Shown here piece after piece: positions 1 through 64,000 of a DNA stretch of 64,000 nucleotides. Source of the DNA: Leptotrichia sp. oral taxon 498 (GTDB lineage Bacteria > Fusobacteriota > Fusobacteriia > Fusobacteriales > Leptotrichiaceae); contig NZ_CP016753.1 of assembly GCF_002240055.1 (NCBI RefSeq), positions 496,001 through 560,000 of the forward strand, in the 5' to 3' direction. The notes under the pieces were generated by a model. The model did not search any database, was not told the DNA's origin, and saw only the letters and a list, made by a program, of their open reading frames with translations. How positions within the stretch are numbered: the stretch's first letter is position 1; every line of letters starts with the position of its first letter. Made by a program: the position numbers and the translations under genes.

Positions 1-44
1 AGAAGGTATTTTTTTATAATATTAAAAATTTTTACACATCCAAT

Positions 45-73
45 AAAAAAATGTCTCCCTTTTGGGAAACATT
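45..73 (-). terminator. Intrinsic terminator of the fadA-like pair
   Basis: A 10-bp stem with one mismatch (arms 50-59 and 64-73, loop TTTT) lies just past the stop codon of the leftward gene. On the minus strand it is followed by a run of T residues. This is a standard rho-independent terminator. Confidence 0.8.
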
Positions 74-79
74 TTAAAA

Positions 80-475
80 TTATCTTAATGATTTTAATAA
101 TTCAAAATTATCAATAATTTTTTGTTGATTTTCTATTTCTTTAGCTATTTGATTACTCAAAGCTTTATATTCTGAAGCTTTTGTTTTGAATTCTTTTCCA
201 AAAATACTTGTTTGTGCTGATGATTCAATTGTAGAAATTCTTTCATCAATTGTTGCTTGTATTTTTGAATATTCGTCTATTTTTTGTTGAGCTGCTGCTG
301 CTTTTGCTTCTTCTTGAGCAAATTTTTGGTCTTCCATTTTTTGCAAATCAGTTAATTGTTTTTCTAAGTTATTTAAACTGTTTTCAATTGAACTTGTACC
401 TTTTTTATCAGTAGCACCAAATGACATACTACTTATTGCCAATACTCCCAATAAAATTGCTAATTTTTTTTTCAT
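80..475 (-). CDS. FadA-like adhesin (second of a tandem pair)
   Basis: This is a 131-residue secreted protein. It has an N-terminal signal peptide (MKKKLAILL... ending around SSMSFGA) followed by an almost entirely alpha-helical, charged, heptad-rich body. Length, signal peptide and the pattern of the helical hairpin (a central KIDEY... turn and a C-terminal IIDNFELLKSLR) match the FadA adhesin family of Fusobacterium, whose members polymerise on the cell surface and bind host cadherins. It starts 2 bp after the stop of the upstream paralogue and shares its promoter. The binding role is inferred from the family only, and the sequence is more diverged than its neighbour. Confidence 0.75.
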   Translation of the reverse strand: MKKKLAILLGVLAISSMSFGATDKKGTSSIENSLNNLEKQLTDLQKMEDQKFAQEEAKAAAAQQKIDEYSKIQATIDERISTIESSAQTSIFGKEFKTKASEYKALSNQIAKEIENQQKIIDNFELLKSLR

Positions 476-477
476 TC

Positions 478-912
478 TTATTCTTCTCCTTTCAATTGTT
501 CTAACGCTTGATAATTTTCAACTACATTTGACAATTTTTTAATTTCAGAATCTAAAGCTTTAACAACATTTTTATATTCTTTTACGATTCCAGCATATTT
601 TGCTTTGAATACTTTAGAATTTTCTGCACTTTCAATTTTTGAGATTTTTTCTTCGATTTGAGATTTTAATGCTTGTTTTTCTTCAAGTTGTTTAGCTGCG
701 TTTTCTGCATTAGCTTTAATTTTTCCAAATTCTTGGTTTTCCATATCTACTAATCTCGCATATTCAGCTTCTAATTGATTAAATCTACCAACTAATGTCT
801 GTGCTTGTGCTTTTGTTGCTACTTTTTTCCCAGGTTTTGTTTTTGCAGTTTGTGTATTAGCAGAAAATGACATCATACTTAAAACTACAAACAAAATTCC
901 AACTTTTTTCAT
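478..912 (-). CDS. FadA-like adhesin (first of a tandem pair)
   Basis: A 144-residue secreted protein with a signal peptide (cleavage near SMMSFSA) and then a Lys/Ala/Thr-rich spacer. The helical hairpin keeps FadA-type landmarks: TLVGRFNQLEAEYARL near residues 40-55, a FKAKYAGIVKEY segment, and a C-terminal VVENYQALEQLK. The spacer of about 20 residues before the first helix makes it longer than the classical 129-residue FadA. The ATG follows AGGAGG with good spacing. It is first in a two-gene unit with the gene at 80-475, transcribed from a near-consensus promoter at 949-977. It is expected to be exported to the surface. Confidence 0.82.
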   Translation of the reverse strand: MKKVGILFVVLSMMSFSANTQTAKTKPGKKVATKAQAQTLVGRFNQLEAEYARLVDMENQEFGKIKANAENAAKQLEEKQALKSQIEEKISKIESAENSKVFKAKYAGIVKEYKNVVKALDSEIKKLSNVVENYQALEQLKGEE

Positions 913-948
913 TTTTGCCTCCTAAAAAATTTATCTTTATTTTCTATT

Positions 949-977
949 ATTATATATTATTTCTCAATTAATGTCAA
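949..977 (-). promoter_or_regulatory. Sigma-70 promoter of the fadA-like pair
   Basis: On the minus strand, TTGACA (972-977) and TATAAT (949-954) are separated by exactly 17 bp, a perfect consensus promoter about 40 bp upstream of the first fadA-like start. This suggests strong constitutive expression. Confidence 0.85.
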
Positions 978-1000
978 TTTTTATTTAAAAAAAATAATTT

Positions 1001-1112
1001 AACTAAGTTTTGAACTCCTCTTTCTCTTTTTTTCAAAGAAAAATTTTTGAAAATACTTACTTTTTTTAAGTCAATATTTTGTCAAAACCTTCGAGTAGTC
1101 CCAAACTTAGTT
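1001..1112. repeat. Long imperfect inverted repeat downstream of enolase
   Basis: Arms 1001-1020 and 1093-1112 are imperfectly complementary over 20 bp, with a perfect outer 10 bp (AACTAAGTTT / AAACTTAGTT). They enclose about 72 bp that contains a smaller TTTTCAAA/TTTGAAAA foldback. No open frame is present. It could be a long terminator-like structure, a short non-coding RNA or a remnant of a miniature element. Confidence 0.5.
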
Positions 1113-1164
1113 TGTAAGAAATTATATTAATTAACTTTTTTCATTTTTTCAATTTTTATAACAA

Positions 1165-2481
<1,317 letters not shown>

Positions 2482-2523
2482 TTACCTCCATATAATTTAT
2501 TGTTTATTTAACTTTCTAAACCT

Positions 2524-2552
2524 ATTATATCATATTGTTCACTTATTTTCAA
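2524..2552 (-). promoter_or_regulatory. Sigma-70 promoter of eno
   Basis: Minus-strand TTGAAA (2547-2552) and TATAAT (2524-2529) are spaced 17 bp apart, about 50 bp upstream of the enolase start. Confidence 0.8.
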
Positions 2553-2585
2553 AAAAAATTTTTAAATTTTTTTATTTAATATTTT

Positions 2586-2625
2586 TTAAAAAAAACTACC
2601 TTAAAATATATCTTAAGATAGTTTT
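2586..2625 (-). terminator. Intrinsic terminator of ptsH
   Basis: A 13-bp stem with one mismatch (arms near 2592-2604 and 2613-2625) is followed on the minus strand by eight T residues, just downstream of the HPr gene. Confidence 0.8.
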
Positions 2626-2650
2626 TAATAATCATGTAAAACATTACCGA

Positions 2651-2911
2651 TTAATCTCTAATAGTTGCTAATAATTCTCCTAAAACTTCAACTGCTTGAT
2701 CAGCATCAGGACCTTCTGCATAAACAGTAACTTCAGAACCATTTTTAATTCCAATAGATAATAATTTTAATAATGATTTTCCGTTAACTCTTTTTCCATC
2801 ATTTTCTACTTCAACTGAACTTTCAAATTCTTTTGCTTTTGCAACAAATACTCCACCTGGTCTTGTATGTAGTCCTGTAGGATTTGTCATAGTAACTGTT
2901 TTACTTGCCAT
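2651..2911 (-). CDS. ptsH: Phosphocarrier protein HPr
   Basis: An 86-residue general PTS phosphocarrier. It takes phosphate from enzyme I on His15 (GLHTRPG) and passes it to the EIIA proteins. Ser46 lies in the VNGKSLLKLLSIGI segment, which is the site used by HPr kinase/phosphorylase in Gram-positive and some Gram-negative bacteria, so a regulatory Ser-P form is possible. The gene is monocistronic, with its own promoter and terminator and no enzyme I gene next to it. In this window it would serve the two PTS permeases at 19.5-24.7 kb. The ATG is preceded by AGGAGG. Confidence 0.96.
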   Translation of the reverse strand: MASKTVTMTNPTGLHTRPGGVFVAKAKEFESSVEVENDGKRVNGKSLLKLLSIGIKNGSEVTVYAEGPDADQAVEVLGELLATIRD

Positions 2912-2947
2912 TTATTTATTCCTCCTAATAATATTATTCTTACTATA

Positions 2948-2976
2948 ATTTTACAACAGTTTTCTTCATTTGTCAA
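2948..2976 (-). promoter_or_regulatory. Sigma-70 promoter of ptsH
   Basis: Minus-strand TTGACA (2971-2976) and TAAAAT (2948-2953) with a 17-bp spacer, upstream of HPr. The rest of the gene-free stretch 2977-3105 is plain AT-rich DNA in which I see nothing further. Confidence 0.8.
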
Positions 2977-3105
2977 ATATATTATTCTCATATTTTTAAA
3001 TTTTTTAAATAAAAATTTTATTATTAATTTAATTCTATTGTTTACAGTGTATTTTATTCTAAATTTAAATTTATATCTATATTTATATCTATTTGTTCTA
3101 TTTTA

Positions 3106-3219
3106 GTGAACTACTCCCGCTTTTAGAAGCGGGCGCTTCTTGGGAAGTATCTGCTTTTGCTAGCCAAATATATTTACCAAGCTCTTCGGTCAGTCCCTGC
3201 CCTGTTTTCTTTTATTTTT
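3106..3219 (-). ncRNA. Right end / putative omega-RNA region of IS copy 1
   Basis: The DNA between the ancestral tnpB stop and the right end is almost identical to that of copy 2. It contains a CCCGCTTCTAAAAGCGGG hairpin close to the end. In IS605-type elements this region, with the 3' end of tnpB, is transcribed as the guide (omega) RNA of TnpB, and the flank beyond GTTCAC (about 3090-3105) would be the guide. Transcription here is inferred. Confidence 0.5.
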
Positions 3220-4317
3220 CTAATATCCCATTATTTCTTTTCCAACGTTTCTTATATTCAATGCCGCATTGTAATCTCTATCAATTTCAATTCCACAACA
3301 CTCACATTTATAACTTCTTTCTAATAATTTCAGTTCCTTTTTAATATTTCCACATTTACTACAAGTTTTCGACGACGGAAACTACTTATCTATCTTCAAA
3401 AATTGTTTCCCTAAAAACATCAGTTTATACTCAAGCATCTTCAAAAACATTCCCCATCCATTATCTCCTGCACTTTTCCCAAAATTTAATGCCTGGCTCA
3501 TCCCTTTCATATTCAAATCCTCAACAACCACGGCATTATAATCTTCAGATAATTTTTTCGATAATTTATGCAAAAAATCTCTTCGACAATTTTTGATATA
3601 CTCATGCAATCTTGATATTTTCTCTTTTTGTCTATACCAATTCTTAGAAAATTTCACTTTTCTTGACAATGATTTCTGTAATTTCTTCAATTTTTTCTCC
3701 AGCATCCTAAAATATCTTGGATAATCAGCCCTTTGGTTTTCAGAACTGACAAATAATTCAGGCATTGAAAAATCAAGCCCAATTACTTTATCGCTACTTG
3801 GTATTTTTTGAATTTCTTTTTCAAATTCCGCCAAAACAGAAACATAGTAATTTCCATTACTGTTTGTCAATGTTACCGACTTTATTCCGTAATCCTTCGG
3901 TATTTCTCTATGATATTTCAATTTTACTTTTTTCAATTTTGGCAAAACCAAATATTTGTTTTCCTCAATTCGTATCGAATTGTTCACACAATTTGTCATA
4001 TAACTTTTAACACTATTCTTTTTAGATTTGAACCTTGGAAACTTTGCTCTCTTCTGAAAAAAATTCGTAAACGATCGTTTTACATTCAATTGAGCATTTG
4101 AAAGTGCCAGACTGTCAACTTCTTTCAAAAATTGATTTTCACTTTTCAAACTGGCAGGTGTAATTATTTTATTTTTTCCAGTTTCTTCATAAATTTTATT
4201 AGCAGTATACAAAATTGTATTGTAAACAAAACGAACACATCCAAAAGTCTTGTTTATCAACAATTCCTGCTCCTTATTTGGATAAATTCTGTATTTGAAT
4301 GCTAAATTATATTTCAT
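3220..4317 (-). pseudogene. tnpB: TnpB RNA-guided nuclease, interrupted by an amber stop at codon 312
   Basis: The frame is 366 codons long, the same length as the intact copy at 26347-27444, with no indel. Codon 312, TGG (Trp) in the other copy, is TAG here (3382-3384). The first 311 residues include the RuvC-I Asp (IGLDFSMPELF) and the RuvC-II Glu (VVVEDLNMKG). The stop removes the four-Cys zinc ribbon (CSKCG...CECCG) and the RuvC-III segment IDRDYNAALNI, which are still encoded downstream at 3220-3381. The truncated product should lack nuclease activity. A few substitutions separate the two copies. The gene begins 3 bp after the tnpA stop with an AAAGGAGGTG site. Confidence 0.9.
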
Positions 4318-4320
4318 AAA

Positions 4321-4719
4321 TTACACCTCCTTTTGATTTTGAATATATTTTTTAATTATCTCTAACGGTGCACCTCCAACACTTACAACTAAGTAACTTC
4401 TACTCCAAAAATATTCTTTCCACAATCTTCCCCTTATTTCAGGAAATTCTTTTTTTATCAACCTGCTGGAAGCACTTTTGTAAGTATTTACAAACTTAGA
4501 AAGTTCAGTATTAGGCATAGCATTAATCGACATATGAATATGATCAATATCATGTTCCCATTCTTTAAGAACAATGTTATACTTCGGACATATTTTTTCA
4601 AAAATCTCTTTCAATCTATTAGAAATTTCATCATTAATGACTTCTCTTCGATACTTTATACAAAAAATCATATGATAATTTATATCAAATACTGAATGAT
4701 AATTGCTATTATATGACAT
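4321..4719 (-). CDS. tnpA: IS200/IS605-family Y1 transposase TnpA
   Basis: A 132-residue single-strand DNA transposase of the HUH superfamily. The HUH motif is His60-Ile-His62 (in IDHIHMSI) and the catalytic tyrosine is likely Tyr125 (KKYIQNQ). Length and motifs are typical of a functional IS200-type TnpA. Its last codons overlap the ribosome binding site of tnpB. It is the only tnpA in the window, so it may act in trans on the tnpA-less copy at 26 kb, whose ends match. Confidence 0.93.
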   Translation of the reverse strand: MSYNSNYHSVFDINYHMIFCIKYRREVINDEISNRLKEIFEKICPKYNIVLKEWEHDIDHIHMSINAMPNTELSKFVNTYKSASSRLIKKEFPEIRGRLWKEYFWSRSYLVVSVGGAPLEIIKKYIQNQKEV

Positions 4720-4755
4720 TATTATTACCTACTTTTATATTATTTCACTGAGTAA

Positions 4756-4784
4756 ATTATATCATAAATATATCCTTTTTTCAA
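4756..4784 (-). promoter_or_regulatory. Internal promoter of IS copy 1
   Basis: Minus-strand TTGAAA (4779-4784) and TATAAT (4756-4761) are separated by 17 bp, inside the left end and upstream of tnpA. The same promoter occurs in copy 2 at 26251-26279. Confidence 0.7.
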
Positions 4785-4889
4785 TTTTTTTTACAAAAAA
4801 AAGCAATTTATCTCCCACTTGTAGAAAGCCTACGACTTCTTGCTATCTTTTATTAAATAAAGAAATAAAAATTTTTATTAGATTATAGA

Positions 4890-5816
4890 TTATATATTTC
4901 TCAAAACTATTTCTACAATATCTTTCGCTCTCAACTTGTAATTATCAAGCATTGTTTCACCATCGGCACTTTGTCCAAATTCGTCATTAATTCCGTGTTT
5001 TATAACTTTTGTTGGATAATTTTCTGATAAAAATTCTGACACGGCACTTCCAAGTCCTCCGATTACTGAGTGTTCTTCACTTGTTACGACAAATTTACAT
5101 TCTTTTGCGGCTTTTAAGATTGCTTCTTCGTCTAGTGGCTTGATTGTTGAAACATTGATTACTCTTGCTTTGATTCCTTGTTCTGCCAATTGTTTTGCAG
5201 CTTCGGTTGCTTCGTAAACCATTAATCCAGTTGCTAAAATTGCTACATCATTTCCTTCTGTAAGTGTTTTTGCTTTTCCAATTTCAAATTTGTAACTATC
5301 GTCAAATAACACAGGGATATTTAATCTTCCCAATCTTATGTAAACAGGCCCTTCGTATTTTGCAGCTGCAAAAATCATTTGTTCAGTTTCCACTGCGTCT
5401 GCTGGACATAAAACTGTTATTCCTGGAACCACACGCATTAATGCAATATCTTCTACCGATTGATGTGAAGCTCCGTCTTCTCCCAATGAAACTCCTGCGT
5501 GAGTGGGACAAATTTTTACATTTAATTTAGGATAAGCCACGCTATTTCTAATCTGGTCGTATGCTCTTCCCGCTCCAAAAAGTGCGAATGTTGAAGCAAA
5601 AGGTATTTTTCCAGTTGTTGCAAGTCCAGCTGCAGTTCCTATCATATCAGCTTCTGCAATTCCTACATTTATATGTCTATCTGGAAATTCTTTTTTAAAA
5701 AACGCTGTCATTGTCGATTTTGACAAATCCGCTTCCAACACTACTATATTTTCATTTTCTTTTCCTAATTTTACCAAAGCTTCCCCATAAGCCTGTCTTG
5801 TTGATTTTTTTTTCAT
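4890..5816 (-). CDS. Transketolase, C-terminal subunit
   Basis: A 308-residue protein matching the pyrimidine-binding plus C-terminal domains of transketolase. Motifs seen are NVGIAEADMIGTAAGLA (pyrimidine-domain Glu), a HAGVSLGEDGASHQSVEDIALMR stretch around residues 105-130, and a C-terminal domain with VINVSTIKPLD. It pairs with the separate N-terminal subunit encoded 12 bp upstream. Together they transfer two-carbon ketol units in the pentose phosphate pathway using thiamine diphosphate. The ATG follows AGGAGGG. IS copy 1 lies just beyond its stop. Confidence 0.93.
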   Translation of the reverse strand: MKKKSTRQAYGEALVKLGKENENIVVLEADLSKSTMTAFFKKEFPDRHINVGIAEADMIGTAAGLATTGKIPFASTFALFGAGRAYDQIRNSVAYPKLNVKICPTHAGVSLGEDGASHQSVEDIALMRVVPGITVLCPADAVETEQMIFAAAKYEGPVYIRLGRLNIPVLFDDSYKFEIGKAKTLTEGNDVAILATGLMVYEATEAAKQLAEQGIKARVINVSTIKPLDEEAILKAAKECKFVVTSEEHSVIGGLGSAVSEFLSENYPTKVIKHGINDEFGQSADGETMLDNYKLRAKDIVEIVLRNI

Positions 5817-5828
5817 TATTTATCCCTC

Positions 5829-6638
5829 CTACTTTAATTCTTCCATTGCTTGCTTGTATTCTTCGTCATTTGGAGCAGCTCCGTGGAATCCTGCGTTATT
5901 TTCCATAAACGAAACTCCTTTACCTTTTATGGTATTTGCAACTATTAAAGTTGGTTTTCCTTTTACAGTTTTAGCGCAATCCAATGCCTTAATAATTTGT
6001 TCATAGTTGTGTCCATCAATTTCAATCACATTCCAGTTAAATGCCTCAAATTTTGCTCCAACTGGTGCAACATTCATTACATCGGCTACATTTCCATCAA
6101 TTTGTAAATTGTTGTAGTCAACAATTGCGACTAAATTGTCCAATTTATAATGGGCGGCTGTCATTGCAGCTTCCCAAATTTGACCTTCTTGCAATTCTCC
6201 ATCTCCTAAAATAGTGTAAACTCTGTAATCTTTTTTGTAAATTTTTGCGCTTAGCGCCATTCCGTTTGCAGCTGACAGACCTTGTCCTAATGAACCTGTA
6301 GACATTTCAACTCCTGGTAATTTTTTCATATCTGGATGTCCTTGAAGCGGTGATTGCCATCTTCTAAGAGTTGGGATTAATTCTTTACTAGCATATCCTT
6401 TTTCAATTAATGCCGCATAAAGAGCAGGCGCAGCGTGTCCTTTACTTAAAACAAATCTATCTCTATCTTCCATTTTAGGATTTTTTGGATCAACATTCAT
6501 TTCACTCCAATAAAGTACTGTTAAGATTTCCACAATTGAAAGAGAGCCACCTGGATGTCCAGATTTTGCTCTATAAATCATTTCAACAATGTCTTTTCTT
6601 AAATTTTTTGCTATTTCTTGAAATTCTTTAATTTCCAT
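5829..6638 (-). CDS. Transketolase, N-terminal subunit
   Basis: A 269-residue thiamine-diphosphate-binding half of a split transketolase. It shows the [15 protein letters not shown] motif, [13 protein letters not shown], and the [25 protein letters not shown] cofactor motif (GDG...N). An earlier in-frame ATG at 6650 overlaps the GGAGG ribosome binding site, so the ATG at 6638 is preferred. It lies 20 bp after the sugar symporter gene, so the symporter and the two transketolase subunits probably form one operon, linking pentose or glycoside uptake to the pentose phosphate pathway. Confidence 0.93.
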
Positions 6639-6658
6639 AAAAACCTCCATGATTTTTT

Positions 6659-7972
6659 TTAATCTTCTTTATTTAAATTATAAAAAAACAATGATATTAA
6701 AAATAATACTAGCGCCACTACTAGCGATGCTTTTACACCAAATGCAGTCGCACCCTTTAACTGACCAGTATTTCCAAATGTCAATACAACTGCCTGAATT
6801 ACTTGCTGAACAAGAAATGCCAATTTTAAAAACATTCCCTGTATTCCAAACATAAATCCTTCCAAACTCGTCTTTTTAATCTTTGAAACTTTTACAGAAA
6901 GTTCGCTCAACATTGCCTGTGGAAAAATAAAAGCTGCTCCACTCAGTCCCATTCCACAAATTATAAAAAATAAGTAGGAAAATCTGTAGGAATTTTCATT
7001 TATGAAAATCAAACCAATTGTTCCGATAATTAAAAGTATCATATCTAATACCAATATTTTTTTATATGAATATCTTTTTCCCAATTTATTTGTTACAGGA
7101 AAAAATAGCCCTGCTACTCCAAATAAAATAAGAGTTGTTACTGTTAAATAGCTCATTTCTCGCTTCATAACAAGGGAAATATAATAATTCATCACTCCAC
7201 GCAAAATGTTAAATCCTGAAAAGAAGAAGAAATATCCTAAAAAGTATAAAATTATCTCTTTTTCATTCATTTTTTTTAATGATTCAAAAAAACCAGCAGA
7301 TTTTTTATGTTTAACTTCATTATTTTTTGAAAACTTTTTTTCATCCAGCAAAAATACACACGCATAAACTCCGATTACAGCCAAAATAGAAATTAAAATA
7401 ACTGTCCCTCTTATCCCAGTTTCAGTATTTGTTCCACCTAGCTTGGAAATTAAAATTCCTGGCAAAATCATTGCTATTCCAGTAAATATAAGTCTAAAAG
7501 TTGATTGAGAAGTCGATAAATTAAGCCTTTCGTTCTTGTTGGACGCTAAATCAGGAATTAACGCATTATACGGCGCTGCAACTAAAGTGTAGGCAGTAAA
7601 ATAAAGTCCTCCAATTACTGATAAAAATATCAATGTGGCAATTTCAGAACTTTTAGGCGGGAAAAAATACATAATTGTAAAAATACCAAGTGGTAAACCA
7701 CCTAACATCATAAAAATCGACCTTTTCCCATATTTTGATTTAGAATTGTCAGATAAATATCCCACAACAGGATCTGTTATCGCATCAATAATTCTTGCAA
7801 TAATAAATGCGATTATTAGCGACTTTGATGTCAAAAGTGGCGTTAAACTCTTGTCGTTTGACGGTGGCAGATAATAATATTGAAGCCATTGGTTGTAAAT
7901 TTGGTCTATCATAAAATATGATACACCAAGTCCGTATATAAAATAATGTCTTTTTTGCAGTTTAAAATTCAT
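6659..7972 (-). CDS. GPH-family (MFS) sugar:cation symporter
   Basis: A 437-residue polytopic membrane protein with about 12 hydrophobic segments. The N-terminal [24 protein letters not shown] and the [26 protein letters not shown] loop after the second helix are hallmarks of the glycoside-pentoside-hexuronide:cation symporter family (D-x-x-x-DP-x-x-G-x-x-S-D-x-x). The substrate cannot be read from the sequence. Its place just ahead of the split transketolase genes suggests a pentose or a pentose-containing glycoside. It begins with ATG after AGAAAGGAAA. Confidence 0.85.
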
Positions 7973-8028
7973 AAACCGTTTCCTTTCTTATCTTAAAATT
8001 CTTATTCTTAACTGGATTTTTTATCTTT

Positions 8029-8985
8029 TTAATTTTTTAAAAATTCTCCTACAGTTTTTGTATATTCGGCAGTGCATTCAGGTTCTGCATAAATTCTTGT
8101 GTGAGCACCTTTTTCAAAAATTTTTAGTTGTATTTTTTCAAAATTTGCAAGTTTGTTGTATTCTCCCATAAGCATTCCATAAGTGGTCGCTTTGTCATTT
8201 TTTGACTGGATTATAAGCGTCGGTATTCTTTTTAATAAATATGAAAGCCTTAAATTTTCAAGATGATTTCCGACTCTTAAATTAAAAATTCTTATAACTA
8301 TGCTCACAATAAATTTGGGAACTCTTCTTTTCTTTGCATCCGATTTTATTCTTTTTTTCACATTGGAAATAGTACTGTCCAAAATCATTTTTTCTATGAC
8401 AATCCCTTTTTTTCTAAGTGCTGACTGATAATATTTGGAAACAATTGCTGAACCCATTCCACCTTGCGAAAATCCATATAAAATAAAATTTTTCTTGGAG
8501 TATTTTTCAGAGAGCATCTCCATTGTATGAAAAATATCTTGCGCAAAATTATAGCCCATTTTTGTCCTTGCCACATCAGACATTCCTGAGTTTCTCAAGT
8601 CTGGAATAAAAAAATTATATTTTTTATCTAGTCCTGTATCTTTAAATATTTGTAAATACTGGATTGAAGAAAGTCTGTTAACTCCTCTTCCGTGAGAAAT
8701 TATTACAGTTTTTTCTGCTCCTTTATTTTCTATGTACCAGCCATACAACTGAATTTTCCCCGATTTATAGCCAACTTCTTCGTAACCAAAACCGTAATCC
8801 ATTGGATTTGCTTTATTTTCAATATTATATTTTTGTCTTAACTTTTTACTGTCATAAACTTCTTCAAGAGTAACTCTTGGATATTTTTCAATCTGATTTA
8901 TAAAATATCTAAGCGATACATATGCAATCAAAAACAAAAATATCAAAAACAACACATTTATCGCTATTAATACTTCTATTGCCAT
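8029..8985 (-). CDS. Membrane-anchored alpha/beta hydrolase
   Basis: A 318-residue protein with one N-terminal membrane segment (residues about 4-25) followed by an alpha/beta-hydrolase fold. The oxyanion motif is ISHGRGVNR, the nucleophile elbow is GFSQGG (Ser173), and the likely acid and base are Asp264 (QSKNDKAT) and His295 (KGAHTR). The arrangement resembles YqkD/BAAT-like hydrolases with the active domain outside the membrane. The substrate is unknown. It lies between tmcAL and the symporter in a leftward run, but a 56-bp gap on one side and 68 bp on the other leave the operon uncertain. Confidence 0.8.
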   Translation of the reverse strand: MAIEVLIAINVLFLIFLFLIAYVSLRYFINQIEKYPRVTLEEVYDSKKLRQKYNIENKANPMDYGFGYEEVGYKSGKIQLYGWYIENKGAEKTVIISHGRGVNRLSSIQYLQIFKDTGLDKKYNFFIPDLRNSGMSDVARTKMGYNFAQDIFHTMEMLSEKYSKKNFILYGFSQGGMGSAIVSKYYQSALRKKGIVIEKMILDSTISNVKKRIKSDAKKRRVPKFIVSIVIRIFNLRVGNHLENLRLSYLLKRIPTLIIQSKNDKATTYGMLMGEYNKLANFEKIQLKIFEKGAHTRIYAEPECTAEYTKTVGEFLKN

Positions 8986-9053
8986 TTTTATCCTTTCTGT
9001 TTCTTTATTTTTATTATTTAATTTATTTTTTTATTATATTTTTTTTAGTTTTA

Positions 9054-10442
9054 TTAAAAAAAATTTTTTTTATAAACAATTGGATTCAATTTTTCTCTTT
9101 TTCCTAAAAATAATTCTTTTAATAAAAATCCATTTTTCTCAATTTTTATTTTTTCAAAAAAATTTTCTTGAATTTTAAAATTTTTTATATTTTCTTTCTT
9201 TTCTATATTTTCTGAATTTTCTGAATTTTCCATATTCCCATTATTTTCAGAAAAACTTCCAAATTTTTCAATATCCTTCCAATTTACAAAAATATTCTTT
9301 TTCTTAAAACTATTTTTCCCCTCAATATCTTCAAAATTATTATTTTCTCGAATTTTCTTCAAATATTTCTGTCCTTTTTTATCAAATCCCAAAATTCTGA
9401 CATAATTTATCTCAAAATCCATCATTTCAGCCTTTATGTTTAGCAAAATATTTAAAATAATCCGCTCCACACGCCTATTTGACAAGTTTCTTGACTTCGT
9501 ATTTTCCAAAAATTCCCTATAATTTTTTGAAATTGCCGCTCCCCTATATATTCTAGCATAAATTTCATAATTAATGTCATAAATTTCCATTATTTTTTCT
9601 TTTTTTTCAGTCAAAATCTTATATTTTACGATTTTAAAGATTTCTTCCTTTAGTTTTTGAAAATTAATTCCATTTTTTATTTTAAATTCTAAATTTTCAA
9701 GAATTATTTCAAAAGACTTTTTTGGCACAAATTTCTGAATTTTTTCCAGCTTTTCCAAAATAAGTTTTTTAGATTTTAAATTTTTATCGCCACAAAATTC
9801 TTCTAATATTTTTTCCAGTTCATTCCGTAAAAACGAAGCACTGGCAAACTCTTCCCTCTCTTTTTCAACTTTTTCTTCATTATATTCTGAAATTTCCCTT
9901 TTTACAATAAACGGCTTTATTTTAAGATTACTTTTCTCAATCTCACGCATATATTCCAAAGCTAAAATATTATTCGATTTCACAATTCCATCCAGTCCAT
10001 ATTCCTTCAATGCCAACCTTTGAGAAGTGCTGTAGCTGTTGCCCTTTTTCATATATTCCATAAGTTTGTCCTTATAATCCTGCTTTTTCTGTAAATCAAG
10101 CACCTTTTGCAAAACCTCAATATTTTCCTCCTCTGCTCCAAAAACCTGAATATCCATTCCAAAATAATCCAAAATTCGTGTCGCCATCTTTGAAAAAATC
10201 TCAGCATTTTGAATCGAATAGTAAAGTGGAAGCTCCGTAACTAAATTAACTCCATACTCTAAATTAACCTGCGCTTTTTCCCATTTATCCAAAAACGAAA
10301 TTTCTCCCCGCTGAACAAAATCCCCACTTATTACAACAGCAATAAAGACATCTTTACCAAATATTTCCCTAACTTTCCTGATTTGATACAAATGTCCATT
10401 GTGAAACGGATTGTATTCAGCTACAATTCCTATTTTTAACAA
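9054..10442 (-). CDS. tmcAL: tRNA(Met) cytidine acetate ligase TmcAL
   Basis: A 462-residue protein beginning with the nucleotidyltransferase signature GIVAEYNPFHNGHLYQI (HxGH-type) and followed by VISGDFVQRGE, ELPLYYSIQNAE and FGAEEENI, all typical of COG1323/TmcAL. Family members activate acetate with ATP and form N4-acetylcytidine at the wobble position of elongator tRNA-Met. The start is TTG (10442), supported by TAGGAG at good spacing. Residues about 380-430 carry an unusual Asn/Glu/Ser repeat (NMENSENSENIEKK). The protein is longer than the usual 400 residues because of such inserts. Confidence 0.88.
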   Translation of the reverse strand: MLKIGIVAEYNPFHNGHLYQIRKVREIFGKDVFIAVVISGDFVQRGEISFLDKWEKAQVNLEYGVNLVTELPLYYSIQNAEIFSKMATRILDYFGMDIQVFGAEEENIEVLQKVLDLQKKQDYKDKLMEYMKKGNSYSTSQRLALKEYGLDGIVKSNNILALEYMREIEKSNLKIKPFIVKREISEYNEEKVEKEREEFASASFLRNELEKILEEFCGDKNLKSKKLILEKLEKIQKFVPKKSFEIILENLEFKIKNGINFQKLKEEIFKIVKYKILTEKKEKIMEIYDINYEIYARIYRGAAISKNYREFLENTKSRNLSNRRVERIILNILLNIKAEMMDFEINYVRILGFDKKGQKYLKKIRENNNFEDIEGKNSFKKKNIFVNWKDIEKFGSFSENNGNMENSENSENIEKKENIKNFKIQENFFEKIKIEKNGFLLKELFLGKREKLNPIVYKKNFF

Positions 10443-10562
10443 TTTTTTCTCCTAAAAACTTTTCTTATTGCTACACATATTATATCATATATCCACCTAA
10501 TTTTTATAAGTTTTTTTATTTCTTTCTAAAATTTCTTAAAATTCCTTATTTAAATCCTTTTC

Positions 10563-10591
10563 TTGAATTTTTTTGACGAAAATTATATAAT
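10563..10591 (+). promoter_or_regulatory. Sigma-70 promoter of the glutamine amidotransferase-like gene
   Basis: TTGAAT (10563-10568) and TATAAT (10586-10591) with a 17-bp spacer, about 80 bp upstream of the ATG at 10670. Confidence 0.7.
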
Positions 10592-10669
10592 GTATCCAAT
10601 CTCTTTAATATTAAACTTAAATAATATTGAAATTTGAATAAAAATCTAAAATTTAAAGGAGCACAAAAA

Positions 10670-11395
10670 ATGAAAATACACTTTATATTACACGAAACAT
10701 TTGAAGTCCCAGGAGCTTATCTTGCTTGGGCAGCAATTTCTGGACACGATGTCACAATGACAAAAGTCTATCAAGATGAAAAGTTACCTGAAAATGCCGA
10801 TTCATTTGATTTTCTAATAATAATGGGAGGTCCTCAAAGTCCAATTGGAGATAATAGCGAGTTTCCTTATTTTAATCCAAAAGATGAAATTGATTTGATT
10901 AAAAAGGCTATAAAAGCTGATAAATACATAGTTGGAGTTTGTCTTGGAGCTCAACTTTTAGGAGAAGCCTATGGTGGAACTACAGAAAAAAGCCCTTCTT
11001 GCGAAATTGGGAATTTTCCAATTGAACTAACCGAAGCTGGATTGGAAGATGAAAATATTAAACATTTTGGAAAACAAGCGACAACAGGACATTGGCACAA
11101 TGATATGCCAGGACTTCCTGATACAGCAAAAGTTTTAGCAAAAAGTAAAGGGTGTCCACGACAAATTATAAAATACAGCAAAAAGCACTACGGCTTTCAA
11201 TGTCATCTTGAATTTACAAAAAAAGTTGCAGAATTACTAATTGATTCAGATAAAGATCTTGAGAAGAAAAGCCAAACTTTACCTTATGTTCAATCACCTC
11301 AAACAATCCGTGATAACGATTACAATGAGATGAATAATCTTCTTTATGAATTTTTGGATAATCTTACAAGAGAAGAGAATAAAATAAAAATATAA
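10670..11395 (+). CDS. Class I glutamine amidotransferase-like protein
   Basis: A 241-residue protein of the GMP-synthase-like type 1 glutamine amidotransferase group. The triad is visible as Cys91 (GVCLGAQLLGEAYGG), His179 and Glu181 (GFQCHLEF). The ATG at 10670 is preferred over an upstream TTG because AAAGGAG precedes it at the right distance. Such stand-alone proteins hydrolyse glutamine or gamma-glutamyl compounds. No synthase partner is encoded nearby, so the acceptor is unknown. It is divergent from tmcAL and has its own promoter. Confidence 0.85.
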   Translation: MKIHFILHETFEVPGAYLAWAAISGHDVTMTKVYQDEKLPENADSFDFLIIMGGPQSPIGDNSEFPYFNPKDEIDLIKKAIKADKYIVGVCLGAQLLGEAYGGTTEKSPSCEIGNFPIELTEAGLEDENIKHFGKQATTGHWHNDMPGLPDTAKVLAKSKGCPRQIIKYSKKHYGFQCHLEFTKKVAELLIDSDKDLEKKSQTLPYVQSPQTIRDNDYNEMNNLLYEFLDNLTREENKIKI

Positions 11396-11428
11396 AAAAT
11401 CAGATTTATTTAAAATATTTTTTAAACC

Positions 11429-11456
11429 TTGTTTTTATACTATTTTAGGGTATAAT
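11429..11456 (+). promoter_or_regulatory. Sigma-70 promoter of the 11505 gene
   Basis: TTGTTT (11429-11434) and TATAAT (11451-11456) with a 16-bp spacer, between the amidotransferase stop and the next start. Confidence 0.65.
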
Positions 11457-11504
11457 TATAACAAATAAAAGTAATCTAAAATAGGAAATTCAGGAGGTTT
11501 TGTT

Positions 11505-12350
11505 ATGATAAAAAAAATATTTTTTTTAATTTTTATAATATTTTGTTTTAATATTTTTTCTAATACAGATTACAGTACGTCTGATTCTAATTCTGACGTT
11601 TCAGTTTCAGAGCAAAGTACTTCTGATTATGATTCTACTAATATTAGCTCAGACTACAAAACTTCTGATTCTAGTGATAGTATTGGTGTTGTAATTCTAA
11701 TTCTGATTTTTCTTATACCGCTATTTGATTCTAAGCCTAATGTTAAACCTAATGTAGATTATAATGTTTTTGTAATTTTAGATAATAACACAACTACAAA
11801 TGTTGAAAATATTTCAAAAAAATTAAAAGAGAATGGAATTGAAAGCCTTTATGAAAAAAAATATATAATACAATTAACACTTTATCTTACAAAATATAAT
11901 ATGAATAATTTACATAAAATTAAGGAAATCATTGAAAAAATTGCAAATCAGACAAAATCTTTCAATGTAGAGTTTTACAGGTTGAGAAAAACAGATAGAA
12001 AATTACTTGTACTAGATGCTAAAAACAATGAAAATATACAACAACTAGCAGATGAAATTACAGTCAATCTGACTAAATATCATGCAAAAAATATAAATGT
12101 TCCTAATTGGATAAAATATATTCCAGAAAGAGAAAAACTTTTCAAGTTATACGGTTCGTCAGATGTATTTACAAATTTTGAACCATATATACCTTTACTT
12201 TCTCAAGTAAATTTATCTCAAATACAATCGTTTATTTCAAAATATAATTTTAATCCATTTAAATCCAAAGCTATTGGTATCGGAATCGCTCAAGTTGACG
12301 ATTTAGGACAAGCAAAAAATATAATTTATTCAGTAAAATTTAAAAAATAA
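11505..12350 (+). CDS. Membrane protein with degenerate 2H-phosphoesterase-like domain
   Basis: A 281-residue protein of no certain family. It has a hydrophobic N-terminus (residues 4-19), a Ser/Asp/Thr-rich linker (20-58), a second membrane segment (60-75), and a soluble domain from about residue 84. That domain reads like a 2H phosphoesterase/LigT fold: VFVILDNN..., then QLTLYLT (123-129) where H-x-T-L is expected, and FEPYIPLL (225-232) where F-x-P-H-x-T-L is expected. Both catalytic His are replaced, by Gln123 and Tyr228, so it would be inactive or binding-only. ATG after AGGAGG. A thioredoxin-like gene follows 15 bp downstream. Confidence 0.6.
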   Translation: MIKKIFFLIFIIFCFNIFSNTDYSTSDSNSDVSVSEQSTSDYDSTNISSDYKTSDSSDSIGVVILILIFLIPLFDSKPNVKPNVDYNVFVILDNNTTTNVENISKKLKENGIESLYEKKYIIQLTLYLTKYNMNNLHKIKEIIEKIANQTKSFNVEFYRLRKTDRKLLVLDAKNNENIQQLADEITVNLTKYHAKNINVPNWIKYIPEREKLFKLYGSSDVFTNFEPYIPLLSQVNLSQIQSFISKYNFNPFKSKAIGIGIAQVDDLGQAKNIIYSVKFKK

Positions 12351-12365
12351 AAAAGCGAAAATTGT

Positions 12366-12674
12366 ATGAAAAGACTTGGAAACTATGAGGAAATACTAAA
12401 TAAAATAAAAGAAGAAAAATATTTTTTATTATATGTTTCAATAAATAATTGCAATATTTGTCAGATTGATATGCCAAAAGTTGAGAAAATTGTTAATGAA
12501 CAAAATTTTACTGCTTATCATATCGAAGCATCTGAAATTCCTGAAGCTGTTGGACAATTAAGCCTATTTTCAGTCCCAGTAGTTATTCTATTTTATGAAG
12601 GCAGGGAGATACATAGACAGGCTAAAATCATTGATTTTGATGAATTAAATTATAGAATGGAACAGATTACGTGA
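12366..12674 (+). CDS. Thioredoxin-like protein
   Basis: A 102-residue thioredoxin-fold protein with an active-site-like Cys29-Asn-Ile-Cys32 motif and the conserved cis-proline at Pro71 (SVPVVILFYEGRE). The canonical WCGPC context is lost: the residues before the first Cys are Asn-Asn. It has no signal peptide. It starts 15 bp after the stop of the 2H-like gene without a strong ribosome binding site, so translation may be coupled. Role: probably a cytoplasmic thiol-disulfide reductase or disulfide sensor. Confidence 0.8.
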   Translation: MKRLGNYEEILNKIKEEKYFLLYVSINNCNICQIDMPKVEKIVNEQNFTAYHIEASEIPEAVGQLSLFSVPVVILFYEGREIHRQAKIIDFDELNYRMEQIT

Positions 12675-12698
12675 AAATAAATAAATTAAAAGAGAACG

Positions 12699-12739
12699 GG
12701 TATGTAATATTTGAGGTTTATACAAATTTATTACATACC
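12699..12739. terminator. Inverted repeat between convergent genes (possible terminator)
   Basis: A perfect 11-bp inverted repeat (GGTATGTAATA / TATTACATACC) with a 19-nt loop lies between the convergent thioredoxin-like and esterase genes. It lacks a clear T-run, so termination is only a guess. Confidence 0.4.
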
Positions 12740-12769
12740 TGTCATACCTTTTAAATAAACATTTTCTTC

Positions 12770-14038
12770 CTATTTTCTTTTCACCGAATTTCTTTTCTGC
12801 CTGAATAACCATTCCATGGCAGGTTTCATATAATATGCGTGCTGCCAGGTGTAACGATGATTTCCATTTTTATAGACTGTATAATAAATATTATACTGAC
12901 TTGATATCTTACTTTGAACTTCTTTATTTATTTCATTCTGGTTTTTTTCTGCATCAATAGTCATTCTTTGTACTTTTGCTCCATTTTTTTCCAAATAGTC
13001 AGATATTTCAGTCAAACTTGGATAAGCTCCAGGATCTCCTTCAGAAGCTACAAACCATATATTCTGGTCTTTCATTGGCTCTGTTACATTTATGTCCCAT
13101 TTACTCGCAACAATATATGAACCGCCAAATAAATCAGGATATCTTGAATCCAATGAAATGGAAGACATACCACCCATTGATTGTCCTGTATTGTAAATTC
13201 TGTCTTTATCTATCGAATATTTTTCAGTCAGGTCATTTATCAGCTCAACTGTTCTGTCCAGTTCAGGACCGTATTCATAATTATCATTTACCGTTACTAC
13301 TTCATATTGCGGTGCCAGCACAAAACTTGGATGCTTTTCCTGCCATTCAGGAGTTGCCCAGACTGTAGCTCCATTTCCCTGACTTAATGTATATTTCGTT
13401 TCTGGTGATACTGCTCCTGCATCATGCATAAATACAACCAACGGATATTTTCTAGATGGGTCATAATTTTTAGGTATATACAGATTATATTTTAAAGTTT
13501 TTCCATCTTTCCTGGTAAACTCAAATTGTTTGAAATTTTCTATTATTAATTGCCTAGTTTTTGTTGAAACCTGTTTTTCTTCAGGAAGATATACTTTTCC
13601 ATCTATATTTCGTATATTTCCTATCTGAGTTACTTCTGCTGTAATTATTTCCAGCGGTTTTGGATTCCCCTTACCTCCCAAGATAGGACCTTTTTGTCCT
13701 GTAGCTTTCTTTTTTTCAATATCTTCCTTTGAATGATCACTTGCCTGTGCTACCATTGGAAGTCTTTTAAGCTCTAAAATTACATATTTTCCAGCCTTTG
13801 ATTTTTTCCCATTTTTTTCATTTTGTTTACTTACATAAACTTTTTCAATATCTCTTCCTTCAACCTTATAATCTGAAGCTGAAACTGAATTTCCAAGAAT
13901 TTCCTTGTCATATGTCAACACAACAGCTGATAGTTTTTCCCCATCTCCAAACGTCTCTGTTACAGCTTCTACATTTTTTATATTTCCTGCAAAAGATAAG
14001 CTTGCAATTCCCAATCCTAATACCATTTTCTTAAACAT
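12770..14038 (-). CDS. Secreted esterase with Ig-like N-terminal domain
   Basis: A 422-residue exported protein: signal peptide (residues 1-17, ending ASLSFAG), an Ig-like beta domain (about 20-150, with AVVLTYDKEILGNSVSASDY), then an alpha/beta-hydrolase domain of the prolyl-oligopeptidase/PHB-depolymerase type (YNLYIPKNYDPSRKYPLVVFMHDAG). The nucleophile elbow is GQSMGGMSS, and a C-terminal NGNHRYTWQHAY supplies the likely histidine. The layout resembles EstA-type esterases with an N-terminal Ig-like domain. The substrate is unknown but probably an ester or small polymer outside the cell. ATG follows GGAGGA. Confidence 0.8.
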   Translation of the reverse strand: MFKKMVLGLGIASLSFAGNIKNVEAVTETFGDGEKLSAVVLTYDKEILGNSVSASDYKVEGRDIEKVYVSKQNEKNGKKSKAGKYVILELKRLPMVAQASDHSKEDIEKKKATGQKGPILGGKGNPKPLEIITAEVTQIGNIRNIDGKVYLPEEKQVSTKTRQLIIENFKQFEFTRKDGKTLKYNLYIPKNYDPSRKYPLVVFMHDAGAVSPETKYTLSQGNGATVWATPEWQEKHPSFVLAPQYEVVTVNDNYEYGPELDRTVELINDLTEKYSIDKDRIYNTGQSMGGMSSISLDSRYPDLFGGSYIVASKWDINVTEPMKDQNIWFVASEGDPGAYPSLTEISDYLEKNGAKVQRMTIDAEKNQNEINKEVQSKISSQYNIYYTVYKNGNHRYTWQHAYYMKPAMEWLFRQKRNSVKRK

Positions 14039-14123
14039 TCTCTTCCTCCATTCTTTTCTTTGAGTAAACTATATCATTCTATTGTGGCATATTTGTGTTT
14101 ATTTCATTTGAATTTCCTTAATT

Positions 14124-14858
14124 TTATTTATCTAACATTTTTAAACCATAAGATCTAAAAATATCTTCAGCCTTATCAATCAATTCTTGAGTTGGAGTCG
14201 GCGTATCTTGTAATTTATACACTTTTTTCATTTTTTCCCACTTTGATTTTCCCATTTGATGGAATGGCAATATATCCACCCTTTCCACATTTGTAAGCTG
14301 TGACGCAAATTTTGCCCAGTCGTGCAGATCTTTTTCATCATCAGAATATCCTGGAACTAATACATATCTTAACCAAGCTGGTTTATTTATTTTCTTCAGA
14401 TATTTTGCAAATTTTAGCGTATTTTCCAAATCTACAGAAGTCAATATTTTATATTTTTCAGGATTTATGTGCTTAATATCGAGAAGCACCATATCCACAA
14501 GCTCCAACACTTTTTTCGCCTTTTCATTAAAAATATATCCAGATGTGTCAAGTGCCGTATGAATCTTATTTTCACGGCAAAGTTTAAACAATTCCATCAG
14601 AAATTCAGGCTGCATCAAAGGTTCTCCACCAGACACAGTAACTCCGCCAGTTTTTATAAATCCCTTCACTTTTAAAATTTCCTTCATAACTTCCTGTGCA
14701 GTCAGCACCATTTTTTTATCTTCAATTTTCCAGGTATCAACATTATGGCAATATAAACATCGCAAAGGACATCCCTGTAAAAACAGTACAAATCTAATTC
14801 CCGGTCCATCTTTTGTCCCAAAAGACTCAAATGAATGTATATATCCTTTTACTTCCAT
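14124..14858 (-). CDS. pflA: Pyruvate formate-lyase activating enzyme
   Basis: A 244-residue radical SAM enzyme. The [4Fe-4S] motif is CPLRCLYCHN (C-x3-C-x2-C) near residues 30-39, preceded by FGTKDGPGIRFVLFLQG and followed by the SAM-binding GGVTVSGGEPLMQ. It installs the glycyl radical on PflB anaerobically. It is encoded directly downstream of pflB in the same direction, but across a 222-bp gap that holds a terminator-like hairpin, so partial readthrough or a separate promoter is likely. The start lies after a purine-rich GAGAGAGA tract rather than a classical GGAGG. Confidence 0.95.
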   Translation of the reverse strand: MEVKGYIHSFESFGTKDGPGIRFVLFLQGCPLRCLYCHNVDTWKIEDKKMVLTAQEVMKEILKVKGFIKTGGVTVSGGEPLMQPEFLMELFKLCRENKIHTALDTSGYIFNEKAKKVLELVDMVLLDIKHINPEKYKILTSVDLENTLKFAKYLKKINKPAWLRYVLVPGYSDDEKDLHDWAKFASQLTNVERVDILPFHQMGKSKWEKMKKVYKLQDTPTPTQELIDKAEDIFRSYGLKMLDK

Positions 14859-14952
14859 ATAAATTCTCTCTCTTTCTCTCTTACTTTTTTTAATATAAAC
14901 TCAATATAAAATTTAATATAAATATTTATTTTATATTTAAATAATAGAAAAT

Positions 14953-14993
14953 AATGCCGCATAACTCATATTTTTATGAAACTATGCGACATT
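14953..14993 (-). terminator. Hairpin downstream of pflB
   Basis: An 11-bp stem with one mismatch (arms 14953-14963 and 14983-14993) lies about 90 bp past the pflB stop. The T-tract on the minus strand is interrupted (ATTATTTT), which fits an attenuating terminator that sets the PflB:PflA ratio. Confidence 0.55.
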
Positions 14994-15081
14994 TTTCATA
15001 TTTTAACAATTTATTGAATTTGCTTAAATTGAATTTGTTTAACAGCTAAATTTAAATTTTAAATTTTTAAACTTCTAAAAA

Positions 15082-17313
15082 TTACATTTTATTTGAAATT
15101 GTTCTGTTAATTACATCTAATTGTTGTTCTCTAGTCAATTTAACAAAGTTTACTGCATATCCAGAAACTCTGATTGTCAATTGCGGATAATTTTCAGGAT
15201 GTTCCATTGCATCTTCTAGTAAATCTCTTCCGAATACATTTACATTTAAGTGGTGTCCTGTTTGGTTGAAGTATCCGTCCATTAATCCAACTAGGTTAGT
15301 TTGTTTTTCATTTGCATTTTTACCTAATGTTTCTGGTGTAATTGCGAATGTATAGGAAATTCCATCATTTGCATCTTCAAACGGGATTTTTGCTACTGAA
15401 GCAAGTGAAGCAACAGCTCCTCTTGTATCTCTTCCATGCATAGGGTTTGCTCCTGGACCAAATGGTGCCCCAGCTCTTCTTCCATCAGGTGTATTTCCTG
15501 TTTTCTTACCGTATACAACATTTGAAGTAATAGTTAATACTGATTGTGTAGGGATTGCATCTCTATACATCTTGTGAGTTCTCAATTTGTTCATAAATCT
15601 TCTTGTAATATCTACTGCAAATTGGTCAGTTGCATCATCATTATTTCCGAATGGAACATAATCTTTTTCATTGATGTAGTCAACAGCATCTCCATCTTCA
15701 TCTCTTACAACTTTAACTCTACCATATTTAATAGCCGCAAGTGAATCTGCAATAATTGAAAGTCCAGCAATTCCAAATGCTTCCGTTCTTCTGATATTGA
15801 TGTCGTGTAATGACATTTCCAATGCTTCATAAGAATATTTATCATGCATATAGTGAATGATATTTAGTGCTTTAACATAAGTTGAAGCTAACCAGTCTAA
15901 CACTTTATCTAATTTTTCCCATACTTCGTCAAATTCCAAGTATTCACCTTTGATTGGCTCAAATTGTCCAACTGGTGTAACTTGAATCTTAGATTTTTCA
16001 TCTTTACCACCATTAATTGCGTATAATAATGCTTTTGGCAAGTTTACTCTCGCTCCGAAGAATTGCATTTGATGTCCAATTGTCATCGGAGATACACAAC
16101 ATGCGATTCCGTAGTCGTTTCCAAATTGTGGTCTCATGATGTCATCATTTTCATATTGTACTGATGAAGTATCAATTGACACTTTGGCACAGAATTTTTT
16201 CCAAGTTTCAGGTAATTTTTCACTCCATAATACTGTTAAGTTTGGTTCAGGCGAAGTTCCCATGTTGTACAATGTGTGTAAGATTCTAAATGAATTTTTT
16301 GTAACCATTGATCTTCCATCTGCTCCCATTCCTCCAATTGATTCAGTTACCCAAACTGGATCTCCTGAGAACAATGCATCGTATTCAGGTGTTCTTAAAA
16401 ATCTTATGATTCTTAATTTCATAACAAAATGGTCCATTATTTCCTGAGCTTCTTTTTCAGTCAAAGTTCCTTCCTGCAAATCTCTTTCCAAGAAAATATC
16501 TAGGAATGTAGAAGTTCTACCAATACTCATTGCAGCTCCATTTTGATCTTTTGTAGCGGCTAAGTATGCAAAATACAACCATTGTACTGCTTCTCTACCA
16601 TTAGTAGCTGGTCCTGAAATGTCAAATCCATAAGCTGCTGCCATTCTCTTTAATGCCTTTAATGCTTTAACTTGTTCAAAAACTTCTTCTCTAAGTCTAA
16701 TTACATCTTCAGTCATTTCAGCTGGATCCAAGTTTTTGTATTGTTCTTCCCTGTCAGCTATCAGTCTGTCAACTCCATAAAGCGCAACTCTTCTGTAATC
16801 TCCGATAATTCTTCCACGTCCGTAAGCGTCTGGAAGTCCTGTAATAATTCCTGTATGTCTTGCTTTTCTTATTTGTTCAGTATAAGCTGAGAAAACTCCA
16901 TCATTGTGAGTTTTTCTGTATTTGGTAAAAATTTCTTCAGTTTCTGGATCTAACTTATAACCAAAAGCTTCCAAGCTGTTTTTAACCATTCTTAATCCAC
17001 CATTTGGGAAGATTGCTCTTTTTAGAGGTGCATCAGTTTGAAGTCCTACAATTTTTTCCAAATCCTTGTCGATGTATCCAGCACCATAAGCATCTATTTG
17101 AGATGGTATTTTAGTTTCAGCGTCATAAATACCTTTTTCTCTTTCTACTTTAAACTTTTCAGAAAGTTCTTTCCACAATTTTGTTGTCGCTTCGGTTGGA
17201 CCTTCCAAAAAGCTGTCATCTCCTAAATATTCTGTGTAGTTTAATCTGATAAATTCTGTAACATCAATATTGTCTTTCCAATTTCCTTCTTTAAATCCTC
17301 TCCATGCATCCAT
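15082..17313 (-). CDS. pflB: Formate C-acetyltransferase (pyruvate formate-lyase)
   Basis: A 743-residue glycyl-radical enzyme of normal length. It splits pyruvate with CoA into acetyl-CoA and formate. The adjacent active-site cysteines are in IACCVSPM, and the glycyl-radical site is Gly718 in RVSGYAVNF near the C-terminus. Other landmarks are the N-terminal [16 protein letters not shown] and GNDYGIACC. It is the main anaerobic pyruvate outlet and implies mixed-acid or lactate/formate fermentation. It has its own promoter at 17402-17430, with a palindrome over the start site. Confidence 0.98.
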
Positions 17314-17379
17314 AATATTATAAACTTCCTTTCAAAAAAATTTTTTTTACTTTGCATTTTGTTTGTAATCATTTTAATA

Positions 17380-17399
17380 TTGTAATCTTAAGTCCACAA
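17380..17399. promoter_or_regulatory. Palindrome at the pflB transcription start (possible redox-repressor operator)
   Basis: TTGTAATCTTAAGTCCACAA is a 20-bp imperfect palindrome (7 of 10 pairs, central CTTAAG) immediately downstream of the pflB -10 box. The outer TTGT/ACAA resembles Rex-type sites. TTGTAATC recurs at 17363-17370. Operator function is inferred from position and symmetry. Confidence 0.35.
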
Positions 17400-17401
17400 A
17401 T

Positions 17402-17430
17402 ATTATACCCCATATTTTTTATAAAAGCAA
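17402..17430 (-). promoter_or_regulatory. Sigma-70 promoter of pflB
   Basis: Minus-strand TTGCTT (17425-17430) and TATAAT (17402-17407) with a 17-bp spacer, about 90 bp upstream of pflB. Confidence 0.7.
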
Positions 17431-17523
17431 ATATATTTTAAATTACTTTTTTCACTTTTATCATACAAAAAAACTATATTTTAATGGCTAAATTTACCAT
17501 ATTTTCACAAAAATAATTCGATA

Positions 17524-18405
17524 TTATTTTACTTTTTTTACAAATCCTTTTGCTAATCTCAGCTTTTCTTCTGCTTCTTTGTAGCTACAATTTGTAAGTA
17601 TCATTGTTATTGCCGCTTTTACATTTTTATTGGCTTCTAGCAAATATTTGTGCGCTTCTTCTCCTGTAACTCCTGTAACTTTGGCAATTATTCCCTTTGC
17701 TCTTTCCACAAGTTTTTCGTTTGTCGGCTTCACATCGACCATCAGATTTTTATAGACCTTTCCAAGTCCAATCATTGTTCCTGTTGAAATCATATTCAAC
17801 ACCAATTTTTGAGCTGTTCCCGCTTTTAATCTTGTTGAACCAGCAAGAATTTCTGGACCGCAGTCAACTTCTATTGCAACATCTGCATATTTTGAAATTT
17901 TGGAATTTTTGTTACAACTTAATGCTATTTTTTTTGCTCCAACACTTTCGGCATATTTTAAAGCGCCGATTACATAAGGGGTTCTTCCGCTCGCAGCGAT
18001 TCCAAAAATCACATCATTTTGACTAAAATTTATTTTTTTTAAATCTTCCTGTGCCAATGTGAGTGAATCTTCTGCGCCTTCTACCGCTTTTACAAAAGCT
18101 TTTTCACCCCCTGCAATAATTCCCAGAACTTCATCTGTTGTGCTAAATGTCGGAACACATTCTACAGCGTCCAGTATTCCAAGTCTTCCACTTGTTCCTG
18201 CACCAAGATAAACAAGTCTTCCACCACAACTTATTTTATCTTTTATAATTTCTATCGCTTCTGTAATTTTACCAAGCTCTTTTTCTATCGCAGCTGGAAC
18301 AGTTTTATCTTCCTCGTTCATTATTCTTAAAATTTCTTTTGTACTTAACTCATCAAGATTTTCAGTCTTTTCATTCCGTCTTTCTGTCGTCAAATTTTCC
18401 AGCAT
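17524..18405 (-). CDS. murQ: N-acetylmuramic acid 6-phosphate etherase
   Basis: A 293-residue SIS-domain lyase that cleaves the lactyl ether of MurNAc-6-phosphate to give GlcNAc-6-phosphate and D-lactate. Visible motifs are TERRNEKTENLDELST at the start, the sugar-phosphate-binding GRLVYLGAGTSGRLGILDAVECVPTF, GIAASGRTPYVIGAL, and STRLKAGTAQKLVLN. It is the last gene of the eight-gene operon that starts at 24668, 25 bp after mupG. Together they form a route for salvage of peptidoglycan sugars. ATG after AAGGAGG. Confidence 0.96.
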   Translation of the reverse strand: MLENLTTERRNEKTENLDELSTKEILRIMNEEDKTVPAAIEKELGKITEAIEIIKDKISCGGRLVYLGAGTSGRLGILDAVECVPTFSTTDEVLGIIAGGEKAFVKAVEGAEDSLTLAQEDLKKINFSQNDVIFGIAASGRTPYVIGALKYAESVGAKKIALSCNKNSKISKYADVAIEVDCGPEILAGSTRLKAGTAQKLVLNMISTGTMIGLGKVYKNLMVDVKPTNEKLVERAKGIIAKVTGVTGEEAHKYLLEANKNVKAAITMILTNCSYKEAEEKLRLAKGFVKKVK

Positions 18406-18430
18406 TTTTCCTCCTTTTTCACACCAGCAA

Positions 18431-19522
18431 TCAGCTTTCTATAAAGCAAAACTTTTGCCAAGCCTTTATATAATCAACTAAAAATATTTCTTCTTCCGTA
18501 ATTCTTCCCACAACATTTGATTTTCCAGTGTTTTTCATGTCAATTTTTGCAACCATTAATTCTCCTGCGTAATGCCCATATTCGCTGCTTTCAATTATTA
18601 CATCACCTTTTTTTATAATTTTAGGAGCATTAAATACTTTGAAATTGTGATTTTTATATTTTATACGGCTATTTGACGAACGGATTAAGTTTTCTGAAGT
18701 ATCTCCTCTGTTGTAGTGAAATTCGTCCAAAACTATTTTTTTCTCAATTTCTGGAATATCTTTTTCAAGTTTTACCGAAAAACTTACCATGTCTTTCCGC
18801 ACTTTTTTAAATTCATCTAGCTCAGCATCTGTCGGATAACAATTTGAAATTATTATATCGTCTATGTTTCCTAATGCCACTAAATGCTTAAATTGGACAA
18901 TTAACGGCATATTTCTGTGCATTTCAAGAGTTGGAAGCCCCTGCGTTACAGGCCACGGTCCAAAAGTATCCTTGGCTTGTGAAGTAATAAACGCCGCAGT
19001 TCTCAAACCGTGTTTTGTAAAATTTTTTGTACATTTTTGAAAAAAATCTAATCCCAAACCTGTGTAAACATGTGGATAAAAATTGTGGCAGCCAGTTAAG
19101 TTAGTTTTGTTTGGCTGATAATCTATAATTGTATCAATATAATGAGTATTATTGCTCATATTTATTTCAATTTTTAAGTTTTCTTCATTAAAAGTCATAA
19201 TACTCTCTTGCAACCCTGTAAATCCTACATCTAGCCTAATTCCATCCGCCTTTATTTCTTTAAAAAAAGACAAGTCGTCATAACTTATTTTCAAATCATC
19301 AAAAATTTTGGGACTGACATCTAAAATTATCTCAAAACCTCTTTCTTTTGCAAACTCATTTATCCGTGTAAATTTTTCCATAATTTGCTTTTTTGTTTCA
19401 GTTACAGAAAGTAAGCAGCTAAATATTCTAGAAAAGCTAGATTTACTGGCTTTGTCAATATATTTTATAATTTTTTCTTCAGTTGTCTTTTCAGGATAAA
19501 TTGAAATTCCCAATTTTTTCAT
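18431..19522 (-). CDS. mupG: 6-phospho-N-acetylmuramidase MupG (DUF871 family)
   Basis: A 363-residue TIM-barrel protein plus C-terminal beta domain (DUF871/PF05913). Landmarks are the N-terminal LGISIYPE, the GIRLDVGF and ITSQAKDTFGPWPVTQGLPTLE segments and the C-terminal FNAPKIIKKGDVIIESSEYGHYAGEL. Characterised Staphylococcus MupG hydrolyses MurNAc-6P-GlcNAc to MurNAc-6P and GlcNAc, which supplies MurQ. Its ATG directly follows the TAG stop of the EIIC gene, with the ribosome binding site inside that gene, so the two are translationally coupled. Confidence 0.9.
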   Translation of the reverse strand: MKKLGISIYPEKTTEEKIIKYIDKASKSSFSRIFSCLLSVTETKKQIMEKFTRINEFAKERGFEIILDVSPKIFDDLKISYDDLSFFKEIKADGIRLDVGFTGLQESIMTFNEENLKIEINMSNNTHYIDTIIDYQPNKTNLTGCHNFYPHVYTGLGLDFFQKCTKNFTKHGLRTAAFITSQAKDTFGPWPVTQGLPTLEMHRNMPLIVQFKHLVALGNIDDIIISNCYPTDAELDEFKKVRKDMVSFSVKLEKDIPEIEKKIVLDEFHYNRGDTSENLIRSSNSRIKYKNHNFKVFNAPKIIKKGDVIIESSEYGHYAGELMVAKIDMKNTGKSNVVGRITEEEIFLVDYIKAWQKFCFIES

Positions 19523-20872
19523 CTATTCTTCTCCAGTCTTTTCGGCTTTTTCTTCCACTAATAATTTTTTTTCGTAGGCGGTAAAAAAAGGATAATAAAT
19601 TACAATAGAAATTACTATTAAAATAATATTTAAAATTACTGCTCTAAAATCTCCGTTTGTAGCTAGAAATGCTCCTATTGGCGACGGCAGTGTCCAAGGT
19701 GGCGTGGAAGTTACACGATTTACCCAGTGCATAGACATCGCAAAATAAGTAATTGAAGCATTTACAATGGGAACTATGATAAATGGAGGAAGCAGTGTCG
19801 GATTTAACATAATTGGCGCACCAAAAATTATAGGTTCGTTTATATTAAATATTGCTGGTAAAATAACTGCTTTTCCCAACGCTTTTCCGTAAGATGATTT
19901 TGCTTTAAAAAGCATTAAAAGTGCAAGTCCTATAGTTGTCCCTGAACCGCCAATCCAGATGAACCACTGGTACAAAGGTTCTGCTGCGATATGCGGAATG
20001 GCTTTCCCATTTGCAAGGGCTGTTGCATTTTGCTCCAATAACATAAGCCACAGCGGTCTTACAACCGAACCTATGATGGAATCTCCATGAATTCCAAAAG
20101 ACCAAAAAAATGTTATTAAAAATACGATTACTACAACTGAAAACCACGAATCACTCAATTTTAAAAACGGTGTTACAATTAATCCAACTATGTGGTGCAA
20201 ATCAATTTTTAACCAATAAGTGATAATCGTCAAAGTAAAGATAATTATTGCCGCAGGTGTCAACGCTTCAAAAGAACGAGCAACTGATTCCGGCACAGCA
20301 TCAGGCATTTTTATTCTAAATCCAGTCTTTGTCGTAAAACGATACACTTCAACCGCAAAAATTGCAACAATTATTCCAACAAAAAGTCCTGCTGAACCCA
20401 AATTTGACATTTGCATCACATAACCTAAATCTTCTTGCAAAAACTGCGAACCTTTTGTCCCTTCCGCTACCACAACTTGAACCGCTTTTCCTCCAACAGT
20501 CTGAGTTATAGTTTCTATTGGATTTATCACTTTAGGCACTAATGTAAGTAAAAATGCACACACTGACAATATTGCACCTGTAATTCCGTCCAATTTATAC
20601 GATTTTGCAAGGCTATAACCTATTCCTATAACCGCATAAAGTCCCATAATAAACATTGTCATACGAAATGGCAGCAATATTTGTGCCGCATGTTTTTTAG
20701 CTAATATCGAAATTGCCCAGTCTTTTGGAAACGGCGGAATTGCTATAATCAAAAATATTGAACCTATTATAATCAATGGCAAAGTCGATACAATCCCATC
20801 ACGAATTGCTCTTAAATGTCTTTGCTCCGATATTTTTGCCATATTCATTGAAAGTTTTTCCAAATTTATCAT
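19523..20872 (-). CDS. PTS lactose/cellobiose-family EIIC permease
   Basis: A 449-residue membrane protein with the EIIC architecture of the lactose/N,N'-diacetylchitobiose/cellobiose family: VSTLPLIIIGSIFLI near the N-terminus, FGIHGDSIIGSVVRPLW, a WFIWIGGSGTTIGLALLM segment and the conserved FNINEPIIFGAPIMLNP. It works with the separate EIIB (21010-21315) and EIIA (21420-21755) encoded just upstream to import and phosphorylate a beta-linked disaccharide. The C-terminus ends in a charged EKAEKTGEE tail. The exact sugar is not readable, but mupG and murQ directly downstream point to cell-wall disaccharides as well as cellobiose-type sugars. Confidence 0.92.
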   Translation of the reverse strand: MINLEKLSMNMAKISEQRHLRAIRDGIVSTLPLIIIGSIFLIIAIPPFPKDWAISILAKKHAAQILLPFRMTMFIMGLYAVIGIGYSLAKSYKLDGITGAILSVCAFLLTLVPKVINPIETITQTVGGKAVQVVVAEGTKGSQFLQEDLGYVMQMSNLGSAGLFVGIIVAIFAVEVYRFTTKTGFRIKMPDAVPESVARSFEALTPAAIIIFTLTIITYWLKIDLHHIVGLIVTPFLKLSDSWFSVVVIVFLITFFWSFGIHGDSIIGSVVRPLWLMLLEQNATALANGKAIPHIAAEPLYQWFIWIGGSGTTIGLALLMLFKAKSSYGKALGKAVILPAIFNINEPIIFGAPIMLNPTLLPPFIIVPIVNASITYFAMSMHWVNRVTSTPPWTLPSPIGAFLATNGDFRAVILNIILIVISIVIYYPFFTAYEKKLLVEEKAEKTGEE

Positions 20873-21009
20873 AATTTTTATTTCCTTTCTTTAATTTATT
20901 TTATATAATCAATTTTATAATTTTAAAAAATTAAAATTTCAAAATTTTTTAAATCAACATCAAAAATTTAATCAAATTTCAAATCTATTCATTTTACAAA
21001 TTTTAAAAA

Positions 21010-21315
21010 TTAACTCAAAATTTCTTGTATCTGTTTTAATAATTTAGGCCCTCCAAGTGGACTATATCCCTGTGGCGTAATCATAGCACAAGGAACTTTT
21101 GCTTCTTTGGCACAGGCGTTTAATGTGTCAAATCTATGTCTAATTTGTGGAGCGACCATTGCGACATCATACCCATTTTTCACTTCTTCTTCAAATTGCT
21201 GCGTACTTACTGCCTTTACTTCAATTTCAACTCCTTTTTCTTTGGCTTCCTTTTTTAATGCGTTTACCGCCACTGCACTTGACATTCCAAGTGAACATAC
21301 AAATAATACTTTCAT
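21010..21315 (-). CDS. PTS lactose/cellobiose-family EIIB
   Basis: A 101-residue cytoplasmic EIIB. The phosphorylated cysteine is Cys7 in MKVLFVCSLGMSS, the P-loop-like motif of the family. The rest (VAMVAPQIRHRF) matches cellobiose EIIB. It accepts phosphate from EIIA and gives it to the sugar bound by EIIC. A 137-bp AT-rich gap with no visible signal separates it from EIIC downstream. ATG after AGGAGG. Confidence 0.94.
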   Translation of the reverse strand: MKVLFVCSLGMSSAVAVNALKKEAKEKGVEIEVKAVSTQQFEEEVKNGYDVAMVAPQIRHRFDTLNACAKEAKVPCAMITPQGYSPLGGPKLLKQIQEILS

Positions 21316-21419
21316 TTTTTTCCTCCTAATTTTTTTAAATTATATATTTTTTAAAAATAAATTCCTTAATTCAATTACTTAAAATAAGAGCGTTTAAAAA
21401 ATCTATCTTTAAAATCAAT

Positions 21420-21755
21420 TTATTTAATCTTTTTCTCCAATACATTAATTCTTTTACACATTTTAATCATTTCTTCAATCAATGTTTTTGCTTCAATTGC
21501 CGTCATAAGATGGTCCTGCGAATGGACAAATAACACTGTTGGCGCTATTCCTCGTCCCTCTACCTCATCTTGTATAATTTCTGTCTGAACATTGTGCGCT
21601 GCAAGTAGTGCCTTATCTGCTTTCTTTAAAAGTTTTTCAGCTTTTTCAAAATTTCCTTTAAAAGCTTCATCAAGTGCTTCATAAGCCAGTCCTTTTGCTG
21701 TTCCTGCACTATTTACAATATCAAAAACTACCATTTCCATTTTTTCGTTATCCAT
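21420..21755 (-). CDS. PTS lactose/cellobiose-family EIIA
   Basis: A 111-residue, all-helical EIIA that forms trimers in this family. The phosphorylated histidine is in VHSQDHLMTA near residue 80. N-terminal FDIVNSAGTAKGLAYEAL is also typical. It takes phosphate from HPr (gene at 2651) and donates it to the EIIB encoded 104 bp downstream. It starts 14 bp after the GH4 gene, within the same operon. Confidence 0.94.
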   Translation of the reverse strand: MDNEKMEMVVFDIVNSAGTAKGLAYEALDEAFKGNFEKAEKLLKKADKALLAAHNVQTEIIQDEVEGRGIAPTVLFVHSQDHLMTAIEAKTLIEEMIKMCKRINVLEKKIK

Positions 21756-21769
21756 TAATTTTTTCTCCT

Positions 21770-23131
21770 TTATTTTCTATATTTCTCCCTATTCTCATAG
21801 TAATCCCTAAACTGTGGCAAATATTTTTCGTGTGCGTCCAGTAATTCGTTTAAAACCTTTCTTCCAACAGTTGTTCCAGGCACCAATGGATTTGTTGTAA
21901 ACGCTTGGAGTGCTGTGTAATAATTTCCTGTAACTGCGGCTTTTACCACAAGTTCTTCCATTGCTTTCATCAGCTGAATGTAACCTCTTTGTCCTGCATT
22001 TGGGAATTTTCCAAAAGTTATGGGTATAGGTCCATTTGCTGTGATGTATGATGATATTTCCACCGCCGCATCGTATGGCAAATCTGAAATTGCACCTTTA
22101 TTTCTAGTATTTACGGCCATAATTATCCCTTTATCGTTATAAATTGCACTAATAAGTTCACAGGCCGCATCAGAATAATATGCTCCTCCTCGCTGTTCCA
22201 ACTGTTTTGGTTTTTCTGACAAATTTTCATCTTTGTACAATTCAAACAGCTCTTCTTCAACTTTTTTAACAATTTCTCCTCTCGTACCTTTTTCTTTAAA
22301 CGACTTCAATCCTTCTTTTAACATTTCATCTTGCAAATAATAATATCTATGATAATCGCACGGAAGCATTCCCAAATCTTTAATTTGGTCATAGTCATAA
22401 TTGATACTCACGATATTTTTTACTCCAAGATTTTTTTTATCCTGCCTTTTTTCCCACAAATCCGCTGTCAATTCATTTCCGTTTTTATCCCAAACTCTAT
22501 ACCAGACAAAGTGATTCAATCCAGCAAACTGAAATCTAAACTCGGTTACATCTTTTTCGTAAAGACTTGCGCAATCCATTTGCGTATGAACTGGAATATT
22601 ACAAAGTCCAACGATTTTATCAAAATCTGTGTAATTTAAAACTGCTTGGGTTACTATTCCCGCAGGATTTGTAAAATTGATAAGCCACGCATTCGGTGCT
22701 AATTCTTTAATATCGCTAACAATATCAAGTATCACAGGAATTGTCCGAAACGCTTTAAACATTCCTCCTGCTCCATTTGTTTCCTGCCCCAGAAGGCCGT
22801 TTTCAAAAGGAATTCTCTCATCTTTAATTCTAGCAGCAAGTTGTCCCACACGAAACTGTGTTGTCACAAAATCCGCATCTTTTACAGCTTTTTTTCTATC
22901 CAAAGTCAGATGAACCTCGCAGTCAATCCCTGCTTTTTTAACCATTCTTTTAGCCAAATTTCCGACTATTTCCAGTTTTTCTCTCCCTTCCTCAATATCC
23001 ACAAGCCAAATTTCTGTAACAGGCAATTCTTTTATTCTTTTAATAAACCCTTCAATCAGTTCTGGAGTATAACTCGAACCACCTCCAATTGTTACTATTT
23101 TAAGTCCTTTTTTTTCTTTTTTCTGTGACAT
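21770..23131 (-). CDS. GH4 6-phospho-beta-glucosidase-like enzyme
   Basis: A 453-residue NAD+- and metal-dependent glycosidase of family GH4. It has the dinucleotide-binding KIVTIGGGSSYTPELIEGF, the NFTNPAG motif, the metal-binding Cys in GLCNIPVHTQMD and the GLNHFVWYR catalytic region. The CNIP motif is that of 6-phospho-beta-glucosidases. The ATG at 23131 is preferred over an upstream TTG because GAGAGGAG lies between them. It would split the phosphorylated disaccharide delivered by the adjacent PTS. An action on GlcNAc- or MurNAc-containing substrates cannot be excluded. Confidence 0.92.
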   Translation of the reverse strand: MSQKKEKKGLKIVTIGGGSSYTPELIEGFIKRIKELPVTEIWLVDIEEGREKLEIVGNLAKRMVKKAGIDCEVHLTLDRKKAVKDADFVTTQFRVGQLAARIKDERIPFENGLLGQETNGAGGMFKAFRTIPVILDIVSDIKELAPNAWLINFTNPAGIVTQAVLNYTDFDKIVGLCNIPVHTQMDCASLYEKDVTEFRFQFAGLNHFVWYRVWDKNGNELTADLWEKRQDKKNLGVKNIVSINYDYDQIKDLGMLPCDYHRYYYLQDEMLKEGLKSFKEKGTRGEIVKKVEEELFELYKDENLSEKPKQLEQRGGAYYSDAACELISAIYNDKGIIMAVNTRNKGAISDLPYDAAVEISSYITANGPIPITFGKFPNAGQRGYIQLMKAMEELVVKAAVTGNYYTALQAFTTNPLVPGTTVGRKVLNELLDAHEKYLPQFRDYYENREKYRK

Positions 23132-23211
23132 TTTTATAAAATCTCCTCTCGTTTTGATTCCCAAGTATTCTTTTACATATTTAAAAAAATCTTCTCTATT
23201 TAAACATTATT

Positions 23212-24348
23212 TTATTTCCCCACTTCCCCATACATCTCAAAAATCTTCCCTTCGTCAACTCCCCAAAAATATGTAAGTACAAATCCTCCCAAATATGAAA
23301 AAAACATAGCTAAAAGAAATAAAAGCTGACTTCCAGGAATAACTATTAAAAGTGCAAGTAGTCCTGAAACTCCCTGAGTTATTGTTCCCAAATGCAGCAT
23401 TACCGCAGCAATTCCTCCAAATCCTGAACCAAGACACGCTGTTACAAAAGGCTTTTTTAATGGCAGCGTTACTCCGTACATCAGAGGTTCTCCCATTCCT
23501 AAAATGCCAGCAGGTATTGTATCTTTTAATATTTTTCTCAATTTTTTATTTTTAGTCTTTACGTAAAGTGCAACTCCCGCTCCAACTTGACCACCACCAG
23601 CGGTAATCATAATTGGCAAAAAATAATTTATTCCTTTTGTTGCTCCTAATGGGTCGTTTAATAAAATATGTATCAGAATCAGCGCCTGATGAAGTCCCAT
23701 TGACACCAGTGGCAAAAAGCATGCTGATATGACAAATCCACTTATAATCCCTGTCTTATTATAAATAAAATTTAAAAATAAAAATAAAATTTTTGTGATA
23801 ATCTCACCTAGTGGCAAAATTACTAAAATAGCTATTATTCCACATATAATCAATGTAAAAACAGGAGTTAAAATTTTTGATAATATATCTGGCACAATTT
23901 TTCGTACATTTTTTTCAACAAATGCAACAAAAAATCCAACTAATAGTGCGCTAAAAAGTCCTCCTGCACCAACATAAAAATTTTTATTAACAATTGGTAA
24001 GATCATTTTTCCAATATTTCCAATATTTTTTAAAATCGGCATATTTTCATTTTGAACAAATAAAGCTCCAATAATTCCGCCTAAAATCGCAGTTCCTCCG
24101 AATTCCTTTGTAGCGTTAATTCCCACAAAAATTGGAAGATAGGTAAAACTTATCCAGCTAATCATCTTTAACAGTTGATACCACCAAATTGTCTGAAAAT
24201 TTGAAGATACTATATCTATTGTATTTGTTACTCCTTGCAGCAGTCCAGCCGCAATAATTGCAGGAAGTAGTGGTACAAATATATTTGCTATCTTTTGAAA
24301 AAATAACTGAAATTTTCCATTATTTTTAGAATTTTTTTTATTCTTCAT
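23212..24348 (-). CDS. PTS glucose-superfamily EIIC (MurP/sucrose-like)
   Basis: A 378-residue membrane EIIC of the glucose superfamily. It has FVPLLPAIIAAGLLQGVTNTI at the N-terminus, FGGTAILGGIIGALF, and the conserved GILGMGEPLMYGVTLPL loop with the sugar-binding Glu. In most bacteria this EIIC is fused to EIIB, as in MurP (EIIBC). Here EIIB is a separate gene whose stop overlaps this start (TAATG). No EIIA of this class is seen nearby, which fits MurP-type systems that borrow EIIA-Glc. With mupG and murQ in the same operon, MurNAc or MurNAc-GlcNAc is the likely substrate. Confidence 0.85.
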   Translation of the reverse strand: MKNKKNSKNNGKFQLFFQKIANIFVPLLPAIIAAGLLQGVTNTIDIVSSNFQTIWWYQLLKMISWISFTYLPIFVGINATKEFGGTAILGGIIGALFVQNENMPILKNIGNIGKMILPIVNKNFYVGAGGLFSALLVGFFVAFVEKNVRKIVPDILSKILTPVFTLIICGIIAILVILPLGEIITKILFLFLNFIYNKTGIISGFVISACFLPLVSMGLHQALILIHILLNDPLGATKGINYFLPIMITAGGGQVGAGVALYVKTKNKKLRKILKDTIPAGILGMGEPLMYGVTLPLKKPFVTACLGSGFGGIAAVMLHLGTITQGVSGLLALLIVIPGSQLLFLLAMFFSYLGGFVLTYFWGVDEGKIFEMYGEVGK

Positions 24349-24668
24349 TAATATTTTTTTATATCTTCATTTTTTATATCAACTTTTTTGTTATCATTGC
24401 TTCGGCTTTCATTCAAAGAAAGCTTTGTCAATTCTGAAAAATTTTTCCCAATTCTATCAACTTTTCCCGCTCCCAAAACTATTTGCACCAAATTTCCATT
24501 ACAGACAACGCCAAGTACTCCATCAACTTTTTTTAATTCACTTACATTCACTTTTGAAAAATCAGAGACTTTCACTCTTAACCTTGTCATACAAGTCGTA
24601 TTTTCTTCAACATTTTCCCTATTTCCAAGAAATTCCAAAATATCTTGTGCCAATTCCTCTTTATCCAT
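24348..24668 (-). CDS. PTS glucose-superfamily EIIB (MurP-like, stand-alone)
   Basis: A 106-residue EIIB of the glucose superfamily. The phosphorylated cysteine is in NTTCMTRLRVKV (about residue 22). The following VDGVLGVVCNGNLVQIVLGAG motif is typical of Scr/Tre/MurP EIIB domains. It is followed by a charged linker of about 25 residues that would join EIIC in fused proteins but here ends at the overlapping TAATG junction. It is the first gene of the operon, with a promoter at 24705-24733. Confidence 0.88.
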   Translation of the reverse strand: MDKEELAQDILEFLGNRENVEENTTCMTRLRVKVSDFSKVNVSELKKVDGVLGVVCNGNLVQIVLGAGKVDRIGKNFSELTKLSLNESRSNDNKKVDIKNEDIKKY

Positions 24669-24704
24669 AAAATTTTCCTTTTAAATTTAAAATTCTCTTG
24701 CTTA

Positions 24705-24733
24705 ATTATACCTTAACATTTTTATTTTTCCAA
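24705..24733 (-). promoter_or_regulatory. Sigma-70 promoter of the MurNAc/cellobiose operon
   Basis: Minus-strand TTGGAA (24728-24733) and TATAAT (24705-24710) with a 17-bp spacer, about 40 bp upstream of the first EIIB. Confidence 0.7.
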
Positions 24734-24912
24734 ATGTTTTTGATTTCAATGTTTTTTTATTTTTGACTGTAAAATGCTATTTTATATAATATTATTTTTT
24801 TCATAAGGCAGAACGCAGAAATATTCCGATAATATTCCTACTAAGAAAAAAGAAAAACTAGACTAAAAAGAAAATATAAATTAATTAATATAATCTAAAA
24901 GTTTCAAAATAA

Positions 24913-24941
24913 TTGACAAATAAAATACTTAATGTTATTAT
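24913..24941 (+). promoter_or_regulatory. Sigma-70 promoter of mnmA
   Basis: TTGACA (24913-24918) and TATTAT (24936-24941) separated by 17 bp, about 40 bp upstream of the mnmA start. Confidence 0.8.
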
Positions 24942-24957
24942 TTGCATATAAAAATAA

Positions 24958-26107
<1,150 letters not shown>

Positions 26108-26250
26108 ATTCAAAATCTTTTTTTTACTCTTAAATTTAATTGAAGTAAAAGTTATCTATCAAATCAAGAAAATAAAACTTTTCAACTTTTAACAAAAAGA
26201 TAGCAAGAAGTCGTAGGCTTTCTATAAGTGGGAGATGAATTGCTTTTTTA

Positions 26251-26279
26251 TTGAAAAAAGGAGACGCTTATGATACAAT
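26251..26279 (+). promoter_or_regulatory. Internal promoter of IS copy 2, driving tnpB
   Basis: TTGAAA (26251-26256) and TACAAT (26274-26279) with a 17-bp spacer lie inside the left end. The tnpA deletion placed tnpB about 70 bp downstream of it. Confidence 0.7.
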
Positions 26280-26346
26280 TTTTGTATAAAATATTGAAGA
26301 GAAATAATTAGAAATAATATTCAAAATCAAAAGGAGGTGTAATTTC

Positions 26347-27444
26347 ATGAAATATAATTTAGCATTCAAATACAGAATTTATCCAAATAAGGAGCAGGAA
26401 TTATTGATAAATAAGACTTTTGGATGTGTTCGTTTTGTCTACAATACAATCTTGTATACTGCTAATAAAATTTATGAAGAAACTGGAAAAAATAAAATAA
26501 TTACACCTGCCAGTTTGAAAAGTGAAAATCAATTTTTAAAAGAAGTGGACAGTCTGGCACTTTCAAATGCTCAATTGAATGTAAAACGATCGTTTACGAA
26601 TTTTTTTCAGAAGAGAGCAAAGTTTCCAAAGTTCAAATCTAAAAAGAATAATGTTAAAAGTTACACGACAAATTGTGTGAATAATTCAATCCGAATTGAG
26701 GAAAATAAATATTTAGTTTTGCCAAAATTGAAAAAAGTTAAATTAAAATATCATAGAGAAATGCCAAAGGATTATAAAATAAAGTCGGTAACATTGACAA
26801 ACAGTAATGGAAATTACTATGTTTCTGTTTTGACGGAATTTGAAAAAGAAATTCAAAAAATCCCAAGTAATGATAAAGTAATTGGGCTTGATTTTTCAAT
26901 GTCTGAATTATTTGTCAGTTCTGAAAACCAAAAAGCTGATTATCCAAGATATTTTAGGATGTTGGAAGAAGAATTGAAAAAATTACAGAAATCATTATCG
27001 AGAAAAGTGAAATTTTCTAAAAATTGGTATAAACAAAAAATGAAAATATCAAAATTGCATGAATATATCAAAAATTGTCGAAGAGATTTTCTACATAAAT
27101 TATCAAAAAAATTGTCTGAAGAATATAATGCTGTGGTTGTTGAGAATTTGAATATGAAAGGGATGAGCCAGGCATTAAATTTTGGGAAAAGTGTAGGAGA
27201 TAATGGGTGGGGAATGTTCTTGAGAATGCTTGAGTATAAGTTGATGTTTTTAGGAAAGCAATTTTTAAAAATAGATAAGTGGTTTCCGTCGTCGAAAACT
27301 TGTAGTAAATGTGGAAACGTTAAAGAGGAACTGAAATTATCAGAAAGAAGTTATAAATGTGAGTGCTGTGGAATTGAAATTGATAGAGATTACAATGCGG
27401 CGCTGAATATAAGAGATATTGGAAAAGAAATGTTGAAATATTAG
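26347..27444 (+). CDS. tnpB: TnpB RNA-guided nuclease (intact, no tnpA partner)
   Basis: A 365-residue IS605-family TnpB. It has an N-terminal helix-turn-helix/REC-like region (MKYNLAFKYRIYPNKEQ), RuvC-I Asp182 (GLDFSMSELF), RuvC-II Glu266 (VVVENLNMKGM), a zinc ribbon (Cys319, Cys322, Cys338, Cys341) and RuvC-III in IDRDYNAALNI (Asp346/Asp348). All catalytic elements are present, so it should be an active omega-RNA-guided endonuclease that maintains the element by cutting empty sites. Codon 312 is TGG, unlike the amber in copy 1. It keeps its own promoter and an AAAGGAGGTG site. Confidence 0.95.
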   Translation: MKYNLAFKYRIYPNKEQELLINKTFGCVRFVYNTILYTANKIYEETGKNKIITPASLKSENQFLKEVDSLALSNAQLNVKRSFTNFFQKRAKFPKFKSKKNNVKSYTTNCVNNSIRIEENKYLVLPKLKKVKLKYHREMPKDYKIKSVTLTNSNGNYYVSVLTEFEKEIQKIPSNDKVIGLDFSMSELFVSSENQKADYPRYFRMLEEELKKLQKSLSRKVKFSKNWYKQKMKISKLHEYIKNCRRDFLHKLSKKLSEEYNAVVVENLNMKGMSQALNFGKSVGDNGWGMFLRMLEYKLMFLGKQFLKIDKWFPSSKTCSKCGNVKEELKLSERSYKCECCGIEIDRDYNAALNIRDIGKEMLKY

Positions 27445-27555
27445 GAAATAAAAAAACAGGGCAGGGACTGCCCGAAGAGCTTGGTAAATATATTTGGCTA
27501 GCAAAAGCAGGTACTTCCCAAGAAGCTCCCGCTTCTAAAAGCGGGAGTAGTTCAC
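27430..27555 (+). ncRNA. Right end / putative omega-RNA scaffold of IS copy 2
   Basis: This conserved segment follows the tnpB stop and includes the CCCGCTTCTAAAAGCGGG hairpin and terminal GTTCAC. By analogy with characterised TnpB systems it is the 3' part of the omega RNA, with the next 16 or so bases (CTATTTTATTTTAATT, 27556-27571) as guide. Its conservation between two copies with different flanks supports a functional role. Confidence 0.55.
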
Positions 27556-27597
27556 CTATTTTATTTTAATTCAAAAAATTTTTAAAAATAAAAAAAA

Positions 27598-28368
27598 TTA
27601 ATCTTTATTTAGTCTATAAAACTCAAAAATTCCTTTAGCACCTAAATTTTCTATATATTCATCTATTGTTTCAACATATTCAGAAATTTTTTTACCTTGT
27701 CCACCTGTCGCTATCACACAAGCGTTTGGAAAATCTTTTTTGTACTGAAAAATAAGTTCTTTTATTGCTCCAACATTTCCAAAAAATATTCCCGCATTAA
27801 TTTGCTCCGTCGTATTTGTGCCAAGTGCTGAATTTGAGTTTTCAAATGAAACTTTTGGCAATTTTGCTGTATTTGTGAATAACGCATTTATTGAAAGCGT
27901 GATGCCAGGTAAAATACAGCCACCACAGTAAACTGAGTCTTTTATCACATCAAAAGTAGTTGCTGTGCCAAAATCAATTACAACAAATTCATTTTTTTTA
28001 TAAGTTTTTTTAAGAGCCAAAATGTCACAAATCCTGTCAGCTCCCAATCCACGCTCAAAATTCTCTGAAAAAATAATTTCATTTTTTGTATTTTCTAGCG
28101 AAATAAATTTTGATGTAAGTTTAAAATATTTTTTTCCAAAATAGTAAAAAATTTCATTTATATGTGGCACAACTGAAGAAACAATAATACTTTGAGTTCT
28201 ATAAATATCTATTTTACTATTTTCAGATAACGTCTTTAACACAGCAAAAAAAGTGTCTTCCGTATAAGTTAAATTTGTAGGAATTCTAAAAGAAGCTAAA
28301 ATTTCTCCTTCGTCGCTGTAAAAAATTGGAACAATGTGTGTATTTCCAATGTCAAATCCTAAAATCAA
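27598..28368 (-). CDS. coaX: Type III pantothenate kinase
   Basis: A 256-residue ASKHA-fold kinase that phosphorylates pantothenate in the first step of CoA synthesis. Motifs seen are the phosphate-binding GFDIGNTH, GLGADRICDILAL, DFGTATTFDV and the GCILPGITLSINALF segment. A GTG at 28377 overlaps the GAGAGGTG ribosome binding site, so the TTG at 28368, which gives MILGFDIGNTH, is preferred. This is a judgement call. It lies 29 bp after the OPT transporter and is probably co-transcribed with it. Confidence 0.93.
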   Translation of the reverse strand: MILGFDIGNTHIVPIFYSDEGEILASFRIPTNLTYTEDTFFAVLKTLSENSKIDIYRTQSIIVSSVVPHINEIFYYFGKKYFKLTSKFISLENTKNEIIFSENFERGLGADRICDILALKKTYKKNEFVVIDFGTATTFDVIKDSVYCGGCILPGITLSINALFTNTAKLPKVSFENSNSALGTNTTEQINAGIFFGNVGAIKELIFQYKKDFPNACVIATGGQGKKISEYVETIDEYIENLGAKGIFEFYRLNKD

Positions 28369-28397
28369 TTTAATCACCTCTCGTCATGTTTTAATTT

Positions 28398-30005
28398 TTA
28401 GCGAAATAATATAAAATAATATGCAATCAGTGAAATTATCACTCCGATAATTGCTTCACCTGACATCAATCCGTTTGAAAACATCATAAATTTTTGTGAA
28501 AATTTAGTAGAAATTTTTCCAAAGATTAAATTTAGAAGTCCACCTAAAAATACTGGTAAAGTCAAGTAAAATGGGACATAAATTCCTATTCCAAAAGTTA
28601 GCACAGGAAAATTTAACATATAAAGTGCAAAACCGATTAAAAGTCCTGTAAAGAAAAACTGAATAAATGGAATTCCATTTATAATTGAAGCGACGATTGA
28701 AGCTTGAAGCACTATTAACTCTGAATTTTCTTTAGGACCAATATTTTTATAAATATTAAAAAATACGAAAAATAGCCAGGTTATGACAACTGAACTCACG
28801 ATAGCTCCTATAAGTTCTCCTAAAAATTGCTCTTTCGGATTAGTTTTTACTTTATAACCCGATTTAAAGTCATTTAAAATATCTCCCGCAAGTCCACAAG
28901 CTACTGCGACGATACACGCTAAAAAAAATAATAAAAGTGTTGAAAAATTTGTGGAAAAAGCAAAGTTTAAAAATTTTAATTTTCCTAAAAAAGAAATTAT
29001 TAAAATTGTGATAATTGCATAAATTTCCATCGGATTCACGCCCGTTTTTCCAGTCGAATATCCAGCGATTATCGTACATAAAATACAAATTACTAAAAGA
29101 ACAAATGCTAAGATAATTGGCAATTTATAAATAAAAGTAATTAATAAAACTGTTATTAAAAAATAAGTAAATAATTTTTTTGAAAATATAGAAGTGCTTT
29201 TTTTCTCTTTTTTAAATTTAGAAAAAATCAGTTTTACAATTACTCCAAATCCAATTCCGACAACAATTCCCATTCCAAAACTATTTTTCATAAGATCAAA
29301 ATCTTTTATATTTTTTGAAATTGCCAAGGGCTGTGCTATAAAATGAACTAAGGCTCCTCCTAAAAACCAGATAAAAGTGTTTAAAAATCCTAAAATATAG
29401 CCAATTCCAACTAAAAGTGGCGAAACATAAAAGCTTAAAAATCCATTTTTTGTAGAAATTAGCGTTGGAATAATTGGAGATTTTCCTTTAGTAAAGTTAA
29501 TATCTCTCAAAATGGAAACAACTGTGCTAAATAGAACTCCTAATCCGACAAAAAGTCCATCTTTTTTGGTGTTATCCGAATTTACCAAATTATAAGCCGC
29601 TTCTCCAATTGGAAATTCAAGCTTCTCTTCTTCAATCATCTTTTTTCTAAAAATAAAAGAAAGAACACAACCTAACACGGAACCGAGCAAAATTGTCACA
29701 AAAAGCAAAGTTTTATTGATATTTTCAAGTTTTCCACCCAATATCAAGTATCCAGGCATTGTGAATGCTACACCTCCAGCAACCATTGATCCAGCACTCA
29801 TAATTGTGTGAGTGACCGTAATTTCTTTACTGTCAGTTTTTTTGAAAAAATTTAGTGCCATGATGGAAATTAGTGTCACCATCACCGTCGGCCAAGGCAG
29901 TGCGCCAAATTTTAAAACAGTATAAAACGAACTTGCAGAAATAAGTACAGCTCCAATAACTCCAATTATTACAGAAGCTGGTGTGATTTTTATTTTTTTT
30001 GACAT
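28398..30005 (-). CDS. OPT-family oligopeptide/metal-chelate transporter
   Basis: A 535-residue polytopic membrane protein with about 14 hydrophobic segments. The N-terminal ASVIIGVIGAVLISASSFYTVLKFGALPWPTV, LEFPIGEAAYNLV and CGLAGDILNDFKSGYKVKTNP match the OPT/YSL oligopeptide transporter family. It probably imports small peptides. The metal-chelate alternative is open. The ATG at 30005 is preferred because the upstream in-frame TTG overlaps the GAAAGGAG site, though the spacing (14 nt) is long. Confidence 0.85.
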   Translation of the reverse strand: MSKKIKITPASVIIGVIGAVLISASSFYTVLKFGALPWPTVMVTLISIMALNFFKKTDSKEITVTHTIMSAGSMVAGGVAFTMPGYLILGGKLENINKTLLFVTILLGSVLGCVLSFIFRKKMIEEEKLEFPIGEAAYNLVNSDNTKKDGLFVGLGVLFSTVVSILRDINFTKGKSPIIPTLISTKNGFLSFYVSPLLVGIGYILGFLNTFIWFLGGALVHFIAQPLAISKNIKDFDLMKNSFGMGIVVGIGFGVIVKLIFSKFKKEKKSTSIFSKKLFTYFLITVLLITFIYKLPIILAFVLLVICILCTIIAGYSTGKTGVNPMEIYAIITILIISFLGKLKFLNFAFSTNFSTLLLFFLACIVAVACGLAGDILNDFKSGYKVKTNPKEQFLGELIGAIVSSVVITWLFFVFFNIYKNIGPKENSELIVLQASIVASIINGIPFIQFFFTGLLIGFALYMLNFPVLTFGIGIYVPFYLTLPVFLGGLLNLIFGKISTKFSQKFMMFSNGLMSGEAIIGVIISLIAYYFILFR

Positions 30006-30060
30006 AATATTATCATTTTCTCCTTTCAAAAAATTTATTTTTTTTGTTAAAATATATAAA

Positions 30061-30090
30061 ATTTTACAGTATTTAGTGTATTTTTGTCAA
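30061..30090 (-). promoter_or_regulatory. Sigma-70 promoter of the OPT transporter-coaX unit
   Basis: Minus-strand TTGACA (30085-30090) and TAAAAT (30061-30066) with an 18-bp spacer. Confidence 0.65.
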
Positions 30091-30238
30091 TAACTTTTGA
30101 AAATAAAGTGAAACAAAATTTATTTTTTTAATTTTAAATAAATTTAAAAATGTGGTAAAATATATAAAGTAAAGTTTTTAAATTCCCAGAAATACTTTAC
30201 AAAAATTAATGGGGGAAATTTTAAAAGAGGAGAAAAAA

Positions 30239-33200
30239 ATGAGAAACACTAGATGGCGTTCAAAAATTATTCCAAGTCCACGACAGGAAAGGGAATACAT
30301 TAAAAAAGGCGAAGATAAAAATAAAAATGAAAGCAATGAAAAAGAAAAAAAAGAAAAATTTAAAAAAGTAAAAATAAAAAGAGCCAATCAAAATGAAGCA
30401 AAAAAGTTTTCTATTGACCAAGATATTTTGCAAATTCTTTATTCAAGAGGAATTAATTCGGATGAAAAAATAAAAAAATTTCTTAATCCAAGTTTGGAAG
30501 ATATAGAAAATCCTTTGGGACTTTGCGATATGGAAAAAGCTGTTGTTGAAATTGAAAAAGCGATTTCGGAGCAAAAAAATATTTGGATATATGGAGATTA
30601 TGATGTTGACGGAATTACTTCCACTTCGGTTTTATACTTGGCTCTAAAAGAACTTGGAGCAGAAAATGTAAATTACTACATTCCAATTCGAGATGAAGGT
30701 TATGGGCTAAATAACGAAGCACTAAAAAAAATAAAAGATTCGGGAGCGGACCTGGTAATTACAGTTGACTGCGGAATTACCGCTTTTCCTGAAGTCGAAT
30801 TTGCAAATTCAATAGATTTGCCTATAATAATTACAGATCACCACAATTTACACGGCGGAAAAATTCCAGAAGCTCTGGCGGTCATTAATCCTAAAAGAAA
30901 AGAAAACAGTTTTTCTTTTGAATTTTTAGCTGGAGTTGGAACTATTTTTATGGTTGTGCTTTGTCTTTTTGAAAGAGCTGAAAAAAAAGAAGAGACAAAT
31001 AAATATTTGGATTTGGTGGCGATTGGAACGGTTGCAGATATTGTTCCACTTACAGATGAAAATAGAATTTTTACAAAATTTGGTTTGGAGCAATTACTTT
31101 GCACAAGACATAAAGGTCTAAAATTTTTGCTCTACAAGCTATTTTCTTCAAATCAGCAAGATATTGAAAAAACTGAGTACACAACTTATGATGTTGGATT
31201 TATAATAGCACCTCTATTTAACGCTGCCGGTAGACTTACAGATGCAAAAATGGTTGTAAAACTTTTGACTTCAGATAACGAGCGGGAAATTGAAGTTATT
31301 GTCAAAGAACTTATTAACAGAAATTTTGAGAGAAAAGAACTGCAGAATAAAATTGTGGAAAAAATTGAAAATAAGATTGAGAATACTAATACTTCAGATG
31401 ATTTTGTAATTATTGACTATTCGCCTGAATACCATCATGGCGTAATTGGAATTGCAGCTTCAAAAATTGTTGATAAATACTATAAACCAGTAATAATAAT
31501 GGAAGTTAAAGAAGATGAAGGAATTGCAGTCGGTTCGTGCAGAAGTATTGGAAATTTCAATATTTTGGAAGTTCTACAATCAATGCCAGAATTGTTTTTA
31601 AAATTTGGAGGACATTCAGGTGCGGCTGGATTTACAATTTCGATAAAAAATATTCCGCTTTTTCAAAAAAAAGTAAATAAATTTGCGAAAACTAAATTGA
31701 CAAAAGACGATTTTGTGAAAATTATCGAAATTGACAAGCAAATTCCGATACAAAAAATTTCGTACGAATTTTTTCAGCTGACAGAAAAACTAAAACCTTT
31801 TGGTTTTGGAAATCCAACGCCAACTTTTAGGACAAATAATGTGCTTTTTGAAAATATTAAATTCATTGGAGAAAATAGAAATCACATAATGTTTGACCTT
31901 AAGCAAAAAGGTTTTTCAAATAAAAACGCAGTTTGGTTTAATTCAGGAGAATATTTTAAAGATTTGAACAAAAATTTAATTTACGACATTGTTTATAAAT
32001 TAAAATCTGAAATGTTTCAAAATAAATTTTACACAAAAGTTTATATTGAAGACGTAAAACCTTCTAAAATGAAAGACGAAACTTTACTCTATTATCATTC
32101 GTTATTCAATACTTCGTTTCCAGTAAAATCAGTTTTTTATACAAATGTTGAATGGGACGAGAATAAAAAAATAAAGATGAAAGCAAATTTTGACCAAATT
32201 GAACTTTTTTGTGGAAGACAAATTATTGGACGACTTAATTACAATATTTCAAATATGCTTTTATTACTAAACAAATATTATAACTGGAAATTTTCAGTTA
32301 AAATCGAGAATATTAGGCAAACTGAAACTCATAAAATAGTCGAAGTTTTGATAAGAAGAGATTATAAATTCAATGGTTACGGATATGAAGATGCAGAAAT
32401 TTTTAGAGAAATCAAAGAGTTTTTGATTGGGAAAATGGAATATAATACTCAGACGAAAAAATTACTTGCGCAAATTTTTAGACAAAATAAAAATTTAATC
32501 ATAAAAAATATTTTTAGCAAAAAAGAAGAATTTAAATATGAAATGTCGGATTTTAAAATATTTTTACTCACAATTGGAATTTATTATAAACAAATAACTT
32601 CTAAAAAAAGTCAAATTGTTGTTAAAAATAAAGATGATTTTGAATACAACGAACCTTTTATAAATAAATATTTTGAAATAAACGAAAAATATGAAACTGA
32701 ATATCCATTTACTGTATTTTATGATTTTATTCCAGAAAATATTTGTTTTATCGAAAAAGAAGAAAATTATTTAAAAACAAATTCTGTAGAAAATAGTTTT
32801 TTAGAAAATGAAAATGAAAATATAAATTCTGAGAATGAAGATGAAAATAAAGATAAAGATAAAAATATAAAAAATATGGAAAATATAGATGAAAATCAAG
32901 AAAATTTTGAAATAAAAGAAGAAGTTAAAAAAATCGAATATAAAAAAGTTGAACAAATTGAATATAAAATTGGCAAAAATAAAAATATTAAAGTTAAAGA
33001 AAAATTTTGCGTAATTTTAAATGACAATGAGTTTTTAGAAAGACTGGATTTTTCAAAAGAAGAAATGGAACACGAAAATATTGTGGAAATTACAACTGAG
33101 ATAAAAATTCCAAAAAATGTTATTTTTCTTGAAAATTTGGCAAAAAAAGACAGAAAAAAATTAAATGGAAAAAATATTTATTTAAAATATCTTCCTTTTA

Positions 33201-33280
33201 GCAAAAAAATTAAGTTGAAAAAATTGCTTGACGAAAGAAAAATTATTTATTCTGATTATTCGATAAATGATATTTTGTAA
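30239..33280 (+). CDS. recJ: Single-stranded-DNA exonuclease RecJ with long C-terminal extension
   Basis: A 1013-residue protein. The catalytic DHH/DHHA1 core is clear: YGDYDVDGITSTSVLYLAL, VITVDCGIT, ITDHHNLHGG, GTVADIVPL and the C-terminal GGHSGAAGFTISI, followed by the OB-like domain (LKPFGFGNPTPTF). It is a 5'-3' ssDNA exonuclease for mismatch and recombination repair. The core ends around residue 580. The remaining 430 residues form an extra region with a strongly charged Asn/Glu/Lys tract around residues 860-910. There is also a basic N-terminal tail of about 50 residues. The start at 30239 follows GAGGAG. An earlier ATG at 30209 is less likely. Confidence 0.93.
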   Translation: MRNTRWRSKIIPSPRQEREYIKKGEDKNKNESNEKEKKEKFKKVKIKRANQNEAKKFSIDQDILQILYSRGINSDEKIKKFLNPSLEDIENPLGLCDMEKAVVEIEKAISEQKNIWIYGDYDVDGITSTSVLYLALKELGAENVNYYIPIRDEGYGLNNEALKKIKDSGADLVITVDCGITAFPEVEFANSIDLPIIITDHHNLHGGKIPEALAVINPKRKENSFSFEFLAGVGTIFMVVLCLFERAEKKEETNKYLDLVAIGTVADIVPLTDENRIFTKFGLEQLLCTRHKGLKFLLYKLFSSNQQDIEKTEYTTYDVGFIIAPLFNAAGRLTDAKMVVKLLTSDNEREIEVIVKELINRNFERKELQNKIVEKIENKIENTNTSDDFVIIDYSPEYHHGVIGIAASKIVDKYYKPVIIMEVKEDEGIAVGSCRSIGNFNILEVLQSMPELFLKFGGHSGAAGFTISIKNIPLFQKKVNKFAKTKLTKDDFVKIIEIDKQIPIQKISYEFFQLTEKLKPFGFGNPTPTFRTNNVLFENIKFIGENRNHIMFDLKQKGFSNKNAVWFNSGEYFKDLNKNLIYDIVYKLKSEMFQNKFYTKVYIEDVKPSKMKDETLLYYHSLFNTSFPVKSVFYTNVEWDENKKIKMKANFDQIELFCGRQIIGRLNYNISNMLLLLNKYYNWKFSVKIENIRQTETHKIVEVLIRRDYKFNGYGYEDAEIFREIKEFLIGKMEYNTQTKKLLAQIFRQNKNLIIKNIFSKKEEFKYEMSDFKIFLLTIGIYYKQITSKKSQIVVKNKDDFEYNEPFINKYFEINEKYETEYPFTVFYDFIPENICFIEKEENYLKTNSVENSFLENENENINSENEDENKDKDKNIKNMENIDENQENFEIKEEVKKIEYKKVEQIEYKIGKNKNIKVKEKFCVILNDNEFLERLDFSKEEMEHENIVEITTEIKIPKNVIFLENLAKKDRKKLNGKNIYLKYLPFSKKIKLKKLLDERKIIYSDYSINDIL

Positions 33281-33372
33281 AAAACTTTTTTATATTTGAT
33301 TAAAAAATTACTAAATAAATAATAATAAAAAAAATACAGTTTGTATTTTTTACTAAAAATAAAGAAAAATAT

Positions 33373-33408
33373 AAAAAAGAAGAGTTTATTTAAAAATTCT
33401 TCTTTTTT
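33373..33408. terminator. Bidirectional terminator between recJ and tgt
   Basis: A perfect 11-bp inverted repeat (arms 33373-33383 and 33398-33408; AAAAAAGAAGA / TCTTCTTTTTT) gives T-runs in both directions between the convergent genes. Confidence 0.8.
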
Positions 33409-33412
33409 TATT

Positions 33413-34612
<1,200 letters not shown>

Positions 34613-34650
34613 TTATTTTCTCCCATTTTTCAATTTTTCCTAAAAAATTT

Positions 34651-34680
34651 AAAAAAAAACAGAGAGTGAAAAATCTCTGC
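34651..34680 (-). terminator. Intrinsic terminator of rpmE2
   Basis: A GCAGAGA/TCTCTGT stem (arms near 34659-34665 and 34674-34680) is followed on the minus strand by nine T residues. Confidence 0.85.
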
Positions 34681-34703
34681 TTCTAATTTTTTTATAATTA
34701 AAA

Positions 34704-34946
34704 TTATAAATTGTATTTTTTCTTAAATTTATCAACTCTTCCAGTTTCATCAACGAATTTAGATTTCCCAGTAAAGAATGGGTGTGAAGTTGAACTTGTT
34801 GCAACTTTTATTACAGGATATTCTTTTCCTTCAAAAGTAGTTGTTTCTTTAGAAGTTTTAGTTGATTTTGTCAAAAATTTTTCTCCGTTGCTTGTATCTT
34901 CAAACACTACAAAGTTGTATGCAGGATGTAAATCTTTTTTTGCCAT
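34704..34946 (-). CDS. rpmE2: 50S ribosomal protein L31, type B (zinc-free)
   Basis: An 80-residue L31. It has [23 protein letters not shown] and the family's [28 protein letters not shown]. The CxxC zinc motif of type A L31 is absent, so this is the zinc-independent type B form, often made under zinc limitation in bacteria that have both types. I see no Zur-like operator at its promoter, and it may be the only L31 of the organism. ATG after AAAGGAG. Confidence 0.96.
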
Positions 34947-35001
34947 TATTTATTTCTCCTTTCTATATATAACTATGATTATTTATTTTATCATTCACAA
35001 T

Positions 35002-35030
35002 ATAATAACATATTTCCTTATCTTTTTCAA
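35002..35030 (-). promoter_or_regulatory. Sigma-70 promoter of rpmE2
   Basis: Minus-strand TTGAAA (35025-35030) and TATTAT (35002-35007) with a 17-bp spacer. Confidence 0.7.
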
Positions 35031-35164
35031 GATTTGAAAATTTATTTTTTATTAAAGTTTTATAATTGTTTTAAAATTTAAGATTTTGAAATAAAGATTT
35101 GATTTTTTTAATCGAAAAAGTTTAAATTTAAAAATTAAAATAAAAAACTGGAATTAAATTTTTA

Positions 35165-35199
35165 TAAAAAAAGAGAAAATCAATAATAAGATTTTCTCT
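35165..35199 (-). terminator. Intrinsic terminator of dps
   Basis: A 10-bp stem (arms 35172-35181 and 35190-35199; AGAGAAAATC / GATTTTCTCT) is followed on the minus strand by seven T residues, about 60 bp past the dps stop. Confidence 0.8.
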
Positions 35200-35259
35200 C
35201 AAATTTAAAGTATAATAATGGGTTTTTTAATAATTTTGTAAAACTTTATTAAAAGAAAA

Positions 35260-35697
35260 TTATTTTAAATAAGCATTTAACATCCACAAATCTTTTTCAT
35301 ATGTGCTGATATATTCATCAACTAATGCAGATGTTCCGTAATCATTTTCTTCATCAGCAACTTCTTTTACTTCTTTTACTAATTTCAACATTGCTTCAAA
35401 TTCTTTTTTAACATCGGCAACTGCATCAGCAATAGAAATTGCTTCATTTTTAGCTTCTCTAATTGTAGAAACTTCTAAGTAGTCTTTTAATGTTCCTAAA
35501 GGACGACCACCGATTGCTAAAATTCTTTCAGCAACATCATCAATTTGTGTATTTAATCCATCATAATATTCTTCCAATTTTGCGTGAACAGAAAAGAATC
35601 CTGAACCAACTATATTCCAGTGATAATTTTGAACCTTTCTGTATAACACATTTAAATTAGCTAAATAAACATTTAATTTTTCAACTGTTTTTGACAT
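35260..35697 (-). CDS. dps: Dps-family ferritin-like DNA protection protein
   Basis: A 145-residue ferritin-like protein. The intersubunit ferroxidase ligands are in VQNYHWNIVGSGFFSVHAKLEEYYDGLNTQIDDVAERI (His, His, Asp, Glu), the classical Dps signature. It would form dodecamers that oxidise Fe(II) with peroxide and protect DNA. The ATG at 35697 is chosen because the upstream GTG overlaps the AAGGAG site. The gene stands alone with a strong promoter and a PerR/Fur-like palindrome over its transcription start, so peroxide or metal control is likely. Confidence 0.94.
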   Translation of the reverse strand: MSKTVEKLNVYLANLNVLYRKVQNYHWNIVGSGFFSVHAKLEEYYDGLNTQIDDVAERILAIGGRPLGTLKDYLEVSTIREAKNEAISIADAVADVKKEFEAMLKLVKEVKEVADEENDYGTSALVDEYISTYEKDLWMLNAYLK

Positions 35698-35733
35698 TTT
35701 TATCACTCCTTAAAAATTTATATTTTATATATT

Positions 35734-35750
35734 TTTGTAATTATTACAAA
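35734..35750. promoter_or_regulatory. PerR/Fur-like operator at dps
   Basis: TTTGTAATTATTACAAA is a perfect 8-1-8 palindrome. It lies just downstream of the dps -10 box, over the expected start of transcription. Its core 7-1-7 form (TTGTAAT-n-ATTACAA) differs from the PerR box TTATAAT-n-ATTATAA by one symmetric change. Confidence 0.6.
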
Positions 35751-35753
35751 TTT

Positions 35754-35782
35754 ATTTTACCACTTTTCAGAAAATTTGTCAA
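35754..35782 (-). promoter_or_regulatory. Sigma-70 promoter of dps
   Basis: Minus-strand TTGACA (35777-35782) and TAAAAT (35754-35759) with a 17-bp spacer. Confidence 0.8.
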
Positions 35783-35834
35783 CACTTTTTTTCATAAATT
35801 TTCAAATTTATTTTCCTAATTTCTTTCAGTAAAG

Positions 35835-35863
35835 TTGTAAAACTGCCAAAAAAATGTTACAAT
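35835..35863 (+). promoter_or_regulatory. Sigma-70 promoter of uppP-hemZ
   Basis: TTGTAA (35835-35840) and TACAAT (35858-35863) with a 17-bp spacer, about 40 bp upstream of uppP. Confidence 0.65.
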
Positions 35864-35905
35864 TTTATGTAATAATAAAAAATTTTTTTAGAAAGGAAAT
35901 AATAT

Positions 35906-36730
35906 ATGATTTTTAGTATTATAAAAGTTTTTATACTAAGTCTTGTTGAAGGACTTACAGAATTTGTACCTGTCAGCAGTACCGGACATATGATAATTGT
36001 TGACCAATTTTTAAAATTATCTGACAATAAAGTTTTTGTTGACGCTTTTAAAATAATAATTCAACTGGGAGCGATTTTGTCGGTTGTTGTTTACTACTGG
36101 AAAAAAATTTTTCCGTTTGCAAAAGGTAACACGAAACAAGAAAGCATGGATATTATTGCAATGTGGGTAAAAATCGTGATTGCTGTAATTCCTGCCGTGA
36201 TTTTGGGACTTAAATTTGATGATATTATTGAAGAGAAATTTTTTAATTCATTAACTGTTTCGATAATGCTTGTATTTTATGGAATTTTACTTATTTGGAT
36301 TGAAACAAGAAAGAAAAAAGAAGAAAAAATTAAATCAATCAAAGAAATGACAATTCCACTTGCACTTGGAGTTGGACTTTTTCAATGCCTTGCGATGATT
36401 CCAGGAACTTCTCGTTCTGCTGCAACAATAATTGGAGGAGTTTTGCTTGGATTAAACAGAGTCCTTGCCACAGAATTTTCTTTTTTCTTGGCAATTCCAA
36501 CAATGCTTGGAGCCACTTTGCTAAAGATAGTTAAAATTGGAAATGTTCTTACAATGGAAGAATGGTTTTTAATTGGACTTGGATTTGTTTTATCATTTAT
36601 TTTTGCTTACGCTGTCATAAAAGTATTTATGGATTACATCAAAAAACACGATTTTAAAGTGTTTGGATATTACCGAATTATTTTGGGAATTATTATGCTT
36701 CTATTATTTTTCACAGGAGTGATTAAATAA
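35906..36730 (+). CDS. uppP: Undecaprenyl-diphosphatase UppP/BacA
   Basis: A 274-residue integral membrane phosphatase that recycles the C55 lipid carrier of peptidoglycan synthesis. Signatures are the N-terminal LSLVEGLTEFVPVSSTGHMIIVD (catalytic Glu and Ser region) and the second motif MIPGTSRSAATIIGG. Length and about eight membrane segments are normal. It is expected to confer intrinsic bacitracin tolerance. It is followed after 3 bp by the hemZ-like gene. ATG after GAAAGG. Confidence 0.97.
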   Translation: MIFSIIKVFILSLVEGLTEFVPVSSTGHMIIVDQFLKLSDNKVFVDAFKIIIQLGAILSVVVYYWKKIFPFAKGNTKQESMDIIAMWVKIVIAVIPAVILGLKFDDIIEEKFFNSLTVSIMLVFYGILLIWIETRKKKEEKIKSIKEMTIPLALGVGLFQCLAMIPGTSRSAATIIGGVLLGLNRVLATEFSFFLAIPTMLGATLLKIVKIGNVLTMEEWFLIGLGFVLSFIFAYAVIKVFMDYIKKHDFKVFGYYRIILGIIMLLLFFTGVIK

Positions 36731-36733
36731 AAA

Positions 36734-38275
36734 ATGATAGTTTCAAATATTAAAGTAAACGAAAATAAATTGGAAGAATTTGTGAGAGTTCTTTTATCCG
36801 AAGAATACGATATTTTAAAAGCAAATTCCGAGAAAAATATTTATTTTGAAATTTGCGAAAATTTTGAAAAAATTAATGTTGTGGCTATTTTGACAAAAGA
36901 AAAAAATTTTAATAATTATAAAAATAATAAAAATTCTGAAATAAAAATTGAAATTTGTGAAAATTTTAAAATTAAAAATATTAAAGAAAAAAGCGTATTA
37001 AAAAAAATTACTTTTTCTTACGAAAAAATTTGTGACAAATATTTTGATCAAGCAGAAGTTATGTTAAAAACTTCTATTTTTAAAATTTTTGAAAAAGAAA
37101 AAGATTTCAAATGGGGAACTTTAATTGGCGTAAGACCTACAAAGATTGTCGGAAGATTTTTGAAAATGGGACTTTCTTATGAAAAAATTTTAGAAATTTT
37201 GAGAGATATTTATTTAGTCAGCGACGAAAAAAGAAATTTACTAATAAATATTGTAAAAAAACAGCAGAAATATCTCGACAAAGATACAATCGGAATTTAT
37301 ATTGGAATTGCCTTTTGTCCGACAAAATGCACTTACTGCTCATTTCCAGCGTATCTTTTAAATGGAAAATATGCCGCTAGATATGACGAATATATTGAAG
37401 ACATTTACAAGGAAACTAAAGAGATTGGAAAACTTTCACAAGAACTAAATTTAAAAATAAATACAATTTACATCGGTGGCGGAACCCCTTCGATTTTATC
37501 AGCTGAAGAAATAAAAAAATTGCTTGATATGATAAAAGAGAATTATGATTTGAGCCATCTAAAAGAATTTACATTTGAAGCTGGAAGAATTGACACATTA
37601 AATCAAAAAAAATTGCAAGTTTTAAAGCAAGGCGGCGTGGATAAAATCAGCATAAATCCACAGTCATTTAATGAAAAGACGCTAAAACTCGTGAATCGTT
37701 ATCACGACAGAAAACAGTTTGACAAAGTCTATAAATTAGCTAAAGAAATGGGACTTTCAATCAATATGGACTTAATTTTAGGACTTCCAAAAGAAACAAC
37801 TCAAGATATTTTGTATACTTTGGACGAAGTGGCAAAATACGATGTGGAAAATTTGACAATTCATAATTTGGCGATAAAAAATGCAAGTAAACTTAATAAA
37901 GAGAATTATGAGCATCGTGACACTTTGGACTACAAGACTATTTTTGAAAAAATTTCTAAAATTACTGAAAATAAAGGACTTTTCCCTTATTATATGTACC
38001 GCCAGAAAAACAGTTTTCAGTGGGGAGAAAATCTGGGATATTCGCTTAAAAACTATGAGTCCATTTACAACATTGAAATGATTGAAGAAAATAAGACAAT
38101 TATTGGAATTGGAGCTGGAGCTATAACAAAACTTATTTGGACGGATGAAAATACAAAAAAAGATAATATAAAAAGACTTGTCAATCCAAAAGATCCACTT
38201 GTATGGATGAACGAATTAGAAATACGTCTTGAAATAAAAAAAGAAAAAATTAGAGAAATTTCTAAAAAATTATAA
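36734..38275 (+). CDS. hemZ: Radical SAM coproporphyrinogen dehydrogenase-like protein HemZ
   Basis: A 513-residue radical SAM protein of the HemN/HemW/HemZ group. The cluster motif is CPTKCTYCSFPAYL (C-x3-C-x2-C, around residue 196), followed by IYIGGGTPSIL, the GVDKISINPQSFNEKTL segment and MDLILGLPKET. The N-terminal 180-residue extension with GTLIGVRPTKIVGRFL is characteristic of HemZ rather than HemW. No other heme-synthesis gene is in the window, so a heme-transport or degradation role is as possible as oxidative decarboxylation of coproporphyrinogen. An Asn/Lys insert lies near residues 57-65. Confidence 0.85.
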   Translation: MIVSNIKVNENKLEEFVRVLLSEEYDILKANSEKNIYFEICENFEKINVVAILTKEKNFNNYKNNKNSEIKIEICENFKIKNIKEKSVLKKITFSYEKICDKYFDQAEVMLKTSIFKIFEKEKDFKWGTLIGVRPTKIVGRFLKMGLSYEKILEILRDIYLVSDEKRNLLINIVKKQQKYLDKDTIGIYIGIAFCPTKCTYCSFPAYLLNGKYAARYDEYIEDIYKETKEIGKLSQELNLKINTIYIGGGTPSILSAEEIKKLLDMIKENYDLSHLKEFTFEAGRIDTLNQKKLQVLKQGGVDKISINPQSFNEKTLKLVNRYHDRKQFDKVYKLAKEMGLSINMDLILGLPKETTQDILYTLDEVAKYDVENLTIHNLAIKNASKLNKENYEHRDTLDYKTIFEKISKITENKGLFPYYMYRQKNSFQWGENLGYSLKNYESIYNIEMIEENKTIIGIGAGAITKLIWTDENTKKDNIKRLVNPKDPLVWMNELEIRLEIKKEKIREISKKL

Positions 38276-38303
38276 ATAAATTTAAAAATAATAATAATAA
38301 ATA

Positions 38304-38341
38304 AAATAAACTATTCATATTTTATAAAGAATAGTTTATTT
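38304..38341. terminator. Bidirectional terminator between hemZ and ompA-like gene
   Basis: A perfect 13-bp inverted repeat (arms 38304-38316 and 38329-38341; AAATAAACTATTC / GAATAGTTTATTT) sits between two convergent genes. Confidence 0.75.
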
Positions 38342-38358
38342 TATTTTATTTTATTTTT

Positions 38359-38898
38359 TTAACTTTGATTTTTATTGATTTTTATTTCAATTCTTCTGTT
38401 TTTAGCTCTTCCATCTTCATCATCATTTGATGCGATAGGATTACTGTCTCCTTTTCCAACTGTTTCAATAATTCTTTCAGGAGCAAGTCCCAAATCAATT
38501 AATCTTTCTTCAACGCTTTCAGCTCTTCTAAGTGATAATTCTTTGTTGTAGCTCTTTGTTCCCTTTGAATCTGTATATCCGATAATTGAAACTTTTAAAT
38601 TTTTTTCTTCAATGTATTTTTTTACTTGTTCTAATATTGGATTATATTCATCTTTTATATTTGCACTATTATAATCAAATTTTAATTTATTTGTATCTAA
38701 TACAATTAAATCTCCTTCAGATTTTTTTGTTTCAGTTACATAATTTTCCACATTTTCAGAATTTGTATTGTCAACTTCGACAGCATCTGTTCTCATAGCA
38801 TTGTCTCTTAAATTTGAAGTTGTTATTTTTTTTGCAGTAGTTGGTGCCGAAACTAATAGCACAGATAACATCGCTGTTACTTTTGATCTTTTATCCAT
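38359..38898 (-). CDS. OmpA-family peptidoglycan-binding protein
   Basis: A 179-residue exported protein: short signal peptide (MLSVLLVSAPTTA), a linker (25-60), and a C-terminal OmpA-like domain. The domain starts at KLKFDYNSANIKDE and contains the diaminopimelate-binding signature IIGYTDSKGTKSYNKELSLRRAESVEERL...GKGDSNPIASNDDEDGRAKNRRIEIKI. It should tether the outer membrane to peptidoglycan, which supports a diderm cell. No beta-barrel is encoded with it. Confidence 0.9.
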   Translation of the reverse strand: MDKRSKVTAMLSVLLVSAPTTAKKITTSNLRDNAMRTDAVEVDNTNSENVENYVTETKKSEGDLIVLDTNKLKFDYNSANIKDEYNPILEQVKKYIEEKNLKVSIIGYTDSKGTKSYNKELSLRRAESVEERLIDLGLAPERIIETVGKGDSNPIASNDDEDGRAKNRRIEIKINKNQS

Positions 38899-39067
38899 CT
38901 TGTCAGCCTCTCTTCCATTTATTTTAATTTTATTTTTATTTTTATTACATAATTGCTACTTAAATTATACTACATTTCTTTATATTTTCATAGAATTTTT
39001 TTGTCTTTTGGAAAAATTTTATAAAAAATATAATTTACAAAAATAAAATTTTTATTTTCAGATAAAT

Positions 39068-40780
39068 TTATTTAGCCAAAAACTCTTTTACAAAATTAAC
39101 AACTTCCTCAACCTTAACCTCAACACTTTCTCCAGTTGCTCTATCCTTAACTTCTACAATTCCAGAAGATACACCTTTTCCAGCTACAATTTTAAGCGGG
39201 AATCCAATTAAGTCAGCATCTTTAAACTTAAATCCTGCTCTCTCATTTCTGTCATCTAAAACAACATCAATATTTTCATTTTTCAACGCCTCATAAATTT
39301 TTTCAGCAACATTTACTTGAGTTTCATCTTTTACATTAGCAATAATCACATCTGCAATATACGGTGCAATTGATTTTGGCCAAATAATTCCATATTCATC
39401 ATTTTTTTGCTCAATTACAGCCGACATCAATCTTGAAACTCCGATTCCATAACACCCCATCAAAATAACTTGCTGTTTTCCATTTTCATCCAAAACTTTC
39501 GCATTTAATGCTTTTGAATACTTATCTCCCAATTTAAAAATGTGTCCAACTTCCATTCCACGAGCAATTTTTAGCACACCTTTTCCATCTGGCGAAATAT
39601 CTCCCGCTCTAGCCGTTCTAATATCAGCAACCACATCATAATGCAAGTCTTCCAAATTAACATTAATAAAGTGATAATCCTTTTTATTTGCTCCTAACGC
39701 AAAATTTCTCACATATTTTACTGTTTCATCAATAACAACTGTAAGTCCTTCCTTTTTCTCATAAGACCCCGCAAATCCAGGAACAATCCCAAATTTTTCG
39801 CATTCTTCTTCAGTCATCATTTCCAATTCCATCGAAGCATTCACTGCATTTTTCAATTTAATTTCATTTACATCCAGATCTCCACGAATAAGTGCCAACA
39901 CATAATTTACCTTATCTTCCAACACTTCCTTCAACATAACCGCCTTAACAGTTTTTTCTTCTGGAATAGTCAAAAATTCTGACAATTCCTTAATTGTCTT
40001 AGTATTAGGCGTTTTAACCAATTCTTTTGGCAATTTTTCTTCTGTACTTTCCTTCAATTCAATGATACTCGTAGCTTTTTCAACATTTGCAGCATAATCT
40101 GATGAGTCACTATATAAAATATCATCTTCTCCATTTTCAGCAAGTACCATAAATTCATTTGAAGAATCTCCTCCAATCGAACCTGAATCTGCATCAACTG
40201 CTCTAAATTTTAATTCCATTCTTTCTAAAACTCTAGAATACGCATTTTTCATATTCAAAAATTCTTCATCCAACGATTCTTTTGTCAAGTGGAAACTGTA
40301 AGCATCTTTCATTAAGAACTCTCTTCCTCTCATAAGACCAAATCTTGGACGCATTTCATCTCTAAATTTTGTCTGAATTTGATACAAGCTAAATGGCAAA
40401 TCTTTATACGAAGTAATCGTATTTCTCACAATATCCGTAACAACTTCTTCATGTGTAGGCCCCAACGCAAATTCTCTCTCATTTCTATCCTTCATTCTCA
40501 TAAGTTCTGAACCATAAGCAAACCATCTTCCAGACTCTTCCCACAACGAAGCTGGTTGCAATACTGGCATTAAAATTTCCTGCGACCCAGCTCTATCCAT
40601 TTCCTCTCTAACAATATTCTCAATTTTTTTCAAAACCCTGTATCCCAGCGGCAAATAGCTATAAACTCCTCTCGTCAGCTGTCTAATCATGGAAGCTCTC
40701 AACATCAATTTATGACTTATTACTTCCGCTTCTTTTGGCGCTTCCTTACATGTTTTTAAAAATGCTTTTGATAATCTCAT
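39068..40780 (-). CDS. proS: Prolyl-tRNA synthetase
   Basis: A 570-residue class II synthetase of the bacterial type. The N-terminal catalytic core shows SYLPLGYRVLKKIENIVREEMDRAG and LMRGREFLMKDAYSFH. The inserted editing domain (about 230-385) has KAVMLKEV and FALGANKKDYHFINV. The motif 3 region MGCYGIGVSRLMSAVIEQ is followed by the anticodon-binding domain. The ATG follows GAAAGGA. It is a single-gene leftward unit. Confidence 0.98.
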   Translation of the reverse strand: MRLSKAFLKTCKEAPKEAEVISHKLMLRASMIRQLTRGVYSYLPLGYRVLKKIENIVREEMDRAGSQEILMPVLQPASLWEESGRWFAYGSELMRMKDRNEREFALGPTHEEVVTDIVRNTITSYKDLPFSLYQIQTKFRDEMRPRFGLMRGREFLMKDAYSFHLTKESLDEEFLNMKNAYSRVLERMELKFRAVDADSGSIGGDSSNEFMVLAENGEDDILYSDSSDYAANVEKATSIIELKESTEEKLPKELVKTPNTKTIKELSEFLTIPEEKTVKAVMLKEVLEDKVNYVLALIRGDLDVNEIKLKNAVNASMELEMMTEEECEKFGIVPGFAGSYEKKEGLTVVIDETVKYVRNFALGANKKDYHFINVNLEDLHYDVVADIRTARAGDISPDGKGVLKIARGMEVGHIFKLGDKYSKALNAKVLDENGKQQVILMGCYGIGVSRLMSAVIEQKNDEYGIIWPKSIAPYIADVIIANVKDETQVNVAEKIYEALKNENIDVVLDDRNERAGFKFKDADLIGFPLKIVAGKGVSSGIVEVKDRATGESVEVKVEEVVNFVKEFLAK

Positions 40781-40831
40781 CTTTTTTCCTTTCGCTATTT
40801 TTTATTATTTTATTTATATACTTATTATACT

Positions 40832-40862
40832 AAAAAAGACTGGTTATAGTCCAGTCTTTTTT
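40832..40862 (-). terminator. Intrinsic terminator of the LprI-like lipoprotein gene
   Basis: A perfect 12-bp stem (arms 40832-40843 and 40851-40862; AAAAAAGACTGG / CCAGTCTTTTTT) lies just past the stop at 40870 and is T-rich on both strands. Confidence 0.85.
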
Positions 40863-40869
40863 GAGCTTA

Positions 40870-41463
40870 CTATTTTAAATTATCGTACATTTTTGCCAGT
40901 TCAATTGTTCTCTCTTTTGTCATACTTGCTAGTGTACCTGAATATAACACTCCTGCCAGAGTTCCTCCATCGGCTTCTTTTGAAGCTTCATTTGCTTTTT
41001 TTTCTTTACTTTTTATCCAAGCTCTCTGAGAATTTCTTAATTTTTCTTTTTTGTCCTTTGACAATCTTTCCATTAGAAGTTTATACACTTTATTTAATTC
41101 TGCATCCCAAGCTTCGTAAAGTTCACTATTTGCATTTATCATTTCAGAAGTCACACCTGAGTCTAATTTACTTTGCAGTTCTTCTTCCAATTTTTCCATT
41201 TTGTTTTCTAATTCTTTGGCATAATTTCCATCTGACTGTTTGCTAAAACCACTATTTTGATTTTTAGCTTCAGCTTTATCTTCTTTTTCGTAGGAAACTT
41301 TTTGACCTTGAGATTCTTCTTTGGTATTATTTTTTGATGTCTGAACTTCTGTGAAATTTCCTGAATCTACTTTTGAAACTCTTTCAATTTTATTTTCTTT
41401 GCTTTCCTTAGAACAACTAAGAGCTGCAATTAATAAAATTAGAAAAATTGCTAATTTTTTCAT
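40870..41463 (-). CDS. LprI/DUF1311-like lipoprotein
   Basis: A 197-residue lipoprotein. The lipobox is AALSC (Cys17), followed by a polar Lys/Glu/Ser/Asn linker, a short coiled coil (about 80-105), and a C-terminal DUF1311 (LprI-N) domain: LYEAWDAELNKVYKLLMERLS, LRNSQRAWIKSKEKKA, and GGTLAGVLYSGTLASMTKERTIELA. The domain is named for a lysozyme-inhibitor-like group, so protection of the envelope is one idea, not shown. The cysteines found in many DUF1311 domains are missing here. The ATG at 41463 fits AAGGAG better than the upstream TTG. Confidence 0.75.
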   Translation of the reverse strand: MKKLAIFLILLIAALSCSKESKENKIERVSKVDSGNFTEVQTSKNNTKEESQGQKVSYEKEDKAEAKNQNSGFSKQSDGNYAKELENKMEKLEEELQSKLDSGVTSEMINANSELYEAWDAELNKVYKLLMERLSKDKKEKLRNSQRAWIKSKEKKANEASKEADGGTLAGVLYSGTLASMTKERTIELAKMYDNLK

Positions 41464-41561
41464 ACCAACCAACTCCTTCTTTTATCTTATAATATAAGTA
41501 TATCCCATTTTTCTTAAAAAGCAATTGTTAAAAAAATAATTAAAGCAAAAAATTTTTTTTG

Positions 41562-41590
41562 TTGAGAAAACAAAAGTTTCGTGCTATACT
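41562..41590 (+). promoter_or_regulatory. Sigma-70 promoter of the UPF0756 gene
   Basis: TTGAGA (41562-41567) and TATACT (41585-41590) with a 17-bp spacer. Confidence 0.65.
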
Positions 41591-41625
41591 CTAAAGAAAA
41601 GATTTTTTAGAGAGGAGAATTTATT

Positions 41626-42117
41626 TTGGAAAGTTATATATTTTTAATCTTAATTTTATTAGTTGGAACTATAAAATTTAACAAATCTATTGTATATGCA
41701 ACTATTTTTGTAATACTCTTAAAAATTTTATTTGATATTTCAAAATTTTATAATTTCAAATTTTGGGATATTGAAAAATTTATTACACAATTTAGAAAAA
41801 ATGGAATTAATTGGGGAGTTTTAATTATTACAATTGCGATTTTAATTCCGATTGCTACAGGAGAAGTTAGATTTTATCATCTATTCAATGCTTTTAAATC
41901 TCCAATTGGATGGATTACAATTTTCAGCGGAATTCTTGTATCGCTTTTATCTGCAAAAGGTGTGTCGCTCTTATCAAATCAGCCAGAAATTACAGTTACT
42001 TTAATTGCAGGAACAATAATCGGAGTTGTTTTTTTACGAGGAATTGCGGCAGGACCTGTCATTGCAAGCGGAATTACATTTTGCATTTTAAAAATTATGT
42101 CATTATTTTTTAAATAA
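41626..42117 (+). CDS. UPF0756 (DUF441) membrane protein
   Basis: A 163-residue membrane protein with four or five hydrophobic segments that matches the DUF441/UPF0756 family: GVLIITIAILIPIATGEV, a SPIGWITIFSGILVSLLSAKGVSLL stretch, and TLIAGTIIGVVFLRGIAAGPVIASGI. Function is unknown. The start codon is TTG, supported by AGAGGAG at good spacing and by the absence of a nearby ATG. It is a monocistronic gene between its own promoter and a bidirectional terminator. Confidence 0.85.
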   Translation: MESYIFLILILLVGTIKFNKSIVYATIFVILLKILFDISKFYNFKFWDIEKFITQFRKNGINWGVLIITIAILIPIATGEVRFYHLFNAFKSPIGWITIFSGILVSLLSAKGVSLLSNQPEITVTLIAGTIIGVVFLRGIAAGPVIASGITFCILKIMSLFFK

Positions 42118-42124
42118 AAAACTT

Positions 42125-42195
42125 TAAAAAATAGATAAAAAGGAACTACTCCTAATTTAAAATTAGAAGTAATTCCTAAAAATTCTATTTTTTAT
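42125..42195. terminator. Bidirectional terminator after the UPF0756 gene
   Basis: A long imperfect stem (AGGAA.TACT.CTAATT / AATTAG.AGTA.TTCCT) is enclosed by AAAAAATAGA / TCTATTTTTT between two convergent genes. Confidence 0.75.
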
Positions 42196-42197
42196 TT

Positions 42198-42503
42198 TTA
42201 TTTATATTTCAAAACTTTACTCGAAACAATTTTTCCATCTTCACTTACTCTCACTTGATAATAAGCATTTTCACCGTATAAAATCACTTTCCAGTTTCCA
42301 AAACCTTTTTTATAAATTCCCACATCTTGCGGTTTTACTTCCTCACCAAACTTATCTTTTATTTCCAAAATGCTATTTTCCACGACTGTATCTCTTGAAA
42401 CAACCGCTGAATTTGGAACCGTTCTCACTCCAACATAAGAGCAGCTTACAACCACTCCAAAACACGCTATTATTATCTTTTTTTTCAAATTATTTTTTTT
42501 CAT
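42198..42503 (-). CDS. Small hypothetical lipoprotein
   Basis: A 101-residue protein not recognised. It has a basic N-terminus, a hydrophobic stretch and a lipobox-like VVSC (Cys21), so it is probably a lipoprotein. The rest looks like a small beta domain (WKVILYGENAYYQVRVSEDGKIVSSKVLKYK). It follows the 70-residue gene upstream by 13 bp, suggesting one transcript with nrnA. ATG after AGGAAA. Confidence 0.65.
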   Translation of the reverse strand: MKKNNLKKKIIIACFGVVVSCSYVGVRTVPNSAVVSRDTVVENSILEIKDKFGEEVKPQDVGIYKKGFGNWKVILYGENAYYQVRVSEDGKIVSSKVLKYK

Positions 42504-42516
42504 ATCACTTTTCCTA

Positions 42517-42729
42517 TTATCTATTTACAACTTCTATATTTATTTCAAAATTTAACTTCGTTTTTTCTTCATCCAAATAATTAAAATCAATTTTTTTTAG
42601 TATCGCATTTGGATTTTTGGCTAAAATATCATTAATATTTTGATTCATTTCTTCTATTTTTTCAAAATGATTTACTAATTCATCATTTGTAAAACCTTTC
42701 ATTTTTAAATAATTAAACATATCGAACAT
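42517..42729 (-). CDS. Small hypothetical protein
   Basis: A 70-residue soluble protein of unknown function. The N-terminal part (residues 1-40) is predicted helical (MKGFTNDELVNHFEKIEEM) and the C-terminal part alternates charged and hydrophobic residues as in a beta pair. It sits between nrnA and a small lipoprotein in a tight leftward run. ATG after AGAGG. Confidence 0.6.
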   Translation of the reverse strand: MFDMFNYLKMKGFTNDELVNHFEKIEEMNQNINDILAKNPNAILKKIDFNYLDEEKTKLNFEINIEVVNR

Positions 42730-42762
42730 AGATTTTTACCTCTTTTTTTATTTTTACAAAAT

Positions 42763-43752
42763 TTAAAGTTTTTCATACACTTTTTTTACAATTTCATCAA
42801 AAGTCAATTCAGTTCTAAATCCTGCCGCTTTTATGTGACCGCCACCACCAAAGTTTTGTGCTAATTCATTTACATTGTATTTATTATTTGCACGAAAACT
42901 TCCTTTTACCGAGCCGTCCACTTCTTCTCTTGCAAAAAGCGAAATTTCCATACCTTCTATTTTTAAAAGCATTTCAGCGATTCCGTCGGTGTCATCTTTT
43001 TCAATTCCCAGTTCTTTCATCTTTTCCTGCGTCAAATAGTAATATGCAAAACCGTAGTTATGATCAATTTTTTTATTTTTATAAACTTCGCCAAAAAAGT
43101 CTATTTTTTTCTCACTGACGGCAAAAATTATATTTGCAATTTTATGATTATCTGCTCCCGCTCCTATTAATTTGGAACAGACAAAAAATGTGTGCTCAGT
43201 AACATTGTCGTGTCTAAAATTTCCTGTATCATTAATTATTCCAAGATACATATATTTGGCAATTCTTTCGTCCAATTCAATATCAAATATCTTCAAAAAC
43301 TGATATAAAAGCTCACAAGTGCTGCAAATATCTTCTATGTAGTTGAATTCGGCGTGTTCTGTGTTACTTATGTGATGGTCAATATTTATTGAATTTTCAC
43401 TTTGTTTTTTTATTTCCACAGATTTTTGATAACGCTCTTCATTTGCACAGTCCAGACTTATAAACAGATCATTTTTTTTATTTCTTAAGTCATTTTCCTG
43501 TAAAAACTTCTCATAGCTTAAAATAAGCTTTGTATCTTCAAAATGACGCATATATTTTGGCAGTTTGTCATCTACCACAATTTGAACATTTTTTTTGTTA
43601 TCAAATTTTTTTATCATAAAATAAAATGCTAAAAGTGAACCAAGCGCATCTCCATCAGGATTTATATGAGCTGTCAACACAATATTTTTTGATTTTTTGA
43701 TTTTTTCTCCAATTTCTTTTGGCGTAATATTTCCTCTAAAATTTTTTTTCAT
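42763..43752 (-). CDS. nrnA: DHH-family oligoribonuclease / pAp phosphatase NrnA
   Basis: A 329-residue DHH-DHHA1 phosphoesterase. The metal sites are HINPDGDALGSLLAF, ISLDCAN and IDHHISNTEHAEFNYI. The DHHA1 domain ends with the substrate-binding AQNFGGGGHIKAAGF. Family members degrade nano-RNA and 3'-phosphoadenosine 5'-phosphate. ATG after AAGGTGA. It lies 16 bp after the SPOR-protein gene, in the same direction. Confidence 0.93.
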   Translation of the reverse strand: MKKNFRGNITPKEIGEKIKKSKNIVLTAHINPDGDALGSLLAFYFMIKKFDNKKNVQIVVDDKLPKYMRHFEDTKLILSYEKFLQENDLRNKKNDLFISLDCANEERYQKSVEIKKQSENSINIDHHISNTEHAEFNYIEDICSTCELLYQFLKIFDIELDERIAKYMYLGIINDTGNFRHDNVTEHTFFVCSKLIGAGADNHKIANIIFAVSEKKIDFFGEVYKNKKIDHNYGFAYYYLTQEKMKELGIEKDDTDGIAEMLLKIEGMEISLFAREEVDGSVKGSFRANNKYNVNELAQNFGGGGHIKAAGFRTELTFDEIVKKVYEKL

Positions 43753-43768
43753 TCTTCACCTTCTTTTT

Positions 43769-44458
43769 TTATTTTCCTGTGCCTCTTACCATATAACTAC
43801 CGCCATATCTAGATTTTACAGTTTTTTGCATAGAATTTAATTTATTTTGGTCATTTGTCATATTAGACATCACAACATATGCTGTTTTTCCATTCACAAC
43901 CGTTTTTTTATAATAAAAATTTCCACCTAATTTTTTTGTTATACTTCTAGCTGAGGCCTCTGTTTTTACAGATGCCACTTGAATATATTTTTTGGGACCT
44001 TTTGTGGATTCAACTTTTGCTCTTTGTGCTTTTTCCTTTTCAATTCTTGCGGCTTCCTCTTTTGCCTTTTGTTTTTGTTTTTCTAATTCTTGTCGATTAT
44101 TTCTTTGTTGTTCTTTAATCTTTTCCTGAATTTTTTTTTCATCTTCATTTTTTTTATTATCTTTATCTTTTTCTGCATCTTGTAAATTTATATTTTTTGT
44201 TTTGTTGTCATCAGTCTTTAAATCATTTATGACATTTTTATTATTTTCTTCAATATTTTTTTGTGGCAAAGTCAAGTTATTTTTATAATCTTTAGATTTA
44301 AAAAAATTTTTTTCTCTGACTTTTACATCTTTTTTTATTTCATTTGTTGTAGTTTCTTTAGACTTTTTAAAATTAAAAGTAAGAACTCCTAGACAAATAA
44401 TAACTACTAGAATTGCCACGCTTCTCAAAATTTTATACGGATTTAATCGATAACTCAT
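43769..44458 (-). CDS. SPOR-domain membrane protein
   Basis: A 229-residue bitopic protein: short cytoplasmic N-terminus, one membrane segment (about 12-30), a long Lys/Glu/Asn-rich coiled-coil-like spacer (30-155), and a C-terminal SPOR domain (YIQVASVKTEASARSITKKLGG...VVNGKTAYVVMSN). SPOR domains bind denuded peptidoglycan at division sites, so a role in cell division or septal wall is likely. It lies between mtnN and nrnA. Confidence 0.85.
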   Translation of the reverse strand: MSYRLNPYKILRSVAILVVIICLGVLTFNFKKSKETTTNEIKKDVKVREKNFFKSKDYKNNLTLPQKNIEENNKNVINDLKTDDNKTKNINLQDAEKDKDNKKNEDEKKIQEKIKEQQRNNRQELEKQKQKAKEEAARIEKEKAQRAKVESTKGPKKYIQVASVKTEASARSITKKLGGNFYYKKTVVNGKTAYVVMSNMTNDQNKLNSMQKTVKSRYGGSYMVRGTGK

Positions 44459-44575
44459 ATTTTTCCCCTTTCTTAAAATAGTAAAAAATATTTTAATATG
44501 ATCCCATAATTTGTTATATAAATAAAATTTATTAAAATTAATATAATTTTTTATAAAAATTTTATATAATATATT

Positions 44576-45241
44576 TTATATTATTTCCTTCAAAATTTCT
44601 TTTGAATTTTTTGCTGCCAATTTTACAAAGCTGCAGTACTCTATATCTGACTCGTCGGTAATGCTATCTGAAATAGAACGAATTATTAAAAATTTAACAT
44701 TTAGACGACTACAAACTTGCGCGACAGCACCACTTTCCATATCCACGCAAAGCGCTGAAAAATCTTTACCCAGTTTTATTTTTACATCTTTTTTACTAAT
44801 AAACTGATCCCCAGTCAAAATTCTTCCAAAAATAACTTTATGACTTATATTTTGAACTTTTTCCAAAAGATTTTTATCCGATTCAAAAGCCCACTGTTTC
44901 ATCTGCGGAATCTGACCTATTTTATAGCCAAACGCTGTAGCATCGACATCGTGCTGAATAACATCAACTCCCGCAACGACATCTCCAACTTTCAAATTTT
45001 TACTTAACGAACCTGCGACCCCCGAAAAAATAACAGTTTTTACATCAAATTTTTCTACTAACAGCGTCGCAGTAATCGCCGCATTCACCTTTCCAATCCC
45101 CGACTGGACAAAAACGACTTCTTTCTCATTAAATTTTCCACGAAAAAAAGGAATTCCACTTATCACTTCTTCTTTTATATCTTTAATTTCTTTTTTTATT
45201 TCAGCCGCTTCTTCATCGACGGCTCCAATAATTCCAATCAT
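44576..45241 (-). CDS. mtnN: 5'-methylthioadenosine/S-adenosylhomocysteine nucleosidase
   Basis: A 221-residue nucleosidase that removes adenine from MTA, SAH and 5'-deoxyadenosine. Motifs are the N-terminal GIIGAVDEEAAEIKKEI, FVQSGIGKVNAAITATLL, FSGVAGSL, and the purine-binding VDMESGAVAQVC followed by RSISDS. 5'-Deoxyadenosine removal would support the radical SAM enzymes encoded here (PflA, HemZ). The ATG has AGGAG 13 nt upstream, which is a long spacing. Confidence 0.96.
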   Translation of the reverse strand: MIGIIGAVDEEAAEIKKEIKDIKEEVISGIPFFRGKFNEKEVVFVQSGIGKVNAAITATLLVEKFDVKTVIFSGVAGSLSKNLKVGDVVAGVDVIQHDVDATAFGYKIGQIPQMKQWAFESDKNLLEKVQNISHKVIFGRILTGDQFISKKDVKIKLGKDFSALCVDMESGAVAQVCSRLNVKFLIIRSISDSITDESDIEYCSFVKLAAKNSKEILKEII

Positions 45242-45273
45242 AATTTAAATTTAACTCCTCTTTATTTTTTATT

Positions 45274-46200
45274 TTATCTCTCTACATGAATCGAAGAATT
45301 TATTAATAAATCCAATGTCTGTTCGTAATTATAACCTAGAGAAGCTGTACTTTTAGGGAGTAAACTTGCGGCAGTCATTCCAGGTAGCGTATTTACTTCC
45401 ATAAAATAAGGCGTGTCTTCATTTACCACCATAAAGTCTATTCTTGAAAAACTTTCACATTTTAGCCCATAATAGCTATCTTTTGCAAATTTATTTATTT
45501 CGTTTTGAACTTTTTCACTAAATTCATAGACATATTCTTTTGCCCCACCTTTTGCATATTTAGATTCAAAGTCAAAGTAATCCCCTGCAAGTGCTTCGAT
45601 TCTTATAGTTGGAAAAACTTTTCCATCAATCACAGGAACACTAATTTCAACTCCAGTTAAAACTTCTTCAATAAGAGCTTCTTTATCCATGCTAAACACC
45701 AAATCAAGCCCTTTGTCAAGTTCTTCTTGATTAGAAACAAAGCTTACTCCGATGCTTGAACCTCCGCTATTTGGTTTTACAACAACTTTATCTCCCAATT
45801 TTTCTTTTATTTCATCGAAATTCGCAGTTTCTCCACGACGAACGCTTATCCATTTTGCAATTCTAACTCCGTATCCTGCGACAATTCTTTTAGAAAATTC
45901 CTTGTCCATACAAACTGCACTTGACATCACGCCAGGCCCACTGTATGCTACTCCAAGACTTTGTAAAATGGCCTGTATTCTTCCATCTTCTCCGAAAACT
46001 CCATGAAGTGCAATATAAGCAAAATCAAGATTTAAATCTTTTACTTTTTCAAAAACTTCATTTTCCTTTTCAATTACAATATCAAACACTTCATATTTGT
46101 CCCTATTCAAATTTGCTACAATCTCACTTCCAGTTTTCAATGAAATTTCTCTTTCTGTCGAAACTCCACCTCTTATTACTCCTACTCTTATTTTACTCAT
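45274..46200 (-). CDS. ddl: D-alanine--D-alanine ligase
   Basis: A 308-residue ATP-grasp ligase for the D-Ala-D-Ala peptidoglycan precursor. It shows the N-terminal VIRGGVSTEREISLKTG, HGVFGEDGRIQAILQSLGVAYSG, VVKPNSGGSSIGVSFV and the C-terminal FMEVNTLPGMTAASLLPK. A Tyr in the AYSG motif is the D-Ala-specific (not D-Lac) form, so no vancomycin-type change is indicated. It is 32 bp upstream of mtnN, in the same direction. Confidence 0.97.
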   Translation of the reverse strand: MSKIRVGVIRGGVSTEREISLKTGSEIVANLNRDKYEVFDIVIEKENEVFEKVKDLNLDFAYIALHGVFGEDGRIQAILQSLGVAYSGPGVMSSAVCMDKEFSKRIVAGYGVRIAKWISVRRGETANFDEIKEKLGDKVVVKPNSGGSSIGVSFVSNQEELDKGLDLVFSMDKEALIEEVLTGVEISVPVIDGKVFPTIRIEALAGDYFDFESKYAKGGAKEYVYEFSEKVQNEINKFAKDSYYGLKCESFSRIDFMVVNEDTPYFMEVNTLPGMTAASLLPKSTASLGYNYEQTLDLLINSSIHVER

Positions 46201-46382
46201 TTTTTAAATCCTTTCTTTTTTCTTTTTTTATTATATTTTATTTTATTTTTTTTATTTTGTTTTTTTTACTTATTTTTCTTTACTTCACTTTATTTTTTAT
46301 TTAATATTTATTTTCGAAAAAAATTTAAAAATTAATTTATGAATTTTTTTTATTTTTAAAAATCTTTTTTAATTACTTTAAA

Positions 46383-47321
46383 TTAAAATACTCCTTCAAA
46401 ATCTTTTTTTTCAAATTGGTGTTTTTTCCCACAAAAATGACATTCCACTTCAATTTTCCCTTGCTCTTTCAAGATTTCATCAATTTGCTCTTTTCCCAAA
46501 GTGATTAAACCCTTTAAAAATGTTTCTCTTGAACAGTTACATTTATACTCAATTTCACTTTTTTCCAAAATTTCAAAATTTTCAACATACTTCTTTTTAT
46601 GATTTCCATCAACATCTTCAGTTTCTTCAAACACCGAAATATCTTCATACAAAAGCTCAACTATTCTCTCAAGACTAAATCCACCATTTAATAATTCTGT
46701 AATACTTCTAATTTTTCTTAACTTATCTTCCAGTTTATCTATAAAATCATCTTCTGCGCCAGGAAGAAGCTGAATTAAATAACCTCCTGCACGATTCACG
46801 CTTCCATCTTCGTTAAGTTTTACTCCAAGTGCAACAACTGACTTTATTTGTTCCGACTGTAAAAAATAACTTGCAACAATATCTGCTATATCTTGGTTTT
46901 CTAGCGCAACCATTCCTGAAAAAGGCATTTTTAGTCCAATATCTTTTCTAACTTGCATTATTCCATCGCCAATAAGTTTAATTCTCCCTTTTTCATCTCT
47001 CACGAAATTTCCATCTTTGTCTACAAGTTTAGCATTTGAAGTATTTCCAACATATCCTTTTACATGGCCTTTCATATTCGCAGTTGCAACCATTTTCCCA
47101 TAAGCTCCGTCACCGCTTATTTCCACCGAAATAAGTCCATCTGCCACTTTCAAATCCTTTCCCATCATAGCTGCGGCAGTAAGCAGTTTTCCAAAATTAA
47201 CTGTTGCAATCGCATCCAGTCTGTGTATATTTTGTACTTCTTTCACAACTTGTGTAGTATCACAGACAAAAAATCTGGCACATTTACTTGTCCCTCTTAT
47301 CAATTCTGATTTTTTTCCCAT
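46383..47321 (-). CDS. hslO: Redox-regulated chaperone Hsp33
   Basis: A 312-residue Hsp33. The N-terminal domain shows the substrate-binding core GDGAYGKMVATANMKGHVKGYVGN, a flexible linker follows, and the C-terminal zinc redox switch has the C-x-C (YKCNCSRE) and C-x2-C (ECHFCGKKH) pairs. Oxidation releases zinc and activates the holdase. The ATG at 47321 is preferred to the GTG three codons earlier, although the ribosome binding site is weak. Its promoter is at 47373-47400. Confidence 0.95.
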   Translation of the reverse strand: MGKKSELIRGTSKCARFFVCDTTQVVKEVQNIHRLDAIATVNFGKLLTAAAMMGKDLKVADGLISVEISGDGAYGKMVATANMKGHVKGYVGNTSNAKLVDKDGNFVRDEKGRIKLIGDGIMQVRKDIGLKMPFSGMVALENQDIADIVASYFLQSEQIKSVVALGVKLNEDGSVNRAGGYLIQLLPGAEDDFIDKLEDKLRKIRSITELLNGGFSLERIVELLYEDISVFEETEDVDGNHKKKYVENFEILEKSEIEYKCNCSRETFLKGLITLGKEQIDEILKEQGKIEVECHFCGKKHQFEKKDFEGVF

Positions 47322-47372
47322 TTTTCCCACTTTCTATTATTACCTATATTTAAATTTTCACTTTATGTGTAA

Positions 47373-47400
47373 ATTATACAATATTTTTTTATATTTTCAA
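47373..47400 (-). promoter_or_regulatory. Sigma-70 promoter of hslO
   Basis: Minus-strand TTGAAA (47395-47400) and TATAAT (47373-47378) with a 16-bp spacer. Confidence 0.65.
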
Positions 47401-47424
47401 AACTATTTTTACTAGAAAAACAAA

Positions 47425-47461
47425 ATAAAAAAATCTCACTATCTAAAATTAGCGTAGCGAG
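47425..47461 (-). terminator. Intrinsic terminator of lysS
   Basis: On the minus strand, CTCGCTA and TAGTGAG (arms 47455-47461 and 47435-47441) form a 7-bp stem with one mismatch, followed by seven T residues, about 40 bp past the lysS stop. Confidence 0.65.
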
Positions 47462-47501
47462 AAAAAATTTTATTAAATAATATTTTTTTAAACTAAATAA
47501 T

Positions 47502-48995
47502 TTATAAATCAATGTCTTCTTTTCTAAGAGTTGGAAATAAAATGACATCTCTTATTGAAGCAGAATTTGTCTGTAACATAACAAGTCTATCTATTCCGAT
47601 TCCAAGTCCTCCTGCAGGTGGCATTCCATATTCCAGTGCTCTTATGTAGTCTAAATCCATTCCTTGAGCTTCATCATCTCCTGCTTCTTTTAATTTAACC
47701 TGCTCTTCAAATCTTTCCTTTTGATCTTGCGGGTCGTTTAATTCCGAGTACGCATTTGCAAACTCTCTTCCTGAAATAAATAGCTCAAATCTATCCACCC
47801 ACTCAGTTTCACCTTTTTGATTTTTTGAAAGCGGTGAAATTTCTTTTGGATATTCTGTTACAAATGTTGGGCTAATCAATGTTTCTTCAACTTTTTCTTC
47901 AAAGAATAAATTTAAGATTCCAAATTTTGTATAAGTTTTATCTTTTTCTAAAGGAATTCCGAATTCTTTTGCGATTGAAACAGCTTCTTCATCGCTTGAA
48001 ATTGAATCGAAATCAAATCCAGTTTTTTCTTTTACAATTTCTTTCATTGTAACTCTTCTCCAAGGTTTTGCCATATTAATTGTCTTATCTTCATATTCAA
48101 TATCATATTTTCCGTGAAGCTCTAAAGTTAGATTTGAAATTAAGTCTTCTGTCAAGTCCATCATATCATTAAAATCAGCGTAAGCTTGATAAAGCTCCAT
48201 CATTGTAAACTCTGGATTATGTTTTACAGAAATTCCTTCATTTCTAAAACTTCTGTTTATTTCAAATACTTTTTCAAATCCACCGACTAATAATCTTTTT
48301 AAATAAAGTTCTGGTGCAATTCTTAAAAATAACTCCATATCAAGAGCATTATGATGTGTTACAAATGGTCTTGCAGTCGCTCCTCCAGCAATTGGATGCA
48401 TCATCGGAGTTTCAACTTCAGTAAAACCTTTTTTTTCTAAATAGCTTCTAAAAAATCTAATAACTTGAAATCTTTTTTTCATAGTTTCCATAACTTCCCT
48501 GTTCATTACTAAATCAACATATCTTTGTCTGTAACGAGTTTCCACATTAGTTAATCCATGAAATTTTTCTGGAAGCGGTCTTACATTTTTTGATAAAACT
48601 TCAAAAGATTTTACTCTTAATGTCAATTCTCCAGTTTTAGTTCTAAATAACGATCCTTCAACTCCAAGAAAATCTCCAAGTCCCAATTTTTTATAAATTT
48701 CGTATTGTTCTTCCCCCACTTCTTCTTTTTTCACATAATATTGAATTTGCCCAGTTGGATCTTGCAACTTTCCAAATCCATTTTTCCCCATTCTTCTGAA
48801 TCCTACAATTCTTCCCGCTGTTTTAAATACTTTGTCGCATGTTTCATCATATTTATTGATTTCGGAAATATCGTTTTCTTTGTTATAAGTTCTTCCATAA
48901 GGCTCAATTCCCATCTCTTTTAATTCAGCTACTTTTTTTAATTTTTCTTTTATTATACCATTGTCATTTGGCGTTCGATTTTTTTGATTACTCAT
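47502..48995 (-). CDS. lysS: Lysyl-tRNA synthetase (class II)
   Basis: A 497-residue class II synthetase. It has an N-terminal OB-fold anticodon-binding domain ([19 protein letters not shown]), motif 1 ([12 protein letters not shown]), motif 2 ([27 protein letters not shown]) and motif 3 ([13 protein letters not shown]). The ATG at 48995 follows GAAAGGAAAAG. A GTG one codon earlier is less likely. It is encoded downstream of the DUF1934-like gene. Confidence 0.98.
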
Positions 48996-49034
48996 CACTT
49001 TTCCTTTCTTTGTTTTGCTTTTTTTGTTTTGCTT

Positions 49035-49406
49035 TTATTTTTTCATAAAATAAATATTTAATTTTATGTTGTTTATTACATTGTCATCATCCATTATATC
49101 ATATTCTAACATCATTTTGTCATTTTCTTTTTCAAATTTTTTTGTAAAAATTTTATATTTTGTATGAAATTGCTTTGTCATATAAATAAATGGTGTATGT
49201 TCACTGACTTTAAACACTTGCTTTGAATTGATTTCTCCGCGACGGTAAATCTCGACAAAATCATTGTAGTCAACGATTTTACACCTTCCATATTCGTCGC
49301 TGTAATGATACTCTTTCTTTTCGTCCAAATCTATTACTTTTGTAAGTTCAAACACTTTTTCATAATTTTGTGAAAATTTATCCAAGCTTTTTATTTTTAT
49401 TTTCAT
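49035..49406 (-). CDS. DUF1934-like small protein
   Basis: A 123-residue soluble protein that appears to match the DUF1934 (YwiB-like) family, a lipocalin-like beta barrel of unknown function. The family pattern seen is DFVEIYRRGEINSKQVFKVSEHTPF, followed by YKIFTKKF...MMLEYDIMDDD. It follows the acidic protein by 21 bp and precedes lysS by 39 bp. The assignment rests on motif spacing only. Confidence 0.6.
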   Translation of the reverse strand: MKIKIKSLDKFSQNYEKVFELTKVIDLDEKKEYHYSDEYGRCKIVDYNDFVEIYRRGEINSKQVFKVSEHTPFIYMTKQFHTKYKIFTKKFEKENDKMMLEYDIMDDDNVINNIKLNIYFMKK

Positions 49407-49427
49407 AATTTTCCTTTTTTTAATTTT

Positions 49428-49853
49428 TTATTCTTCATCCAAGAAATTATCCAAAAATTCATCCAAATCCTCGTCAATTTCTTCATCATCATCTTCTTCC
49501 GCCAAAAACTCATTTTCGTCATCATCAAGCAGGCCAAAATCACTCTCATCAATTTTTTCTTCAAAATTATCATCTTTGTCATATTCTCCGAAATCTTCAT
49601 TCCAATACATATAATCCTTATCAGAACCATAATATTCGTTGTCCCAAATCTCCAAAATTCGCTCTTGCTCGTCTTCGTCCAAATCTTTTATTTCTTCTTC
49701 AATACTGTCATAAAAAAAAACTCTTTTATCCCCATTTTCATCATCGCACACTAAATATTCCTTGCCATCAGTATTGACATTAGCAATACAAGTAAAACTT
49801 TCCAATTCATCTTCTTCGTTGTATCTCTCAAATTCTTCACCAGCTGAATACAT
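49428..49853 (-). CDS. Highly acidic DUF1292-like protein
   Basis: A 141-residue protein. Residues 1-60 resemble DUF1292 (FTCIANVNTDGKEYLVCDDENGDKRVFFY), while the C-terminal half is extremely acidic, with long Asp/Glu runs up to the end (DEFLDNFLDEE). Predicted charge is strongly negative. The ATG at 49853 follows GGAGGAA. A GTG four codons upstream overlaps that site and the end of rlmH. Function is unknown. Acidic tails of this kind often bind basic partners or divalent ions. Confidence 0.65.
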   Translation of the reverse strand: MYSAGEEFERYNEEDELESFTCIANVNTDGKEYLVCDDENGDKRVFFYDSIEEEIKDLDEDEQERILEIWDNEYYGSDKDYMYWNEDFGEYDKDDNFEEKIDESDFGLLDDDENEFLAEEDDDEEIDEDLDEFLDNFLDEE

Positions 49854-49864
49854 AATTTCCTCCA

Positions 49865-50335
49865 CTATTTATGATATTTTATATTATTATTTATCGAAAT
49901 CCATCTATATATTTGTTCAACTAATATAAGTCGCATCAATTGATGCGGAAATGTAAAGTTAGAAAATGCTAACCTAAAATTGACAATTTCTCTAAGTTTG
50001 TCAGCCACTCCATTTGAGCCGCCGATTATAAAATTAATTTCACTGCTTGTAAGCGAAATTTTCTCTATTTTTTCTGCCATCTCCACAGATGTCATCATCT
50101 TTCCAGATAAATCCAGCAAAATGCTGTATGAATAATTTTTTTTACTAATTGCATCTATTATTCTTTGTGTTTCAACATCTACGGCATTTTTTATCCCTTT
50201 GTTGTCATCTTCTTCAGTTAATTCGATTATATCTAATTTTACATATTTTGACAACCTTTTTAAAAATTCTTCTATTCCATCTTTTATATACTTTTCTTTA
50301 ATCTTTCCAACACACACTATATTAATTCTTATCAT
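49865..50335 (-). CDS. rlmH: 23S rRNA (pseudouridine1915-N3)-methyltransferase RlmH
   Basis: A 156-residue SPOUT-class methyltransferase that modifies pseudouridine 1915 in helix 69 of 23S rRNA. It starts with INIVCVGKIKEKYI and has the SAM-binding knot FIIGGSNGVADKLRE and the C-terminal FPHQLMRLILVEQIYRWISINNNIKYHK typical of RlmH. It lies 23 bp after mutL in the same direction. ATG after a short GAGG. Confidence 0.96.
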   Translation of the reverse strand: MIRINIVCVGKIKEKYIKDGIEEFLKRLSKYVKLDIIELTEEDDNKGIKNAVDVETQRIIDAISKKNYSYSILLDLSGKMMTSVEMAEKIEKISLTSSEINFIIGGSNGVADKLREIVNFRLAFSNFTFPHQLMRLILVEQIYRWISINNNIKYHK

Positions 50336-50358
50336 ATTTTCGCCTCATTGTCAATTAT

Positions 50359-52305
50359 TTATTTTCTTCTTCCAAACATTTTATCCAAATCGCTCTTAGT
50401 AAGTTTTACGATGATTGGTCGACCATGGGGACAAGTATATTTGCCGACTTCGTGGATTCTTCTCACCATATTTTGCATCTCGTCAAAAGATAACTTTTGT
50501 CCAGCTTTTACTGCACCTCTGCAAGACATCGAAATAATAATTTTTTCTCTTAAATCTTTTATTTCAACTTCATTTTTCAAATCATTCAACAATTTTTCAA
50601 AAACATTTTCACAACTTTCTCTAAAATCAAAAATCGGTACCGCTCGGATTAAAATCTCATTTTCATAAAATTCGTCAATTTCAAATCCAAAATTGTTAAA
50701 AATCTCAATATTTTCAAATATAATTTCTTTTTCAATCGAAGTAACTTCCATTTTTTTTGGAATCAAAAGCTGAGTTGAATCAATTTTTTTTCCATAAAAT
50801 TTTTCTTTTAATTCTTCGTACAAAATTCTCTCATGAATGATGTGCTGGTCATAAATTTCAAGTTCGTCATTTCTTTTAACTAAAATATAAGTGTCGAAAA
50901 TCTGTCCCAAAATGTCATACTCAATTTGCTCTCCAACTCGCTTTTCAAATGTCCCAACTTTATAATTTTCACTTTTATTTTTACTTCGGTCAATTTCCCA
51001 AGTTTTATCATTTTTCTCAAAAATTTCATCAGTTTTTTCATTTATTTTTTCTATTTTTTTATTTTCAAAAAATTTATCAAAAAAATAATTTTTATTTTTA
51101 TTTTCTCCAATTTCGTTCTCTTTATTTTCCCCGTTTTCTTCATATTCTTTATTTTTTTTATTTTCTTTGTTCTTTTGATTTTTTTCTTCATTTTCAATTT
51201 TCCCATCAAAAGTTTCAAGGCTAAAAAATTTATTTTCTTCAATTTTTGGAACTTCATCAGAAAATAAATCATCTTTCATTTCTTTTTTCTCGTTCAAATT
51301 TATATTTTTTTTAATCAAATCAATATTCGGCTGCCAATTTTCCCTGTCAGCATAGTAAAAAAAGTCATCTATAGCTGATTTTATTTCACTGTAAACGATT
51401 TTATCATTGGAAAATTTGACTATTTTTTTAGACGGATGAACATTGACATCAATTTCTTTTGGGTCAGTATTATAAAAAATTATAGCAAAAGGATATTTCC
51501 CTTTCATAAGTTTTGTATAGTAACCATCTATTATTGCTCTTTCAATTGTCAACGATTTTACGTATCTGTTATTTACAAAAGTAAATAAAAAGTCTTTTGT
51601 ACTTCTCAAAATTTCCACATTTCCCAAATATCCATACTCAAATTTTTTCAAATTTTTTAAAACTGATTTTCCAAACAACTCCAAAATCGTATTTTCCATT
51701 CCATTTCCACTTGTCTGAAGAATTTTTTTCCCATCCAAATCCAATGAAAATGAAACATCGCTATTTGCAAGTGCTTCTTTTAGCACAATTTCTCTAATTT
51801 TGGAATATTCCGTAGAAGTTTTTCTCAAAAATTTTTTTCTTGCAGGAGTGTTGTAAAACAAATCTCGCACTTCCACTTCCGTTCCAACATTTTTTGAAAC
51901 CTCTTCAAAATTTCTCACAACTCCGCCATAGCTTGAAATCTTATATCCCACTGAGCTATCTTTTGTTCTTGTCAAAATTGTCAACTTTGAAACAGCTGCA
52001 ATTGAAGAAAGCGCTTCTCCCCGAAAACCATAAGTTTTCAAATTAAATACATCTTCCTTTTTTGAAATTTTAGAAGTGGCGTGTCGCTCTACCGATAAAA
52101 GTGTATCATCTTTATCCATTCCAATCCCATTATCACTAATTTTTACATCGACTCCCGACTTAAAAACTTCGATTTTAATCATCGTAGCTTTGGCATCCAA
52201 AGAATTTTCAATCATCTCTTTAATCATCGAAGCTGGATTTTCCACAACTTCTCCAGCGGCAATGATATTAGACACACTTTCATCCAAAATCCTTATAATT
52301 CCCAA
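50359..52305 (-). CDS. mutL: DNA mismatch repair protein MutL
   Basis: A 648-residue MutL. The N-terminal GHKL ATPase shows ENSLDAKATMIKIE, DNGIGMDKDD and TYGFRGEALSSIAAVSK. The linker (about 345-440) is a low-complexity Asn/Lys/Glu tract. The C-terminal dimerisation domain has the nicking-endonuclease motif DQHIIHERILYEE and CPHGRP, so this is an endonuclease-type MutL, as in bacteria without MutH. The start codon is TTG at 52305, supported by AAGGGGAG. It is followed by rlmH. Confidence 0.96.
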   Translation of the reverse strand: MGIIRILDESVSNIIAAGEVVENPASMIKEMIENSLDAKATMIKIEVFKSGVDVKISDNGIGMDKDDTLLSVERHATSKISKKEDVFNLKTYGFRGEALSSIAAVSKLTILTRTKDSSVGYKISSYGGVVRNFEEVSKNVGTEVEVRDLFYNTPARKKFLRKTSTEYSKIREIVLKEALANSDVSFSLDLDGKKILQTSGNGMENTILELFGKSVLKNLKKFEYGYLGNVEILRSTKDFLFTFVNNRYVKSLTIERAIIDGYYTKLMKGKYPFAIIFYNTDPKEIDVNVHPSKKIVKFSNDKIVYSEIKSAIDDFFYYADRENWQPNIDLIKKNINLNEKKEMKDDLFSDEVPKIEENKFFSLETFDGKIENEEKNQKNKENKKNKEYEENGENKENEIGENKNKNYFFDKFFENKKIEKINEKTDEIFEKNDKTWEIDRSKNKSENYKVGTFEKRVGEQIEYDILGQIFDTYILVKRNDELEIYDQHIIHERILYEELKEKFYGKKIDSTQLLIPKKMEVTSIEKEIIFENIEIFNNFGFEIDEFYENEILIRAVPIFDFRESCENVFEKLLNDLKNEVEIKDLREKIIISMSCRGAVKAGQKLSFDEMQNMVRRIHEVGKYTCPHGRPIIVKLTKSDLDKMFGRRK

Positions 52306-52342
52306 AAAAATCTCCCCTTTCTTTATCTATAACTTTAAAATA

Positions 52343-53320
52343 TTACAATTCAACAGTTCTGCTCATAATTATTTCATATTTTTTAGAAAATATTCCTGCC
52401 AATCTTTCCAAATCTTCTTCCAAGCAAAGAACTTTTACATTTGGACCCGCATCCATCGTAAAATAGCATTTTTCGCTATCCTTATCTCTTAAATTTTTTA
52501 CAAATTCCATAGCTTTATAAGTTTGAGGCAAAAAATATGAAAATGGCGGATTTGATGTTTCAGTCGTCCTATGCATTCTTAACGCATTTTCCTCCGTTAA
52601 TTTCCCAACTTTTTCAAAATCATTATCTTGCAAGTACTTTTTCATATTTTCAAAATCAATTTCTGATTGTTCTACCCACTCTTCAAAATATGTCGAAGTT
52701 TTTACACAACGCTCCATTCCATCCCGACTCGACACATCTTTTTTACTCTTGCTTAAAACTAAAACAATCATCGCCAATTTTAAATCAGTTTTCACTTTAT
52801 AAATTTCCCCACTATCCTTGTCCCAAGCGGCAACAGGTCCAAAAAAACTTCTGGCAGAAGAACCCGAACCATATTTAGAAATTTGTGCCAGTTGTTCTTG
52901 AGATAAATTTTTTTTGAATAATTTGTTACACGCTTTTATTATAGCTGATAATCCGCTTGAACTTGAAGAAAGTCCCGCTGCTGTTGGCATATTATTTGTC
53001 GTTTTAATTTTAACTTTTTTATTTTTTTCATTTTCTTGCGTTCTAAACAAATCCACTACTTTGCTAATTTTTTCTGTATGAATTTTATCTTGCAGCTCAC
53101 TGTTTAAAAAAAATAAATCTCTAACTCCAGAAAATTTTTCTCCATTTTTTTCTACTTCTTTTTTTATTTCTGCGTCATCTATAAATTCAATTTCCGTTTC
53201 CGTATACAAATCTTTCAAAGTTAAAGAAATACTGCTTGTCGCTGGTATCATTTTTTGTTTATCTTTTTTTCCCCAATATTTTATAATCGCTATATTTGCA
53301 TACGACTTCACCTTTTCCAT
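52343..53320 (-). CDS. mvaD: Diphosphomevalonate decarboxylase
   Basis: A 325-residue GHMP-family enzyme that makes isopentenyl diphosphate from mevalonate diphosphate. It starts with YANIAIIKYWGKKDKQKMIPATSSISLTL, has the ATP loop PTAAGLSSSSSGLSAI, and the catalytic Asp in TMDAGPNVKVL. The ATG at 53320 is preferred to the TTG seven codons earlier because TGGAG lies between them. It follows mevalonate kinase by 38 bp. No phosphomevalonate kinase gene is in the window. Confidence 0.95.
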   Translation of the reverse strand: MEKVKSYANIAIIKYWGKKDKQKMIPATSSISLTLKDLYTETEIEFIDDAEIKKEVEKNGEKFSGVRDLFFLNSELQDKIHTEKISKVVDLFRTQENEKNKKVKIKTTNNMPTAAGLSSSSSGLSAIIKACNKLFKKNLSQEQLAQISKYGSGSSARSFFGPVAAWDKDSGEIYKVKTDLKLAMIVLVLSKSKKDVSSRDGMERCVKTSTYFEEWVEQSEIDFENMKKYLQDNDFEKVGKLTEENALRMHRTTETSNPPFSYFLPQTYKAMEFVKNLRDKDSEKCYFTMDAGPNVKVLCLEEDLERLAGIFSKKYEIIMSRTVEL

Positions 53321-53358
53321 CTCAATTTTTCTCCATCTCAATTTTTTTTAATTTATTC

Positions 53359-54243
53359 TTAAATTTTTTCAATCCAAATATTGACTGCTCCATTTTCAAT
53401 CAACATTTTTTTTACATTTTTTGCAATTTTTTGTGACTTGCAAAGAGCGATAATACAGCCTCCCAATCCTCCACCTGAAATTTTTGCTCCACTTGCTCCA
53501 TTTTCAATCGCCTTTTTTACAAACATTTCCGTTTTACTAATTGTAACACCTATTTTTTTTAGCTCATCGTTTGCACTTATCATTATTTGTCCAATTTTTT
53601 TTATCTTTTCACCACTAAATTTATTTTTTATCAAACTTTCAAATTTTTCAGTCAATTCTCCCAGCTTTTTTAACGGCTCTTTTGCAATTTTTCCCAATTT
53701 TCTCACTTTTTCCACGGCTTCTTTTGTGTTTCCATAAATTCCTGAATCTGCAATAACTAAATACGCTCCCAAATTTATATCAATATATGAAAATCCTTTA
53801 TTTTTTATAAATTTTATTGGCTTTTCACTCAGACAAGTTTTGGCATCCAGGCCGCTTGGATTTTGATGTGCTGTGATTTCTGCAACATTTACCAATTTTT
53901 CCAGCAAATCAGTTTCGATTTTTTGACCAAAATAGTCAAATACCGCTCGAATCGCCGCAATACTCACTGCCGCTGACGAACCCATTCCCCTTTTTGGCGG
54001 AATTTCTGATTTTATGCTATATTTTATTTTTTCTTTTTCTTTTTTCAAATATTTTAGTGCCGTAAAAATTGCAACTGAAAGAGTGTCATTTTCATTGTAG
54101 CAAAAATTTGTCTTGCTCTCTAAAATCTCACATTCAATTTCAATATTTTTTAGCGGAACGGCAATCGCAGGATAACCATAAACAACAGAATGTTCTCCCA
54201 GCAATATAATTTTACTGTGCGCTTTTCCAATACCTTTTTTCAT
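53359..54243 (-). CDS. mvk: Mevalonate kinase
   Basis: A 294-residue GHMP kinase. It shows the N-terminal KAHSKIILLGEHSVVYGYPAIAVPL, the ATP-binding PPKRGMGSSAAVSIAAIRA, NPSGLDAKTC near the active site, and the C-terminal GAKISGGGLGGCIIALC. It phosphorylates mevalonate. Together with the downstream mvaD it indicates the mevalonate route to isoprenoids (including the UppP lipid carrier) rather than, or beside, the MEP route. The ATG at 54243 is chosen over a TTG 14 codons upstream that precedes AAGAGGG. Confidence 0.94.
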   Translation of the reverse strand: MKKGIGKAHSKIILLGEHSVVYGYPAIAVPLKNIEIECEILESKTNFCYNENDTLSVAIFTALKYLKKEKEKIKYSIKSEIPPKRGMGSSAAVSIAAIRAVFDYFGQKIETDLLEKLVNVAEITAHQNPSGLDAKTCLSEKPIKFIKNKGFSYIDINLGAYLVIADSGIYGNTKEAVEKVRKLGKIAKEPLKKLGELTEKFESLIKNKFSGEKIKKIGQIMISANDELKKIGVTISKTEMFVKKAIENGASGAKISGGGLGGCIIALCKSQKIAKNVKKMLIENGAVNIWIEKI

Positions 54244-54332
54244 TTTTTTATTCTTTTCCCTCTTCAAAAAAATATTTTTATCCAATTTTACTTATTTTTA
54301 TTATAATATATTTATTTTATTTTAGCAAACTA

Positions 54333-54366
54333 AAATAGGTCAATAATAATTATTATTAACCTATTT
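54333..54366 (-). terminator. Inverted repeat / terminator before mvk
   Basis: AAATAGGT and ACCTATTT (arms 54333-54340 and 54359-54366) enclose an AATAATAATTATTATT core, giving a 16-bp stem with one mismatch, just past the stop of the upstream hypothetical gene. Confidence 0.65.
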
Positions 54367-54385
54367 ATGATAAAAATTTTTAAAT

Positions 54386-54874
54386 TTACAATTTAGATTT
54401 TACATTTTTTAAAAGCATTTTTACAAAATTTGCTTTTGTATCAGAGCCACCTTCAAGACTTACATTTCCTTCAATTTCCTCTGGCGAGTTATAAACTTTA
54501 TAAGTCCAGTTATTTTTAGTTGCGATATTTCTCAGATTTATGTTTTCTATTTTTGCAATTTCTGTAATCGTAATTTCGCCTGAAAATCCATTTTTTTCAA
54601 ATAATTTTAACGCTCCCAAAACTGCACTTTCTTCGTTTTTTTCAATTATAAATTCTATTTTTGAAGCATCTCTTAAATTTGAATAAATTTTTTGAGAAAG
54701 GTCACCGCTTTTTTTCCAGCCGAAAAGTTTATCCGCCAATTTTCCACGGCTAACTGATGTTATCAAATATGTGGCGCTGTAATCATCATTTCTAACTACG
54801 GCTACTCCTTTATCTATCGCTGAAAATGACATCACACAAAAAATCATAAATAACATAAAAACTAACTTTTTCAT
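54386..54874 (-). CDS. Secreted hypothetical protein
   Basis: A 162-residue exported protein of no recognised family. The signal peptide ends near VMSFSA. The mature part is mixed alpha/beta, with VRNDDYSATYLITSVSRGKL, FIIEKNEESAVLGALKLFEKNGFSGEITI and a C-terminal GGSDTKANFVKMLLKNV. It follows the penicillin-binding protein gene by 38 bp and probably shares its transcript, so an envelope role is likely but unproven. The ATG at 54874 follows GAGGTGA. A GTG three codons earlier overlaps it. Confidence 0.6.
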   Translation of the reverse strand: MKKLVFMLFMIFCVMSFSAIDKGVAVVRNDDYSATYLITSVSRGKLADKLFGWKKSGDLSQKIYSNLRDASKIEFIIEKNEESAVLGALKLFEKNGFSGEITITEIAKIENINLRNIATKNNWTYKVYNSPEEIEGNVSLEGGSDTKANFVKMLLKNVKSKL

Positions 54875-54912
54875 AAACTTCACCTCACTAAATTTTTTTA
54901 TTTTTCATAATT

Positions 54913-57021
54913 TTATTGAAAAAATATTTCAATATTTGTCTTATCATCAATTCTCTCCCCAGCTTTTGGATACTGATCTACAACCTTTCCACTTCCAGAA
55001 ACTTTAAAATTTGGATATTTACTCTGTGGATAAATAGAATAAAAATCTCTTAGTACAACACCATTTAAATCTGGCATAATATTTTTATAAAACATTGCTT
55101 TAATTTCATTTAAATCTTTTTTCTTTTCTTCAACTACCACTTCTTTTACCGAAGGCTCAATTTTTATTTCTCCATCAGGTCCTATTCGCTTGTAGTTAAT
55201 TAGCTCTGTCAGAACTTTTTTTACCGATGGCAAAGCGACAAAGGCTCCATAATAATTCTTACCTTTAGGCTCGTTTATCGTAATAAGCAGTGCATATTTA
55301 GGATGCTCCACTGGAAAAAATGCAAAGAATGAACTGAAATAACGACCTTTTTGATAACCACCTTTACCAGATTTCTGTGCCGTTCCAGTTTTACCACCTA
55401 CACGATACCCCTGTATTTTCGCATCTCTCCCTGTTCCACGGCTGACAACAGCTTCCATATAGCTTCTATTTAACTTTGAAACTTCATCACTAAAAACTTT
55501 TCTTAGCACAGTTGGTTTATTTTTTTTGACAATATTTCCATTTTCATCTTCTATTCTGTCAACTATGTAAGGTTTCATAAGCTTTCCATTGTTTATTACA
55601 GTATTAAGTGCCATTATCATCTGGATCTGAGTCATTGCAATACCTTGACCAAATGCCACATTCGCTTTTCTCACTTCTGTCAAATCTTTTAAACTTAAAA
55701 GTTTCCTTGTCATTTCCGCATAAGTATCAATTCCTGTCTTTGAACCAAGTCCCACACTTGCCAAATATTTATAAAATGTGGCTCTGTCCAATGTTTGTGA
55801 AATTTTTACCATCGCAACATTGGATGAATACGCTATTACATCCGCCAAACTTAGATTTCCCAAAGCTGTGTTATCGTGATCTCTAATAATCCTATCTTGT
55901 ACTTGAATTGAGCCATCTAGCTGAAATCTTGTGTTTGCATTTATTGTTTTTGACTGCAGACCCATTGATACCGTTATTGGCTTAAATATTGACCCTGGCT
56001 CAAAAAAATCAGTAATTGTTCTATTCTTTACTTTTGAATAATCACTTGATTTAGGATATGACGACATTGCAAGTATTTTACCAGTTTCCACTTCCAATAA
56101 GATTCCCATTGTAGAAGTTGCATTATATTCGTCAAATGTTCTATTAAGCTCACGATCTAACATATCTTGAATTTTATTATCAATTGTCAAAACTATATTG
56201 TTTCCATCTTTTGCGGGTTTTGACTCACCTTTATTTTTTATATTTGAAAATTTTAAAAAAGGCTCAGGTATTTTCAAAGAACCTTTGACCACTCCCATTT
56301 CTCCAGCAAGTTCTGTATCGTAATATTTCTCAATTCCATAAATACCTTTATTTTCGTTGTTTACAAAGCCCACTGTTTCTTGAAAGGCGCTAATATTTTC
56401 ATATTTTCTCGTATAAACCGTTTCAAATGCAATTCCTAAAAATGGATTTGTCTTTTTCTGGGATTTGCTTTTTCCTTTGTTATTTTCCTTAACCTGCTTA
56501 GCAGCTGCCTCGACTTCTTGTTCAATGGCATGTTTAGCGTTTTCTTGTATTTTGTAATCCAATTTCAAATATTTTTTATTATATTTTTTCTTATTCTCAT
56601 AATCATCTCTCGCTTTGTCAATATCCAAAGACTCTATATATATCTTAAGCATTCCTAATAACTTGTCAATATTTTCTTCTTTAATTATCGAAGGATCCAA
56701 AATTACTACATATTGCTCATCATCGTATGCCAAGAGCTGTCCATCGTCTGTTGAAATTTTACCTCTTTTAGCTTTTATATAATTTTCTGAAGAATATTGT
56801 TTCTCACCTAATGCGCTGTACATGTTACCATTTAATATTTGTAGATTAAATAAATTACCTATTAATACAAAAGTGTAAATAAGAAGACCGAAACAAAGCA
56901 TCATCACTCTTATATACCACTTGTTCCACATACTTTCAGAATTACTTTTTTTATTTTTTCTACTCTTTTTATTTTCTAAATTTAATTTAGCTTTGTTTAT
57001 AATATCACTTTTTTTTTTCAT
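54913..57021 (-). CDS. Class B penicillin-binding protein with C-terminal PASTA domain (FtsI/PBP2x-like)
   Basis: A 702-residue bitopic transpeptidase. Layout: a Lys/Asn-rich cytoplasmic tail, a membrane segment (36-57), a pedestal with an inserted charged stretch (140-195), a transpeptidase domain with SxxK Ser344-IF-Lys347, SxN Ser399-Ser-Asn401 and Lys544-Thr-Gly-Thr, and one PASTA domain (about 650-702). It crosslinks peptidoglycan, probably at the septum as FtsI/SpoVD-type enzymes do. PASTA is common in Firmicutes and less so in diderms. It is followed by gatB upstream and a secreted hypothetical downstream. Confidence 0.92.
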   Translation of the reverse strand: MKKKSDIINKAKLNLENKKSRKNKKSNSESMWNKWYIRVMMLCFGLLIYTFVLIGNLFNLQILNGNMYSALGEKQYSSENYIKAKRGKISTDDGQLLAYDDEQYVVILDPSIIKEENIDKLLGMLKIYIESLDIDKARDDYENKKKYNKKYLKLDYKIQENAKHAIEQEVEAAAKQVKENNKGKSKSQKKTNPFLGIAFETVYTRKYENISAFQETVGFVNNENKGIYGIEKYYDTELAGEMGVVKGSLKIPEPFLKFSNIKNKGESKPAKDGNNIVLTIDNKIQDMLDRELNRTFDEYNATSTMGILLEVETGKILAMSSYPKSSDYSKVKNRTITDFFEPGSIFKPITVSMGLQSKTINANTRFQLDGSIQVQDRIIRDHDNTALGNLSLADVIAYSSNVAMVKISQTLDRATFYKYLASVGLGSKTGIDTYAEMTRKLLSLKDLTEVRKANVAFGQGIAMTQIQMIMALNTVINNGKLMKPYIVDRIEDENGNIVKKNKPTVLRKVFSDEVSKLNRSYMEAVVSRGTGRDAKIQGYRVGGKTGTAQKSGKGGYQKGRYFSSFFAFFPVEHPKYALLITINEPKGKNYYGAFVALPSVKKVLTELINYKRIGPDGEIKIEPSVKEVVVEEKKKDLNEIKAMFYKNIMPDLNGVVLRDFYSIYPQSKYPNFKVSGSGKVVDQYPKAGERIDDKTNIEIFFQ

Positions 57022-57047
57022 TTCTCTCCTAAAATTACCCCAAAAGA

Positions 57048-58481
57048 TTAACTTAACTTATCTAAAATCAGCTTGTTTATCATTTGTGGATTAGCTTTTC
57101 CACGAGATAACTTCATAGCTTGTCCCATAAGATATTTTAGTGCATTGCTCTTACCATTTTTATAATCTTCCACCGATTGTGCATTTTCAGCCAACACTTG
57201 ATCAACAATTTTCTCAATCGCACTGTCATCAGTAATTTGAACCAATCCTTTTTCTTTTACAATAATTTCAGGATCTTTATCTTCTGTCAATAAAATTTCA
57301 AATACATCTTTCGCTATTTTCGAGCTAATTGTTTTCACTTGAATCAATTTAATCAATTTCCCTAAACTTTTCGGCGTTACATTAAATTCTGAAATCGAAA
57401 TATTTTTTTCCTTCAACACTCTCAAAACTTCTGTCAACACCCAGTTTGCCGCAAGTCTTGGCTCTTTTGTATCATTTACAATTTCTTCATAATATTCAGC
57501 TAATTCTTGTTCCGAAGAAAGTGTCGCAGCTTCCATTTCATGCAATTTATACTCATTTACAAATCTTCTCGCTTTTTCATCAGCAAATTCTGGCATTTCA
57601 CCTTTTACTTTTTCAAGTCTCTCGTCAGAAATTACAAGTGTAGGCAAATCTGGCTCAGGGAAATATCTATAATCCATAGCTTCCTCTTTGCTTCTCATTG
57701 GCTTAGTTACAGCATTTTCCTCATCCCAAAGTCTAGTTTCCTGAACAACTCTTCCACCATTTTCAATCACTTCAATTTGTCTATTTGTTTCATATTCAAT
57801 GGCTCTCATAACCGCTTTGAATGAGTTTAAGTTCTTAGTTTCCGTTCTAGTACCCAATTCTTTTTCACCTTTTTTTCTAACAGAAACATTCGCATCACAT
57901 CTAAGCGACCCCAATTCCATACTTACATCACTAACTTTAGTATATTTTAATCTATCCTTCAATGTATTCAAGTACGCATAAGCCTCTTCAGCATTTTTAA
58001 TTTCTGGCTTAGAAATAATCTCGATTAACGGTACAGACGCTCTGTTGTAATTCAACAACGTTTCAGAAGTCGTGTGAATACTTTTCGCCGTATCTTCCTC
58101 AATTTGGATTCTCTCAATCCCGACAACTGCCTCTTTTCCAGAATTTGTCGTAATTTTCAAAGTCCCATTTTCCGCATAAGGTTTAAAATATTGCGTAATT
58201 TGATAATTTTTTGGTGAATCTGGATAAAAATAATTTTTTCTATCAAATTGACTCTCCTCATTTATTTCACATCTCAAGGCAAGTGCCGCTTTTATCGCAT
58301 AATCAAGCACTTTTTCATTCAATTTTGGCAATGCTCCTGGTTGACCAGTACACACTGGACACGCCGATGTATTTGGATGTTTGTTATCATAATCGGCATC
58401 ACACGAACACCATACTTTTGTTTTTGTTTTTAATTGACAATGCACTTCCAGTCCAATGACTGTTTCATATTCCATACTCAT
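57048..58481 (-). CDS. gatB: Asp-tRNA(Asn)/Glu-tRNA(Gln) amidotransferase subunit B
   Basis: A 477-residue GatB: YETVIGLEVHCQLKTKTKVWCSC at the N-terminus, NTSACPVCTGQPGALPKLN, KNYFYPDSPKNYQITQY, and the YRYFPEPDLPTLVIS motif. The C-terminal YqeY-like tail ends with KYLMGQAMKLSRGKANPQMINKLI. It phosphorylates mischarged Glu- or Asp-tRNA and receives ammonia from GatA. The start with ATG at 58481 has AAAGGA upstream. It is separated from gatA by a secreted-protein gene, an unusual arrangement. Confidence 0.97.
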   Translation of the reverse strand: MSMEYETVIGLEVHCQLKTKTKVWCSCDADYDNKHPNTSACPVCTGQPGALPKLNEKVLDYAIKAALALRCEINEESQFDRKNYFYPDSPKNYQITQYFKPYAENGTLKITTNSGKEAVVGIERIQIEEDTAKSIHTTSETLLNYNRASVPLIEIISKPEIKNAEEAYAYLNTLKDRLKYTKVSDVSMELGSLRCDANVSVRKKGEKELGTRTETKNLNSFKAVMRAIEYETNRQIEVIENGGRVVQETRLWDEENAVTKPMRSKEEAMDYRYFPEPDLPTLVISDERLEKVKGEMPEFADEKARRFVNEYKLHEMEAATLSSEQELAEYYEEIVNDTKEPRLAANWVLTEVLRVLKEKNISISEFNVTPKSLGKLIKLIQVKTISSKIAKDVFEILLTEDKDPEIIVKEKGLVQITDDSAIEKIVDQVLAENAQSVEDYKNGKSNALKYLMGQAMKLSRGKANPQMINKLILDKLS

Positions 58482-58555
58482 TTTCTAATATTTTTCCTTT
58501 CTTCTTTTTATTTTTTCATCTGTGATCTGGCTCAATAATTTTATTTTTGTTTATA

Positions 58556-58999
58556 CTAATCTAGTACTTCTACTGATTTTACCGACATTAAAACTTCCGA
58601 AAAATGATGAGCATTATATGAATGATATAATTCACCTGTCACTTTTATTTTTTTCCCGTATGCTTTTTTAGATTTTAATTTATTTATTAAATTACTATCC
58701 ATTGCTAACTGTATTTTATTCACACCTGTTTCTACAAGATTCATCTCATCATCTGCTCTACTAGGAACAACTTTTATAGGACTACTCAAAAATAAAAAAT
58801 AAGGATATGTTACTTCTCCTATTCTTATAGTAGCATCATAATAATGTTCTTCAATATCAAATACTCCTATTATTGAAACATCTGTTTCATAATAATATGT
58901 TTTTTGACTTCTCAAGTTAGAACTTGATTGTCCTTTTGCAAATACACTTATTGAACTAATTAATAATAAAACTAATAATAATAAAAATTTTCTTTTCAT
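58556..58999 (-). CDS. Secreted DUF4431-like protein between gatA and gatB
   Basis: A 147-residue exported protein with a signal peptide (ending SSISVFA). The mature part resembles DUF4431: TYYYETDVSIIGVFDIEEHYY, YPYFLFLSSPIKVVPS, IQLAMD, and the typical KIKVTGELYHSYNAHHFSEVLMSV near the C-terminus. Function is unknown. It splits gatA from gatB, sharing direction with 39 bp and 74 bp gaps, so it is co-transcribed by position although it has no evident link to tRNA amidation. ATG after AAGGAG. Confidence 0.7.
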   Translation of the reverse strand: MKRKFLLLLVLLLISSISVFAKGQSSSNLRSQKTYYYETDVSIIGVFDIEEHYYDATIRIGEVTYPYFLFLSSPIKVVPSRADDEMNLVETGVNKIQLAMDSNLINKLKSKKAYGKKIKVTGELYHSYNAHHFSEVLMSVKSVEVLD

Positions 59000-59038
59000 G
59001 ATTAATTCTCCTTCTTAAACTATTGAGCCAAATTAACT

Positions 59039-60502
59039 TTATACTTCAGGATATTCAATTTTCCCACGAACACCTTCAAATTTATGAGAAATATTAAACA
59101 ATAAATCTTCTCTAAAATAATTTCCGATTAACTGAATTCCAACAGGAAGTCCATCTACAAATCCAGCAGGTACTGAAATTGCAGGAAGCCCCGCCATATT
59201 TATTGATACGGTAAAAATATCTCCCAAATACATCTGGACTGGATCAGTAATTTTTTCACCTTTTTTAAATGCTATAGTTGGAGAAACTGGTGTTAATAAA
59301 ACATCTACTTCTTTTAATGCTTTTGAAAAATCATCTCTAATAAGTCTTCTAACTTGCGAAGCCTTTTTGTAATAAGCGTCATAGAATCCAGAACTTAACA
59401 CATAGTTTCCAATCATAATTCTTCTTTTTACTTCATCTCCAAAACCTTTTGTTCTTGACTCAACATACATTTTTTCCACATCTTCGTTGCTTTCTCTCAC
59501 ACCATATCTTACTCCGTCGTATCTTGACAAGTTTGAAGCAGCTTCAGCCGATGAAATTATGTAATAAGTAGAAATCGCATATTTTGAATATGGAAGTGAT
59601 ACTTCTTTAATTTCAGCTCCTAATTCCTTCAATTTTTCCACCGAATCCATTATCACTTTTTTAATATTTTCATCTAATCCTTCTGCAAAATATTCTTTTG
59701 GAATCCCAATTTTCAAGCCTTTCAAATCATTATTCAAACTTTCCAAATAGTTAGGAACTTCCACATTTACACTTGTCGCATCCTTTTCATCATATCCCGC
59801 AATTATTTGTAAAAGTCTTGCCAAATCCTCAGTTGATTTTGCCAAAGCTCCAATTTGATCAAGAGAAGATCCAAACGCCATAAGCCCGTATCTTGAAACT
59901 CTTCCATAAGTCGGCTTAATTCCAACAGTTCCAGTCAAACAAGCAGGTTGTCTAATACTTCCACCTGTATCCGAACCAAGTGCAATCGGTGCTTGTCCCG
60001 CTGCAACTATCGCTGCCGATCCTCCACTGCTTCCACCAGGCACTCTTGTTAAATCCCAAGGATTAGAAACTGATTTTATCGAAGAATTCTCATTTGAAGA
60101 CCCCATTGCAAACTCATCCATATTAGCCTTCCCAATTATTGGTGTCCCAGCTTTTTTCAATTTTTCCACAACTGTCGCATCATAAACTCCCACATAATTT
60201 TTAAGAATTTTCGATGCAGCCGTAGTCAAATCTCCTTTTGATACAATATTGTCCTTCAAAGCCACAGGCACTCCAAACAACAACTCATTATCATAATTTT
60301 TTCTAGCTTCTTCATTATTTTCAGAATCATATTTTTTTGCCTCATCTAAAGCCTTTTCAGGAAACACATTAGAAAATGCTCCTATTTTTTCTTCAGTTTT
60401 CTCAATTCTATCCAAAAAAGATTTTGTTACTTCTTCAGAAGTAATCTCTTTATTTTTTATCATTTTAGCTATTTCACTAGCCGTTTTTTTGTATAAACTC
60501 AT
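59039..60502 (-). CDS. gatA: Asp-tRNA(Asn)/Glu-tRNA(Gln) amidotransferase subunit A
   Basis: A 487-residue amidase-signature protein that frees ammonia from glutamine. The Ser-cisSer-Lys triad lies in VALKDNI (Lys), RVPGGSSGGSAAIVAAG and ALGSDTGGSIRQPA (Ser nucleophile). GIKPTYGRVSRYGLMAFGSSLDQ is a further GatA landmark. It is preceded by gatC (gap 129 bp). The presence of GatCAB implies that Gln-tRNA or Asn-tRNA is made by the indirect route. Confidence 0.98.
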   Translation of the reverse strand: MSLYKKTASEIAKMIKNKEITSEEVTKSFLDRIEKTEEKIGAFSNVFPEKALDEAKKYDSENNEEARKNYDNELLFGVPVALKDNIVSKGDLTTAASKILKNYVGVYDATVVEKLKKAGTPIIGKANMDEFAMGSSNENSSIKSVSNPWDLTRVPGGSSGGSAAIVAAGQAPIALGSDTGGSIRQPACLTGTVGIKPTYGRVSRYGLMAFGSSLDQIGALAKSTEDLARLLQIIAGYDEKDATSVNVEVPNYLESLNNDLKGLKIGIPKEYFAEGLDENIKKVIMDSVEKLKELGAEIKEVSLPYSKYAISTYYIISSAEAASNLSRYDGVRYGVRESNEDVEKMYVESRTKGFGDEVKRRIMIGNYVLSSGFYDAYYKKASQVRRLIRDDFSKALKEVDVLLTPVSPTIAFKKGEKITDPVQMYLGDIFTVSINMAGLPAISVPAGFVDGLPVGIQLIGNYFREDLLFNISHKFEGVRGKIEYPEV

Positions 60503-60631
60503 TTTTCCACCTTTCTAAATTTTTTCTAAAATGTATCTAAAAATCTCAATTTTTCAAAAAATTTTTTCTCTTCCAATTTTCAAACTTCTATTTTTCAAAA
60601 ATTCTACCAATCAGACATTTTTCAATACATC

Positions 60632-60931
60632 CTAATTATCCGCATTTTCTCCCACAACTTTTGGAACAATTATAAATTCCTCATCGCTATTTGGTGCATT
60701 TTCCAAGATTTCTTTCTTAATTCCACTATCCTTAACAACATCTTTTCTCAATACATCCTTTAAATCAAGCACATTAAAAAGTGGCTCAACCTCACTCGTA
60801 TCCACACTATTCAACTCTTCCATATGGTCAAAAATTTTATTCAAATCCACTCTAAATTTTTCAATTTCATTTTCCGAAAATTCCAGCTTTGAAAGCGCTG
60901 CTATTTTCAGTACATCTTCTTTGCTTAACAT
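60632..60931 (-). CDS. gatC: Asp-tRNA(Asn)/Glu-tRNA(Gln) amidotransferase subunit C
   Basis: A 99-residue GatC, the small stabilising subunit that wraps around GatA and GatB. Motifs: ALSKLEFSENEIEKFRVDLNKIFDHMEELNSVDTSEVEPLF and a VLRKDVV stretch, both standard. ATG after AAGGAGG. It is the first gene of the amidotransferase unit and lies 47 bp after the winged-helix/nuclease-like gene upstream. Confidence 0.96.
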   Translation of the reverse strand: MLSKEDVLKIAALSKLEFSENEIEKFRVDLNKIFDHMEELNSVDTSEVEPLFNVLDLKDVLRKDVVKDSGIKKEILENAPNSDEEFIIVPKVVGENADN

Positions 60932-60978
60932 TTTTCCTCCTTTATTTTTTACATTTCAATAATTAATAAAAATATCTC

Positions 60979-61740
60979 TTAAAAATTAATTCCCTGTAAA
61001 TTTTTCTTGGTTATTTCATAAAGTTCTACTAATCTGTTGTAACTTAAAAATTTTACTCTATTATTCACTTTTAAATCTTTAAAAGCTGAGTATCCTATTT
61101 TTTTCTCAAATTCCTTTTTTCTGATTTCATCGGCAACAATAAACATTTCTGTATAAAAATCTTGTAAATCATTGTACTTTAATAGTGAATTTTGTATATC
61201 TGTTGAATGTTCTACTTCAAAAAATGAATGTGGTAATTTTACTTCTTTATCATCAGAAAACCTATTATTAAACCAGATTACATCAATGGTTGAAGTTCTA
61301 TTTACTATTTTAGGATAACTAAATTTTGGAACTTTTTCAAGCGATCTCAAATCACCTAATTTTTTATTAATAAAATTTTTATTCTTATCTTGATTTGGAA
61401 TAAAAGTATCCATTTTTTTTAAATTTCCAATTTCTAATAGTAATCCTTGATAGTACGAATGATTAAACTTTATCATTTCTTCAGAATTTTTATTTTTTTC
61501 ATCTTCTTGGATTATTCCTCTTAACTCATTTTCTTTTCTAAATTGCTCTAATCCATATAATCCTGGCTTTATTTTATAAATTTCTTTTCTCTGCTGAACA
61601 ATCCTTCGTATACTAGCAAATGGTGTTTTTGTTTTCCATTCACACTCTTCTATCTTGAAAACTTCATGATTTAATTCTCCTAAAGTAGCAACTCCCCCCA
61701 ATTTTTCAAGTGTTAAAATAACAGCCTCATATTGTTTCAT
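60979..61740 (-). CDS. Winged-helix plus PD-(D/E)xK-like putative nuclease
   Basis: A 253-residue protein. Residues 1-65 look like a winged helix of the HARE-HTH type (YEAVILTLEKLGGVATLGELNHEV, FASIRRIVQQRKEIYKIKPGLYGL). The C-terminal part resembles a restriction-nuclease fold: Glu103 (LLLEIGNL), Asp153 (TIDVIWF) and Glu175/Glu177 (FFEVEHSTDIQNSLLKYNDL). The last motif has Glu-Val-Glu instead of the usual Glu-x-Lys. Its ATG is 10 bp after the stop of the DpnD/PcfM-like gene, whose TAG is part of the TAGGAG ribosome binding site. A nuclease function is inferred from motif spacing. Confidence 0.65.
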   Translation of the reverse strand: MKQYEAVILTLEKLGGVATLGELNHEVFKIEECEWKTKTPFASIRRIVQQRKEIYKIKPGLYGLEQFRKENELRGIIQEDEKNKNSEEMIKFNHSYYQGLLLEIGNLKKMDTFIPNQDKNKNFINKKLGDLRSLEKVPKFSYPKIVNRTSTIDVIWFNNRFSDDKEVKLPHSFFEVEHSTDIQNSLLKYNDLQDFYTEMFIVADEIRKKEFEKKIGYSAFKDLKVNNRVKFLSYNRLVELYEITKKNLQGINF

Positions 61741-61750
61741 TTTTTATCTC

Positions 61751-61954
61751 CTAAAATTCAATCCATTCTGAACATTCTTCCCCATCTGTTGTTTCTAAAA
61801 ACATAAGTCTACTTGTAACATTTCCTGGCTCAAGTACAAATTTCCCCTCATAATAATTTTTTTCTGCAATTTCAAAAGCTTTTCCCATATCTTCTGCTTC
61901 AATTTCAAATTCTCCTGAAACATGCTCTTCTATTACTATTTTAAATTTTTTCAT
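61751..61954 (-). CDS. DpnD/PcfM-like small protein
   Basis: A 67-residue protein resembling the DpnD/PcfM family found with restriction and conjugation genes: FKIVIEEHVSGEFEIEAEDMGKAFEIAEKNYYEG, then a C-terminal acidic segment ending in WIEF. Function is unknown even in the family. Its stop codon forms part of the ribosome binding site of the nuclease-like gene downstream, so the two are translationally linked. Start: ATG with a weak AAAGAGAG 12 nt upstream. Confidence 0.65.
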   Translation of the reverse strand: MKKFKIVIEEHVSGEFEIEAEDMGKAFEIAEKNYYEGKFVLEPGNVTSRLMFLETTDGEECSEWIEF

Positions 61955-61994
61955 TTGAAAATCAACTCTCTTTCCAAATCAGATTCTTCTTAAT

Positions 61995-62087
61995 TTATTC
62001 TGAAATTCCTTTAATATCCTCAATAATTGTGCTAAATAAAGTAGATTTTCCTACTCAATTTACTCCTACAAACAATTTTTTATTCGT
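61995..62087 (-). pseudogene. Remnant of a P-loop (zeta-toxin-like) gene
   Basis: Thirty-one codons on the minus strand read (Thr/ancestral Met)NKKLFVGVN-stop-VGKSTLFSTIIEDIKGISE-stop. With the internal TGA (62055-62057) taken as a mutated GGA, this is a perfect Walker A, GVNGVGKST, placed right at the N-terminus, as in zeta-toxin-like kinases. The first codon ACG (62085-62087) is one base from ATG. The rest of the gene is missing. It lies in the gap between the cold-shock/nuclease gene and the DpnD/PcfM-like gene. Confidence 0.55.
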
Positions 62088-62109
62088 AGCTCTATTAAAT
62101 TCCAATTTC

Positions 62110-63110
62110 TTATTCCATATCCCCTAATCTTCCTAATTTATCTGAAATATCCACTCTTGGGTTTGTAATTTTAGAAGATAACAGTTCTATTAAATTTTCT
62201 ATATTAATTTCTTTTATCTTAACTCTTTCTTTTTCTTTTATAGATCTTGTTTTTGAATTTCCCCCTTTAGTTATTATCCAAACTTGTTTTTTAGGCTCTT
62301 TTAACGCTATTTCCATTTTCTCAACTCTTATTGTATTTTGATTTATTTGACTAACATAGTTGTCTATTTGCATTTCTTTATAATCTTCTCTTAAAGTACA
62401 ATCATACAAAATATCAAGTTCATATGTTTTAATTATTCCATCAGCTCTTCCAGCTTGTTTTTTTCTAGAATATTGATACAATTCCACACCTAATAAATTT
62501 AATACAAGTGCACAATAATCTTCAAATGTTTCACCTTTTTTTATTTCATCTAAATTTGTTTTTAAAACATTGATTATTTCATTAGATGTTTTTTCTATCA
62601 AATTATTCCCTGTAATTTTTATTGTCGGAATATCATTACTTTTTGAAATTTCTGCTACCGAAAGAACATATCCATTTTTACTTCTCATAACTTTTAATTT
62701 AAAGAAAATTTCCTGATCATTGGTTAATCCATCAAAACTCAATCCATCTAAATAATTAATTGGAAAACTAGAATACAATATAAAGGTTCTCTCAAAATTT
62801 TCAGGAAATATGTGTTTATACTCTCTTCCTTTTTTATCAAGTTTTTTCAAACTTCTTATTTTACCTTTATGAGTTTCATTTTCGCTAGGAACTAAATTGA
62901 CATCATTTGCATATCTTTTTGTATCATCCACTTCATTCGGAGCAAAATAAACATAATCTCCAGCTTTCAAATCTTCAAGTTTAAATCCTTCTGCTAAACT
63001 AGCATTTCCAAAAATAAATTTTTTTTCATCTTTTCCATCATTGACAAGCCCATATCCTTTTTCAACAATTATTTTTTTATTATTCCGATTGAATATTCTT
63101 TTTTTCCCAT
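62110..63110 (-). CDS. Cold-shock-like domain plus nuclease-like protein, needs -1 frameshift
   Basis: The gene starts at ATG 63110 after GTGGAGG and reads 13 codons (MGKKEYSIGIIKK) to a UAA. If the ribosome slips -1 on A-AAA-AAA (63072-63078, T7 on the plus strand), reading continues for 320 more residues, giving 333 in total. The N-terminal 75 residues then match a cold-shock-like fold (GIIKKIIVEKGYGLV, KKFIFGN, LKAGDYVYF). The C-terminal part has FEDYCALVLNLLGVELYQYSRKKQAGRADGI and LYDCTLRED, a PD-(D/E)xK-like pattern without the usual Lys. Without slippage only an internal start near 62970 (TTG) is possible. Alternatives: frameshift mutation or base-call error in the homopolymer. Confidence 0.65.
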
Positions 63111-63138
63111 TTTATAATCCTCCACATTATAATTTAAA

Positions 63139-63768
63139 TTATGTATTTTTATTATCCTCAACCAAACCAAATTGCCTTTCCGTTTCTTTCTTTACAAACA
63201 AAAACTCTTTCAACGATTTTTCCTCAAAATCCTCATAATTATTTTTCAACTCACAAACCGCATTTCTAAGAATTTCCCCTTTTCTCACTCTTTTCGACAT
63301 TCCAAGAAAAACTCTCTCCAAAAAATCTAAATTTTTATACCTAGCTAAAACTCTTTCTCTCTTCAGCCAGTCAAAAAAATTTTTAAAATCATTTGGAAAA
63401 AATTTATCATATTTTTCAATATTTTTGATTATTTTTCTTTCAACTTTTTTCACATTCCCAAAATCAGGATTTCCACTAAAAATATTCCCAAAATTTTTGC
63501 ACAAAAAATGATCAACATACATATCCGATACAATCCCTTTAAAAATTCCAAATTTTTCTTGCAAAAATTCATTTAAAAAATTTTCTTTTCTATCAGAAAT
63601 TTTATCAATTAATCTATGTAAAATTATTCCGCTTTTTAAATTTTCCTGCAAATCAATTTTTTCGATTCTTCCTTTATAAAAATCTCCAGTAAAATTTCCA
63701 TAAAGTGTATTTTTATTTGTTTTTTCATCAATTTCAAGCGATATGACAGAATGTGCTAAATAGTTCAT
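63139..63768 (-). CDS. acpH: Acyl carrier protein phosphodiesterase
   Basis: A 209-residue HD-like phosphodiesterase that removes phosphopantetheine from ACP. The N-terminal MNYLAHSVISLE, GNFTGDFYKGR, ILHRLIDKISDRKENF and DMYVDHFLCKNF motifs are those of AcpH (DUF479). The C-terminus is rich in charged residues. The ATG follows TAGGAG. It lies 28 bp upstream of the cold-shock/nuclease-like gene and probably drives its transcription. Confidence 0.9.
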   Translation of the reverse strand: MNYLAHSVISLEIDEKTNKNTLYGNFTGDFYKGRIEKIDLQENLKSGIILHRLIDKISDRKENFLNEFLQEKFGIFKGIVSDMYVDHFLCKNFGNIFSGNPDFGNVKKVERKIIKNIEKYDKFFPNDFKNFFDWLKRERVLARYKNLDFLERVFLGMSKRVRKGEILRNAVCELKNNYEDFEEKSLKEFLFVKKETERQFGLVEDNKNT

Positions 63769-63809
63769 TTTGACTCCTACTTTTTATTTTTTTAGTGTAA
63801 AACTTAATT

Positions 63810-64000
63810 TTAAAAAGTTTTTAGAATTTCAGAAAAACTCTCAAATTCTCTAAAATTAATTCCATTTTCACTGCAAAACTTCACGGCTCTCGTTCCTTTT
63901 CTCACCAAGACAAAGTCAGCCACTTCCATCGCTCTATAGTCTGAAGGACCATCTCCTACATAAATTACTTCGTAACCTTGCTTTTTAAATTTTTCTACCG
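63810..64000 (-). CDS. MtnX-like HAD-family phosphatase (3' end only)
   Basis: Only the last 63 residues are present, and the 5' part lies beyond the window. They read VIYVGDGPSDYRAMEVADFVLVRKG, the HAD motif with GDGxSD, then KFCSENGINFREFESFSEIL. This matches the C-terminus of MtnX/phosphoserine-phosphatase-like HAD-IB enzymes, where MtnX acts in methionine salvage. The substrate here is not known. It runs into acpH with a 41-bp gap. Confidence 0.75.
   Translation of the reverse strand, partial: VEKFKKQGYEVIYVGDGPSDYRAMEVADFVLVRKGTRAVKFCSENGINFREFESFSEILKTF

Follow-up and report, generated by a model that had tools for sequence, protein, structure and literature searches.

A gene at positions 11505 to 12350 (+ strand) of a 64,000-nucleotide stretch of the Leptotrichia sp. 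oral taxon 498 genome (NZ_CP016753.1, positions 496,001 to 560,000; hereafter the window) encodes a protein that resembles 2H phosphoesterases and carries other residues in place of both catalytic histidines. The locus raises the question of how such a protein arose and whether it has been kept for a role that needs no catalysis. A preliminary description of the sequence had suggested that it could sense nucleotides or RNA at the membrane, with a thioredoxin-like partner.

Gene layout and membership in the 2H superfamily

The open reading frame, alignment and tree identified the window gene as a complete B-type 2H paralogue of 281 amino acids. It is preceded on the same strand by TATAAT (11451..11456) and AGGAGG (11492..11497), both common to the upstream regions of the two homologous genes, A and B, of the sister genome G006. 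A consensus promoter scan of 11380-12800 returned 11 promoter-like sites versus 12.0 expected and did not pick out this TATAAT, so it is taken as a putative promoter from its conservation only.

The protein begins with a signal-peptide-like segment (residues 1-19; 11505..11561, + strand), predicted from alignment and hydropathy and also present in A copies. It is followed by two elements found in B copies only: an acidic linker rich in Ser, Thr, Asn and Asp (residues 20-59; 11562..11681, + strand; shorter in three B copies) and a second hydrophobic segment, the predicted membrane anchor (residues 60-74; 11682..11726, + strand). These four residue types make up 78% of the linker, which holds 9 acidic residues and 1 basic residue; mean hydropathy is 2.75 for residues 5-19 and 3.31 for residues 60-74. 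The two hydrophobic segments and Ser/Asp-rich linker of the preliminary description were thus confirmed by hydropathy and composition, and membrane anchoring stands as a prediction. The remainder is the 2H-phosphoesterase-like domain (residues 84-281; 11754..12347, + strand), recognised by homology, alignment, Pfam matches of relatives and Foldseek. A domain search of the window protein found no effector domain.

When the window protein was scanned alone against Pfam, it matched DUF1045 (E = 0.0035) and 2_5_RNA_ligase2 (E = 0.0072), both weakly and below the curated cut-offs. Among 13 family members scanned, matches were obtained to 2_5_RNA_ligase2 (PF13563) in all 13 at E ≤ 1 (best 5.2e-10), to DUF1045 (PF06299) in all 13 (best 4.7e-9) and to LigT_PEase (PF02834) in 11 (best 1.5e-8), and the A-type protein of locus L030 exceeded the cut-offs of all three Pfam 2H families. 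The window protein is 58-68% identical to intact members from its genus, G019 and G040. These matches of relatives, together with the high identity, show the domain to be homologous to 2H domains.

With the window protein as query, homologues were found in 14 of 40 relatives' genomes and in 16 of the family's 33 genomes, both counts including the window genome, and a distant one in G097 (E = 8.8e-34). A single-sequence scan of genome contigs returned one locus only. The scan of the phylum gave matches at E ≤ 0.001 in 20 of 98 genomes, 17 of which were counted as homologues. Matches in G054, G075 and G076 (E = 1e-4 to 5e-4) were dropped, as they cover only the N-terminal model positions 1-83; the loci L049 and L050 show proteins of other kinds, and short extra matches in G002, G003 and G008 (model positions 2-55) were left out of the count. 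No match was found in the phage sequences searched, and among the plasmid records searched homologues occurred only in two Novosphingobium records.

A profile search of the PDB matched 2fyh (E = 0.0035), titled as a 2'-5' RNA ligase-like protein. AlphaFold models built from three-sequence alignments reached a mean pLDDT of 43.9 for the window protein and 40.8 for the second; Foldseek was run on the former only. The first 26 PDB matches of this model were 2H-type by title, with TM-scores of about 0.5 and 1vdx as the best (E = 1e-3); among the titles were YjcG, Arabidopsis cyclic phosphodiesterase, ASCC1, LigT, Usb1, AKAP18 and others. The closest solved structures are thus E. coli LigT, B. subtilis YjcG and archaeal 2'-5' RNA ligase-like proteins, with at most 18% identity to the window protein; LigT is described as having both HxT motifs (PMC5283653), unlike the window protein. 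In the comparison with LigT/CPDase folds that the preliminary description had called for, 2H structures were matched first, and these first 26 matches gave no sign of an unrelated fold. Because the model is poor, the fold is assigned from sequence homology, with Foldseek as supporting, not decisive, evidence. The window protein is a homologue of the 2H superfamily and, lacking both H-x-[T/S] motifs, is not one of its catalytic members.

Loss of the catalytic residues

Translation of the gene gave Gln123 (codon 11871-11873, in QLTL) and Tyr228 (codon 12186-12188, in YIPL), as previously stated. The alignment comprised all 21 full-length homologues found, of which 16 are A-type, without the linker, and five are B-type. 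Histidine occupies both motif columns in 19 of the 21; Gln and Tyr occur only in the window gene and the 98% identical B copy of G006. The replacement of both catalytic histidines was thereby borne out, and the alignment shows these to be the true motif columns, which ruled out a chance resemblance to H-x-T-L. As to whether Gln and Tyr are conserved in orthologues, they are shared by this pair, and the other 19 sequences have His.

The first motif reads Q123-L-T125 (11871..11879, + strand), and Thr at the last of these positions is found in 21/21 sequences. In the second, Y228-I-P230 (12186..12194, + strand), the residue two after the histidine column is Thr in 18 sequences, Ser in one and Pro in two, the latter being the window gene and the G006 copy. 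T230P is therefore a third catalytic loss, not mentioned in the earlier account, and three of the four catalytic residues are gone. In the first alignment, the dead pair breaks eight of the 57 columns that are invariant in the 16 other sequences, three of the eight being catalytic (hypergeometric P = 0.007), and keeps the other 49. The three intact B copies break 19 of the 81 columns invariant among A copies, no catalytic position among them. A pseudoenzyme is described as lacking conserved catalytic motifs by sequence (PMC10211241), and the window protein, with its catalytic motif lost and the domain otherwise conserved, falls under this definition.

The consequences can be gauged from CNPase, for which H230Q is reported to leave about 1% of kcat/KM, and H309Q, H230Q/H309Q and T311A no measurable activity (PMC4643303). 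The window protein is altered at all three equivalent places, and by this analogy it is almost certainly catalytically dead; the earlier reading of the domain as non-catalytic agrees with these losses. Could other residues have taken over catalysis? Thr125 is kept throughout the family, and catalytic residues may have migrated in some pseudoenzymes (PMC10211241). Since single equivalent changes in CNPase leave about 1% of kcat/KM or nothing measurable and three of four residues are lost here, we regard a surviving enzyme as very improbable.

A membrane sensor of nucleotides or RNA, whose inactive 2H groove would bind ligands of the cyclic or 2'-5' kind, would agree with the 2H-type domain, and inactive relatives of enzymes in another superfamily (TIR/DrHyd/SLOG) have been described as nucleotide sensors (PMC9503650). 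The HxT motifs of 2H proteins, however, themselves hold the phosphate (PMC5283653); with Q, Y and P in place, this clamp is gone, and CNPase H309Q and H230Q/H309Q are reported as unable to trap nucleotides (PMC4643303). The sensor reading loses support because all three of the CNPase-equivalent places are changed. It is further weakened by the restriction of Gln and Tyr to one lineage (2/21), which points to a recent loss, not to a long-kept sensor design, and by the lack of an effector domain in the protein and of a dedicated partner gene. We consider such a sensor unlikely; the protein should instead be folded, dead and a poor binder of nucleotide phosphates, judging from its residues and the CNPase mutants.

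A described parallel is the mouse CNPase double mutant H230Q/H309Q (PDB 4wbi, PMC4643303), a membrane-associated 2H protein that is folded but dead. It was engineered and carries the His-to-Gln change twice, whereas the window gene has Gln and Tyr plus the Thr-to-Pro change. In the literature searched (a limited library, mostly titles and abstracts), no report was found of a natural 2H domain with both histidines lost or of this Leptotrichia gene. Within this limited search, the dead, anchored form appears to be new; the 2H superfamily itself is already known.

Duplication, probable retargeting and recombination

The A-type paralogue is exemplified by L030 2910-3563 (Leptotrichia sp. oral taxon 879 F0557), and A copies of the genus are 66-68% identical to the window protein over the domain. 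It shares with the window gene a signal-peptide-like start and similar upstream sequence, and differs in having HLTL...HITL and neither linker nor second hydrophobic segment; A proteins should therefore be secreted and active. The intact B-type paralogues (G002, G005 and G011; L030 4001-4792) have the linker and the second segment and share a clade with the window gene, but carry HVTL...H[VI]TL, a shorter linker and a diverged C-terminal tail. In the tree, the five B copies form one clade (UFBoot 100), which splits into the dead pair (100) and the three intact copies (100); support among the genus A copies is low. Because three B copies keep H-x-T twice and the dead pair is nested in the B clade, the linker and the anchor predate the loss of catalysis.

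Gene neighbourhoods suggest what A may do. In three related genera (G014, G018 and G045), the A gene immediately follows a gene for a secreted class B acid phosphatase, identified by PF03767 in G014 (E = 7e-20) and G045 (E = 1e-19) and by sequence likeness in G018. The A genes of G019 and G040 lack this neighbour, as do the genus loci read, and the acid phosphatase family has no match above cut-off in the window genome. In L032 (G045; 4158-5536) and L014 (G014; 1498-2921), the phosphatase gene is followed by a slightly overlapping secreted 2H gene, possibly a two-step nucleotide salvage operon. In Novosphingobium, PAP2 phosphatase and NUDIX genes adjoin the gene of the homologue, and an S1/P1 nuclease gene is close by. 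The protein of Novosphingobium resinovorum, annotated as 2'-5' RNA ligase family protein (WP_231958405.1), is about 34% identical to the A protein and 26% to the window protein; it has a hydrophobic start like the latter and, unlike it, an intact HVTL...HLTL. Its locus in N. resinovorum (L068, 2938-6412) is on the conjugative megaplasmid pSA2. From these neighbours we infer that A would serve the salvage of nucleotides from outside RNA through a nuclease, a 2H enzyme and a phosphatase.

We put a probability of roughly 60% on the following reading: the window gene encodes a catalytically dead, membrane-anchored protein whose paralogue is a secreted 2H phosphoesterase, and it arose by duplication, retargeting, active-site loss and recombination. 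Ancestor A would have been a secreted 2H protein, which probably opened the 2',3'-cyclic phosphate on nucleotides or short RNAs so that an exported phosphatase could act on them. It would then have been duplicated within the genus, and copy B would have gained the acidic, Ser-rich linker and the second hydrophobic segment. With this segment as a barrier to export, the domain would remain at the inner membrane, probably on its cytoplasmic face, its active site still intact. One lineage would next have lost H123, H228 and T230 and kept the fold. In the window genome, finally, the B body would have recombined with an A-type tail and A been lost, so that the dead copy alone was left; exchange and deletion are placed in this order by inference.

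The proposed retargeting fits hydropathy and charge bias: the N-terminus carries KK, the linker is acidic, and the domain has 29 basic and 20 acidic residues. The window protein is thus probably N-in/C-in with its domain on the cytoplasmic side of the inner membrane, and the A protein would be outside it.

The recombination is evident at the nucleotide level. Over residues 84-257, the window gene matches the B gene of G006 at all but 1 of 522 nt. Over residues 258-281, it differs at none of 72 nt from the A gene of G002 and at 12 of 72 from the G006 B gene; this recombinant tail, with the stop codon, spans 12276..12350 (+ strand). The upstream side is the B leader, 97.8% identical to G006 over 11410-12361, and the downstream side is the thioredoxin gene of the A side. 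The window gene is therefore a B-type body joined to an A-type tail, its last 24 codons being identical in DNA to those of the G002 A gene. Divergence from G006 is much higher in the neighbouring pflA (2.9%) and pflB (3.7%) than over residues 84-257, with their single difference in 522 nt, and a recent exchange between the two lineages is the likely cause.

The locus order in G002, G005 and G011 is amidotransferase, A, thioredoxin, B, pflA; in the window it is amidotransferase, window gene, thioredoxin, esterase, pflA. A family profile search of the window genome found no copy besides the window gene, and neither a PF13563 match over cut-off nor a PF02834 match was obtained there. An intact copy of the 2H protein is absent from this genome.

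The esterase (12770-14038, - strand), between the thioredoxin-like gene and pflA, has an EstA Ig-like N-terminal domain (PF18435, E = 4e-26) and was not seen at the corresponding place in G002, G005, G006 or G011. Between the A and dead B genes of G006 (L019, 2965-11208), a TnpB-type gene stands beside a shortened thioredoxin-like gene, along with a 1085-aa autotransporter-looking protein and a small lipoprotein-like gene, all named by eye.

The joining of B body and A tail accounts for the neighbour that had been proposed as a partner. The thioredoxin-like gene (12366..12674, + strand; 102 aa, CNIC motif) starts 15 bases behind the stop of the window gene; its Pfam Thioredoxin match (E = 7e-5, 23.2 bits) is just under the cut-off of 23.5. 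Of 18 genomes whose loci were examined, 11 have a thioredoxin gene there, and these 11 all belong to the genus, which is represented by 13 genomes. The gene immediately follows A in nine sister genomes (G001, G002, G003, G005, G006, G007, G009, G010 and G011), is fused to the amidotransferase gene in G004, is shortened beside the TnpB-type gene in G006, and is missing behind the orthologue of the dead gene in G006. Its place after the window gene results from the joining of the A-type tail, together with the DNA downstream of that tail, to the B body. Its adjacency was confirmed, but synteny ties it to the A locus and rules out a dedicated pair.

Retention or decay of the dead copy

The 2H family is dispensable here, as three sister genomes show. 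In G003, the A gene is interrupted by a stop in the signal-peptide frame and a ~90 bp insertion with inverted ends; in G004, A is deleted and the amidotransferase and thioredoxin-like genes are fused in one frame; G012 is without the entire block beside pflA. The window gene could likewise be a redundant copy decaying at a recombination-prone locus, its catalysis lost under relaxed selection and no stop yet acquired. The dead state goes back to one event in one lineage, and the eight amino acid differences between the two dead copies lie in the linker (four) and the recombinant tail (four), in agreement with decay. Two genes of the UshA/CpdB type in the window genome (G000) could, moreover, supply the activity (PF02872 over cut-off twice; TIGR01390 below cut-off), so that the loss of A would be tolerable. 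Leptotrichia is marked + in both columns of a table, taken here without its column headings, in a paper comparing ushA-like and cpdB-like genes (PMC10454023).

The insertion in G003 (L008, ~2090-2230, - strand) resembles a small non-autonomous element, with the frame resuming behind it; no copy of its end sequence was found in the window. The fusion in G004 (L066, 6400-7431, - strand) is a single open frame of 343 aa.

Against decay, the open reading frame, ribosome-binding site and TATAAT of the window gene are intact, and the domain keeps most otherwise invariant columns, as described above. Its pairwise dN/dS to A copies, about 0.3 (0.27-0.34), lies far below 1 and is not above that of intact B copies (0.24-0.37); as these averages include branches before the loss, they cannot show selection after it. 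Between A copies of different genera, dN/dS is 0.10-0.12. The two dead copies differ over residues 84-257 by one synonymous and no non-synonymous change, a comparison of two sequences only. We hold decay to be a possibility to be taken seriously, though not the one we favour, and it and a retained non-catalytic role come close together.

If the protein has been retained as a dead, anchored paralogue, any role it still has would be non-catalytic, most likely binding to another protein at the membrane, or else a minor residual function. We advance a more specific proposal tentatively: after duplication of a secreted phosphodiesterase acting on RNA ends, a new linker and anchor would have moved the copy to the cytoplasmic face of the inner membrane, where it would later have become a scaffold or regulator without catalysis and, in one lineage, taken the place of the active enzyme.

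The window gene is an enzyme relic rather than a proven new sensor, and alone it opens no long-standing question. It draws attention to secreted 2H proteins associated with exported phosphatases, a group that has been little described. It also provides a clean example of a bacterial pseudoenzyme formed by duplication, then retargeting, then active-site loss, with all intermediates present in sister species of one genus; since sister genomes still carry the ancestral form, the retargeted but intact form and the dead form, the succession from retargeting to loss can be read directly.
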